From: Clostridia bacterium
GTDB taxonomy: Bacteria; Bacillota; Clostridia; Oscillospirales; Acutalibacteraceae
Assembly: GCA_022767925.1 (NCBI GenBank)
Contig: JALENG010000098.1
Span: 1 to 43,783, forward strand
Reading direction: 5' to 3'
Length of the DNA stretch: 43,783 nt
Under the pieces are notes generated by a model. The model saw nothing but the letters and a program-made list of their open reading frames with translations. It was not told the origin of the DNA and ran no database searches. Both the position numbers and the translations under genes were made by a program. Of the stretch, positions 1-43,783 are shown in pieces. Position 1 is the first letter of the stretch. Every line of letters begins with the position of its first letter.

Positions 1-1014
1 GAATCCTTTATGAAAGAGGCCATCGCGAATGGCCGCGAGCTGCGCGTGGTGGGAATTATCCGCGTGGATCCCGAGCAGAACAACCGAACCGAAACCGGCG
101 GCATTGGTTATACCCAGGCCCTGACCCAGTGGGTGATGGAGGAGATCAACGATTCGCAGATGGTGAATGAGCAGAAGGCGGATCCCATCCATGATGTATG
201 CACCGGCCTGCCCTTTACCGATACGGGGGAAGCGGAGAAAATCCGCGCCGAACAGGAAGATGCGGCGCCCCGCTATGATCTCAGCCAGTTTTCCGCCGAA
301 CAGCAGGCGTATCTCGCCACCCTCTCCTCCGAGGAGCTGCAGCAGGTGATGACGCAGTACGGCGTTTCCCCCATGGAGGAGGAAGTGAAGATCTCCTCGT
401 CCACCTATGAGGAAAACCTGCAGGCACTGGGCGTGTGCGATGAGGAAAAGCCGTCGGGCATTACCATTTATCCCCGGGATTTTGATGCAAAGGAATCCAT
501 CTGCACCATGATCACTGAGTACAATGACCAACAGGAAAACGACGAGGATACGATTGACTATACCGACTATATCGGCCTGATGATGAACAGTGTGACGACC
601 ATTGTGAACATGATTACCTATGTGCTGATTGCCTTTGTGGCCATTTCGCTGATTGTCTCGTCGATTATGATCGGAATTATCACCTATATTTCGGTATTGG
701 AGCGCACCAAGGAAATCGGGATCCTGCGCAGCATCGGCGCTTCCAAAAAGGATATCTCCCGTGTGTTCAATGCCGAAACCCTGATCGAGGGCTTTGTGGC
801 CGGTGCACTGGGAATCCTGATTACTTTGCTCTTGTGCATCCCTATCAATCTGGTGGTGGAATCGATGACCAGTGTGGCCGGTATTGCGGCTTTGCCATGG
901 CAGGGGGCTGTGATTCTGGTCGCGATCAGCATTTTGCTGACGATGATCGCCGGTCTGATCCCCTCGAGAATGGCAGCCAAGAAGGATCCGGTGGTGGCGC
1001 TCCGCACGGAGTAA
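1..1014 (+). CDS. ABC transporter permease, FtsX/MacB-like, 3' part only
   Basis: The reading frame is open from the first base, so the gene starts upstream of the window; the ATG at 10 is probably internal. What remains is a hydrophilic, acid-rich extracellular segment (about residues 1-190 from that ATG), then three membrane segments near 195-228, 258-282 and 298-318. The loop after the first segment has the FtsX-domain pattern ERTKEIGILRSIGASKKDI and the end reads PSRMAAKKDPVVALR, both typical of the C-terminal FtsX domain. By family knowledge, such permeases pair with an ATP-binding protein to act on lipoproteins, peptides or envelope substrates without being true channels. The partner would lie upstream, outside the window. 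No U-rich terminator follows directly. Family assignment is firm; the substrate is unknown. Confidence 0.9.
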   Translation, partial: ESFMKEAIANGRELRVVGIIRVDPEQNNRTETGGIGYTQALTQWVMEEINDSQMVNEQKADPIHDVCTGLPFTDTGEAEKIRAEQEDAAPRYDLSQFSAEQQAYLATLSSEELQQVMTQYGVSPMEEEVKISSSTYEENLQALGVCDEEKPSGITIYPRDFDAKESICTMITEYNDQQENDEDTIDYTDYIGLMMNSVTTIVNMITYVLIAFVAISLIVSSIMIGIITYISVLERTKEIGILRSIGASKKDISRVFNAETLIEGFVAGALGILITLLLCIPINLVVESMTSVAGIAALPWQGAVILVAISILLTMIAGLIPSRMAAKKDPVVALRTE

Positions 1015-1043
1015 AGGCCGCCCCGTTTCCCATAGATCCCACA

Positions 1044-1093
1044 GAAATTCCCCCTTTTCATCCGGCGGTAACGGTTTGGAGAGGGGGAATTTC
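1044..1093 (+). other. Long inverted repeat downstream of the ABC permease gene
   Basis: Perfect 12-bp arms at 1044-1055 and 1082-1093 enclose a 26-base loop. No T-run follows, so it is not a standard intrinsic terminator. The right arm can also pair with the GGGG just downstream through a TTGC loop, giving two exclusive folds. It could be a processing or stability element between the ABC gene and the small gene at 1162. Confidence 0.4.
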
Positions 1094-1161
1094 CCCTTGC
1101 GGGGATGAGAGTCTTTATGGAAGTACTTGCAGAATTGAGGAAAGAACAGGAGGAATTTTTT

Positions 1162-1518
1162 ATGACAGAAGAACAGATGATCGCCATGTTCCACGCTTTA
1201 TGGGATAATTTCCCCTCGCGGGCCCGGCTGATCCGGAGAGACCGCCGGGTTCTGGCGGTCAATAAAGTGGCGGCTGCTGAAGGACTAACGACGGGAGTGC
1301 GCTGTATCGACCAGCCGCCGGTGGAAGCCCACCGGGGATGCCTGGCCAATCTTGCCTTGCGGGAGCACCATGGCAAAATAAAATTTGCCGATGACGGTAC
1401 GGTAATTTTCTGGGCTCCACTGGAAGGCTGTGAGGATGTTTATGTTCACGGATCCCTTCACAGAGATCGCCCGGATCCGACAGAAAAAAGCGGGGAATCC
1501 TGTTCAAAGGGGCTTTGA
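1162..1518 (+). CDS. Small PAS-like protein of unknown function
   Basis: 118 residues. The start at 1162 is chosen because an AGGAGG lies just upstream; an in-frame ATG at 1105 lacks such a site. The N-terminal half (FPSRARLIRRDRRVLAVNK, then G..TGVRC) resembles the opening of a PAS fold, where a strand pair and a short helix frame a ligand pocket. After it come a spaced HRGCLANLAL segment, a strand ending in FWAPLEG and a closing YVHGS. Cysteines lie at 48, 60, 90 and 114; C48 and C60 fall where a metal, heme or redox site could sit, but this is inference. There is no membrane segment and no output domain, so it would be a free-standing sensor or binding domain. The hydrophilic tail after about residue 100 looks disordered. 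It ends before a bidirectional terminator. Function not recognised. Confidence 0.7.
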   Translation: MTEEQMIAMFHALWDNFPSRARLIRRDRRVLAVNKVAAAEGLTTGVRCIDQPPVEAHRGCLANLALREHHGKIKFADDGTVIFWAPLEGCEDVYVHGSLHRDRPDPTEKSGESCSKGL

Positions 1519-1642
1519 CGGTGCAGGTACGCGGCCTTACTTTGCAGAAATACCATCGACGAATAGAGAGAAGCCGTGAAAAGAGGAATAGTATCCGGCA
1601 TAATTTCTGCAGCAGGATGGACTTGCAAAAAAGAAACCAAAG

Positions 1643-1690
1643 AACCGGCCCGGATCGTGGAAACTCCCACGATCCGGGCCGGTTTTCAGC
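1643..1690. terminator. Bidirectional intrinsic terminator
   Basis: A perfect 18-bp stem (1643-1660 with 1667-1684) and a 6-base loop. On the plus strand it is followed by TTTT; on the minus strand a T-rich stretch follows, complementary to the A-rich 1627-1640. It separates the small PAS-like gene from the convergent pmbA end at 1686. Confidence 0.85.
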
Positions 1691-3014
1691 TTCCGGCTAC
1701 ATTCAGTGATTCGATCAGCACATCCGGCGCGCCATATCGGGAGGTCCCGGGGAAGGAGAAGGTGAGGTTTTTTCCTACGGCCTGCACCTTCTGCAGCAGC
1801 TCCGGGAAGGATCCGGCCACTGTAATGCGGTCCACCGGACGGACAATCCTCCCCTTTTCCACCCAGAATCCGCTGGAAAGAAGGGAAAAACTGCCGGATA
1901 TGGGGTTGACCCCTGCGTGGATGCCGCTCATACTGGTGATGATCAGCCCGGTATCCAGCTGCTGCACCAGTTCATCCGGGGAAAAGGTGCCGGGCTGCCA
2001 GATCAGATTGGTGGGGGCCACCCCCACCGGGGAAGCAGCGCCGCCGGGGCGGATTCCGTTACCGGTAGAGGAAACGCCGTTCTTTTTGGCGGTTTTCAGA
2101 TTGTGCAGAAAGCCGCACAATTTCCCTTCCTGCAGTAAAACAGTGGGCTGGGCGGGGGTTCCCTCATCATCAAAGCGCAGCGGCATACCGGGGTCGAACG
2201 GATCATCCAGCAGAGTGACCTGTGGGGAAGCGACCGTCTGCCCCACCTTTTCTCTCAGGGGTGACAGCCCCTTTTGGACGCGGTCGGCACAGAAAATGGG
2301 AGAAAATGCCTGCAGCAGCGTGAAGGCGGCCCGACCCTGCAGCAGAATGCGGTATCGGCCGGGCTCCACCGGGGAAGCACCCAGCCGGGACGATGCCTGA
2401 CGAACCGCTTTTTCCGCCAGTGAGTGGAGATCGGTGCTGCGGCAGGAAAAGGCATAGTCATTCTGAACTTCTTCGCCCTTTTGAACAATGGGAGAGGTGA
2501 ACAGCAGCGAGCAGCCGCGGGTTTCCTCCACCGCAAGGCCGCGGGTGTTGTGGAGGGATACCTTTGCGCGGGAAAGGGAGATTTCCGTGCTCTCGCAGCG
2601 GACGACAGGCTCTCCCTGTGAGAGCACGGCCTGCTCCAACTTTTTGGCCAGTTCAATACGCTCGCCTTCCGAACAGGCGGCGATGGGATCCTCCGGCTGT
2701 TCGATGGCGGGGTACACCTGGGGCCCCTGCATGGGGTGCTCATCTGCTGTTTCCACGGCCAGGGCATTGTCGATCGCCCGCTGCACCAGTGCGGCGGGAT
2801 TCTCGATGCATTCGGTATAGGCATAGCCATCCTTTCCGTCTTTCTGCACCCGCAGGCTGATCCCCAGGGTGCGACTGACGGAATAGCTGTCGATTTCCTG
2901 CGATAGAATCCCGACGGAGAATTCCTCGCCCTCTTTTTTGTAGGTTTCGGCGGCCGTACAGCCGTTTTCCAGTGCCAGGCGGAACAGTTCCCGGCGAAAA
3001 TCCTCGTACTTCAT
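1686..3014 (-). CDS. pmbA: TldE/PmbA family metalloprotease subunit
   Basis: 442 residues, close to the usual length of about 450. The start is the ATG at 3014, which overlaps the stop of tldD as ATGA; a longer upstream reading is a shadow. It has the family's C-terminal blocks, including FDDEGTPAQPTVLLQEGKL and a GxSSTGNGIRPGG-like segment, but no HExxxH, as expected for the non-catalytic partner. By family knowledge TldD and TldE form a heterodimer enclosing a chamber that degrades unfolded peptides; in Escherichia coli it matures microcin B17 and breaks down the CcdA antitoxin. No peptide-antibiotic gene is visible nearby, so the substrate here is unknown. Transcribed with tldD and ended by the terminator at 1643-1690. 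Confidence 0.93.
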   Translation of the reverse strand: MKYEDFRRELFRLALENGCTAAETYKKEGEEFSVGILSQEIDSYSVSRTLGISLRVQKDGKDGYAYTECIENPAALVQRAIDNALAVETADEHPMQGPQVYPAIEQPEDPIAACSEGERIELAKKLEQAVLSQGEPVVRCESTEISLSRAKVSLHNTRGLAVEETRGCSLLFTSPIVQKGEEVQNDYAFSCRSTDLHSLAEKAVRQASSRLGASPVEPGRYRILLQGRAAFTLLQAFSPIFCADRVQKGLSPLREKVGQTVASPQVTLLDDPFDPGMPLRFDDEGTPAQPTVLLQEGKLCGFLHNLKTAKKNGVSSTGNGIRPGGAASPVGVAPTNLIWQPGTFSPDELVQQLDTGLIITSMSGIHAGVNPISGSFSLLSSGFWVEKGRIVRPVDRITVAGSFPELLQKVQAVGKNLTFSFPGTSRYGAPDVLIESLNVAGS

Positions 3015-4408
3015 CCTTCGATTTTCCCTCCTTTTCCGCCGACGGTCATCGCGGATATGCGGATGCGCGGCTGGCCCACATTCACCGGAACCGAGCCCGA
3101 CACCGAGCCGCACATGCCCTGGGCCATCCACATTCTGGGCCCTACGCGGTCAATTTTCATCAGTACATCGCTGCCCTTTCCCACCAGGGTGGCGCCGCGC
3201 ACCGGGCACAGGATTTTTCCGTCCCTCACCCAGTAGCCCTCGTCCACCGCAAAGTTGAATTCTCCGGTCAGCGGGTTCACTGATCCACCGCCCAGCGTTT
3301 TGGCGTACAGCCCCTCCGACATGGTGGCGATCATCTCCTCGGGGTCATCCCTGCCCGGCGCAAGAAAGGTGTTGGTCATACGGGAGGTAGGGGCATACGC
3401 GTAGCTCTCCCGGCGGCTGCTGCCCGTCAGTGGGTGCGGCACCCGGCAGGCATTGGCCCGGTCGTACAGATAGCTCTTTAAAATACCGTTTTCAATCAGG
3501 ACAGTCCGGCGGGCGGGGGTTCCCTCGTCATCCACGCCGTTCAGACTGCCCCATTCACCCGCCAATGTGCCGTCATCCACTGCGGTCACACAGGGGGCGG
3601 CAATGCGCGTACCCAATCGGTTGGCAAATTCCGAGTTCCCCCGGGCCACGCCAGTGGCTTCCAGAGAATGGCCGCAGGCCTCGTGGAAGATAACACCCCC
3701 AAAGCCGCCGTCCATCACCACCGGGAAAGTGCCCGCCGGGCATTCCACCGCGTGCAGCATGGTTACGGCCTGACGCGCGGCCTGCCGGCCCAGTGCTTCG
3801 ACATCCAGTGTATCATAGACGGAAAAGTCCTGCCCGAAGCCCGGGGCACAGCGTCCGGTCTGGGATTCGGTGCCGTCAGAGGCCACGGCAGTCACAGCCA
3901 GCCGCGTGTAGGGACGGCGTGTGCTGGCCCACAGCCCCTCGCTGTTGATGACGAGGACCCGCTGTTCGCTGTCCATATAGCGGCACTGCACCTGGGTAAT
4001 TTCTTCGCTCTCTCCGCGGGCCGCCTGATACAGGCGCCGCAGCAGGGAAACCCGCATGGCATTATTCACCCCGGAAAAACCGTCGCCCGCAGTCTCATAG
4101 CAGACCGGGCGGAAGGGCGGCAGGGGGATCGTCGTATCCTTTTCACCGGGGAAAGCGGCGGCCGCCGCCCGGGCAGTAGCCAGCAGGGCCTCCTCTCCAA
4201 TGTCGGCCGTATAGGCGTACGAACAGCGCGCTCCGCACAGAACGCGCACCCCCACCCCGCGGCAGCGGGTGTAAGAGGCATCCTCCACCCCGTCATTAGA
4301 GAGGGAGAGGGTGGTGCCGCTGGTGTCCTCACAGAACAACTCGGCGAAATCACCGCCGGTGTGAAGGGCCTCGCACAGAATTTTTTTGGCAAGATCAGGA
4401 CTGAGCAA
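3011..4408 (-). CDS. tldD: TldD metalloprotease, catalytic subunit
   Basis: 465 residues. The zinc site is visible as HEACGH at residues 242-247 (the HExxxH of the family); a later cysteine in QGMCGS near the C-terminus matches the known third ligand. The start codon is TTG at 4408, with AAAGGAGAG about 8 bases upstream; no in-frame ATG fits this site. The N-terminal domain (1-220) forms the chamber wall and the C-terminal half carries the active site, by family knowledge. It is first in a two-gene operon with pmbA (4-base overlap), from the promoter at 4501-4529, divergent from the GH5 gene. The catalytic role is secure; the target peptide is not known. Confidence 0.94.
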   Translation of the reverse strand: MLSPDLAKKILCEALHTGGDFAELFCEDTSGTTLSLSNDGVEDASYTRCRGVGVRVLCGARCSYAYTADIGEEALLATARAAAAAFPGEKDTTIPLPPFRPVCYETAGDGFSGVNNAMRVSLLRRLYQAARGESEEITQVQCRYMDSEQRVLVINSEGLWASTRRPYTRLAVTAVASDGTESQTGRCAPGFGQDFSVYDTLDVEALGRQAARQAVTMLHAVECPAGTFPVVMDGGFGGVIFHEACGHSLEATGVARGNSEFANRLGTRIAAPCVTAVDDGTLAGEWGSLNGVDDEGTPARRTVLIENGILKSYLYDRANACRVPHPLTGSSRRESYAYAPTSRMTNTFLAPGRDDPEEMIATMSEGLYAKTLGGGSVNPLTGEFNFAVDEGYWVRDGKILCPVRGATLVGKGSDVLMKIDRVGPRMWMAQGMCGSVSGSVPVNVGQPRIRISAMTVGGKGGKIEG

Positions 4409-4494
4409 ATGGGTTCTCTCCTTTCATGGATTGACCAAATTAGAAAAGATTTGGCTCTTTTCTGTATATAAAGGAATAAAAGAACAAAAGTGCT

Positions 4495-4514
4495 GGTTGT
4501 AGTGTACCACAACC
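4495..4514. repeat. Inverted repeat over the tldD start region (possible operator)
   Basis: 6-bp arms GGTTGT (4495-4500) and ACAACC (4509-4514) around an 8-base centre. It covers the tldD -10 box and start point, so a repressor bound there would block transcription. It may be chance. Confidence 0.3.
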
Positions 4515-4529
4515 CGTCGCAAGTGTAAA
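4501..4529 (-). promoter_or_regulatory. Sigma-A promoter of tldD-pmbA
   Basis: Read on the minus strand: TTTACA (4524-4529), 17-bp spacer, TACACT (4501-4506), with TG one base before the -10 (extended -10). It predicts a leader of about 85 bases before the TTG start. Confidence 0.7.
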
Positions 4530-4558
4530 GAAAGGGGAAAAGGTCCTCCCAAAAGCAG

Positions 4559-4587
4559 TTGACAGGGGTGGGCCCCCCTCCTATAAT
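4559..4587 (+). promoter_or_regulatory. Consensus sigma-A promoter of the GH5 gene
   Basis: TTGACA (4559-4564), 17-bp spacer, TATAAT (4582-4587): both boxes are perfect. The start codon lies about 27 bases after the predicted start of transcription, leaving only a ribosome site. It suggests strong expression unless repressed. Confidence 0.9.
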
Positions 4588-4620
4588 GAGAACAAAACCA
4601 GAGAAAAAGGAGAGAGGAAC

Positions 4621-5655
4621 ATGAAAAAACTGGAAGGATTTCAGCACGGCATTAATCTGGGAGGATGGCTGTCCCAGTGCGTACATACCCGGGAGCACTA
4701 TGACTCTTTCATCGGGGAGGAGGACATCCGGCGGATTGCCTCGTGGGGGCTGGATCATGTGCGGGTTCCCGTGGATTATGAGCTGATCGAGACACAGGAG
4801 GGGGATCCCATTGAAAAAGGATACGCCTATCTCGAGACATGTATTCAGTGGTGCCGGAAATATGGGCTGCATATGATTCTGGATCTGCACAAAACGGCGG
4901 GCTATAATTTCGGCGATCAGCAGAGTTCCGTGGGATTTTTTGAAAATGAGCCGATGAAAGAGCGGTTCCGCCAGCTGTGGGTCCGGCTGGCCCGGCGGTT
5001 CTCCAAGGACAAGGACCTGATTCTGTTCGAGCTGCTCAATGAAGTGGTGGATCCTCAGGTGTACGAGTCGTGGAACCAGCTGGCAGAGGAGACCATCGGC
5101 GCCATCCGGAAAATTGATAAGGAAGTGCCCATCATGTACGGCGGCATTGCCTATAACAGCGTGCGGGCGGTTCCGCTGCTGCGGAAAATGCCGTACCCCA
5201 ACCTGGTGTACAACTTCCATTGCTATGAGCCTCTGATTTTTACCCACCAGGGGGCACCCTTTACCAAAGGGATGCCGGTGGACTTCCGCACTCCCTATCC
5301 TCAGCCTGTACCCGCGTATCTGGAGAAGACCCGGGAGTATCTGGACCCGATGATGCTGGAAAATCTGAAAGAGGTTGCGGATCGGAAAGAGATGTGCGGG
5401 AAGGACTTTTTCCTCGCGCTTTTCCGTCAGGCCGTAGAGAAGGCGGAAGCGGACGGGGTGGCCCTGTACTGTGGTGAGTACGGGGTGATTGACCGCGCCG
5501 ATCCGCGCAGCACCGTGAACTGGTACCGCGACATCCATGCAGCGTTTGATGCATGCGGAATTGGCAGCGCGGCCTGGAGTTATCGGAAAATGGATTTTGG
5601 CTTGGTGGATGAGCACTACGATTCCGTGCGGGATGAATTGATCGCCCTGCTGTAA
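4621..5655 (+). CDS. Intracellular glycoside hydrolase family 5 enzyme
   Basis: 344 residues forming one (beta/alpha)8 domain. The GH5 residues are visible: HVRVP (R48), the acid/base Glu141 after FELLN, His200/Tyr202 in NFHCYEP and the nucleophile Glu286 in YCGEYGVI, with W319 near the end of the barrel. There is no signal peptide, membrane segment or carbohydrate-binding module, so it should act in the cytoplasm on short imported beta-glucans or beta-mannans. By family knowledge GH5 retains anomeric configuration; the exact sugar cannot be told from the sequence. A single-gene unit with a consensus promoter and AGGAGAGAG ribosome site, ended by the hairpin at 5788-5825. No transporter or regulator gene adjoins it. 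Confidence 0.9.
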   Translation: MKKLEGFQHGINLGGWLSQCVHTREHYDSFIGEEDIRRIASWGLDHVRVPVDYELIETQEGDPIEKGYAYLETCIQWCRKYGLHMILDLHKTAGYNFGDQQSSVGFFENEPMKERFRQLWVRLARRFSKDKDLILFELLNEVVDPQVYESWNQLAEETIGAIRKIDKEVPIMYGGIAYNSVRAVPLLRKMPYPNLVYNFHCYEPLIFTHQGAPFTKGMPVDFRTPYPQPVPAYLEKTREYLDPMMLENLKEVADRKEMCGKDFFLALFRQAVEKAEADGVALYCGEYGVIDRADPRSTVNWYRDIHAAFDACGIGSAAWSYRKMDFGLVDEHYDSVRDELIALL

Positions 5656-5787
5656 AGAAAACGAGCGGAAGACGAAAGGGAAAGGTACGCTGGGCGGATC
5701 TTTCCCTTTTTGCAGGCCCCTTTTTAGGAAGGGGAATGGCTCCAAAAAGAACGGCGGGCAATCAAACAAAACCTCTATAAATCAAAA

Positions 5788-5825
5788 AGAAACGGTCCTT
5801 TTCAAAAAGGACCGTTTCTCTTTTG
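5788..5825. terminator. Bidirectional terminator between GH5 and the V-ATPase operon
   Basis: 15-bp arms (5788-5802 and 5805-5819), A-rich on the left and T-rich on the right, so it can end both the GH5 transcript and the V-ATPase transcript, whose last gene stops at 5827. Confidence 0.8.
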
Positions 5826-5826
5826 G

Positions 5827-6492
5827 CTACATTTTTTCGCTGTAATGATGGGCCTGTTCCAGCATCATATCCTTTACCTTCATCAGGCGGATCTGGGTGC
5901 TGCGCTCGTTCTCATCCAGCTTCATGGTAATATACTTGATGCTCTCCTGCGTTTGGGGGATCATCACATGCTCCAGCGCGTTTACACGGCGGCGGGTCTT
6001 TTCAATCTCGGCGGCCATCAGCTGACACGACTTTTCCACTTCCGCCAAGCGGAGCAGATCGGGCAGAATATCCGACAGCGACTGCACCGCATCATCCAGG
6101 TCGCTGGATGTAAAGGCGAAACCGTAGCTGAAGATATCGTTCTGATCAGGGGTGCGGGTTTTCACATCGAAAACCGGTACCTCCACGCTCATCACATTGC
6201 GAACGCCGCTCTCAATCTGGATCTCCTGTTTGGGGGCCAGCATGGCGGTACTCAGGGCCTCTTCCTGCATACCGGCCCGGGCCAGCATGAAGCGCTGGTT
6301 GGAGGCATGGATGGCCTTTTCGACTTTTTCGCGCAGGGCTTTATTCTCCCGCACCAGCTCCAGAAACTGACGCATAAGCTCGTCGCGCTTGTCTTTCAGC
6401 AGCTTGTGCCCGCGCTGGGCGGTCTGCAGCTTGCGCTTTAAGCGAGTCAGCTCCATTCGGGTGGGGTTTACATGGGTTGCGGCCAACAGCAT
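5827..6492 (-). CDS. atpD: V-type ATP synthase subunit D (central stalk)
   Basis: 221 residues. The N-terminal PTRMELTRLKRKLQTAQRG and KLLKDKRDELMRQF are the family hallmark. Long N- and C-terminal helices form the coiled-coil axle that turns inside the A3B3 ring. Start ATG at 6492; the ribosome site AAGAGGTG is very close to it and would be better spaced for the TTG two codons later, so the protein may begin at residue 3. Last gene of the operon, as in other bacterial V-ATPase clusters. Confidence 0.96.
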   Translation of the reverse strand: MLLAATHVNPTRMELTRLKRKLQTAQRGHKLLKDKRDELMRQFLELVRENKALREKVEKAIHASNQRFMLARAGMQEEALSTAMLAPKQEIQIESGVRNVMSVEVPVFDVKTRTPDQNDIFSYGFAFTSSDLDDAVQSLSDILPDLLRLAEVEKSCQLMAAEIEKTRRRVNALEHVMIPQTQESIKYITMKLDENERSTQIRLMKVKDMMLEQAHHYSEKM

Positions 6493-6522
6493 TCACCTCT
6501 TTCTCTTGGCTGGTAGGAAGGA

Positions 6523-7893
6523 TTACTTTCCGTAATATTCGTCCAGATATTCATCCTTAATGCGCTTGAGTTCACTGCGCGGCAGGATGGACAGCAGCTT
6601 CCAGCCAATCGCAAGGGTTTCCTCGATATCGCGGTTGGCGTCATACCCCTGCGAGACATACTCGTTCTCAAAAGCATCGGCAAATTTGGCGTACAGCTTG
6701 TCGATATCCGTCAGGGCGGCCTCGCCCAGAACGGTCATCAATTCCTTGGCCTGCTTGCCGGTGGCATAGGCGGCGAACAGCTGGTTCATGGTGTTGGCAT
6801 GGTCGGCGCGGGTTTTGCCAGCGCCGATACCCTTGTCCTTCAGACGGGACAGGCTGGGCAGTACGTCGATGGGCGGGGTAACGCCCTTGCGGTACAGCTC
6901 ACGGCTGAGGATGATCTGTCCCTCCGTGATATAGCCGGTCAGGTCGGGAATGGGGTGGGTCTTGTCGTCTTCCGGCATGGTCAGAATCGGAATCAGGGTG
7001 ATCGAACCGTTCTTGCCCTTCTGCCGGCCGGCCCGCTCGTACAGCGAAGCAAGGTCCGTGTACATATAACCCGGATACCCACGGCGGCCGGGCACTTCTT
7101 TGCGGGCGGCCGAAACTTCACGCAGGGCGTCCGCATAGTTGGTGATATCGGTCAGGATGACCAGCACGTGCATGTTCTTTTCAAAGGCCAGGTATTCGGC
7201 GGCCGTCAGCGCCATACGCGGAGTAGCAATACGCTCGATAGCCGGGTCATTGGCCAAGTTGATAAACGTAACGGTGCGGTCGATGGCACCCGTTTCCTTG
7301 AAACTCTCGATGAAGAAATTCGATTCTTCGAAGGTGATGCCGATGGCGGCAAACACAACGACGAAGGGGTCATTGGTACCGCGCACTTTGGCCTGACGGG
7401 CGATCTGTGCCGCCAGGTTGGAGTGGGGCAGACCACTGGCCGAGAAAATGGGCAGCTTCTGGCCGCGGACCAGGGTGTTCAGGCCGTCGATGGCGGAAAT
7501 ACCCGTCTGGATAAATTCCTGCGGATAGTTGCGGGCGGCCGGGTTCATGGGCAGGCCGTTGATATCGCAGCGCTTTTCCGGCAGAATTTCCGGGCCGCCG
7601 TCGATCGGGCGGCCCAGACCGTCGAATACGCGCCCCAGCATATCCTCGGATACGCCCAATTCCATGCTGCGGCCCAGAAAACGAACCTTGCTGTCGCTGA
7701 GGTTGATGCCCGTCGAGCTCTCAAACAGCTGCACCAGCGCGTCGCCGCCGTTGATCTCCAGAACTTTGCAGCGGCGGGTTTCCCCGTTGGAAAGCTCGAT
7801 TTCACCCAGTTCATTGTAGGTGACGCCTTCCACGTTTTTCACCAGCATCAGAGGGCCGGCAATTTCCTGAATGGTTCTGTATTCCTTCGGCAT
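6523..7893 (-). CDS. atpB: V-type ATP synthase subunit B
   Basis: 456 residues, the usual length. This is the non-catalytic, nucleotide-site partner of A in the A3B3 head. It has a beta-barrel start (about 1-75), a central fold without a true P-loop, and the family segment [20 protein letters not shown]. The ATG start overlaps the subunit A stop by one base (TGATG), with GGAGGAGGAATT just upstream, so the two should be translated in step. Member of the nine-gene operon. Confidence 0.97.
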
Positions 7894-9677
7894 CAGAATT
7901 CCTCCTCCTTCTGCTTGGCGGCGTCAATCTGGGCGGAGAGTTCATGCTCAATTGCGTCGAACTCCTTCTGCAGACGGTCTTCCGGTACATACTTGAACCG
8001 GCCGATCTTCTCACGCACCGGCAGCTTGACCAGGTCATCCACCGATACGCCGGCCTGCAGGCCGCGCACACCTTCATCATAATACGCCAACACCAGCTGC
8101 ATCATCATGTGCTGCTTGGAGAGGGACGTATAGGTATCCACTTCATGGAAGGCATCCTGGTGCAGGAAGTCCTCGCGGATGGAGCGGGCGGCCTCCAGTT
8201 TCAGGCGGTCCGGGGCGGACAGCGCGTCCATACCGACCAGCTGAACGATTTCCTGCAGCTCCGATTCCTCCTGTAGCAGGCGCATCAGCCGTGCGCGCAG
8301 CTCCATCCAGTCGCCTCCGGCGTTCTGGTTGAACCATCCGCCCATGGAGTCCACATACAGCGAATAGCTGGTCAGCCAGTTAATAGCCGGGAAGTGCCGC
8401 TTGTAAGCGAGCTGCGAGTCCAGACTCCAGAAGACCTTTACAATTCGCAGCGTTGCCTGGGAAACCGGCTCGGAAATATCGCCGCCGGGAGGCGATACGG
8501 CGCCGATAACAGACAGCGCGCCCTCACGGCCCTCGCTGCCCAGGGTAATCACATGACCGGCGCGCTCGTAGAACTGCGCCAGGCGGCTGCCCAGATAAGC
8601 CGGATAACCTTCTTCACCGGGCATTTCCTCCAGACGGCCGGACATTTCACGCAGAGCCTCGGCCCAGCGGGAGGTGGAGTCGGCCATCAGGGCAACGGAG
8701 TACCCCATGTCGCGGAAGTATTCGGCGATGGTAATGCCGGTGTAGATGGAAGCCTCACGGGCGGCCACGGGCATATCGGAGGTGTTGGCGATCAGCACCG
8801 TGCGCTTCATCAGGGAATAGCCGGTTTTGGGGTCGATCAGCTCGGGAAATTCGTTCAGAACGTCCGTCATCTCGTTTCCGCGCTCGCCGCAGCCGATATA
8901 AACCACGATATCGGCCTCGGCCCATTTGGCCAGCTGATGCTGCACCACGGTTTTACCGCTGCCGAAGGGGCCGGGAACGGCGGCCACGCCGCCTTTGGCA
9001 ATGGGGAACAGGGTGTCGATGACCCGCTGGCCGGTGACCAGGGGCTTATCGGGGGACAGCTTCTGCTTATAGGGGCGGCCGCGGCGCACCGGCCAGCGCT
9101 GCATCAGCGTCAGCGGAACCTCGCCGCCGTTCGATAGGGTCAGGGTACCCACGGGTTCGGTGACCGTGTAGGTGCCCTCCTGAATGGATTTGATCGTGCC
9201 GAAGGTATCCGGCGGAAGCATAATTTTCTGTGTGACAACTTCGGTCTCCTGAACGGTGCCGATGATGTCGCCGCCGCGTACCGTATCGCCGGGCTTCACA
9301 CAGGGGACAAAATGCCAGGTCAGGTCGCGCTTCAGTGCCGGCACTTCCACGCCGCGCTGCAGGCTGTTGCCCGAAATTTTCATGATGTCATCCAGCGGAC
9401 GCTGAATGCCGTCGTAAATACTGCCAATCAGGCCGGGCCCCAGCTCGACGCTCATGGGGGTGCCGGTGCTCTCCACCGGTTCACCGGGCCCCAGGCCCGA
9501 CGTCTCCTCATAGACCTGAATCGAGGCCTGATCGCCGTGCATCTCGATGATCTCACCGATCAGGCGGTGACGGCTGACGCGCACCACGTCGAACATGTTT
9601 GCGTCGCGCATGCCTTCGGCGATGACCAGCGGGCCGGCTACTTTTTTGATCGTGCCACTGCTCATAGTTGAAACCAT
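7893..9677 (-). CDS. atpA: V-type ATP synthase catalytic subunit A
   Basis: 594 residues from the chosen ATG. The P-loop GPFGSGKT is at about 236-243, and the Walker B region reads [20 protein letters not shown]. Residues 110-200 form the extra 'bulge' domain that separates V-type A subunits from F-type beta. Several starts are possible: a GTG at 9692, ATG at 9677 and ATG at 9665. 9677 is preferred because AAAGAGG lies just before it and the family usually begins a few residues before G-T-I-x-K-V-x-G-P. It hydrolyses or makes ATP at the A/B interface and drives the D/F axle. Confidence 0.96.
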
Positions 9678-9750
9678 GGTCCTCTTTCCCACGGGGGAAG
9701 GGACGTCCTTTCTTCAAAATAGTGAAAAGGTGCTGCCAAAGCAGCCGGAC

Positions 9751-10080
9751 TTATCCGTTTTTGTCGTTAAAAATAATATCAGAGCCAACCGCCTGTTCCA
9801 CAAAATGCTTCACATTCCGGATGCCCACGCCGGTGTTGCCCGTTACCCCGGGGATGGGGATAATGGCCGGCAGGGGGGCAGTACTGTAATGCTCCAGCTC
9901 GTGGGAAAGTTCCTGGGCCAGCGCCTCGGTAATATAAACCACGGCGTAGTTGCCCTCGCACAGACGACGCAGCTGGTGGGCAGCCTGGGTCAGATCCCCG
10001 TCGGTGGGAAACACATCCAGGCCAAGGGCCCCAAAGCCGTAAATGCTGTCGTAATCTCCGATTACAGCCGCTTTATACAT
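9751..10080 (-). CDS. atpF: V-type ATP synthase subunit F
   Basis: 109 residues. The N-terminal KAAVIGDYDSIYGFGALG is the typical subunit F opening; the rest is a small alpha/beta fold ending in a helix that contacts subunit D. It overlaps the end of subunit C by 8 bases, so translation is coupled. In the rotary complex it binds the axle and can modulate ATP hydrolysis (family knowledge). A 73-base gap separates it from subunit A. Confidence 0.95.
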   Translation of the reverse strand: MYKAAVIGDYDSIYGFGALGLDVFPTDGDLTQAAHQLRRLCEGNYAVVYITEALAQELSHELEHYSTAPLPAIIPIPGVTGNTGVGIRNVKHFVEQAVGSDIIFNDKNG

Positions 10081-11044
10081 ACAAATCCCTCAGCCTTTCC
10101 TGGATGAGACCGTCATCCATGTGATTCCGTTTCCCGGCCAGCAGCACACGGACCGTGCTGATTTCATTCTGGCGGGCGAGGATATAGGCAACCAGCGGCC
10201 CCAAAGTGAAGGCCTCGTACTTCTGTCCGCGGATCAGTTCGATCACGCGGTCGTCGCACCACTTTTCAAAAGCGGAGGCCGAATCCTTCAGGGCTTCGAC
10301 GGCCGGTGCATACGGGGTCAACATCAGGTAACTAAGCAGGTCATCGCAGCTTTTCAGCGCGGCGGCCGTCAGCGAATCCAAGGACAGTGTGCGGCAGGGA
10401 GCCAGGGCCTCCTGCAAAAATGCACGGCTCTTCCCGGTTTTCTGGGCGCGCACGGCGATTTTAATATCGGCGATAGCGGTGGTCAGCTCGGCATATTCCC
10501 GGAGAAGATCGCATTCGCTGCTTTCGGCCGCTTTCTGTACGGCCATCAGGCAGGCGCGGTCCAGAAGAATGTCACACCGCTGGCCGTCCCGCGTCTGCAG
10601 CAGCAGCGAGGCTGCCTCGCGCCCGGGTTCGGCCAGAAAATCCGGCAGCAGTGAAAAATCATTTTGCTCAACCGCCCGCTGCATGGTCTCCGGCGGTACC
10701 GTACCGCCGCTCATATAGATGTGCGGGGGAGTTACCTTGGTGATTACGCTTTTTACGGCGGCCTTCAGATTGTTAAAGTCCTTGGGAAGACGCAGCACAT
10801 CAAAAACGCCGGGGTCGTGGACCAGTTCGCCGATAAAGCTCCAGATCTTCCGGTCCTCTTCGATCAGCATTTCTTCTGCGGAGAGATGGGTGGCGGTGTC
10901 CTTCCCCCAGCCCTTGTCCTGCAGGGTACGCAGACATTCTTCCTCGGTCTGGCACTGCATCAGGCGGCTGAGATCCGCCCGGGTCAGCAGCGCCATTTCG
11001 CGGCAGCGCACCCGGGCCACCGCATAGGTATACATTTCTGCCAT
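10073..11044 (-). CDS. atpC: V-type ATP synthase subunit C (rotor-axle adaptor)
   Basis: 323 residues, AtpC/NtpC family (vacuolar subunit d type). It begins MAEMYTYAVARVRCREMALL and is almost all helical, matching the funnel protein that joins the D/F axle to the K ring. The ribosome site AAAGGAGGAAG lies upstream of the ATG. It sits in the conserved place between E and F. Confidence 0.93.
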   Translation of the reverse strand: MAEMYTYAVARVRCREMALLTRADLSRLMQCQTEEECLRTLQDKGWGKDTATHLSAEEMLIEEDRKIWSFIGELVHDPGVFDVLRLPKDFNNLKAAVKSVITKVTPPHIYMSGGTVPPETMQRAVEQNDFSLLPDFLAEPGREAASLLLQTRDGQRCDILLDRACLMAVQKAAESSECDLLREYAELTTAIADIKIAVRAQKTGKSRAFLQEALAPCRTLSLDSLTAAALKSCDDLLSYLMLTPYAPAVEALKDSASAFEKWCDDRVIELIRGQKYEAFTLGPLVAYILARQNEISTVRVLLAGKRNHMDDGLIQERLRDLYV

Positions 11045-11087
11045 TCGGTCTTCCTCCTTTCATGGAATGATCCCCGTCATCATGGGG

Positions 11088-11681
11088 TCATGCGAACAGC
11101 ATCTGCTGCACCTTGTCCTGCAGCTCTTCCTGTTTGGCTGTGAACAAAGCGCGGAACGTACAATTTTCCTCGATGCCGCCGTACAAAAGGAGAAAACCAT
11201 CCTGAGCACGGGGGTCCGCCTCATCCTGCAGGGTGAGGGAGGCGCCCGCGGGCAGGGCTGCGTTCATTTTGGCGAGAAAATCCGCGGGCATGCGCGCGTG
11301 ATCCTTGGGCCCCAGAACGAGGACACCGGGCTGCGGCAGCGCATACTGTCGTCCCAGAGAAATCAGGGTGGAAAAATATTGGTCATCCGGCAGTTCGCAC
11401 AGGGTTTTCCGGGCCTCGTCGATCATCGAAGCGATGATCTTCTGCTTCTGACTGAGAACGCCGCGCCGGCGGGAGAGCTGAGCGGCCGAGGCGGCGCGCT
11501 CGCTGGATTCCTGCTGCAAAGCGGCTATCTTTTTGGTGGAATCCTCCTGCAGTGCCGTCAGCTGCTTTTGCGTATCCTGCTCAATGGCAGCGGCTTTCTG
11601 CCGGTATTCCTGCAGAATCCCGTCACAGCTTTTTTTGGTGTCCTGTGCGATCGCCTGCAAAATTGTGTCTAAACCTGTCAT
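11088..11681 (-). CDS. atpE: V-type ATP synthase subunit E (peripheral stalk)
   Basis: 197 residues. The N-terminal 100 or so residues are a charged, Gln/Lys/Glu-rich helix (coiled coil with subunit H), followed by a compact alpha/beta head that binds the top of A3B3. Similarity across the family is low, so the call leans on the coiled-coil layout and the position between K and C. GGGAGGGG precedes the ATG. Confidence 0.9.
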   Translation of the reverse strand: MTGLDTILQAIAQDTKKSCDGILQEYRQKAAAIEQDTQKQLTALQEDSTKKIAALQQESSERAASAAQLSRRRGVLSQKQKIIASMIDEARKTLCELPDDQYFSTLISLGRQYALPQPGVLVLGPKDHARMPADFLAKMNAALPAGASLTLQDEADPRAQDGFLLLYGGIEENCTFRALFTAKQEELQDKVQQMLFA

Positions 11682-11714
11682 GTGGAAGTGCCCCTCCCGA
11701 AGCAGTCAAAACAA

Positions 11715-14223
<2,509 letters not shown>

Positions 14224-14268
14224 AGAATCAACCTCCTTTACAAAATAATGGGATGTACTGTGGGGGAA

Positions 14269-14592
14269 TTATCCCACCACCGTTTGAATCAGGGCCTGAA
14301 TGACGTCGTCTTTTCGGTCCAGACTCTTTTTCTGCATGTCGTTCTGCAATCGCTCAGTTTCAGCTTTTTCCCGGTAAAGGAGTTCCTTCGCCGCAAAATC
14401 AGCCTGCTGCTGTGCGGCTTTCTCTTCCTGAGCTGCCGCTAACCGGGCTTTTTCCAGTTGTTCCTTGGCGTCTTTTTTGGTCTTTTCCAGCAGCAGCTCA
14501 CCGCTCTCTTTCGCACGGAGCAGCTCCTTTTGGGCGTTTTCCTCCGCCTTTTTGACAGCCTCCAGGGCTTTTTCCGCCAATGAGATCACCAC
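14269..14592 (-). CDS. atpH: V-type ATP synthase subunit H/G (peripheral stalk coiled coil)
   Basis: 107 residues, almost wholly one charged coiled coil (Ala/Glu/Lys/Gln-rich), the expected partner helix of subunit E. The start is one of two adjacent GTG codons (14592 or 14589) after AAAGGAT; no ATG suits. It is the first gene of the operon. The sequence alone would only say coiled coil; the position before subunit I gives the name. Confidence 0.85.
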   Translation of the reverse strand: MVISLAEKALEAVKKAEENAQKELLRAKESGELLLEKTKKDAKEQLEKARLAAAQEEKAAQQQADFAAKELLYREKAETERLQNDMQKKSLDRKDDVIQALIQTVVG

Positions 14593-14651
14593 CTTATCCT
14601 TTCATTTTCATTTTTATCTGTCTACCGAAATGAACGGGTCGGTATCCCCTG

Positions 14652-14683
14652 CGGCAGAAAAAGCGAATGGCACTTTTCTGCCG
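14652..14683 (-). other. Hairpin in the V-ATPase leader RNA
   Basis: 10-bp arms (14652-14661 and 14674-14683) within the roughly 150-base untranslated leader of the operon. No U-run follows on the minus strand, so it is more likely a stability or regulatory structure than a terminator. Confidence 0.45.
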
Positions 14684-14748
14684 GTAAACAGAAAAAGCCG
14701 GATTAACAAAAAGAAAGCCTGCCGTTTGCTTCCCTTTAATCTCCCTAA

Positions 14749-14777
14749 ATTATAAACGACAGGGGAGGCAATGTCAA
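14749..14777 (-). promoter_or_regulatory. Consensus promoter of the V-ATPase operon
   Basis: Read on the minus strand: TTGACA (14772-14777), 17-bp spacer, TATAAT (14749-14754), both perfect. Transcription would start near 14742 and run through all nine genes to the terminator at 5788-5825. It lies back to back with the ilv promoter. Confidence 0.9.
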
Positions 14778-14933
14778 AGAAATCAAAAAAAATGAATCCC
14801 GGTTTCACAAAAAATTCACAAAGCCGGTTCGGTGATGGAAAGCCGGCGGACAAAAAGGGGCACATCTCGCCTATAGAGAAGGGAAACGAATTTTCCGCAG
14901 AGGCCCTGGCACAAAGCGATAAAAAACTTTTGC

Positions 14934-14962
14934 TTGACAAAACGGGAAAACTCTCCTATTAT
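14934..14962 (+). promoter_or_regulatory. Promoter of the T-box/ilv operon
   Basis: TTGACA (14934-14939), 17-bp spacer, TATTAT (14957-14962). Transcription would begin near 14969, at the 5' edge of the T-box leader. Confidence 0.85.
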
Positions 14963-14968
14963 GAAAAT

Positions 14969-15270
14969 AACTTCATAGAAAAATGCGCCGAAAGGGACAG
15001 GAATGCAGATGCGTTTTCAAAAAGAGAGCTGCCGGTTGGTGGAAGGCAGCGGAACCGCTGCAGTCGATCACCCTGGAGCAGACCGCTGAACTCTGACAAG
15101 GTCAGAAAGTAAACCGGTCCGGAATTCCCCCGTTATCATGGGAGAGGCATTGCTGGATGCCTGTAAAGCGGCCGCCGAAGGCGGCAAAAAGAGTGGTACC
15201 GCGGAGTACACCTGACATGGAAAGCAGGCCTTCGTCTCTTGAAAACAGAGACGAAGGCTTTTGTTTCTTT
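14969..15270 (+). ncRNA. T-box riboswitch controlling ilvBNA, probably leucine-specific
   Basis: Stem I is recognised by GAGAG (15024-15028) and the GGTTGGTGGAA loop closed by GCTGCC/GGCAGC. The 3' side of stem I reads GCTGAACTCTGA; the likely specifier triplet is CTC (15091-15093, Leu), with ATC at 15066-15068 (Ile) as a less well placed alternative. The T-box proper, AGAGTGGTACCGCGG, lies at 15190-15204; its TGGT would pair with a tRNA ACCA end. A strong terminator follows at 15228-15265. Known mechanism: uncharged tRNA stabilises the antiterminator and turns on the operon. The stretch between the V-ATPase and ilv genes (14593-15321) is thus leader and promoter, not coding. Confidence 0.93.
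15228..15265 (+). terminator. T-box regulated terminator
   Basis: 12-bp arms GCCTTCGTCTCT (15228-15239) and its complement (15247-15258) with a TTTTGTTTCTTT tail. It is the off-state of the riboswitch, 57 bases before the ilvB start. Confidence 0.92.
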
Positions 15271-15321
15271 ATCAACAGATCTTGTGGGAAAAGGCCACGA
15301 GTATGCAAGGAGGAAGAGAAA

Positions 15322-16992
15322 ATGCAGCTGAATGGTTCGGATATTATCATGGAATGTCTGCTGGAGCAGGGCGTGGATACCGTTTTCGGGTATCCGGGCG
15401 GCGCTGTTTTGAACATTTACGATGCACTTTACAAGTACAGAGACCGCATCCGTCATATCGAGACCAGCCATGAGCAGGGGGCTGCCCATGCGGCCGATGG
15501 GTATGCCCGCGCCAGCGGGAAGACCGGAGTGGTCATCGCGACCTCCGGCCCCGGCGCGACGAATCTGGTGACTGGGATCGCCACGGCTTATATGGATTCC
15601 ATCCCCATGGTGGCGATTACCGGCAACGTGGGGCGCAGTCTGCTGGGGCTGGACAGCTTCCAGGAGGTGGATATCACCGGAGTGACCATGCCCATTACCA
15701 AGCACAACTATATTGTCAAGGACATCCGCCAGCTGGCCGATACGATCCGAGAGGCGTTTTATCTGGCCCAGGAGGGGCGCCGCGGCCCAGTGCTGGTGGA
15801 TATTCCCAAGGACATCTCCGCCCAGGTCACCGAGTACGAGCCGAAGGCCCCGGTCTGCCCGCCTCTTCCGGTCGGACCCTCTCAGCGGGAAATTGCGAAT
15901 GTGGCCGAGCTGCTGTCCAAAGCCCGGCGCCCGTTTTTGTATCTGGGCGGCGGTGTGATGGCCGCCGAGGGCAGTGCCGCAGCGAAGGAGCTGGCTGAAC
16001 GGCTGGATGCACCGGTCGCCTGTTCGCTGATGTGCCAGGGCGGTTTTGACCAGCACAACCGGCGGTATATGGGTATGCTGGGCATGCACGGCACCAAGGT
16101 ATCGGCGTTGGCACTGAAAAACTGCGACCTGTTTGTGGCCATCGGCACCCGGTTTTCCGACCGCGTGCTGTGCAACGCCTCAACCTTTGCCACCCACTGC
16201 AAAATTGTGCAGATTGATATCGACCCCGCCGAGATTGACAAAAACATTCTGGTGGACAGCAAGCTGTGCGGTGATGCCCGCCTGATTATGGAGCAGCTGC
16301 TGGAAAACCTGCCCCAGCAGCACCACGAGGAGTGGATGAAGCAGGTGGATGCCTGGCAGCAGGAGTACCCGCTGGTGCAAAAAAACGGGGAAACCGATTA
16401 TCCCACCCCCCAGTATGTGCTGGAAACGCTGGACCGGCTGACCGATGGCGAGGCCATTCTCACCACCGAGGTGGGCCAGCATCAGATGTGGGCCGCCCAG
16501 TTCTACCGATTCCGCCATACGCGCCAGTTCCTCTCCTCCGGAGGACTGGGAACCATGGGCTATGGGCTGGGGGCTTCCATCGGTGCCCAGTTGGCCTGTC
16601 CGGAGAAGCAGGTGATCAACATCGCCGGTGACGGCAGCTTCCACATGAACTGTAATGAGCTGTCTACGGCCTCGAAATACGGAATCCCGGTGATCGAGCT
16701 GCTGTTTAATAACCAGGTGCTGGGAATGGTGCGCCAGTGGCAGAAGCTCTTCTATGGTGGGCGCTTCTCCCAGACAACGCTGGAGAAGAAGACCAATTAT
16801 GAGCTGTTGGCCCAGGCGTTCGGCGTGCAGGCCATGACCATCCGCACCAAAGAGGATGTAGAGCCGGTGCTGACGGCCGCTTTGCAGGCCGAGGGACCGG
16901 TGCTGATCAACTGCCTGACCGACCCGGACTGCAATGTACTGCCTATGGTGCCCGCTGGTGCTTCGGCGGAAGAACCGCTGCTGGAGATGTAA
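15322..16992 (+). CDS. ilvB: Acetolactate synthase large (catalytic) subunit
   Basis: 556 residues. The start is the ATG at 15322 after AAGGAGGAAGAGAA; the longer frame reads back through the T-box. Three thiamine-enzyme domains: pyrimidine-binding (1-165) with the catalytic Glu51 in TSHEQGAAHAADGYA, a central FAD-type domain (about 190-330), and the pyrophosphate-binding domain with GDGSFHMN...LFNN. It condenses two pyruvates to acetolactate, or pyruvate with 2-oxobutyrate to acetohydroxybutyrate, the first shared step to Val, Leu and Ile. The adjacent regulatory subunit indicates the anabolic enzyme. The T-box ties it to branched-chain aminoacyl-tRNA levels. Confidence 0.97.
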   Translation: MQLNGSDIIMECLLEQGVDTVFGYPGGAVLNIYDALYKYRDRIRHIETSHEQGAAHAADGYARASGKTGVVIATSGPGATNLVTGIATAYMDSIPMVAITGNVGRSLLGLDSFQEVDITGVTMPITKHNYIVKDIRQLADTIREAFYLAQEGRRGPVLVDIPKDISAQVTEYEPKAPVCPPLPVGPSQREIANVAELLSKARRPFLYLGGGVMAAEGSAAAKELAERLDAPVACSLMCQGGFDQHNRRYMGMLGMHGTKVSALALKNCDLFVAIGTRFSDRVLCNASTFATHCKIVQIDIDPAEIDKNILVDSKLCGDARLIMEQLLENLPQQHHEEWMKQVDAWQQEYPLVQKNGETDYPTPQYVLETLDRLTDGEAILTTEVGQHQMWAAQFYRFRHTRQFLSSGGLGTMGYGLGASIGAQLACPEKQVINIAGDGSFHMNCNELSTASKYGIPVIELLFNNQVLGMVRQWQKLFYGGRFSQTTLEKKTNYELLAQAFGVQAMTIRTKEDVEPVLTAALQAEGPVLINCLTDPDCNVLPMVPAGASAEEPLLEM

Positions 16993-17007
16993 GGAGGAGT
17001 GCGAAAG

Positions 17008-17496
17008 ATGAATCAGGAAGAAAAGGATTTTATCCTCTCGGTACAGGTAAAGAACCATTCCGGTGTGCTGCAGCGCATTTCCGGCCTGTTCAGCCGGCGC
17101 TGCTATAATATCAAAAGTATTGTCGCGGCCCAGACCATCAACCCGGATCTGACGGAAATTCTGATTGTGGTCACCGGTGACGACCGCGTGGTCAGCCAGG
17201 TGAAAAAGCAGGTGGAAAAGCTGGTGGATGTGGTGCGTGTGACCGTGCTGGATCCCAACAGCTGCATCGCCCGTGAGCACATGCTGATTGCGGTGAACCG
17301 CACCCTGGAAAACCGAAACCGCCTGCTGGGCATCGCCCAGGTGTTCCACGCCGAGGTACTGTACGTCACCGAGGATACGGTGCTGTTCGAAGTGGTGGGA
17401 ACCCCGGCGACGCTGGACTCGTTTGTGCGGCTGTTCGCCCAGGAGGAAATCAAGAAAATGCTGCGCACCGGTACCATGGCCATTCAGCTGGACTGA
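17008..17496 (+). CDS. ilvN: Acetolactate synthase small (regulatory) subunit
   Basis: 162 residues from the ATG at 17008, with AAGGAGG about 10 bases upstream; a GTG at 16999 is too near that site. The N-terminal ACT domain (about 8-85) has the typical LSVQVKNHSGVLQRISGLF and YNIKSI; a C-terminal domain (about 90-162) completes the usual form. It binds valine and gives feedback control while activating the catalytic subunit. 15 bases downstream of ilvB and plainly co-transcribed. Confidence 0.95.
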   Translation: MNQEEKDFILSVQVKNHSGVLQRISGLFSRRCYNIKSIVAAQTINPDLTEILIVVTGDDRVVSQVKKQVEKLVDVVRVTVLDPNSCIAREHMLIAVNRTLENRNRLLGIAQVFHAEVLYVTEDTVLFEVVGTPATLDSFVRLFAQEEIKKMLRTGTMAIQLD

Positions 17497-17532
17497 CCGG
17501 CCGGCGATAGAAAGAAAGAAGGAACGAAGAAC

Positions 17533-18723
17533 ATGCTGACCCTGGATAAAATTTACTCCGCCCGTTTTGCCCTGAATTCCGTTCTGCGCCATACCGATCT
17601 GATTAAGACCAGCCTGCGCGAGGACTGTGAGGTGTATCTCAAACCCGAGTGCCTGCAGGTGACGGGTTCGTTTAAAGTGCGCGGCGCCTACTACAAGATT
17701 TCGCAGCTCTCCGAGGAGGAGAAGGCCCGGGGCGTCATCGCCTGCTCGGCGGGCAACCATGCTCAGGGGGTGGCGCTGGCCGCGCAGAAAAACGGCATCC
17801 GCGCCAACATCTGCATTCCCGACGGGGCCCCAATCTCCAAGGTGGAAGCCACCAAGAGCTACGGCGCCCAGGTCACCCTGGTCAAAGGTGTGTATGACGA
17901 CGCTTACCGCAAAGCGGTGGAGCTGCAGCAGGAGAGCGGCGCCACCTTTATTCATCCGTTCAATGATGAAAACGTAATCGCCGGACAGGGGACCATCGGA
18001 CTGGAGATTCTGGATGAGCTGGCCGACGCGGATGTGGTGGTTGTGCCGGTGGGCGGCGGCGGCCTGATCAGCGGCGTGGCCTTCGCGGTGAAATCCCTGA
18101 ATCCCCGGTGCAAGGTCTACGGCGTGCAGAGTGCCGGTGCTCCCAGTATGGTGAAGAGCTTGCAGGAGCACAAAATCCAGAAGCTGGATTCCGTCTCTAC
18201 GATTGCCGACGGCATCATGGTCAAGGAACCGGGCGATTTGACGTATGATCTGTGCAGCCGGTATGTGGACGATGTGGTCACCGTCACCGATGACGAGGTT
18301 TCCACCGCGATTCTGACCCTGATCGAAAAGCAGAAGATGATCGCCGAAGGTGCCGGTGCCGTATCGCTGGCAGCTGTGATGTTCGACAAGATCGACGTCA
18401 AGGGCAAAAAGGTGGTTGCCGTGATCAGCGGCGGCAACATTGATGTGACCATCCTGTCCCGTGTGATTGGCCGCGGCCTGTTGAAAACCGGCCGCAGTGC
18501 CGAGTTTACGATAGAGCTGCCGGATAAGCCCGGCCAGCTGGTGGCAGTCTCCAGCATTGTGGCGGGGTTGGGCGCCAATGTGGTCGCCGTACACCATGAT
18601 CATGCCGGAGAGGACCACGATATCACCGCCTGCACCCTGCGCCTGTGCGTGGAGACAAGGGATCACGAGCATGTGCAGTGTATTCGTCAGGCCCTGGAGC
18701 AGGCCGGGTACCGTCTGCTGTAA
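17533..18723 (+). CDS. ilvA: Threonine ammonia-lyase with C-terminal ACT domain
   Basis: 396 residues. The PLP lysine is K48 in GSFKVRGA, the phosphate-binding loop is GGGGL (174-178), and SAGNHAQGVA is the family's substrate-side loop. Residues from about 325 form a single ACT domain (EFTIELPDKPGQLVAVSSIV), shorter than the double domain of E. coli IlvA. It makes 2-oxobutyrate from threonine for isoleucine synthesis. Being third in a T-box ilv operon argues for the biosynthetic role over the catabolic TdcB role, though the size fits either. Followed by a terminator at 18755-18792. Confidence 0.94.
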   Translation: MLTLDKIYSARFALNSVLRHTDLIKTSLREDCEVYLKPECLQVTGSFKVRGAYYKISQLSEEEKARGVIACSAGNHAQGVALAAQKNGIRANICIPDGAPISKVEATKSYGAQVTLVKGVYDDAYRKAVELQQESGATFIHPFNDENVIAGQGTIGLEILDELADADVVVVPVGGGGLISGVAFAVKSLNPRCKVYGVQSAGAPSMVKSLQEHKIQKLDSVSTIADGIMVKEPGDLTYDLCSRYVDDVVTVTDDEVSTAILTLIEKQKMIAEGAGAVSLAAVMFDKIDVKGKKVVAVISGGNIDVTILSRVIGRGLLKTGRSAEFTIELPDKPGQLVAVSSIVAGLGANVVAVHHDHAGEDHDITACTLRLCVETRDHEHVQCIRQALEQAGYRLL

Positions 18724-18754
18724 AAGAGCAGCTTTGGCCGGAGGAAAGATGGAG

Positions 18755-18792
18755 AATGCCGGGCGGCCCCCAGCGGGTGCCCGGTATTTTTT
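18755..18792 (+). terminator. Terminator of ilvBNA
   Basis: A 10-bp stem with one G-U pair (18755-18764 with 18779-18788), followed by a T-run. Confidence 0.75.
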
Positions 18793-18803
18793 GCGAAAAA
18801 CCC

Positions 18804-18832
18804 TTGACAGGATTTTTTGGATTTGATATCAT
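18804..18832 (+). promoter_or_regulatory. Promoter of the SPFH/RHH operon
   Basis: TTGACA (18804-18809), 17-bp spacer, TATCAT (18827-18832). The -10 lies inside the palindrome at 18823-18843. Confidence 0.75.
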
Positions 18833-18843
18833 TATGATATCAA
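18823..18843. promoter_or_regulatory. Operator-like perfect palindrome over the -10 box
   Basis: 9-bp arms TTGATATCA (18823-18831) and TGATATCAA (18835-18843) around TTA. Its placement over the -10 and start point is that of a repressor site. The ribbon-helix-helix protein made by the operon is an obvious candidate ligand, by inference. Confidence 0.6.
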
Positions 18844-18874
18844 CTTGAAGGTTGCGGAAAAGGGAGGAAAAATT

Positions 18875-19894
18875 ATGAAAGAGATTGTATTCAAAAACCG
18901 GAAAAACGGCATGATGGTCCTGCTGCTGACGGTTCTTTTGTATCTGGCGGCACTGGGCGGCTGCATCTGGTCGGGTGTTCTGATGGAGCAGGGGGTCAAT
19001 ACGGTGGTGTGGCTGGTGATCAGCATCGTGTGGCTGTGCCTGGGCTGGATCCCGGCAATGGGACTGAAAGTGCTGGGCCCGCAGGAGGCACTGGTGCTGA
19101 CGCTGTTCGGAAAGTACATCGGTACGCTGCGGGAAGAGGGGTTCTATTTTGTCAACCCGTTCTGCAGTGCGGTAAATCCGGCGGCGGCCACCCGGCTGAA
19201 GCAGAGCGGCGATGTGGGTGGTATCCGCAAGAGCCTGCAGGAGCAGGGGCTGAACGTGAACATGGGTGCAGCGGTTCCCAACCGGAAAATTTCGCTGAAG
19301 GTCATGACGCTGAACAACGACCGACAGAAGATTAACGACTGTCTGGGCAACCCAGTGGAAATCGGCATTGCTGTCATGTGGCGGGTGGTGGATACGGCTA
19401 AAGCGGTGTTCCATGTGGACAACTACAAGGAGTATCTGTCCCTGCAGTGCGACAGCGCCCTGCGGAATATTGTGCGCATGTATCCCTATGATATCGCCCC
19501 CAATGTGGATACAACCGGCGACGGTATCGCTGATGAAGGCAGCTTGCGCGGTTCCAGTGAGCTGGTGGCCGACCGTATCCGCGACGAAATCCAGAGAAAG
19601 GTGGAGGATGCCGGACTGGAGATTCTGGAGGCCCGGATTACTTATCTGGCCTATGCACCGGAGATCGCGGCCGTCATGCTGCAGCGGCAGCAGGCTTCGG
19701 CGGTGATCGACGCCAGAAAGATGATTGTGGATGGTGCGGTCGGTATGGTGGAGATGGCCCTGCAGCGCCTGAACGAAAACCAGATGGTCACGCTGGATGA
19801 AGAGCGCAAGGCAGCTATGGTTTCCAACCTGCTGGTGGTGCTGTGCGGAAACCACGATGTACAGCCGGTCGTCAACTCCGGGAGCCTGTACTGA
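18875..19894 (+). CDS. SPFH/Band 7 domain membrane protein
   Basis: 339 residues, starting at the ATG after AGGGAGGAAAAATT. Two membrane segments (about 12-35 and 41-65) are followed by an SPFH domain: [28 protein letters not shown] is its typical first strand region, and [24 protein letters not shown] a typical later one. The end (about 270-339) is a helical segment. By family knowledge such stomatin/flotillin-like proteins form oligomers that organise membrane domains, often with proteases or stress systems. Here the partner is a small DNA-binding-type protein. The specific role is unknown. Confidence 0.88.
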
Positions 19895-19895
19895 G

Positions 19896-20105
19896 ATGGC
19901 CGAGAGAAATCAGCCCAAAAAGCAGGTGCCGCTGCGCCTGTCGGCCAAGCTGTACGACGCCATTGCCGCCTGGGCAGAGGACGATTTTCGCTCGGTCAAC
20001 GGGCAGATCGAGTACCTTTTGACGGAATGCGTGCGCCAGCGGAAGAAAAACGGGAAATATGTATCCGATCAGCTGGATGTCCCGCCGGAATTGGATATTG
20101 AGTAA
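19896..20105 (+). CDS. Arc/CopG-like ribbon-helix-helix protein
   Basis: 69 residues. [20 protein letters not shown] resembles the beta-strand plus first helix of Arc-type ribbon-helix-helix proteins, and [20 protein letters not shown] the second helix, with the usual SxNxxIEYLL signature. The ATG follows the SPFH stop by one base and no good ribosome site is seen, so it is probably translated by coupling. RHH proteins are usually dimeric DNA binders; it may repress its own operon through the palindrome at 18823-18843. An antitoxin role is possible, but no toxin-like gene is adjacent; a link to the SPFH protein is favoured. Confidence 0.8.
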
Positions 20106-20107
20106 AA

Positions 20108-20168
20108 AAGACCCCTGTGAAAGCCGAACAGTGATGCCTGTTCGCAAAATCACAGGGTTCTTTTTTGA
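20108..20168. terminator. Terminator of the SPFH/RHH operon
   Basis: Outer stem CCCTGTGA/TCACAGGG with a nested stem CGAACAG/CTGTTCG, followed by TTTTTT. The A-run at 20104-20109 lets it also serve the convergent flippase gene ending at 20202. Confidence 0.8.
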
Positions 20169-20201
20169 TTCCTGCCGTCATACGGGCGGGCTGGAGCCGG
20201 A

Positions 20202-21698
20202 CTATCCCGGCTTTACCCGGGCAAAACAATGGAAGTGTTTCATCAGAAGGAAGGAGAGAAGCCCGGCCGCCGGCAGCCCCAGAAACAGCCCGGTTTCGGG
20301 TGGGGCAGCCCCCAGCAGGCGGATCATCCCCTCGCCGCACAGCAGGCAGCATCCCGCCGGAATCAGCACCCAACGGCGCCAGCGGATGGGGGCGCCGGTT
20401 ACTTTCAGCAGGCGGTGCAGGCTGAGAAACGCATTGCCGATGCTGCACAGGAACAGGATGGCGATATATCCCTGCAGCCCGAATTTCGGCAGCAGCAGCC
20501 AGATCAGCGCAGTGCGCACGGCGGCATCCAGCGTATTATAGAGGAACGAGGGGGTCTGCTGGTCCAGGCCCTTGAGCAGACTGTCCACAATAGTATCCAG
20601 ATACCACAGTGGTGTGAGCGGCGCCAGCATACGCAGGTACTCTCCGGCCTCGCTGCGCCCGTAAAAAAGCGTGCCGATGGGGGAGCCGAACAGAAAGAAA
20701 AAGCAGGTGACCGGGATGGAGAACAGCAGGGCCGCCTGCAGGGCACGGCTGGCAACGGCGCGGGTGCCCGGCCGGTTTTGAGCGGCCATGGATTGGGCGA
20801 CCTCGGGGATCAGCAGGGAACTGACCGAAGTGAGAAAAACGGAGGGAAAGGTGAGCAGGGGGATGACCATCCCTTCCAGCATGCCGTATTGGGCTAGGGC
20901 CGCGTCCTTTCCGGCGCCGTACTGCATCAGCCCCATGGGGATCAGCAGGTTTACCGCCATATTCAGGCAGTTACGGGCCGCATAGCTCAGGGTGCCGGGC
21001 AGGGTGATGTGCCGAATGCTGCGCCCCACCTGGGGGTAGGGTTCCTGATGGGCGGGAAGGAATCGTAGGGCGTGCCCCCGGTACAGTAAAATCGAGAACA
21101 GGCAGGAGAGAATTTCGGACAGGGTGGATGCTGCCATCATGAACAGGCAGGCACTCTCCAGTGTGGCCGGTTTTCCCAGCGAGAAAGCGAGCAGAATCAG
21201 CACAATGCCGGAGATCTGCTCAAACCCCTCGCACAGCGCCGGCCGGATGGTACAGCGCATGGCCAGAAAGTAGCCCCGGATGCAGGATGACACCGACATA
21301 AAGGGCAGTCCGGCGGACAGAATCCACAGGCAGTGGGCCGAAGCGACGCCGCTTAAGAATGTACGGGACAGGGGCAGCGCCAGAAAATCCAGCAGCACAC
21401 AGGCCCCCAGGCTGAAGCACAGGGAGAAGGCCATGCAGCGGTGAACGCCGCTGCGGATGCGCGTTTCCCGCTGCTCCCCCAGCGCCAGCGAGGTCAGTCG
21501 TGTGACGGTCAGGCTGATGCCTCCGGTAGCCAGGCTGACGGCGGGGAGAAATACGCTGAGAATCAGCTGATATTCCCCGATCCCCCCGACCCCGATCTGA
21601 TAGGAGAGCCAGCCCCGCAGCAATAGCGAGAGCAGACGCAGAATCAGGGAGGAGACCGTCAGTACAGCCGCGTTTTTCAAAAAAACTTCTTTTTTCAT
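20202..21698 (-). CDS. Polysaccharide/lipid flippase of the MOP superfamily (SpoVB/MurJ-like)
   Basis: 498 residues with about 14 membrane segments. The opening KKEVFLKNAAVLTVSSLILRLL and the first-loop GVGGIGEYQLILSVF are typical of SpoVB-type lipid II or oligosaccharide flippases. The start is the ATG at 21698 after GGAGGGGATT; the longer frame is spurious. By family knowledge it moves lipid-linked sugars across the membrane for cell wall, spore cortex or surface polysaccharide. SpoVB, MurJ-like and general O-unit flippases cannot be separated by eye, and no sporulation or glycan genes adjoin to help. Divergent from prmA. Confidence 0.85.
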   Translation of the reverse strand: MKKEVFLKNAAVLTVSSLILRLLSLLLRGWLSYQIGVGGIGEYQLILSVFLPAVSLATGGISLTVTRLTSLALGEQRETRIRSGVHRCMAFSLCFSLGACVLLDFLALPLSRTFLSGVASAHCLWILSAGLPFMSVSSCIRGYFLAMRCTIRPALCEGFEQISGIVLILLAFSLGKPATLESACLFMMAASTLSEILSCLFSILLYRGHALRFLPAHQEPYPQVGRSIRHITLPGTLSYAARNCLNMAVNLLIPMGLMQYGAGKDAALAQYGMLEGMVIPLLTFPSVFLTSVSSLLIPEVAQSMAAQNRPGTRAVASRALQAALLFSIPVTCFFFLFGSPIGTLFYGRSEAGEYLRMLAPLTPLWYLDTIVDSLLKGLDQQTPSFLYNTLDAAVRTALIWLLLPKFGLQGYIAILFLCSIGNAFLSLHRLLKVTGAPIRWRRWVLIPAGCCLLCGEGMIRLLGAAPPETGLFLGLPAAGLLSFLLMKHFHCFARVKPG

Positions 21699-21780
21699 AT
21701 CCAATCCCCTCCATGGCCCATGCGGCGGGCCCTGCAAAAGCGTATGAGCAGGAGAAGGGAAAAATGCGTCGCTTTGCCCT

Positions 21781-21808
21781 TTGCAAGCGCGCGGTTTTCC
21801 GGTATAAT
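21781..21808 (+). promoter_or_regulatory. Promoter of prmA
   Basis: TTGCAA (21781-21786), 16-bp spacer, TATAAT (21803-21808), about 27 bases before the predicted leader's ATG. Confidence 0.75.
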
Positions 21809-21841
21809 GGAGACAGACTCTGTGTGAAAAGGGGAAAAACA

Positions 21842-22780
21842 ATGAGCGACTGGACTGAAGTGAAAATTTCCGTTCCCTGTGACAAGGTGGATACGGCGGG
21901 GGATATTGCCAATATGGTGGTTCCCTACGGAATTTATATCGAGGATTACTCCGATCTGGAGCAGGGCGCGCGGGAGATTGCCCACATCGACCTGATCGAC
22001 GAGGAACTGCTGAAAAAGGACCGCACCCGGGCGTGGATCCACATCTATATCAGCCCGGAGGAGAATCCCCAGGAGGCGGTGGCTTTTCTGCGGGAGCGGT
22101 ATGCTGCGGTGGGAATCGAGAATGAGATCGCGATGGATTCCTGTGCGGAGGAGGACTGGCTGCACAACTGGAAAAAGTACTTTAAGCCCATCCCCGTGGG
22201 CGAAAAGCTGCTGATCCGCCCCACCTGGGAAGAAGTGGAGGATCCGAAGGGACGGATTGTGCTGGATCTGGACCCCGGTCTGGCGTTTGGCACCGGTACC
22301 CATGAGACCACGCGGCTGTGCATGGAAATGTTGGAGCGCTATGGAAAGCCCGGAGCGGATGTGCTGGATGTGGGCTGCGGCAGCGGGATTCTGTCGGTGG
22401 CGGCTTTACTGCTGGGTGCCGGAAAGGCCGTGGGGGTGGATATCGACGAGCTGGCCGTGAAAACAGCCAGAGAGAATGCCGCCCTGAATCATGTACAGGA
22501 CCGCTTTACGGCGATCTGCGGCAATCTGACCGACCGGGTCAGCGGTACGTTTGACGTGGTGGTGGCTAATATTGTGGCCGACGTGATTATCCAGCTGACC
22601 CGGGATGTGGAGACCTTCATGCGGCCGGATACCGTCTATCTGATGAGCGGTATCATTGACACCCGCGAGGAGGATGTGCTGCGCGCCATCGAGCCGCACT
22701 TTACCGTGATCGACCGGAAAACGGAGAAGGGCTGGGTGGCCCTGGCCGCCAAACGGAAGGAAACGGCAGCGCTGTCATAA
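21842..22780 (+). CDS. prmA: Ribosomal protein L11 methyltransferase
   Basis: 312 residues. An N-terminal substrate-recognition domain (1-110) with DWTEVKISVP and EEDWLHNWKKYFKPIPVG leads to a Rossmann methyltransferase domain. The latter carries the AdoMet loop DVGCGSG, preceded by LDPGLAFGTGTHETT, and the VVANIVADVI motif, all PrmA hallmarks. It trimethylates L11 at several positions using S-adenosylmethionine. The start ATG at 21842 follows AAAAGGGGAAAAACA. A single-gene unit closed by the hairpin at 22795-22832. Confidence 0.95.
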   Translation: MSDWTEVKISVPCDKVDTAGDIANMVVPYGIYIEDYSDLEQGAREIAHIDLIDEELLKKDRTRAWIHIYISPEENPQEAVAFLRERYAAVGIENEIAMDSCAEEDWLHNWKKYFKPIPVGEKLLIRPTWEEVEDPKGRIVLDLDPGLAFGTGTHETTRLCMEMLERYGKPGADVLDVGCGSGILSVAALLLGAGKAVGVDIDELAVKTARENAALNHVQDRFTAICGNLTDRVSGTFDVVVANIVADVIIQLTRDVETFMRPDTVYLMSGIIDTREEDVLRAIEPHFTVIDRKTEKGWVALAAKRKETAALS

Positions 22781-22794
22781 GAAGAACAAAAAAA

Positions 22795-22832
22795 CGGAGG
22801 GTTTCCCCATAGCGGGGAGCCCTCCACTTTTT
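22795..22832. terminator. Shared terminator of prmA and the suf operon
   Basis: Stem GGAGGG (22796-22801) with CCCTCC (22820-22825) plus the inner TCCCC/GGGGA, flanked by an A-run on the left and CTTTTTACT on the right, so it can work in both directions. The suf operon ends at 22839. Confidence 0.75.
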
Positions 22833-22838
22833 ACTCTC

Positions 22839-23756
22839 TTACTTTAAGAACCCGTTGACGATCTGCTCCTCGGCCTCCTGCTCCGTCAGGCCCAGGGTCA
22901 TCAGTTTGATCAGTTGGTCCCCGGCTATTTTGCCAATGGCCGCTTCGTGGATCAGGCTGGCCTCGGTGCAGTTGGCGGTGATTTCCGGGACTGAGCGGAC
23001 CGAAGCACTGTCCATAATAATGGCGTCGCACTCGCTGTGGCCGGCACAGCGGGCGTTCCCCACCAGACTGGCAAAGAATTCCTGATGGGAAGATTCTTTA
23101 GCCACCGAGCGAGATACTACGTTGGCACTGCAGTCATCGCCGTCCATGGCCACGGTAAAGCGGGTCTTGGCCGTCTGGTGTCCATGGGTCATCAGCTTTT
23201 CGTGGATGACCAGCGAAGCCCCCTCGGCCAGGTCGGCTTCGGTCACCCGGTCGGTGGAATCAATGCCCTTGATCTGGGTGGTCTGCATTTCAAAAGTGGA
23301 ACCCTCGCCCACGTGAATGACCGTGGTGGGATTCATCACCCGGCCGCCTTCGCCGTCGCCCTCGCCATAGTGCTTTTCCACATACACCACGCGGCTGTTT
23401 TTTCCGATGAAGAACGAGTGGATGCCGTCGTGCTTCGAGGTATCAACCCCGCAGTTGTGAATCCCGCACCCAGCGATAATCGTCACGTCGCAGTCGTCCC
23501 CGATATAAAAATCGTTGTACACCATCTCCTGCAGGCCGCTCTCACTGAGAATCACGGGGATGTGTACGCTCTCGTTTCGGGTGCCAGGCAGAATCCGGAT
23601 GTCGATCCCCGGCTTATCCTCTTTCCCGGTGATCTCGATATGCGCGGTGCTCTGGCGCCCGGCAGACTGACCGTTCAGGCGGATGTTGTATGCGCCCTCC
23701 GGCACATTGTGAAGGTCGGCCACCTCGGCCAACAGATTTTTTTCAATCGCATCCAT
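22839..23756 (-). CDS. SufB/SufD-like scaffold protein of a minimal Fe-S system
   Basis: 305 residues, much shorter than SufB (about 470) or SufD (about 420). It keeps the SufBD beta-helix core: QEMVYNDFYIGDDCDVTIIAGCG, then HIGEGSTF-like repeats and a C-terminal GHSECDAIIMDSASVRSVPEI followed by ASLIHEAAIGKI. These include the conserved Cys and His region used for cluster assembly. Paired with a SufC-like ATPase and with no SufD, SufS or SufU alongside, it fits the two-gene 'SMS' type of minimal SUF system described in anaerobes. It would build clusters in the cytoplasm. Ribosome site AAAGGATGG. Confidence 0.88.
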   Translation of the reverse strand: MDAIEKNLLAEVADLHNVPEGAYNIRLNGQSAGRQSTAHIEITGKEDKPGIDIRILPGTRNESVHIPVILSESGLQEMVYNDFYIGDDCDVTIIAGCGIHNCGVDTSKHDGIHSFFIGKNSRVVYVEKHYGEGDGEGGRVMNPTTVIHVGEGSTFEMQTTQIKGIDSTDRVTEADLAEGASLVIHEKLMTHGHQTAKTRFTVAMDGDDCSANVVSRSVAKESSHQEFFASLVGNARCAGHSECDAIIMDSASVRSVPEITANCTEASLIHEAAIGKIAGDQLIKLMTLGLTEQEAEEQIVNGFLK

Positions 23757-23773
23757 GCAGCAGCCATCCTTTC

Positions 23774-24502
23774 TTATGCGTGATTCAGCAGGGCGGCACA
23801 GGTGCCGGTGCCCTGCAGCAGCTCGGGCAGAATTTCGCGGCGACTGCCGGTGGCGGCCACCTGTCCCTCCCGCAGCACAATGATTTTATCCGCAATATCG
23901 AGAATGCGCTCCTGGTGGGTGATAATCAGAATCGAGCCGCCCACCTGCTTGTGCATTTTTTCAAAAACGCGGATCAGGCTCTGGAAGCTCCACAGGTCGA
24001 TTCCGGCCTCTGGCTCATCGAAAATGGAAAACTTGGTGCCGCGGGCCAGAATCATGGCGATTTCGATGCGCTTGCACTCACCGCCGGACAACGAGCTGTT
24101 CACCTCGCGGTTGATATAGTCCTTGGCGCACAGCCCTACTTCGGACAGGTATTCGCAGGCTTCACTCACGGTGATATCATGACCGGCGGCCAGCGTAATC
24201 AGGTCGCGCACGGTAATGCCCTTAAAGCGCACGGGCTGCTGAAAAGCAAAGCTGATTCCGTGCCTGGCCTTTTCCGTAATGGAGAGGTCGGTGATATCCT
24301 CGCCGTCCAGCAGGATGCGGCCGGAGGTCGGCTTTAAAATGCCGCTGATAATACGGGCCAGGGTGGATTTACCGCTGCCGTTGGGCCCGGTTACGGCGAC
24401 AAATCGGTCCTCAATCCGCAGGCTGACGTCCCGCAGGATTTCCTTGCCGTCGCTGCCGTTTTCACTGCCGGCATCAAACGAAATGTGCTGAAGTTCCAGC
24501 AT
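23774..24502 (-). CDS. SufC-like Fe-S assembly ATPase
   Basis: 242 residues, an ABC-class ATPase without membrane domains. Walker A GPNGSGKST (39-47), the Q-loop in FAFQQPVRFKG, the signature SLSGGECKRIEIA, Walker B FSIFDEPEAGID and an H-loop histidine in ITHQ are all visible. Start ATG at 24502 after ACAGGAGGAAC. It powers conformational change of the SufB-like scaffold encoded 17 bases downstream. The suf promoter lies at 24587-24615 and the leader begins with a hairpin. Confidence 0.9.
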   Translation of the reverse strand: MLELQHISFDAGSENGSDGKEILRDVSLRIEDRFVAVTGPNGSGKSTLARIISGILKPTSGRILLDGEDITDLSITEKARHGISFAFQQPVRFKGITVRDLITLAAGHDITVSEACEYLSEVGLCAKDYINREVNSSLSGGECKRIEIAMILARGTKFSIFDEPEAGIDLWSFQSLIRVFEKMHKQVGGSILIITHQERILDIADKIIVLREGQVAATGSRREILPELLQGTGTCAALLNHA

Positions 24503-24554
24503 GGAAAAGTTCCTCCTGTTTTCTGTTTCATCCCCGTTTTTGGGGGAAAGGCGT

Positions 24555-24581
24555 GAAAAAACGGTGCCCCAAAGGGCACCG
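24555..24581 (-). terminator. Hairpin with U-run at the suf transcription start
   Basis: 8-bp arms (24562-24569 and 24574-24581) with a T-run on the minus strand. It is well formed as an intrinsic terminator for transcripts from pheA, yet begins right at the predicted suf start point (about 24580). It may both stop read-through from the aro operon and cap the 5' end of the suf mRNA. Confidence 0.65.
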
Positions 24582-24586
24582 TTTTG

Positions 24587-24615
24587 ATTATAGCGTGCGG
24601 GAAGATATTTGTAAA
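24587..24615 (-). promoter_or_regulatory. Promoter of the suf pair
   Basis: Read on the minus strand: TTTACA (24610-24615), 17-bp spacer, TATAAT (24587-24592). Confidence 0.8.
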
Positions 24616-24622
24616 GATAAAA

Positions 24623-24639
24623 TATACCAATTTGGTATA
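24623..24639. promoter_or_regulatory. Palindrome upstream of the suf promoter
   Basis: 8-bp arms TATACCAA (24623-24630) and TTGGTATA (24632-24639) around one T. It lies 7 bp upstream of the -35 box. A near copy occupies the hydG promoter spacer at 40415-40431. It is likely a regulator site; the protein is unknown. Confidence 0.55.
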
Positions 24640-24662
24640 AAATAGAGAAAAAGGGCAAACGG

Positions 24663-25799
24663 TCAGGTTTCACCCATCTCCTCATCCTCGCGGTAGTTGC
24701 CCAGGAAAGAAAAGCGGGGCAGTTCGTCCGAGAGGGCAGCGATCAAATTCAATGAGTGGGGATCATGCAGGCTGCCGGTGAAATCCAGATAAAAATCGTA
24801 TTCAAAGGTTTTTCCCGGAATGGGACGGGATTCAATTTTGGTCAGGTTCAGCCCGTTCATGGCAAACCGGCACAGCACACCGTTTAAGGAACCGGGCAGG
24901 TGCGGAATGGAGAAGCACAGACTGATTTTTCTGGCATCCTCGGGCAAATAGCAGGTGCGGCTGATGGCAATAAAGCGGGTGCAATTGTTCTTCACGTTCT
25001 GCACATCCTCCTGCAGAATCGTCAGGCCGTATTCCTCGGCGGCCCGGCGGGGGCACAGCACGGCTGTATGAGGCTGGCGGGTATTAGCCAGCATCTGGGC
25101 GGCGGCGGCCGTGTTGGAGAATTCATGGGTGTGATAGCCGTTTGCCTGCAGCATATCGCTGCACTGGGCCAGCGCTTGGGGATGGGAGTAAACATCTGTA
25201 ATGGTTCCGCTGTCCGGCAGTGCGCACAGGTGATGATGAATGTGCAGGCTGGTCGCCCCCACGATGAAAAAACGGTGCTTCATGATCAGGTCGAATACCG
25301 CATTGACCGAACCGGCGGTGGAATTTTCCACCGGCACCACGCCGAAGTCCGCCTCCCCCCGGGCGACCGCTTCAAAAACGTCTTCGAAATTCACGCAGAA
25401 AGAGGGTTCGCTCTCCGGGAACAGGCGCTGGGCCGCGCGGTGGGTAAAGGAACCGGATACCCCAGGACAGGCCACCCGCTCAATGCGGGGCAATACCCGC
25501 GGAGCGGTCTGGGCCAACCGGCGGATCGCATCGCCGCTGTCCATCATCTGGTGCTGCTTTTCCCGGCTGACCGCCATAATCGAACTGTACAGCAGCCGGG
25601 CGGCTCCGGCGTATTCCTCACCGGCCAGTCCGGCCACCTTGTCCAGAATTTTCTGTTCGCGGGCCGCATCAAAAACCGGCACACCATTGGCGATTTTGTA
25701 CCGGGCAACCTCTTCCGAGCAGTGCATGCGGCGAAGGAAAAGGGCAATCAGCTCGTTATCAATCTGATCAATTTCCTGGCGGATTTCCGAGAGATCCAT
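24663..25799 (-). CDS. pheA: Bifunctional chorismate mutase / prephenate dehydratase
   Basis: 378 residues in the P-protein layout: AroQ-type chorismate mutase (about 1-90, MDLSEIRQEIDQIDNELIALFLRRM), prephenate dehydratase (about 105-290, with VENSTAGSV and NNCTRFIAI), and a C-terminal ACT domain (about 295-370) whose LTKIESRPIPG is the phenylalanine-binding motif. It turns chorismate to prephenate and then phenylpyruvate, with feedback inhibition by Phe. Last gene of the tyrA-aroB-aroA-aroC-pheA operon; GAGGAG precedes the ATG. A 63-base gap separates it from aroC. Confidence 0.96.
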   Translation of the reverse strand: MDLSEIRQEIDQIDNELIALFLRRMHCSEEVARYKIANGVPVFDAAREQKILDKVAGLAGEEYAGAARLLYSSIMAVSREKQHQMMDSGDAIRRLAQTAPRVLPRIERVACPGVSGSFTHRAAQRLFPESEPSFCVNFEDVFEAVARGEADFGVVPVENSTAGSVNAVFDLIMKHRFFIVGATSLHIHHHLCALPDSGTITDVYSHPQALAQCSDMLQANGYHTHEFSNTAAAAQMLANTRQPHTAVLCPRRAAEEYGLTILQEDVQNVKNNCTRFIAISRTCYLPEDARKISLCFSIPHLPGSLNGVLCRFAMNGLNLTKIESRPIPGKTFEYDFYLDFTGSLHDPHSLNLIAALSDELPRFSFLGNYREDEEMGET

Positions 25800-25862
25800 G
25801 AAAGCTCCTCATTTCTGTATACGGAATGTTGAAAACAAAAGAAAAATGTCGATTTGTAAAAA

Positions 25863-26954
25863 TCACAGCAGTCCCTGTCCGGACATCATATCCAGCAGAG
25901 CCATGGCGGCAACCCCCTCCACCACCGGAATAGCCCGGGGAACAATACAGGGATCATGGCGGCCATGCACCGACAGGGTGTCATCGCATCCGCGGGAGAG
26001 GTCGATGGTGTGCTGAGCGCGGGAGATCGAGGAGGTGGGCTTTACTGCGCACCGGAACACCAGCGGCATACCGGTGGTGATACCGCCCAGAACGCCTCCT
26101 GCGTGATTGGTAAGGGTTTTTACCTTGCCATCCTCGCCATAGGTAAAGGGATCATTATTTTCACTGCCGTGCAGGGCAGCCACGCCAAAGCCATCGCCGA
26201 ACTCCACACCCTTGACGGCCGGTACCCCGAACAGCGCGGCGCCGAGGACATTTTCCACCCCGTCGAACATGGGGGAGCCCAGTCCGGCGGGCAGGCCGGT
26301 GACCGCGCACTCCACGATCCCGCCGATACTGTCCTGCGCCATACGGGCTTCTTCGATCACATCACGCATGGCGCTCTCTTTTTCCGGATCCAGCAGGGCA
26401 AAGTAGGTTTCCGACAGGCGGATCAGCTCCTCCGGGGAAATGGAGACCGGATCAAAGCGGCGGTCGAATACCGGGCCGATCTGCAGGGCATGGGCGCCGA
26501 TCAGGATGCCGCGGCGCTGCAGAATCTGACGGGCAATCCCTCCGGCCGCCACCAGGCAGGCCGTCAGCCGGCCGGAAAAATGGCCGCCGCCGCGGATGTC
26601 ATTGTGGCCGCCGTAGCGGACAAAGGCGGTATAATCCGCATGGCCGGGGCGGGGGTGGATTTTCAGGTCGCTATAATCCTTGGAGCGGATATTGGTATTC
26701 TCAATAATCAGGCACAAAGGCGCACCGGTGGTTACCCCATCCAGCAGTCCGCACAGAATGCGGGGAATATCGCTCTCTTTGCGGGGGGTGCTGCTCTTGT
26801 CGCGGCCGGGGGCCCGGCGGGCCATCTGCCGCAGCAGGGCGTCCTGGTCGATGGTCTCTCCGGCGGGAAGCCCGTCGATTACCACTCCGATTGCCTCGGT
26901 GTGACTGCCGCCGAAAACGGAAATATGCAAATTTTTACCGAATGTCGATGACAT
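25863..26954 (-). CDS. aroC: Chorismate synthase
   Basis: 363 residues. The family signatures are clear: FGGSHTEAIGVVIDGLPAG at the start, HPRPGHADYT, RGGGHFSGRLT and SRGCDD...HGRHDPCIVPRA. It uses reduced FMN to convert 5-enolpyruvylshikimate-3-phosphate to chorismate. It overlaps the end of aroA by 20 bases and has AGGAGG 8 bases before its ATG. All expected active-site motifs are present. Confidence 0.97.
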   Translation of the reverse strand: MSSTFGKNLHISVFGGSHTEAIGVVIDGLPAGETIDQDALLRQMARRAPGRDKSSTPRKESDIPRILCGLLDGVTTGAPLCLIIENTNIRSKDYSDLKIHPRPGHADYTAFVRYGGHNDIRGGGHFSGRLTACLVAAGGIARQILQRRGILIGAHALQIGPVFDRRFDPVSISPEELIRLSETYFALLDPEKESAMRDVIEEARMAQDSIGGIVECAVTGLPAGLGSPMFDGVENVLGAALFGVPAVKGVEFGDGFGVAALHGSENNDPFTYGEDGKVKTLTNHAGGVLGGITTGMPLVFRCAVKPTSSISRAQHTIDLSRGCDDTLSVHGRHDPCIVPRAIPVVEGVAAMALLDMMSGQGLL

Positions 26955-28242
26955 GAATATCGCCTCCTAAAGATCGGGTGTCCTCAAAAAATCCGGGATA
27001 AGATTTGCGGATGCTCCCGGCGTCGGTTACCTCGACCACGCCGTCGCACCGCAGGGCCGCTTCCGACATGGCCATAACAATGCGGTGGTCATTGGTGCCG
27101 TAAACCAGGCCGCCGTGCAACCGCGGCACCCCGCGGATAATCATACTGTCCTGGGTGGTTTCGACCTCGGCCCCCAGCAGGGACAGGTTTTGGGCCATCA
27201 CTTCCAGCCGGTCGCATTCCTTCAGGCGCAGCCGCCCGGCATTGTAAATCTGGGTCACGCCCTCGGACAGGGCAGCCACCACCGACAGGGCGGGGACCAG
27301 ATCGGGGATTTCTCCGGCGTCGATATCAATGCCGCACAGCCCGCCGTATTCGATACCGGCCAGCGCATTCTGTACCGTAACGCGGTCCTCCTCCACCGTC
27401 ACCTCTGCCCCGAACCGGGCCATCAGATCCGCCATTGCCTTGTCCCCCTGGGTAGAATGGGGAGACAGGCCGGTGACCGTCACCGGACCGCCGGAGAGCG
27501 CCCCGTGGGCCAGGAAAAAGGCCGCCTGGGACCAGTCGCCCTCCACCTGGGTGTCCTTCGCACGATACGTCTGGTTGCCGGGTACGGTCCAGCCGGTCGC
27601 CGTGCGGGTTACGGTAATGTCAAATGCGCGCAGTGCCTGCTCGGTCATGTCCACATAGCCGGCCGACTGCAGCGGCGCCGTCAGGGTGATGGTGCTGTCC
27701 CCCGGCAGAAGGGGCAGGGCGAACAGCAGGCCGGTGATGAACTGGGAGCTGACATTGCCGGGCAGAGAGAAATCCCCCGGCTGCAGCTGCCCGGAAATGG
27801 AGAGCGGCAGCCCGCCCTCGGTCTTCATCTGTACCCCGTTTTGCGGCAGACACTGCTCGTAGCAGCCGATGGGCCGCCGGGGTAGCAGACCGTGCCCGAT
27901 AAAGGTGCAGGAAATTCCCAGCGCAGCGGCGATAGGGATGAGAAACCGCAGGGTCGAACCCGATTCATGGCAGTCAAGGGTACAGGCATCCACCTTCCGA
28001 CGGCCGGGCGAGACCGAAAGGGTGCGGGATTCCTCGCAGTACACTGCGGTAAAGCCCATCTCCTGTACAGCGCCGATGGTGGCCCGCATATCCTCCGACA
28101 GGTCAATGGGGGAAACCGTGCTGACGCGGTTCCCGCTGAGGGCGGCCAGGGCGGCCCCCAGAATCATCCGGTGGGCAGCGCTTTTGCTGGGGGGCGCGGC
28201 CACGGTGCCCGTGAGGTGGCTGGCCCTGTACTGTACGTTCAT
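26935..28242 (-). CDS. aroA: 3-phosphoshikimate 1-carboxyvinyltransferase (EPSP synthase)
   Basis: 435 residues with two inverse alpha/beta domains. PPSKSAAHRMILGAALA carries the substrate-binding Lys-Ser, CHESGSTLRFL the conserved Arg region, and DIDAGEIPDLVPALSVVAA the catalytic Asp region; RLKECDRLEVMAQNL and the later GTNDHRIVMAMSEAAL complete the set. It adds enolpyruvate from PEP to shikimate-3-phosphate. TAAGGAGGAAC precedes the ATG; 12 bases after aroB. The class (glyphosate-sensitive or not) was not judged. Confidence 0.97.
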   Translation of the reverse strand: MNVQYRASHLTGTVAAPPSKSAAHRMILGAALAALSGNRVSTVSPIDLSEDMRATIGAVQEMGFTAVYCEESRTLSVSPGRRKVDACTLDCHESGSTLRFLIPIAAALGISCTFIGHGLLPRRPIGCYEQCLPQNGVQMKTEGGLPLSISGQLQPGDFSLPGNVSSQFITGLLFALPLLPGDSTITLTAPLQSAGYVDMTEQALRAFDITVTRTATGWTVPGNQTYRAKDTQVEGDWSQAAFFLAHGALSGGPVTVTGLSPHSTQGDKAMADLMARFGAEVTVEEDRVTVQNALAGIEYGGLCGIDIDAGEIPDLVPALSVVAALSEGVTQIYNAGRLRLKECDRLEVMAQNLSLLGAEVETTQDSMIIRGVPRLHGGLVYGTNDHRIVMAMSEAALRCDGVVEVTDAGSIRKSYPGFFEDTRSLGGDIHVIDIR

Positions 28243-28254
28243 AGCGGTTCCTCC

Positions 28255-29316
28255 TTATTCTGAAAGGCCGAAGAAGGCCGGCAGTTCCGATTTTTTCACC
28301 GGATAAATCCGGCAGGAACCGATTTTGTCCAACACGATCAGCCGCAGGCTGTCTCCCGTCCCCTTTTTGTCCATGGCGGTGGCCCCGATCACCCGGTCAA
28401 GGGGCATGGAGTCATCCACCGGCATCTGATAGGCCGCCAGCACATCGGCGATCCGCCGGGCGGTGCCCGGCTGGGTCAGGCCGTTTGCTTCAGAAGCCCG
28501 GGTTATCCACACCATGCCGATGCCCACGCCCATCCCGTGGGAGAGGGCCCCGGCCTCGAAGCCGTGCAGTTTTTCCAGAGCATGGCCCAGGGTGTGACCG
28601 AAATTTAAAATCATGCGCTCGCCTTTATCCAGCGCATCGTGCTCTACCACCTGGCGTTTGCAGTCCACACAGCGGTACAGCACTTCCTCCAGATGCTCCC
28701 GGGCGCTGCCGTCGCTGATCAGCTCAAACAGTTCGGGATCACGGATGCACCCGTATTTGATCACCTCGCCCATGCCGTCGCGGAAAAAGTGATCCGGCAG
28801 GGTGGAGAGTGTATCGGGATCGATCAGGACCAGGCGGGGCTGATGGAAAGCGCCCACCAGATTTTTGCCGAAGGAGGTATCTACCCCGGTTTTTCCGCCC
28901 ACACTGGAGTCCACCTGTGCGAGCAGGGTGGTGGGGATCTGAATGAAGTCGATCCCCCGCAGGAACGTGGCGGCGGCAAAACCGGCCATGTCCCCCGTTA
29001 CGCCGCCGCCCAGCGCGACCACGAAATCCGTGCGGGTAAAGCCGTTCTCGCTCATGGCGCGGTACATGTTCTCAATGGTGGACAGCTGCTTATTCGCTTC
29101 CCCGGCCGGAAAAACATGGGAGAACACCCGGAATCCCGCCGCGCGCAGAGAAGCGGCGACCGTCTCCCCATAGAGGGGCCACACATGGCTGTCGCTGATG
29201 ATCATCGCCCGCGTGCCCTGTGGAAACAGGGCGGCGGCCTCCTCTCCCACAGCGGAGAGACAGCCGTGAGAGAGGCGAATGCGGTATGGATGGGTGGTTT
29301 TTACGGTCAATTCCAA
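28255..29316 (-). CDS. aroB: 3-dehydroquinate synthase
   Basis: 353 residues. The NAD-binding part includes ALGGGVTGDMAGFAAATFLRG; metal and substrate residues fall in GMGEVIKYGCI and NFGHTLGHALE. It closes DAHP to 3-dehydroquinate using NAD+ and a divalent metal. The start is a TTG (29316), with GGGGGAAT upstream inside the tyrA end, three bases after the tyrA stop. DAHP synthase and 3-dehydroquinate dehydratase genes are not in this window. Confidence 0.97.
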   Translation of the reverse strand: MELTVKTTHPYRIRLSHGCLSAVGEEAAALFPQGTRAMIISDSHVWPLYGETVAASLRAAGFRVFSHVFPAGEANKQLSTIENMYRAMSENGFTRTDFVVALGGGVTGDMAGFAAATFLRGIDFIQIPTTLLAQVDSSVGGKTGVDTSFGKNLVGAFHQPRLVLIDPDTLSTLPDHFFRDGMGEVIKYGCIRDPELFELISDGSAREHLEEVLYRCVDCKRQVVEHDALDKGERMILNFGHTLGHALEKLHGFEAGALSHGMGVGIGMVWITRASEANGLTQPGTARRIADVLAAYQMPVDDSMPLDRVIGATAMDKKGTGDSLRLIVLDKIGSCRIYPVKKSELPAFFGLSE

Positions 29317-29319
29317 GGC

Positions 29320-30171
29320 TTATTCCCCCAATTTTTCTTTGGTCAGGCGGGATTGCTTCATCATACGGCGCAGGGTATCGCCATCCTCCCGATGGATGGC
29401 ATCGCGGAAATCCTTCAAATTGTCGAGCAGCAGATCCAGCTCGGCGAGCAGCGGTTCACGGTTCTCCAAAAACAGCTCGGTCCACATCACTTCGTTGATC
29501 CGGGCCACCCGCGATACATCGTGATAGCTGCCGGCCGAAAAGCCCACATGCTGTTCGCAGCTGGGACTGAGCACATAGGCGCAGGCCAGCACATGGGGCA
29601 GCTGGGAGGTATAGGCAATCATGCGGTCGTGATGGGCCGGAGTCGCCAGCGTGACAGAGCCAAAGCCCATAGAGAAGGCCAGCTGACGTACGGTATCCAC
29701 CGCCTCCTGCGGGGCACCGCAGGGTACCAGAATATAGCTGGCACCGCGGAACAGATGGGCATCGCTCACATCAAAACCGTTGCGCTCCTTGCCGGCCATG
29801 GGATGGCCGCCCACGAAAATAAATCCGAATTCATGGGAGAGGGATACCATTTCCTCGCAGATAGCCGTTTTAATCCCGCAGGCATCGCACACAATGCACC
29901 CCTTTTTCAGGTGAGGTCCCAGCGCTCTGGCCAGTTTCACACAGGCCGCCGGATAGGCGCACAGAAAAACGAGATCCACCTGGGAAAGAGACACTTCGTC
30001 CACGGCGGCGTCAATGGCCCCACAGGCCAGTGCCTTTTCCAGCGGCTGGGGTGAACGGTTCATCCCCAGTACCCGATGGGGGGTAAAGGCCTTCAGTGCT
30101 TTGGCGATGGAGCCGCCGATGATCCCCATCCCGCAGACCAGAATGGTCATGGGCGCTTGCTTCTTTTCCAT
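29320..30171 (-). CDS. tyrA: Prephenate dehydrogenase
   Basis: 283 residues. An N-terminal NAD(P) Rossmann fold with CGMGIIGGSIAKAL is followed by the helical dimer domain; GGHPMAGKERNG is the conserved catalytic-site segment. It converts prephenate to 4-hydroxyphenylpyruvate for tyrosine. No fused chorismate mutase or ACT domain is present, so PheA probably supplies prephenate. First gene of the five-gene operon, behind two candidate promoters. Confidence 0.94.
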   Translation of the reverse strand: MEKKQAPMTILVCGMGIIGGSIAKALKAFTPHRVLGMNRSPQPLEKALACGAIDAAVDEVSLSQVDLVFLCAYPAACVKLARALGPHLKKGCIVCDACGIKTAICEEMVSLSHEFGFIFVGGHPMAGKERNGFDVSDAHLFRGASYILVPCGAPQEAVDTVRQLAFSMGFGSVTLATPAHHDRMIAYTSQLPHVLACAYVLSPSCEQHVGFSAGSYHDVSRVARINEVMWTELFLENREPLLAELDLLLDNLKDFRDAIHREDGDTLRRMMKQSRLTKEKLGE

Positions 30172-30201
30172 ATTAGCATTTCCTCACAGTCGATTCTCTT
30201 T

Positions 30202-30230
30202 ATTATACTGCCCCGAAGGGATGGCGTAAA
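30202..30230 (-). promoter_or_regulatory. Proximal promoter of tyrA-aroBAC-pheA
   Basis: Read on the minus strand: TTTACG (30225-30230), 17-bp spacer, TATAAT (30202-30207), about 25 bases before the start codon region. Confidence 0.7.
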
Positions 30231-30272
30231 GGCCCTTTCCAAAATGGGGCCATTTTTCCGCAGTCTTTCTCC

Positions 30273-30301
30273 AGTATAAAAGAGAAACCGGAAAAAATCA
30301 A
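30273..30301 (-). promoter_or_regulatory. Distal promoter of tyrA-aroBAC-pheA
   Basis: Read on the minus strand: TTGATT (30296-30301), 17-bp spacer, TATACT (30273-30278). Its transcript would include a GGCCC/GGGCC hairpin before the second promoter. Confidence 0.55.
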
Positions 30302-30329
30302 TGCTTTTTAGCTGGAAAGCATAAAAGAT

Positions 30330-30353
30330 AAAAATCGCCCCGGCTGCGGGGCG
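30330..30353 (-). terminator. Terminator of aroE-aroK
   Basis: 7-bp GC stem (30336-30342 with 30347-30353) followed on the minus strand by ATTTTTATC. It splits the aro cluster into two transcription units. Confidence 0.8.
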
Positions 30354-30361
30354 AAAAGGGC

Positions 30362-30871
30362 TTACAGGTTCCCAAATTTTCTGGCGATGAATTCGGCCGT
30401 CTGCAGGGCGGTCTTTTTGGTGTGAACCCGGTAATCAGCGGCCGACCGGTACAGAGGGGTCCGCTGATGATAAAGGTCGCGGATAATTTCCTCCCGGTTG
30501 GGCTTTTGCAGCAGGGGGCGGTGGGTATCGTACTGCAGCCGTTTCTGCAGTACCCAAAGGGGCACGTCCAGCAGCAGGATCACCCCATTTTCCCGCAGCA
30601 GGGCGGCGTTCTCCTCACGCAGAACCGTTCCTCCGCCCGAACCGATAATCAGGTTCTTTTCTTTCGATAATGTGCGGCAGGCCTCGGTCTCCATCCGGCG
30701 GAAAGCCTCTTCGCCCTTTTGCGCAAAGATCTCCGTGATGGTCATGCCCTCCTGCTCTTCGATGTACGCGTCCATATCGAGAAAGGGTCGGTCCAGGAGC
30801 ACGGCCAACCGGTGGCCAATGGTGGTCTTCCCGCTGCCCATAAAGCCGCACAGAATAATATTTTTACTCAT
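30362..30871 (-). CDS. aroK: Shikimate kinase
   Basis: 169 residues, one P-loop kinase domain. Walker A GFMGSGKTT (9-17), DMDAYIEEQEGMTI (shikimate-binding Asp) and IGSGGGTV (Walker B/Gly-rich) are present, with R in HRPLLQ in the lid. It phosphorylates shikimate with ATP. It overlaps the aroE stop by 8 bases; AAAGGAGGGG precedes the ATG. Confidence 0.96.
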   Translation of the reverse strand: MSKNIILCGFMGSGKTTIGHRLAVLLDRPFLDMDAYIEEQEGMTITEIFAQKGEEAFRRMETEACRTLSKEKNLIIGSGGGTVLREENAALLRENGVILLLDVPLWVLQKRLQYDTHRPLLQKPNREEIIRDLYHQRTPLYRSAADYRVHTKKTALQTAEFIARKFGNL

Positions 30872-31757
30872 TCTGCCCCTCCTTTTCGGGAAAACGGCGC
30901 TTCATTTCCCCGACTGCATCGCGGATCACGGCGTCCATCTCCGACTGGGTAAAGGTGTGCCCAAACCAGTGGCCATGGGCCACCGCCGCCTGCCATACCA
31001 GCATATCCATCCCGTGTACGGTGGGGATGTGGTTCTTCTCCGCTAGCCGGAGCAGCTCGGTGGTATCGGGGTTGTAAACGGCGTCAAACACGGCGCCGCA
31101 CTGCCGGATAACGGTCTCCGATACGGGGGAGACTCCGGCGTGGGGATACATGCCCACACTGGTGCAGTTGAGCAGCAGGGAAAAGGATTCCCGTCCGTCC
31201 AGCTCCTCCAGTACGGCGGAGGAGAGCTCGCCGGTTTTCCCCAGGGTGTGCAGGTGGTTCTGCAGATCCCGGCACAGTGCCTCGGCTTTTAACAGGCTCT
31301 TTTTCCGGCAGGCAATGGTCAGGCGGGGGGACTCCACCTGCTCACACAGGGCAAAGGCGACGGCCCGCGCCGCACCGCCCGCCCCCAGAAGGAGCATGGA
31401 ACCGCCGGGCTGAATTCCCCGGCCCCGCAGGGCCGCGAGGCATCCGGGCCCGTCGGTGGTATGACCGGTCAGGCGGCCGTCCTCCCCCACGCAGACGGTA
31501 TTGACCGAGCCGAAAGCCCGGGCATTGGAGTCCATCTCGTCCAAATAGGGCAGGATGGCCTGTTTATGGGGGATGGTGATATTAAATCCCTGCAGTGTGC
31601 GCAGGGTGGCGATCTTCTGGGAGAGCTCCTGCGGGGGAATGTCCATTACCGTATAGTCCGCCTGTACGCCGCGCAGGGCAAACAGCCGGCTATTGATAAA
31701 CGGGGACATGGTGTGGCCAATGGGGTGGCCGATGACACAATACTGCCTTTTTTGCAT
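30864..31757 (-). CDS. aroE: Shikimate dehydrogenase (NADP)
   Basis: 297 residues from the ATG at 31757 (ACGAGG 8-10 bases upstream; the frame is open much further but without a better site). Substrate residues: GHPIGHTMSP at the start, NITIPHK with catalytic Lys65, and NTD-type Asp102 in GHTTDGPG. The cofactor loop is LLGAGGAARAVAFAL. It reduces 3-dehydroshikimate to shikimate. First of the aroE-aroK pair. Confidence 0.95.
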   Translation of the reverse strand: MQKRQYCVIGHPIGHTMSPFINSRLFALRGVQADYTVMDIPPQELSQKIATLRTLQGFNITIPHKQAILPYLDEMDSNARAFGSVNTVCVGEDGRLTGHTTDGPGCLAALRGRGIQPGGSMLLLGAGGAARAVAFALCEQVESPRLTIACRKKSLLKAEALCRDLQNHLHTLGKTGELSSAVLEELDGRESFSLLLNCTSVGMYPHAGVSPVSETVIRQCGAVFDAVYNPDTTELLRLAEKNHIPTVHGMDMLVWQAAVAHGHWFGHTFTQSEMDAVIRDAVGEMKRRFPEKEGQNE

Positions 31758-31830
31758 AAAAATCGCCTCGTTTTGCATGTTCTCATGAAAAAAGCACAGA
31801 GAATCCCGAAAAAATTTGGAACTCGTCTTC

Positions 31831-31859
31831 TTGACAAATGCGCTGATTCCTAATAATAT
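31831..31859 (+). promoter_or_regulatory. Promoter of acpP
   Basis: TTGACA (31831-31836), 17-bp spacer, TAATAT (31854-31859). Transcription would start near 31866, leaving about 140 bases of leader before acpP. It faces the aroE promoter at 31909-31938. Confidence 0.75.
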
Positions 31860-31908
31860 CTTGTATAGAGAGCGGCCCATGTCGTTCAGCTGTGCGGTTT
31901 GTGCTCCC

Positions 31909-31938
31909 ATTGTACCATAGGCCAAACGCACTTGTCCA
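31909..31938 (-). promoter_or_regulatory. Promoter of aroE-aroK
   Basis: Read on the minus strand: TGGACA (31933-31938), 18-bp spacer, TACAAT (31909-31914) with TG one base before the -10. The start would be near 31902, about 145 bases before the aroE ATG. Confidence 0.6.
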
Positions 31939-32005
31939 GTAAAGAGAATTGGCGGTGGGAAAAGAAAGAGAGTGCCGCCATCAAAAAAGTAGGAGGTCAA
32001 TTCAA

Positions 32006-32233
32006 ATGGTATTCGAGAAAGTGAAAGCAATCCTGAGCGAGCAGTTCGATGTAGAAGAGGATTCCATCACCCTGGAGTCCAGCATCACCGAGGATCTGGG
32101 TGCGGATTCTCTGGATGTTGTGGATCTGCTGATGTCCATTGAGGATGAGTTCGAGGTGGAAGTGCCCGACTCCGAAGTGGAGAACATCAAAACGGTCGGC
32201 GATCTGGTCAAGTATATCGAGGATAAAGCCTGA
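32006..32233 (+). CDS. acpP: Acyl carrier protein
   Basis: 75 residues, acidic, four-helix. The phosphopantetheine serine sits in [19 protein letters not shown]. It carries acyl chains as thioesters in fatty acid synthesis. ATG at 32006 after TAGGAGG. A single-gene unit with its own promoter and a strong terminator; the usual fab neighbours are absent here, so it might serve bulk fatty acid synthesis or a special pathway; the very typical sequence favours the former. Confidence 0.95.
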
Positions 32234-32267
32234 TTTCCGGTCTTCATTTTCTGAATAAGGAAAACAG

Positions 32268-32316
32268 CCGCCGCTTTTTCGCTGCCAAACAGAGAAAAAG
32301 CGGCGGTTTTTCTGTT
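32268..32316 (+). terminator. Terminator of acpP
   Basis: Perfect 13-bp stem (32268-32280 with 32294-32306) and a TTTTTCTGTTTT tail. Confidence 0.9.
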
Positions 32317-32333
32317 TTGAACACAGGGACTTC

Positions 32334-32362
32334 TTGCATTCTTTTGGGATACCACTTATAAT
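32334..32362 (+). promoter_or_regulatory. Promoter of proS
   Basis: TTGCAT (32334-32339), 17-bp spacer, TATAAT (32357-32362). The leader of about 90 bases holds a small hairpin, CCCCGG (32377-32382) with CCGGGG (32391-32396), near a CCTTTTATCTT run; no T-box signature is seen. Confidence 0.75.
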
Positions 32363-32457
32363 AAGAGTCGTATCTGCCCCGGGCAATCATCCGGGGAGGT
32401 CCCTTTTATCTTAGAAGAAAATCCGTTTCCGGCGGAGAGAAATAAGGAGAAAAATAT

Positions 32458-33897
32458 ATGGCCAAACAGAAAAAAATGGTGGAAGCGATTACCTCGATGG
32501 ATGTCGATTTCTCCAAATGGTACACCGATGTCTGCCGAAAAGCAGAGCTGATGGACTATGCCAGCACCAAGGGCTGCATGATTATCGAGCCCTATGGGTA
32601 TGCGATCTGGGAGAACATCCAGCACGACCTGGATGCCCGGTTTAAAAAAGTGGGCGTACAAAATGTGTACATGCCCCTGCTGATCCCGGAGAGTTTGCTG
32701 CAGAAGGAGAAGGATCACGTTAAGGGTTTTGCCCCCGAGGTCGCCTGGGTAACGGAGGGCGGCGGCGAAAAGCTGCAGGAGCGGTTGTGCATTCGTCCCA
32801 CCAGTGAAACCCTGTTCTGCGAGCATTTCCAGAAGGTGATCAAGTCCTGGCGCGATCTGCCGAAGATCTATAACCAGTGGTGCAGCGTACTGCGCTGGGA
32901 AAAGACCACCCGCCCGTTCCTGCGCTCCAGTGAGTTTTTGTGGCAGGAAGGCCATACCATGCACGAGACCGAGCAGGAAGCCGAGGAAATGACACTGCGT
33001 ATGCTGCAGGTGTACACCGATTTCTATAAGGATACGCTGGCCATCCCCGCCGTGACGGGCAAAAAGACGGAGAAAGAGAAATTTGCCGGTGCGGTCTCCA
33101 CCTATACCATTGAGCCCATGATGCACAATGGTGTGGCGCTGCAGGGCGGTACCTCCCACTATTTCGGGAAGGATTTTGCCGAGAGCTACGAGATTGCCTT
33201 CACCGGCCGCGACAATAAGCTGCAGACCCCGTACCAGACCAGCTGGGGGGTTTCCACCCGAATGATCGGTGCCATTATTATGGTGCACGGGGATGACAAC
33301 GGCCTGGTGCTGCCTCCGAAGGTGGCTCCTATCCAAGTGGCCATCGTTCCCATTGCGCAGCATAAAGAGGGCGTGTTGGACAAGTGCCGCGAGGTATATA
33401 GCGAGCTGTACGAGACCTTCCGGGTGAAGCTGGATGATTCGGACCAGACCCCCGGCTGGAAATTCAGCCAGTACGAGATGCAGGGCGTGCCGCTGCGCCT
33501 GGAGCTGGGTCCCAAGGATATGGAGCAGGGCCAGTGCGTGCTGGTTCGCCGCGACAACGGCGAGAAGACGGTGGTTCCGCTGGAGAACCTGACGGATACC
33601 GTGGAGAAGATGCTGGCGGACGTCCACCAGAATATGTATGAGAAAGCCCTGAAGAATCTGGAGGAGAAAACGTTTACCGCCACCAATCTGGAGGAGTTTT
33701 TGGATATCGCAGAGAACAAGCCTGGCTTTATCAAGGCCATGTGGTGCGGCGATGCCGCCTGCGAGGAAACCCTGAAGGAGAAGACAGGCGGCGTAAAGTC
33801 CCGCTGCATCCCGTTTGTGGAGGACCATGTGGGTGACGTGTGCGTGTGCTGCGGAAAACCGGCCAAGCACATGGTCTATTGGGGACGCCAGTACTGA
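32458..33897 (+). CDS. proS: Prolyl-tRNA synthetase, archaeal/eukaryotic (type 3) form
   Basis: 479 residues. It lacks the roughly 180-residue editing insertion of the common bacterial enzyme and has the type-3 C-terminal zinc-like domain, with cysteines in [17 protein letters not shown] and [18 protein letters not shown]. Class II motifs: motif 2 in [16 protein letters not shown] and motif 3 in [20 protein letters not shown]; the proline-pocket RPTSET is clear. It charges tRNA-Pro. AAGGAG precedes the ATG. Without the insertion, clearance of misacylated Ala-tRNA-Pro would need a free-standing protein elsewhere. Confidence 0.97.
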
Positions 33898-33910
33898 AAA
33901 ACAGAACGGA

Positions 33911-33950
33911 AAGGCCCGGCTTTTGGAAAAAGCGGGGCCTTTTTTCTTTA
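33911..33950 (+). terminator. Terminator of proS
   Basis: 14-bp stem with one mismatch (AAGGCCCGGCTTTT against its partner), then TTTTTTCTTT. Confidence 0.85.
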
Positions 33951-33991
33951 AAACAGCGTATTGGGATTTTATTTTGAGAGGGGAAGAAACC

Positions 33992-34801
33992 ATGGGAAAC
34001 GGAGAGTGCAGCGGCCGGGTGGCCGCCGTAACCGGCGCCGGCAGCGGGGTCGGTCTGGCCATTGCCCGGCGTTTGCAGCAGCAGGGGTACCGGGTGTACA
34101 ACCTCAGCCGCCACCCGGGGCAAGGGAAGGGCCTGTCCTTTCTGTCCTGTGACGTCACCCGTGAGGAGCAGGTGCAGGCGGCCTTTTCCGCCATTTGGCA
34201 GCAGCAGGGCCGGCTGGATGTGCTGGTGTGCAATGCGGGCATGGGCGTGAGCGGAGCGGTGGAGTTTATCCCGGAGGAGGACCGCCGGGACCAGATGGAG
34301 GTGAACGAAGCCGGGGCCTTTCGCTGTGCCCGGCAGGCGGCCGTCTTCATGCGGGAGCAAGGTAGGGGAAAAATCCTGTTCATCTCCTCGCTGGCTGCGG
34401 TCTTTCCCATCCCGTTTCAGGCGTATTATGCGGCGGGAAAAGCGGCGCTGATGGTTTTCTCCGATGCATTGGGGATGGAATTGGCCCCTTTTTCGGTGCA
34501 GTGCGGCTGCCTGCTGCTGGGGGATGTGAAAACCGGATTTACCGCCGCCCGGCGGAAAAATGAGACGGGGGATGACCGGTACGGTGGGCGGATTCGCCGG
34601 TCGGTGGAGAAAATGGAGAAGGACGAGCGCAGCGGGATGTCCCCGGAGAAGGTGGCCCGTACGGCCGTCCGGTGTCTGGGCCGCCGCCGGCTGCCGCCGA
34701 GAAAGCCCGTGGGTGGTTCCTGCTCAGTGCTGTGCGCCCTGAACCGGGTGCTGCCCCACCGGGCGGTGCTGTTTTTGCTGCACCGGCTGTATGCCTCCTG
34801 A
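33992..34801 (+). CDS. Short-chain dehydrogenase/reductase
   Basis: 269 residues, classical SDR. The cofactor loop TGAGSGVG is at 14-21, followed by NLSRH at the end of beta-2 (Arg suggests NADP preference), CDVT, and the structural NAG in VCNAGMGVSG. The active site is ISSLAA (Ser) and YYAAGK (Tyr/Lys). The start is the ATG at 33992 after GAGAGGGGAAGAAA; the longer frame reads proS. The C-terminal 60 residues are basic (RRR, KPVGG) and end in a hydrophobic stretch, so it may sit at the membrane. Substrate unknown; no pathway partner adjoins. Confidence 0.88.
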   Translation: MGNGECSGRVAAVTGAGSGVGLAIARRLQQQGYRVYNLSRHPGQGKGLSFLSCDVTREEQVQAAFSAIWQQQGRLDVLVCNAGMGVSGAVEFIPEEDRRDQMEVNEAGAFRCARQAAVFMREQGRGKILFISSLAAVFPIPFQAYYAAGKAALMVFSDALGMELAPFSVQCGCLLLGDVKTGFTAARRKNETGDDRYGGRIRRSVEKMEKDERSGMSPEKVARTAVRCLGRRRLPPRKPVGGSCSVLCALNRVLPHRAVLFLLHRLYAS

Positions 34802-34892
34802 TTTTTCGTCGAAAATCCACCCGAACTGGAAAAGCGAACAGAAAGGCAAAAAACTGCTACGGAAATTTAGGTAAAAAGTCATCTGCCTTTCT

Positions 34893-34921
34893 TGCGGATG
34901 GAAATATTGTTTTTCTATACT
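34893..34921 (+). promoter_or_regulatory. Candidate promoter of the GH13 pair
   Basis: TTGCGG (34893-34898), 17-bp spacer, TATACT (34916-34921). The region 34802-34990 has no gene. The -35 is weak, which fits control by an activator. Confidence 0.5.
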
Positions 34922-34990
34922 GTTAAAGGTGGATTTCTGCCTTTTGTTATTGGGGAGCAGAGAAAACAATTTTGGAAAGGATGACACATT

Positions 34991-36757
34991 ATGATCAATC
35001 GTGAAGCGGTGCTGCACATCCCCCGCAGCAGTTATTCGTATCCGTATGCGGAACGCGGTTTCTGTTTTCGGATTCGCACGGCAAAAGGAAACGTAAAAAA
35101 AGCAGAGGTAATGGTGGGCAGTTTTTATGGATGGGAGAAGCGCGATACCTTCCTGATGGAAAAAGTGGCCACTGATCAGCTGTTTGACTATTTTGAGTAT
35201 CTGTACGATTGCCGGGCGGACAACCGGCTGGCCTATTGCTTCCGTATCAGTGATGGGGAAGAGGAGCTGCTGTACGGAGAAAACGGTTTCTTTGTGGAGA
35301 AGGACACCGATGTGGATCACGACCGCACCGACTTTTTGTTCTTCAAGTACTCCACCATCAACCCCGCCGATATCCACCGCAAGCCCTCCTGGGTGGGAAG
35401 TGCCAACTTCTATCAGATTTTTGTCGAGCGCTTCTGCAACGGGGACCCAGCCCTGTCGCCGGAGAATGTACAGCCTTGGGGTACCGAACCCACCCGCAGT
35501 AATTTCATGGGCGGTGATCTGCCGGGGATTATCCAGCACCTGGACTATCTGCAGGAGCTGGGTGTAACCGCTTTGTATCTGACCCCCATTTTTGAGGGCG
35601 GCAGCAACCATAAGTATGATACCATCGACTACGGGGCCATCGACCCACATTTCGGCGATGAGAAAACCCTGCGCGAGCTGGTGGAAAAGGCCCATGCCCG
35701 GGGCATCCGGGTGGTGCTGGATGCGGTTTTCAACCACTGCGGCTTCTATTTCCCGCAGTTCCAGGATGTGCTGAAAAACGGCGAGAATTCTCCCTATAAG
35801 AATTGGTTCCGGGCCAAGGAGTTTCCTCTGTCCACGAATCCGACCAATTACGAGAGCTTTGCCATGGGCCCGTTTATGCCCAAGCTGAATCTGTCGGATG
35901 AGGGAATGCGCAGCTATATTCTGGAGAACGTGGAAAAATGGACCCGCTGCGGCATTGACGGCTGGCGGTTGGATGTGGCCGATGCGGTAGAATGCGTATT
36001 CTGGCGCGATTTCCGCCGGGTGGTGCGCCGGGTGAATCCGGAAGCAATCATCATCGGCGAGTGCTGGTGGAACAGCGATGCCTGGCTGCGCGGCGATATG
36101 TGGGACGGCGTGATGAACTATCCGGTGGAGCGCCCCAGTGAGCTGTATTTTGCAAGGGGGACCATTTCGGCACAGGATTTTGCCGAGCGGGTCAATAATG
36201 TGCGGATGCGCTATACCCGCATGGCCAACGAGTGCATGCTCAACCTGCTGGACAGCCACGATGCTCCGCGCTTTATCAATCTGTGCGGCGGGGATAAGCG
36301 GCGGCTGAAAAATGCGGCGGCATTCCTGTTCACCTATATCGGAATGCCCTGCACGTATTACGGTACCGAAATCGGCATGACCGGCGACAATGATCCCGAC
36401 GACCGCAAGTGTTTCGACTGGAACCGGGAGAACTGGGATATGGATCTGTGGCAGCATTACCACAAGCTGATGGTGCTGCGCCGTGACAATCAGGTGGTTC
36501 AGTACGGGGATGTGCGTCTGTGGGCTGAAAACGAGATGCTGGTGCTGCGCCGCTTTATCGGTATGGGCCGCCTGTTCCGGATGTCGGTAGTCACGGTGGT
36601 CAATAATACGGAAGAGGATCGCACCGTTTCGCTGGAGAATGCGGGAGGTATGACAGATATTCTCACCGACGAGGTGTTCCCCCTTGCGGACGGAAAGGTT
36701 GCAGTTACTGTGCCGGCCATGAGTGCCCGGGTGCTGAAGACCAATCCACTGTTTTAA
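34991..36757 (+). CDS. GH13 neopullulanase/cyclomaltodextrinase-like enzyme, copy 1
   Basis: 588 residues without signal peptide, so cytoplasmic. An N-terminal CBM34-like domain (about 1-125) is followed by the GH13 barrel. Catalytic residues: nucleophile D328 in GWRLDVADAV, acid/base E357 in IIGECWW and D424 in LLDSHDAPR; conserved region I is DAVFNHCG. The C-terminal beta domain starts near 505. By family knowledge (GH13_20) it hydrolyses cyclodextrins, pullulan and maltooligosaccharides, often as a dimer. First of a tandem pair; ribosome site GGAAAGGATGA. The exact substrate cannot be told. Confidence 0.93.
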   Translation: MINREAVLHIPRSSYSYPYAERGFCFRIRTAKGNVKKAEVMVGSFYGWEKRDTFLMEKVATDQLFDYFEYLYDCRADNRLAYCFRISDGEEELLYGENGFFVEKDTDVDHDRTDFLFFKYSTINPADIHRKPSWVGSANFYQIFVERFCNGDPALSPENVQPWGTEPTRSNFMGGDLPGIIQHLDYLQELGVTALYLTPIFEGGSNHKYDTIDYGAIDPHFGDEKTLRELVEKAHARGIRVVLDAVFNHCGFYFPQFQDVLKNGENSPYKNWFRAKEFPLSTNPTNYESFAMGPFMPKLNLSDEGMRSYILENVEKWTRCGIDGWRLDVADAVECVFWRDFRRVVRRVNPEAIIIGECWWNSDAWLRGDMWDGVMNYPVERPSELYFARGTISAQDFAERVNNVRMRYTRMANECMLNLLDSHDAPRFINLCGGDKRRLKNAAAFLFTYIGMPCTYYGTEIGMTGDNDPDDRKCFDWNRENWDMDLWQHYHKLMVLRRDNQVVQYGDVRLWAENEMLVLRRFIGMGRLFRMSVVTVVNNTEEDRTVSLENAGGMTDILTDEVFPLADGKVAVTVPAMSARVLKTNPLF

Positions 36758-36799
36758 GGAAAGCCGGCCGCCGGCCGGAGAGAGAAAGGAGAACTTTTC

Positions 36800-38560
36800 A
36801 TGGTAAAAACGGCAATGGATCTGCGTGCCATTCTGCATATTCCTCACAGCAACTGGGCCTTTGCCCTGAATCCGCAGGAATTTGAGGTACGGCTGCGCAC
36901 GGCAAAGGACGATGTGGAATCGGTGGAACTGGTCATCGGCAACCAGTATATCTGGAACACCCGCCGCCCCTTTGCGATGGAGAGAATCGGCGGGGACGAG
37001 CTGTATGACTATTGGCGCTGCCTGTACCACATTGACGACCCGCGCCTGGGATACTATTTCCTGCTGCACAAGGGGGAGGAGACCCTTGTCTATTCCGAGG
37101 CTGGTTTTGCCCGGCCGGAAACACTGGATATTGACCACGACCGCGACGGGTTTATCCACTTTCAGTTCCCGTATATCAATTTAAACGATGTGCACCGCCG
37201 CCCCTCGTGGGTGGAGGGCGCCGTGTTCTACCAGATCTTCCTGGACCGCTTCTGCAACGGCGATCCCTCGCTGGATCCGGAGGACAAGACCCCCTGGGGC
37301 GAACTGCCCCAGGTTCCCAGCCAGTACGGCGGTGACCTGCGCGGGCTGATCGAAAAGCTGGATTATCTGCAGGAGCTGGGTGTGAATGCCCTGTATCTGT
37401 GCCCTATTTTTCTGGCCCGCACCAACCATAAGTACGATACGGTGGATTACACGCAGATTGACCCCCACTTCGGGGACGAGGAGACCTTCCAGGAGCTGGT
37501 GGACAAGGCCCACGAGCACGGCATCCGCATTATGCTCGACGGCGTATTCAATCACTGTGGCCTGTATTTCGGCCCGTTCCAGGACGTGCTGAAAAACGGG
37601 GAGAATTCGCCGTATAAGGACTGGTTCCATATTCACAATTTTCCCGTCACCCTGGATCCCACCAATTTCGAGGGCTTTGCGGTGGGCTGCGGGATGCCCA
37701 AGCTGAATACCACCAACCCTGGCCTGCGGGAATACCTGCTGGGCGCGGTGGAGAAATGGACCCGCTTCGGCATCGATGCCTGGCGGCTGGATGTGGCCGA
37801 CGAAGTGGAGAATACCTTCTGGCGGGAGTTCCGCAACCGTGTGCGCGCTATTAACCCCGAGTGCCTGATCATCGGCGAGTGCTGGTGGAATGCCGAGCCG
37901 TGGCTGCGCGGCGATATCTGGGATGGCGTGATGAACTACGCCATTCAGAAGGCCTGCATCCTCCATTTTGCCGAGGATCGTATGGATGCCACGGAGTTCT
38001 GCGGCCGCGTAAACGAGTGCCTGATGCGCAATACCCGTCAGGCTAACGAGTGCATGCTCAACCTGCTGGACAGCCACGACACGCCCCGCTTTATCCGCAC
38101 CTGCGGCGGGGATAAGCGCCGGGTACGCAATGCCATTTCGTTCCAGTATGTGTTCACCGGTATGCCCTGTACATATTATGGAACGGAGATCGGCCTGGAC
38201 GGCGGGATGGACCCCGACTGCCGCCGCACCTTCGATTGGAACGAAGAGAACTGGGACCGCACCATGTACGACCATGTGCACACCCTGATGATGCTGCGCC
38301 GCCGTAGTGTGGCGCTGCAGACCGGCGATATCCGTGTACAGGAGCAGAACGGTATGGTGACTGTGCGCCGCATAGCCCCCCTGGAAACGGTGGTGGCGGT
38401 AATCAACAATACCGAAACGGAGCAGACCGCCCGGATTTCGCTGCCCCGTTCGGCGGATGAGGTGTTTACCGGCGAGCGGATGCTGCTGGAAGACGGCGAG
38501 GTGACCGTGACGGTTCCGCCCATGAGCGCGCGGATTCTGGTGACCAACCGGATGATCTGA
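36800..38560 (+). CDS. GH13 neopullulanase/cyclomaltodextrinase-like enzyme, copy 2
   Basis: 586 residues, a close paralog of the gene just upstream, with the same CBM34-like N-terminus (about 1-125), GH13 barrel and short C-terminal beta domain. Catalytic D331 (AWRLDVADEV), E360 (IIGECWW) and D427 (LLDSHDTPR) are all intact. Large blocks are identical between the copies (for example KNGENSPYK, NECMLNLLDSHD, GMPCTYYGTEIG). The barrel loops differ, for instance GSNHKYD versus ARTNHKYD and NPTNYESF versus DPTNFEGF, so substrate range may have split. 42 bases after copy 1, with AAAGGAGAAC before its ATG; probably one transcript. Confidence 0.93.
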   Translation: MVKTAMDLRAILHIPHSNWAFALNPQEFEVRLRTAKDDVESVELVIGNQYIWNTRRPFAMERIGGDELYDYWRCLYHIDDPRLGYYFLLHKGEETLVYSEAGFARPETLDIDHDRDGFIHFQFPYINLNDVHRRPSWVEGAVFYQIFLDRFCNGDPSLDPEDKTPWGELPQVPSQYGGDLRGLIEKLDYLQELGVNALYLCPIFLARTNHKYDTVDYTQIDPHFGDEETFQELVDKAHEHGIRIMLDGVFNHCGLYFGPFQDVLKNGENSPYKDWFHIHNFPVTLDPTNFEGFAVGCGMPKLNTTNPGLREYLLGAVEKWTRFGIDAWRLDVADEVENTFWREFRNRVRAINPECLIIGECWWNAEPWLRGDIWDGVMNYAIQKACILHFAEDRMDATEFCGRVNECLMRNTRQANECMLNLLDSHDTPRFIRTCGGDKRRVRNAISFQYVFTGMPCTYYGTEIGLDGGMDPDCRRTFDWNEENWDRTMYDHVHTLMMLRRRSVALQTGDIRVQEQNGMVTVRRIAPLETVVAVINNTETEQTARISLPRSADEVFTGERMLLEDGEVTVTVPPMSARILVTNRMI

Positions 38561-38578
38561 AAACCGAAGAGAAAAGAA

Positions 38579-38620
38579 GGGGGCTGCCCGGCTTTATCCG
38601 CCGGACGGCCCCCTTTTTTC
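38579..38620 (+). terminator. Terminator of the GH13 pair
   Basis: A GC-rich stem, GGGGGC (38579-38584) with GCCCCC (38608-38613) plus inner CCGGC/GCCGG pairs, then TTTTTT. Confidence 0.88.
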
Positions 38621-38671
38621 TGGCAGCGCTTTTTGTAAGAATTTTGTAAACAGTAAAATAGAGGAAAAATA

Positions 38672-38706
38672 TTGAAAATTTTAAAAAAATATGATATTTT
38701 TACTAT
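38672..38706 (+). promoter_or_regulatory. AT-rich promoter region of the lipoprotein gene
   Basis: The stretch is strikingly AT-rich for this genome. TTGAAA (38672-38677) is a plausible -35, with TATTTT 17 bp further on or TACTAT (38701-38706) at 23 bp; the exact boxes are uncertain. Confidence 0.4.
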
Positions 38707-38741
38707 AGAACATGTTTGCAACAAAAAGGAGAGTGAGAAAA

Positions 38742-39254
38742 ATGAAAAAGCGGATTTCTGTTTTGCTGTGTATGCTGCTGTTTCTGGGCGTGCTGTCCGG
38801 CTGTGGGCAGAGCGGGGAGAAACGGGCCGTTTTTGGTGAGAGCCATCTGAAACAGGCGGCCCTGTACCCGGCGGGCGCGGAAGAGCCCTCGGCCGTCATT
38901 ACCGATCCCGAAACCTTGGAGCAGATCGAGACGTGGATGGGTACCCGGCTGGGGCCGAATTCCTTTACCTGTGTTTCCCGCGCGGCGGACAGAGAGAGCC
39001 TGGATGCCTACCGGCGGAGCAGTACAGTGATTATTCTCACGCTGGATACCCTCTCCACCACCTTCGTGGCCTCAGACTGGGATTTTCATATGGGGGAAAA
39101 TCGGGGTTATGACCAGGTGCTGATCGGAGAGCAGATACTGCTGATCAATGCCGGGGGCGGAGAAAATGAATTTGAAAAAAGCAGCTGTTGGCCTGAGGTG
39201 GACGGTCTGCAGAACCTGTACCGGGATCTTCGGGGATTATTTTCCGAACCATAA
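38742..39254 (+). CDS. Small lipoprotein of unknown function
   Basis: 170 residues. A lipoprotein signal is clear: basic start MKKR, a hydrophobic core, and lipobox LSGC with Cys21 as the lipidated residue. The mature part is soluble and acidic, with no motif I recognise; WDFHMGENRGYDQVLIGEQ and the final DGLQNLYRDLRGLF suggest a small mixed alpha/beta fold. It should sit on the outer face of the membrane. ATG at 38742 after AAAAGGAGAGTG. Stands alone between terminators. Function not recognised. Confidence 0.8.
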   Translation: MKKRISVLLCMLLFLGVLSGCGQSGEKRAVFGESHLKQAALYPAGAEEPSAVITDPETLEQIETWMGTRLGPNSFTCVSRAADRESLDAYRRSSTVIILTLDTLSTTFVASDWDFHMGENRGYDQVLIGEQILLINAGGGENEFEKSSCWPEVDGLQNLYRDLRGLFSEP

Positions 39255-39255
39255 G

Positions 39256-39288
39256 TTTTCCACCGGACAAGGAATGTCCGGTGGAAAA
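39256..39288 (+). other. Perfect hairpin after the lipoprotein gene
   Basis: 13-bp perfect arms (39256-39268 and 39276-39288), T-rich before and A-rich after. For the plus strand it lacks a U-tail, so it may be a 3' stability element upstream of the real terminator at 39309. Confidence 0.5.
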
Positions 39289-39308
39289 AATACCGGAATA
39301 AAAAAATG

Positions 39309-39345
39309 CGGCGGTTTTCCCAAAACGGGGGAAACCGCCGTTTTT
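39309..39345 (+). terminator. Terminator of the lipoprotein gene
   Basis: CGGCGG/CCGCCG stem extended by TTT-CCC/GGG-AAA pairs, then TTTTT. Confidence 0.8.
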
Positions 39346-39360
39346 ATGGGGAGAAAACTG

Positions 39361-39369
39361 TGGTACAAT
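39361..39369 (+). promoter_or_regulatory. Extended -10 promoter of the ADP-ribosylglycohydrolase gene
   Basis: TG-G-TACAAT (TACAAT at 39364-39369) without a clear -35. Only about 20 bases separate the likely start from the ATG. Confidence 0.4.
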
Positions 39370-39394
39370 GAAAAAAACAGGAGGAGGAGAGAAA

Positions 39395-40408
39395 ATGGAC
39401 CGTTTTTTTCAGCAGGTATACGGTGGCATCCTCGCCTTTGCGGTGGGGGATGCGCTGGGGGTACCGGTGGAGTTCAGCAGCCGGGAGGAGCGCATGCGCT
39501 CGCCGGTGACCGGGATGCGGGCGTACGGCACCCACCAGCAGCCGGCGGGCACCTGGTCCGATGACACCAGCATGACGCTCTGTGCGCTGGAGAGCCTGAG
39601 TCAGAGCGGGATTACCCGCGAAGCGGCCCCGAAAGACATGATGCGGCGGTTTTGCCGCTGGATGCGGGAGGGGTATTGGACGCCCTATGGCGAGGTGTTC
39701 GATATAGGCGGCACCACTTTTACGGCCCTGCAGCGGTATGAGTCCGGGGAAAGGGCCGAAAACTGCGGCGGAAAAGGGGAAAGGGATAACGGCAATGGTT
39801 CGCTGATGCGCATTCTGCCCGCGGCCCTCTATTTGTACCGCCGTGTGGGTCCGGATTTTGCCCGGCAGGGAGAGAGCTACGAGTGGATCCGCCGCCTTTC
39901 CTCCCTGACCCATGCCCACCCTATCAGTGTGATGAGCTGCGGCTTTTTCTGCGCCATTGCCGGTGAACTGCTCAGGGGCGGGGATATCCGGCAGGCAGTG
40001 GATGAGGGAGCGGAAAAGGCCCGGGCATTCTATGGGGGGAACCCGGAAACGGCCCCTTGGCTTCCTCTGTTTATCTGGCTGAACGGGGAAAATCTGCGGT
40101 CCCTTTCCCCGCAGGAGGTACGCGGCAGCGGTTATGTGCTGGATACCCTGAAGGCATCGCTGTGGAGCCTGGTGACCACCTCCACCCTGCCGGACTGCCT
40201 GCTGCGGGCAGTCAATCTGGGGGAGGACACGGATACGGTGGCGGCCGTGGCCGGTGGCCTAGCGGGCATTGTGTACGGAGAAGAGGGCGTTCCCGCTCCG
40301 TGGCGGAAGGTGCTGTGCAAACGGGAGGAGATCCGGCAATTGTGCGTGCGGTTCTGTGAGAACAATCCCGGTATAGGCCGGGCGCCGGAAGAGAAAAAAA
40401 GTTATTGA
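39395..40408 (+). CDS. ADP-ribosylglycohydrolase family protein (DraG-like)
   Basis: 337 residues, all-helical. The binuclear metal site is visible as WSDDTSMTLC (D56, D57, T58) near the start and GEDTDTVAAVAGGLAG near the end, with GGTTFTAL and RDNGNGSLMRILP between them. By family knowledge these enzymes remove ADP-ribose from proteins or small targets; DraG acts on nitrogenase reductase, but no nif genes are here, so the target is unknown. ATG at 39395 after AGGAGGAGAG; an earlier in-frame ATG at 39368 is possible. The hydG promoter overlaps its stop codon. Confidence 0.9.
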   Translation: MDRFFQQVYGGILAFAVGDALGVPVEFSSREERMRSPVTGMRAYGTHQQPAGTWSDDTSMTLCALESLSQSGITREAAPKDMMRRFCRWMREGYWTPYGEVFDIGGTTFTALQRYESGERAENCGGKGERDNGNGSLMRILPAALYLYRRVGPDFARQGESYEWIRRLSSLTHAHPISVMSCGFFCAIAGELLRGGDIRQAVDEGAEKARAFYGGNPETAPWLPLFIWLNGENLRSLSPQEVRGSGYVLDTLKASLWSLVTTSTLPDCLLRAVNLGEDTDTVAAVAGGLAGIVYGEEGVPAPWRKVLCKREEIRQLCVRFCENNPGIGRAPEEKKSY

Positions 40409-40433
40409 CAATTTTTTAGCAAATTGGTATAAC
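40405..40433 (+). promoter_or_regulatory. Promoter of the hydG leader
   Basis: TTGACA (40405-40410), 17-bp spacer, TATAAC (40428-40433). The spacer and -10 hold the suf-like element at 40415-40431. Transcription would start near 40440. Confidence 0.8.
40415..40431. promoter_or_regulatory. Suf-like palindromic element in the hydG promoter
   Basis: TTTAGCAA-A-TTGGTATA, matching 14 of 17 positions of the perfect palindrome TATACCAA-T-TTGGTATA at 24623-24639. It lies between the -35 and -10 boxes, where a bound protein would repress. Confidence 0.45.
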
Positions 40434-40439
40434 AGAATT

Positions 40440-40727
40440 GTGAGCGGAAGGTATCATCCGACTGCAAACCGGAAAACAAAATTCTGAGGGTAAAGAAGTT
40501 TCTGTGCCGCGAAGAGAAGAAGATGAAGAGAGCCAGGGCGGAGGGTTGCCGCCCCGGTTCAAAACAGCCTTTTGCTCTTTGGGCAAAAGGCTGTTTTATG
40601 TTCTGAGAAAAGATGCCGACAAGCGGCTGTGCCGGGTGCGGGCAATCGGGATCCGGCCGTAACCGGCTGCGGCAGCTGCCGCGGAAATGATACCGAAACC
40701 AAGTGACAGGAAAGGAAGGACACAATT
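40440..40727 (+). ncRNA. Structured leader of hydG with internal terminator (candidate attenuator or small RNA)
   Basis: About 290 bases with no convincing gene. A purine-rich stretch (40506-40530) is followed by a GC hairpin (40532-40558) and at once by an intrinsic terminator (40561-40600). After it comes a GC-rich structured segment with the 14-base palindrome GCGGCAGCTGCCGC (40669-40682), then the hydG ribosome site. It could be a riboswitch, a protein-controlled attenuator, or a roughly 160-base small RNA with hydG read-through. No known riboswitch class is recognised. Confidence 0.45.
40561..40600 (+). terminator. Intrinsic terminator inside the hydG leader
   Basis: Perfect 15-bp stem (40561-40575 with 40583-40597), loop of 7, with a TTTT tail. 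Located 130 bases before hydG. Confidence 0.8.
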
Positions 40728-42170
40728 ATGGCATACAATCCCAAATCCATGTGCGCCGATGAATTTATCGACGACGGAGAAATTCAGGAGACCCTGCGCT
40801 ATGCGGAGGAGAACAAGAACAATGTGGCGCTGATCGACGCTATTCTGGAGAAAGCCCGCCCCCGTGTGACGGAGAAGGGGACAGTGTGCGCCGGGCTGAC
40901 CCATCGGGAGGCCTCGGTGCTGCTCAGTTGTGAAATCCCCGAGAAGGTGCAGGAGATGTACCGGCTGGCCGAGGAGATCAAAAAGGCGTTTTACGGCAAC
41001 CGAATTGTGATTTTTGCTCCCCTGTATCTGTCCAACTACTGCGTGAACGGCTGCGTATACTGCCCCTATCACAAGAAGAATACCCATATCCCCCGAAAAA
41101 AACTGACCCAGCAGGAGGTCGAGCAGGAAGTGATCGCCCTGCAGGATATGGGACATAAGCGCCTGGCGATCGAGGCCGGTGAGGACCCGGTGATGAACCC
41201 CATCGACTATATCCTCGAGTGCATCCACACCATCTATTCCGTCAAGCACAAAAACGGCGCCATCCGCCGGGTGAACGTGAATATCGCGGCCACCACGGTG
41301 GAGAATTACCGCCGGCTGAAAGAGGCGGGAATCGGCACCTACGTTCTGTTCCAGGAGACATATCACAAAGAGAGCTATCTGAAGCTGCATCCCACGGGTC
41401 CCAAGCATGACTATAACTATCACACTGAGGCCATGGACCGCGCCATGCAGGGCGGCATTGACGATGTGGGGCTGGGGGTCCTGTTTGGTCTGGAACTGTA
41501 TAAATACGAGTTCGCCGGGCTTTTGATGCACGCTGAGCATCTGGAGGCCGCTTTCGGCGTGGGGCCCCATACGATCAGCGTCCCGCGTATTAAGCGCGCG
41601 GATGATATTGATCCCAATGTCTTTGACAACGGCATCAACGACGAGATTTTTGCCAAAATCTGCGCGCTGATCCGTATCGCCGTGCCCTACACGGGTATGA
41701 TTATTTCCACCCGTGAGAGCCAGCAGGTGCGCGAAAAGGTCATCCGCCTGGGTGTATCCCAGATCAGCGGTGCTTCCCGCACCTCGGTGGGCGGATATAC
41801 GGAGAAAGAGCGCCCCACCGATACTGAGCAGTTCGACGTATCCGACCAGCGCACGCTGGATGAGGTGGTGCGCTGGTTGATGGAGATGGGGTATATCCCC
41901 TCGTTCTGCACGGCCTGTTACCGCGAGGGCCGCACCGGCGACCGGTTTATGGCCCTGTGCAAAACCGGCCAGATTCAAAACTGCTGCCATCCCAACGCAC
42001 TGATGACCCTGCAGGAGTTCCTGATGGATTATGCCGGGGAGGAAACCCGCCGGATCGGCGAGGAATTGATCCGGGCCGAGCTGCAGAACATCCCGCGGGA
42101 CAAGGTGCGCGAGGTGTGCCGCGACAATCTGGAAAAAATCCGGCAAGGTCTGCGGGATTTCCGTTTTTAA
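40728..42170 (+). CDS. hydG: [FeFe]-hydrogenase H-cluster maturase HydG
   Basis: 480 residues, radical-SAM tyrosine lyase. The SAM-cluster cysteines are C105, C109 and C112 (CVNGCVYC). The C-terminal auxiliary-cluster cysteines are C394, C397 and C420 (CTAC, then NCCHPNA), the CX2CX22C pattern specific to HydG rather than ThiH. It cleaves tyrosine to make the CO and CN- ligands of the H-cluster. AGGAAAGGAAGG precedes the ATG. It lies in an operon with hydF and a TM1266-type gene; hydE and the hydrogenase itself are not in this window. Confidence 0.97.
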   Translation: MAYNPKSMCADEFIDDGEIQETLRYAEENKNNVALIDAILEKARPRVTEKGTVCAGLTHREASVLLSCEIPEKVQEMYRLAEEIKKAFYGNRIVIFAPLYLSNYCVNGCVYCPYHKKNTHIPRKKLTQQEVEQEVIALQDMGHKRLAIEAGEDPVMNPIDYILECIHTIYSVKHKNGAIRRVNVNIAATTVENYRRLKEAGIGTYVLFQETYHKESYLKLHPTGPKHDYNYHTEAMDRAMQGGIDDVGLGVLFGLELYKYEFAGLLMHAEHLEAAFGVGPHTISVPRIKRADDIDPNVFDNGINDEIFAKICALIRIAVPYTGMIISTRESQQVREKVIRLGVSQISGASRTSVGGYTEKERPTDTEQFDVSDQRTLDEVVRWLMEMGYIPSFCTACYREGRTGDRFMALCKTGQIQNCCHPNALMTLQEFLMDYAGEETRRIGEELIRAELQNIPRDKVREVCRDNLEKIRQGLRDFRF

Positions 42171-42197
42171 GCCATTGGGAAGAGAGGAGAAACGAGG

Positions 42198-43403
42198 ATG
42201 AGCCTGCAGGATACACCGTCGGGCGAGCGGATCCATATCGCCTTTTTTGGAAAAAGAAATGCGGGAAAATCCAGCCTGGTCAATGCTGTGACCGGGCAGG
42301 AGCTGTCGGTGGTATCCGAGGTGCGGGGCACCACCACCGACCCGGTGCAGAAGTCAATGGAGCTGCTGCCCCTGGGGCCGGTGGTGATCATCGACACGCC
42401 CGGCTTTGACGATGAGGGGGACCTGGGGGCCCTGCGGGTCAAAAAGGCCCGGGAGGTGCTGCGCCGTACCGATCTGGCTGTTCTGGTCACCGAGGGGCCG
42501 TTTCACGGTTTTGACCCTTGCGAAGAGGAACTTTTGGAGAGCTTCCGGCGGCAGGAGATTCCGTATTTGCTGGTGTGCAGCAAGTGTGACCGCCTGGATG
42601 AGGCCCCACAGCGCGGGGACATGCTTCCTGTCAGCGCTCACACCGGGGAGGGAATCCGGGAACTGAAGGAGCGGATGGGCCGCCTGCTGAAGGGATCGGA
42701 GGAAAAGGGGATTCTCGACGGAATGATTGCCCCCGGCGATACGGTGGTGTTGGTCACCCCCATTGACTCGGCGGCGCCCAAAGGGCGCCTGATCCTGCCT
42801 CAACAGCAGGTTCTGCGCGAGGTGCTGGATAAAGGGGCGATCGCCGTGGTGGCGACGGAAAAAGAACTGCCCCGGGCGCTGGATGCCCTGCGGCAGGCGC
42901 CGCAGCTGGTGATTACGGACAGCCAGGCCTTCGGCCCTGTCTCGCGCATCGTGCCGCAGCAGGTACCGCTTACCTCGTTTTCTATTCTGATGGCCCGCTA
43001 TAAGGGCTTTTTGCAGACGGCGGTGCACGGCGTGCAGGCAATCGCCCAATTACAGCCGGGGGACCGGGTACTGATCGCGGAGGGCTGCACCCATCACCGG
43101 CAGTGTGAGGATATCGGCACCGTAAAACTGCCAGCCTGGCTGCAGAAGAGCTGTGGGGGAGAACTCTCGTTCACGTTTTCGTCGGGACTGGGCTTCCCCG
43201 AGGATCTGTCCGGCTTTTCGCTGATCCTCCACTGCGGGGGATGCATGCTGCGGGAAAAGGAGATCCGATTCCGTATGCGCAGTGCTCGGGAAGCGGGGAT
43301 CCCCTTTACCAATTACGGGACGGCAATCGCATGGATGAAAGGAATTCTGCCCCGCAGTCTGCGCCCGGTTCCCGGTGCCGCTGCGTGGCTGGAAAAAGAA
43401 TAA
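42198..43403 (+). CDS. hydF: [FeFe]-hydrogenase maturation GTPase HydF
   Basis: 401 residues. The GTPase domain (about 1-170) has the P-loop FGKRNAGKSS, the switch RGTTTDPV, DTPGFDDEG and SKCD in place of NKxD. A dimerisation domain and a cluster domain follow; the cluster ligands appear as C297-x-H299 and H345-C346-x2-C349. It is the scaffold on which the diiron subcluster is held before transfer to the hydrogenase. ATG at 42198, 27 bases after hydG, with GAGAGGAGAAACGAGG upstream. Confidence 0.96.
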   Translation: MSLQDTPSGERIHIAFFGKRNAGKSSLVNAVTGQELSVVSEVRGTTTDPVQKSMELLPLGPVVIIDTPGFDDEGDLGALRVKKAREVLRRTDLAVLVTEGPFHGFDPCEEELLESFRRQEIPYLLVCSKCDRLDEAPQRGDMLPVSAHTGEGIRELKERMGRLLKGSEEKGILDGMIAPGDTVVLVTPIDSAAPKGRLILPQQQVLREVLDKGAIAVVATEKELPRALDALRQAPQLVITDSQAFGPVSRIVPQQVPLTSFSILMARYKGFLQTAVHGVQAIAQLQPGDRVLIAEGCTHHRQCEDIGTVKLPAWLQKSCGGELSFTFSSGLGFPEDLSGFSLILHCGGCMLREKEIRFRMRSAREAGIPFTNYGTAIAWMKGILPRSLRPVPGAAAWLEKE

Positions 43404-43420
43404 AGGGAGGAGAGAGCGGT

Positions 43421-43663
43421 ATGGAAACACGGGTGGCTTTGCTGGCTATTTTGGTAAAGGATGCATCCCATGTGGATACACTCAATCAGCTTTTGCATGA
43501 ATACGGCCCGTTTATCATCGGGCGCATGGGGATCCCGTACCGGGAAAAGGGGATCCACATTATCAGTATTGCGATGGATGCCCCACTGGACTGCATCAAT
43601 GCCCTGGCGGGGAAAATCGGCCGGATTCCCGGGATCAGCAGCAAGATCGTTTTTGCCAACTGA
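43421..43663 (+). CDS. TM1266-type iron-only hydrogenase system regulator
   Basis: 80 residues, ACT-like or ferredoxin-like alpha/beta fold. TRVALLAILVKDASHVDTLNQ, GPFIIGRMGIPYREKGIHII and DCINALAGKIGRIPG match the family of short proteins found with hydE/hydF/hydG and called 'iron-only hydrogenase system regulator'. Its effector and mode of action are not known. ATG after AAAGGGAGGAGAG, 17 bases after hydF, so same operon. Confidence 0.88.
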   Translation: METRVALLAILVKDASHVDTLNQLLHEYGPFIIGRMGIPYREKGIHIISIAMDAPLDCINALAGKIGRIPGISSKIVFAN

Positions 43664-43676
43664 AAAGACACAAAGA

Positions 43677-43713
43677 AACAGGCGGGAAAGCATTTTGTGC
43701 TTTCCCGCCTGTT
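43677..43713. terminator. Bidirectional terminator after the hyd operon
   Basis: Perfect 16-bp stem (43677-43692 with 43698-43713), 5-base loop, with an A-rich left flank; it ends the hyd operon and could also serve the convergent gene at 43725. Confidence 0.8.
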
Positions 43714-43724
43714 GGTATAAGCGA

Positions 43725-43783
43725 TCAGTCAGCAGTCTCTTCCGCAGCCCGCCGGTGCAGATCCTCTGTCAGCCGGAGCAGGG
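43725..43783 (-). CDS. 3' end of a gene on the minus strand, unidentified
   Basis: The frame is open from the window edge to a TGA at 43725-43727 and codes for the C-terminal LLRLTEDLHRRAAEETAD. The gene-like composition and the terminator just beyond the stop support a real gene. Too short to name. Confidence 0.5.
   Translation of the reverse strand, partial: LLRLTEDLHRRAAEETAD

Follow-up and report, generated by a model that had tools for sequence, protein, structure and literature searches.

In the window, the whole 43,783-nucleotide stretch of DNA that was analysed (43.8 kb), a perfect 17-bp palindrome stands at the promoter of the suf genes and a similar sequence at the promoter of hydG. 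On the reading that we consider likely as a whole, the suf palindrome would be an Fe-S operator read by an Rrf2-type regulator, the hydG match would be mainly promoter sequence, and the hyd genes would be controlled by the leader RNA.

The suf palindrome was found exactly as the initial annotation had described it, symmetrical around its central base (TATACCAATTTGGTATA). A TTTACA-N17-TATAAT promoter lies 7 bp downstream of it on the minus strand, and the centre of the operator is located at about −51 relative to the inferred transcription start. The features of this region are as follows.

24623–24639, unstranded: putative suf operator, perfect palindrome, kept in relatives
24587–24615, minus strand: suf promoter (−35 TTTACA 24615–24610; −10 TATAAT 24592–24587)
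24556–24580, minus strand: terminator-like hairpin right behind the suf −10 (stem −17.4 kcal/mol, then a T run)
23774–24502, minus strand: sufC, SmsC-type ABC ATPase, first gene of the suf pair (ABC_tran match)
22839–23756, minus strand: sufB/D-like core protein, SmsB-type, second gene of the pair (SUFBD_core match)

The same-genus genome G001 has a suf site at the same position (CATACCAAATTAGTAGA, 15.95 bits), and suf sites were also found in five further genera, which indicates that the suf copy is conserved at orthologous promoters. The palindrome is very probably a genuine operator, a conserved DNA switch of Fe-S genes across this Clostridia family. The hairpin at 24556–24580 begins roughly where the suf transcript should start (about +1), and the same-genus relative has a terminator on the upstream side of the suf operator instead. 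It is possible that this hairpin is an attenuation element, or simply the pheA terminator.

Within the window, only the suf and hydG copies matched TATACCAANTTGGTATA with up to three mismatches. By chance 0.02 such matches would be expected, and two together were seen in no shuffle. The half-site alone is also present at 43712–43719, as had been reported. A scan of the whole 2.1-Mb genome for the element with up to three mismatches, which had been proposed as a check, did not single it out: the degenerate consensus gave 10 matches compared with 9 for the reversed control. Weak matches alone thus mean little in this genome, and the list of its matches with two or three mismatches was dropped as a regulon because it is at chance level. 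At 15 bits or more, four sites were detected, whereas column-permuted matrices predict about 0.5; the count covers 1.02 Mb of the 2.10-Mb genome, a non-random sample in which the contigs with those sites were included on purpose. They are located at suf, at hydG, between esterase and flavoprotein-rubredoxin genes, and at a plsY-like gene. The C79 site (L002 1501–1517 in G000, 17.4 bits) has a carboxylesterase on one side and a flavin reductase-rubredoxin fusion on the other. It is kept in the same-genus genome in an asymmetrical form (TATAGCAACTTTGTATG, 9.8 bits), and it may correspond to the divergent esterase promoter.

The motif TATACYAAnTTRGTATA is found repeatedly within the family in front of sufC, iscS, and fprA, where the matches have at most one mismatch. 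In 300 family genomes, its CC form with at most one mismatch was in clear excess over the reversed control. The TT form as a whole showed a small excess over its control and, unlike the control, was concentrated in genomes that carry the rpoD-linked Rrf2 gene (class B) described below. The sites were found at suf (L009, L010, L260, L262, L263, L265, L266), at iscS/nifS (L016, L021, L023, L024, L031, L032, L258, L259, L268, L272, L273, L276), and at genes of fprA flavodiiron proteins (L011, L013), the functions of neighbours being read from the sequence by eye unless a family search is cited. An NuoE/HndA-like gene divergent from iscS (L032) is possibly another member of the regulon. The idea that the suf element belongs to an Fe-S regulon was therefore borne out in related genomes by its presence at suf, iscS, and fprA. 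When GTDB genomes were scanned with a broad pattern, few of the matches in 31 Firmicutes loci stood at suf, iscS, cooS-like, or cydA-like genes. Searching papers for the literal palindrome returned nothing relevant. A CODH (cooS)-like gene of two Clostridia (L294 572–588 and L280 2012–2028) is preceded by two TATACTAAATTAGTATA-type palindromes with their centres 31 bp apart.

The position of the motif relative to the core promoter differs between iscS and suf. At least seven genomes have the palindrome of the iscS promoter between TTGAAA and TATATT/TATTAT-like hexamers, where it runs into the −10. The suf copies are placed upstream of the −35, and the distance from the start of the motif to the start of the −10 is 47 bp (G000, G001), 56 bp (G127, G218), or 68 bp (G101, G271), in steps of about one helical turn. 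In the present genome, iscS is located behind the class A Rrf2 gene and the palindrome is absent there. The initial annotation had assigned a copy in the spacer to a repressor and a copy upstream of the −35 to an activator, and the iscS and suf promoters of the family match this scheme. The geometry agrees with iscS being repressed and suf being activated, with the sign of regulation predicted from the position of the sites. We propose that the state of the regulator would change as the supply of Fe-S clusters falls. In relatives, the site in the spacer of the iscS promoter would block RNA polymerase, and iscS would then be relieved of repression. The suf genes, whose site is at least one helical turn upstream of the −35, would probably be activated.

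Two Rrf2 genes are present in this genome. One (class A) is IscR-like and stands beside iscS, and the other (class B) follows dnaG-rpoD; the class B gene was found directly downstream of rpoD in 30 of 32 loci. The class B protein (G000 C114) scored 88.5 bits against PF02082 (cut-off 30), which assigns it to the Rrf2 family, and 92.4 bits against TIGR00738 of the Rrf2 superfamily (cut-off 73.3). Three cysteines (C90, C97, C102) are invariant in 14 aligned class B sequences, and this triad could hold an Fe-S cluster. Class B proteins with a strong score were detected in 62 of 200 family genomes. In the association counts, which include related and non-independent genomes, motif matches were present in 28 of the 62 genomes with class B and in 14 of the 138 without it (p 7e-8), whereas reversed controls were not tied to class B; with an independent matrix, for which iscS, fprA, and long-suf sites but no short-suf sites served as training set, short-suf promoters reached 14 bits or more in 8 of 20 cases with class B and in 0 of 69 without it (p 2e-6), or in 6 of 14 and 0 of 49 when counted at the genus level (p 4e-5). 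The remaining 12 of the 20 suf promoters in class B genomes have no clear site. In G274, G188, and G051, class B is the sole Rrf2 gene above the cut-off.

The textbook regulator of suf and isc is IscR, and the IscR-like class A gene stands beside iscS in this genome, which makes the class A protein another candidate to read the suf palindrome. Class A, however, has no gene above the cut-off in the motif-bearing genomes G274, G188, G051, and G078. Its iscR promoters, which are expected to be autoregulated, do not contain the motif either; several of them, including that of this genome, carry CCTAT-N6-ATAGG. We therefore disfavour the class A protein as the reader and regard such a role as improbable. 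In L137 (G000 C142), CCTAT-N6-ATAGG is located about 35 bp upstream of iscR; it is common to L144 and similar in other genomes, and it is probably the operator of the class A protein itself.

It is also conceivable that a protein of another family, such as an Xre- or Fur-type regulator, reads the palindrome and that the association with Rrf2 is a phylogenetic coincidence. A 7-1-7 or 8-1-8 palindrome suits other families too, and TATCCCAAnTTGGTATA and similar variants lie upstream of small Xre-type regulators in eight family loci (L022, L026, L029, L030, L034–L037). Most of these Xre-linked copies, however, differ in one half and all of them differ in gene context, and the suf, iscS, and fprA sites track the rpoD-linked Rrf2 gene at both the species and the genus level. 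We thus consider another family quite unlikely as the reader, and the TATCCCAAnTTGGTATA-type variant is probably a different, autoregulated operator. The association across genomes, the independent matrix, the genomes with class B only, and the class A promoters together make class B the best inference for the binder. The rpoD-linked Rrf2 protein most probably reads the suf palindrome, and the Rrf2-type regulator suggested earlier has its best candidate in this predicted binder.

IscR of Escherichia coli, a member of the Rrf2 family, represses isc and activates suf. The class B system resembles it in the Rrf2 fold, the three cysteines, the Fe-S assembly targets, the repressor-like site at iscS, and the upstream site at suf. 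It differs in that class B is of a different NCBIfam subfamily, scoring 36–57 bits against the IscR models (TIGR02010 / PRK10857) with cut-offs of 207–275. Moreover, the gene does not lie in an isc operon with an autoregulatory site but follows dnaG-rpoD and has no motif upstream, and one short 17-bp palindrome takes the place of two site types. After the superfamily, the closest equivalog model is TIGR02944, the Rrf2 regulator of the SUF system, with 79.3 and 71.1 bits, below the cut-off of 110.65; all named equivalogs are well below their cut-offs, and, unlike the TIGR02944 regulator, class B is encoded outside the suf operon. For clostridial IscR/CymR, a conserved promoter element has been noted at CAC1675 (PMC3828012). 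These, too, are clostridial Rrf2 proteins whose operators are related, although the class A iscR promoters here carry CCTAT-N6-ATAGG-like repeats and not the palindrome motif.

The second copy of the element is located in the promoter of the hydG operon, which comprises the following features.

40405–40433, plus strand: hydG promoter (TTGACA 40405–40410, 17-bp spacer, TATAAC 40428–40433, TG extension)
40415–40431, plus strand: reported hydG copy TTTAGCAAATTGGTATA (15.35 bits; not conserved)
40728–42170, plus strand: hydG (TIGR03955, 920 bits)
42198–43403, plus strand: hydF (TIGR03918)
43421–43663, plus strand: TM1266-family putative hydrogenase-system regulator (TIGR03959, 99.8 bits, cut-off 60.8)

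TM1266-family proteins are named as hydrogenase regulators but, to our knowledge, are untested in this role. The hydG copy is identical to the suf palindrome at 14 of 17 positions, as had been stated, and has two mismatches to TATACCAANTTGGTATA. It lies within TTGACA-N17-TATAAC, so that the extended −10 (TGGTATAAC) coincides with its right half (TTGGTATA); an overlap of the half-site with the −10 had already been noticed. Only the left half of the hydG copy therefore needs explaining.

In G001, hydE stands ahead of hydG. Promoter and leader align between the two genomes, which makes the promoter in front of hydE in G001 orthologous to the present hydG promoter; in the present genome, hydE is on another contig than hydG. 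The orthologous promoter keeps TTGACA and TGGTATAA, and the same slot contains AGAAACAAGCTGGTATA, with five mismatches and the left half lost. This loss argues against joint control, in which one Fe-S or redox regulator would bind both copies, activate suf, and repress hydG-hydF-TM1266 from the spacer. In favour of joint control, the score of the hydG copy is near that of the suf site in the same genus, and its spacer geometry resembles that of iscS. In addition, among 25 non-suf TTGGTATA half-sites in the 1.02-Mb sample, hydG alone has such a left half, with 6 of 8 opposite-half matches compared with 4 for the next best. A left half of this quality is nevertheless expected by chance in about 0.3–2.7% of such promoters. 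Among 27 other promoter regions of hyd genes from genomes that have the regulator, 26 yielded nothing that reached 14 bits. The exception is the distant genome G136, where a strong independent site of 22.9 bits is located at the promoter of a TM1266-hydG operon; this site speaks for joint control, as does a weak one of 10.9 bits in the spacer of the hydE promoter in G013. Joint control is, on balance, unlikely, and a functional operator at hydG is doubtful. The initial annotation had proposed a single Fe-S or redox-sensing regulator for both operons and a comparison of both promoters across relatives. The suf part of this proposal stands, with the element kept at suf as part of an Fe-S regulon, whereas conserved joint control of suf and hydG is not supported, the element being lost at the orthologous hydG promoter and below 14 bits in 26 of the 27 other hyd regions. 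The hydG look-alike appears to be mostly core promoter, namely that of sigma-A with its extended −10, together with a lineage-specific spacer.

The operator sequence of the redox regulator Rex, TTGTGA-N4-TTCACAA, differs from the palindrome. In Clostridium thermocellum, a predicted Rex site has been assigned to hydG and a neighbouring hydrogenase-system regulator gene (PMC8457756).

We propose that control of the hyd genes would lie in the RNA behind the promoter, where a leader with two hairpins is followed by a terminator-like stem.

40436–40602, plus strand: structured hydG leader RNA (folding z −4.2; alignment with relative)
40444–40465, plus strand: leader hairpin A (GCGG-AA-GG-loop-CC-GA-CTGC; the relative has a single compensatory change)
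40481–40517, plus strand: conserved hyd hairpin B (CUGA-stem-AAAG / CUGN-stem-NAAG; recurrence, covariation)
40561–40597, plus strand: strong terminator-like hairpin with a U run, between promoter and hydG

The hydG leader of this genome and the hydE leader of G001 have the two hairpins in common, with compensatory changes, and both end in a strong stem and a U run before the gene. A model of both hairpins (R1) detected one more complete leader, the third, in front of the G120 hydE-hydG operon with 31 bits and an E-value of 4e-5, which is rough, as are those of the second model (R2) used below, both models being home-made. The order of promoter, structured leader, terminator-like stem, and gene (hydG here, hydE in the relative) is that of leaders controlled by riboswitches or proteins. 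Unlike known riboswitch leaders, the hyd leaders matched no Rfam family at the gathering score, and weaker matches were only at chance level. A PyrR-type leader at hydG was rejected as a generic terminator match (30.5 bits compared with a gathering score of 54). The window also contains a T-box leader at 14979–15242 (Rfam RF00230, 99 bits). No description of the hyd hairpin element was found in a literature search, and the hydG leader is a candidate for an apparently undescribed cis-regulatory RNA of [FeFe]-hydrogenase maturation. Its second hairpin would be a probable attenuator or translation switch acting via a ligand or an RNA-binding protein.

Hairpin B was surveyed with a fixed descriptor (CUGA-N4-AARG / YUGN-N4-NAAG), which gave 14 sense and 0 antisense matches in 49 hyd loci and 1 match in 1.44 Mb of strands of the own genome. 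The hairpin precedes hydG, hydE, and TM1266-family genes (40481–40517, L164, L170, L172, L177, L190, L402, L405, L410, L413) and is absent or too weak for detection in most of the 49 loci. Copies stand 8–14 nt before hydG start codons, or at a greater distance in front of hydE and TM1266-family genes. Seven copies were used to build R2, which matched eleven more places at 16.7 bits or more; since the best background match in the own genome reached 19.3 bits, the three weakest hyd matches (L414, L186, L165) are not above background alone. The R2 match at 14368–14401 was attributed to chance because of its low score and the lack of a hyd gene.

In an alignment of 18 copies (A6), which was fitted to the model and thus favours pairing, 97% of the cells were paired, five of the six pairs (19 cells) had changes on both sides with pairing kept, and covariation was 0.58 compared with at most 0.12 for slid partners, a score reached by 0 of 500 shuffles. 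When the seven copies were aligned without structure (A5), covariation was 0.35 compared with at most 0.18 for slid partners, and 3 of 500 shuffles reached it. Judged from these alignments, hairpin B behaves as a structured RNA whose pairing is kept through two-sided changes. Many copies lie just before the hydG start codon, where GAAAGGA is expected, and hairpin B might for this reason be a non-regulatory by-product of the ribosome-binding-site sequence and local constraint. Such an origin is improbable given the two-sided changes in five of six stem pairs, the copies far from start codons before hydE and TM1266 genes with terminators, and the absence of any copy from the antisense strand.

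Our judgement is evenly balanced on a wider proposal, namely that an undescribed class of RNA, whose core hairpin has two CUGA/NAAG-type internal loops framing a variable 4-bp stem, controls hydE, hydG, and TM1266-family genes in this Clostridia family, alongside a separate Fe-S regulon of the rpoD-linked Rrf2 protein and its palindrome. Either an RNA-binding protein or a small molecule linked to the supply of H-cluster or Fe-S would recognise the RNA; the TM1266-family protein, encoded by the last gene of the hydG operon, is one candidate partner. The regulation of Fe-S assembly in Clostridia with a minimal sufC-sufB pair and that of [FeFe]-hydrogenase maturation are both little charted. Since the regulator gene, the operator, and the targets are named, the Fe-S regulon is directly testable, and since the hyd hairpin is compact, covarying, and tied to one pathway, a direct search for its ligand or protein partner is possible.
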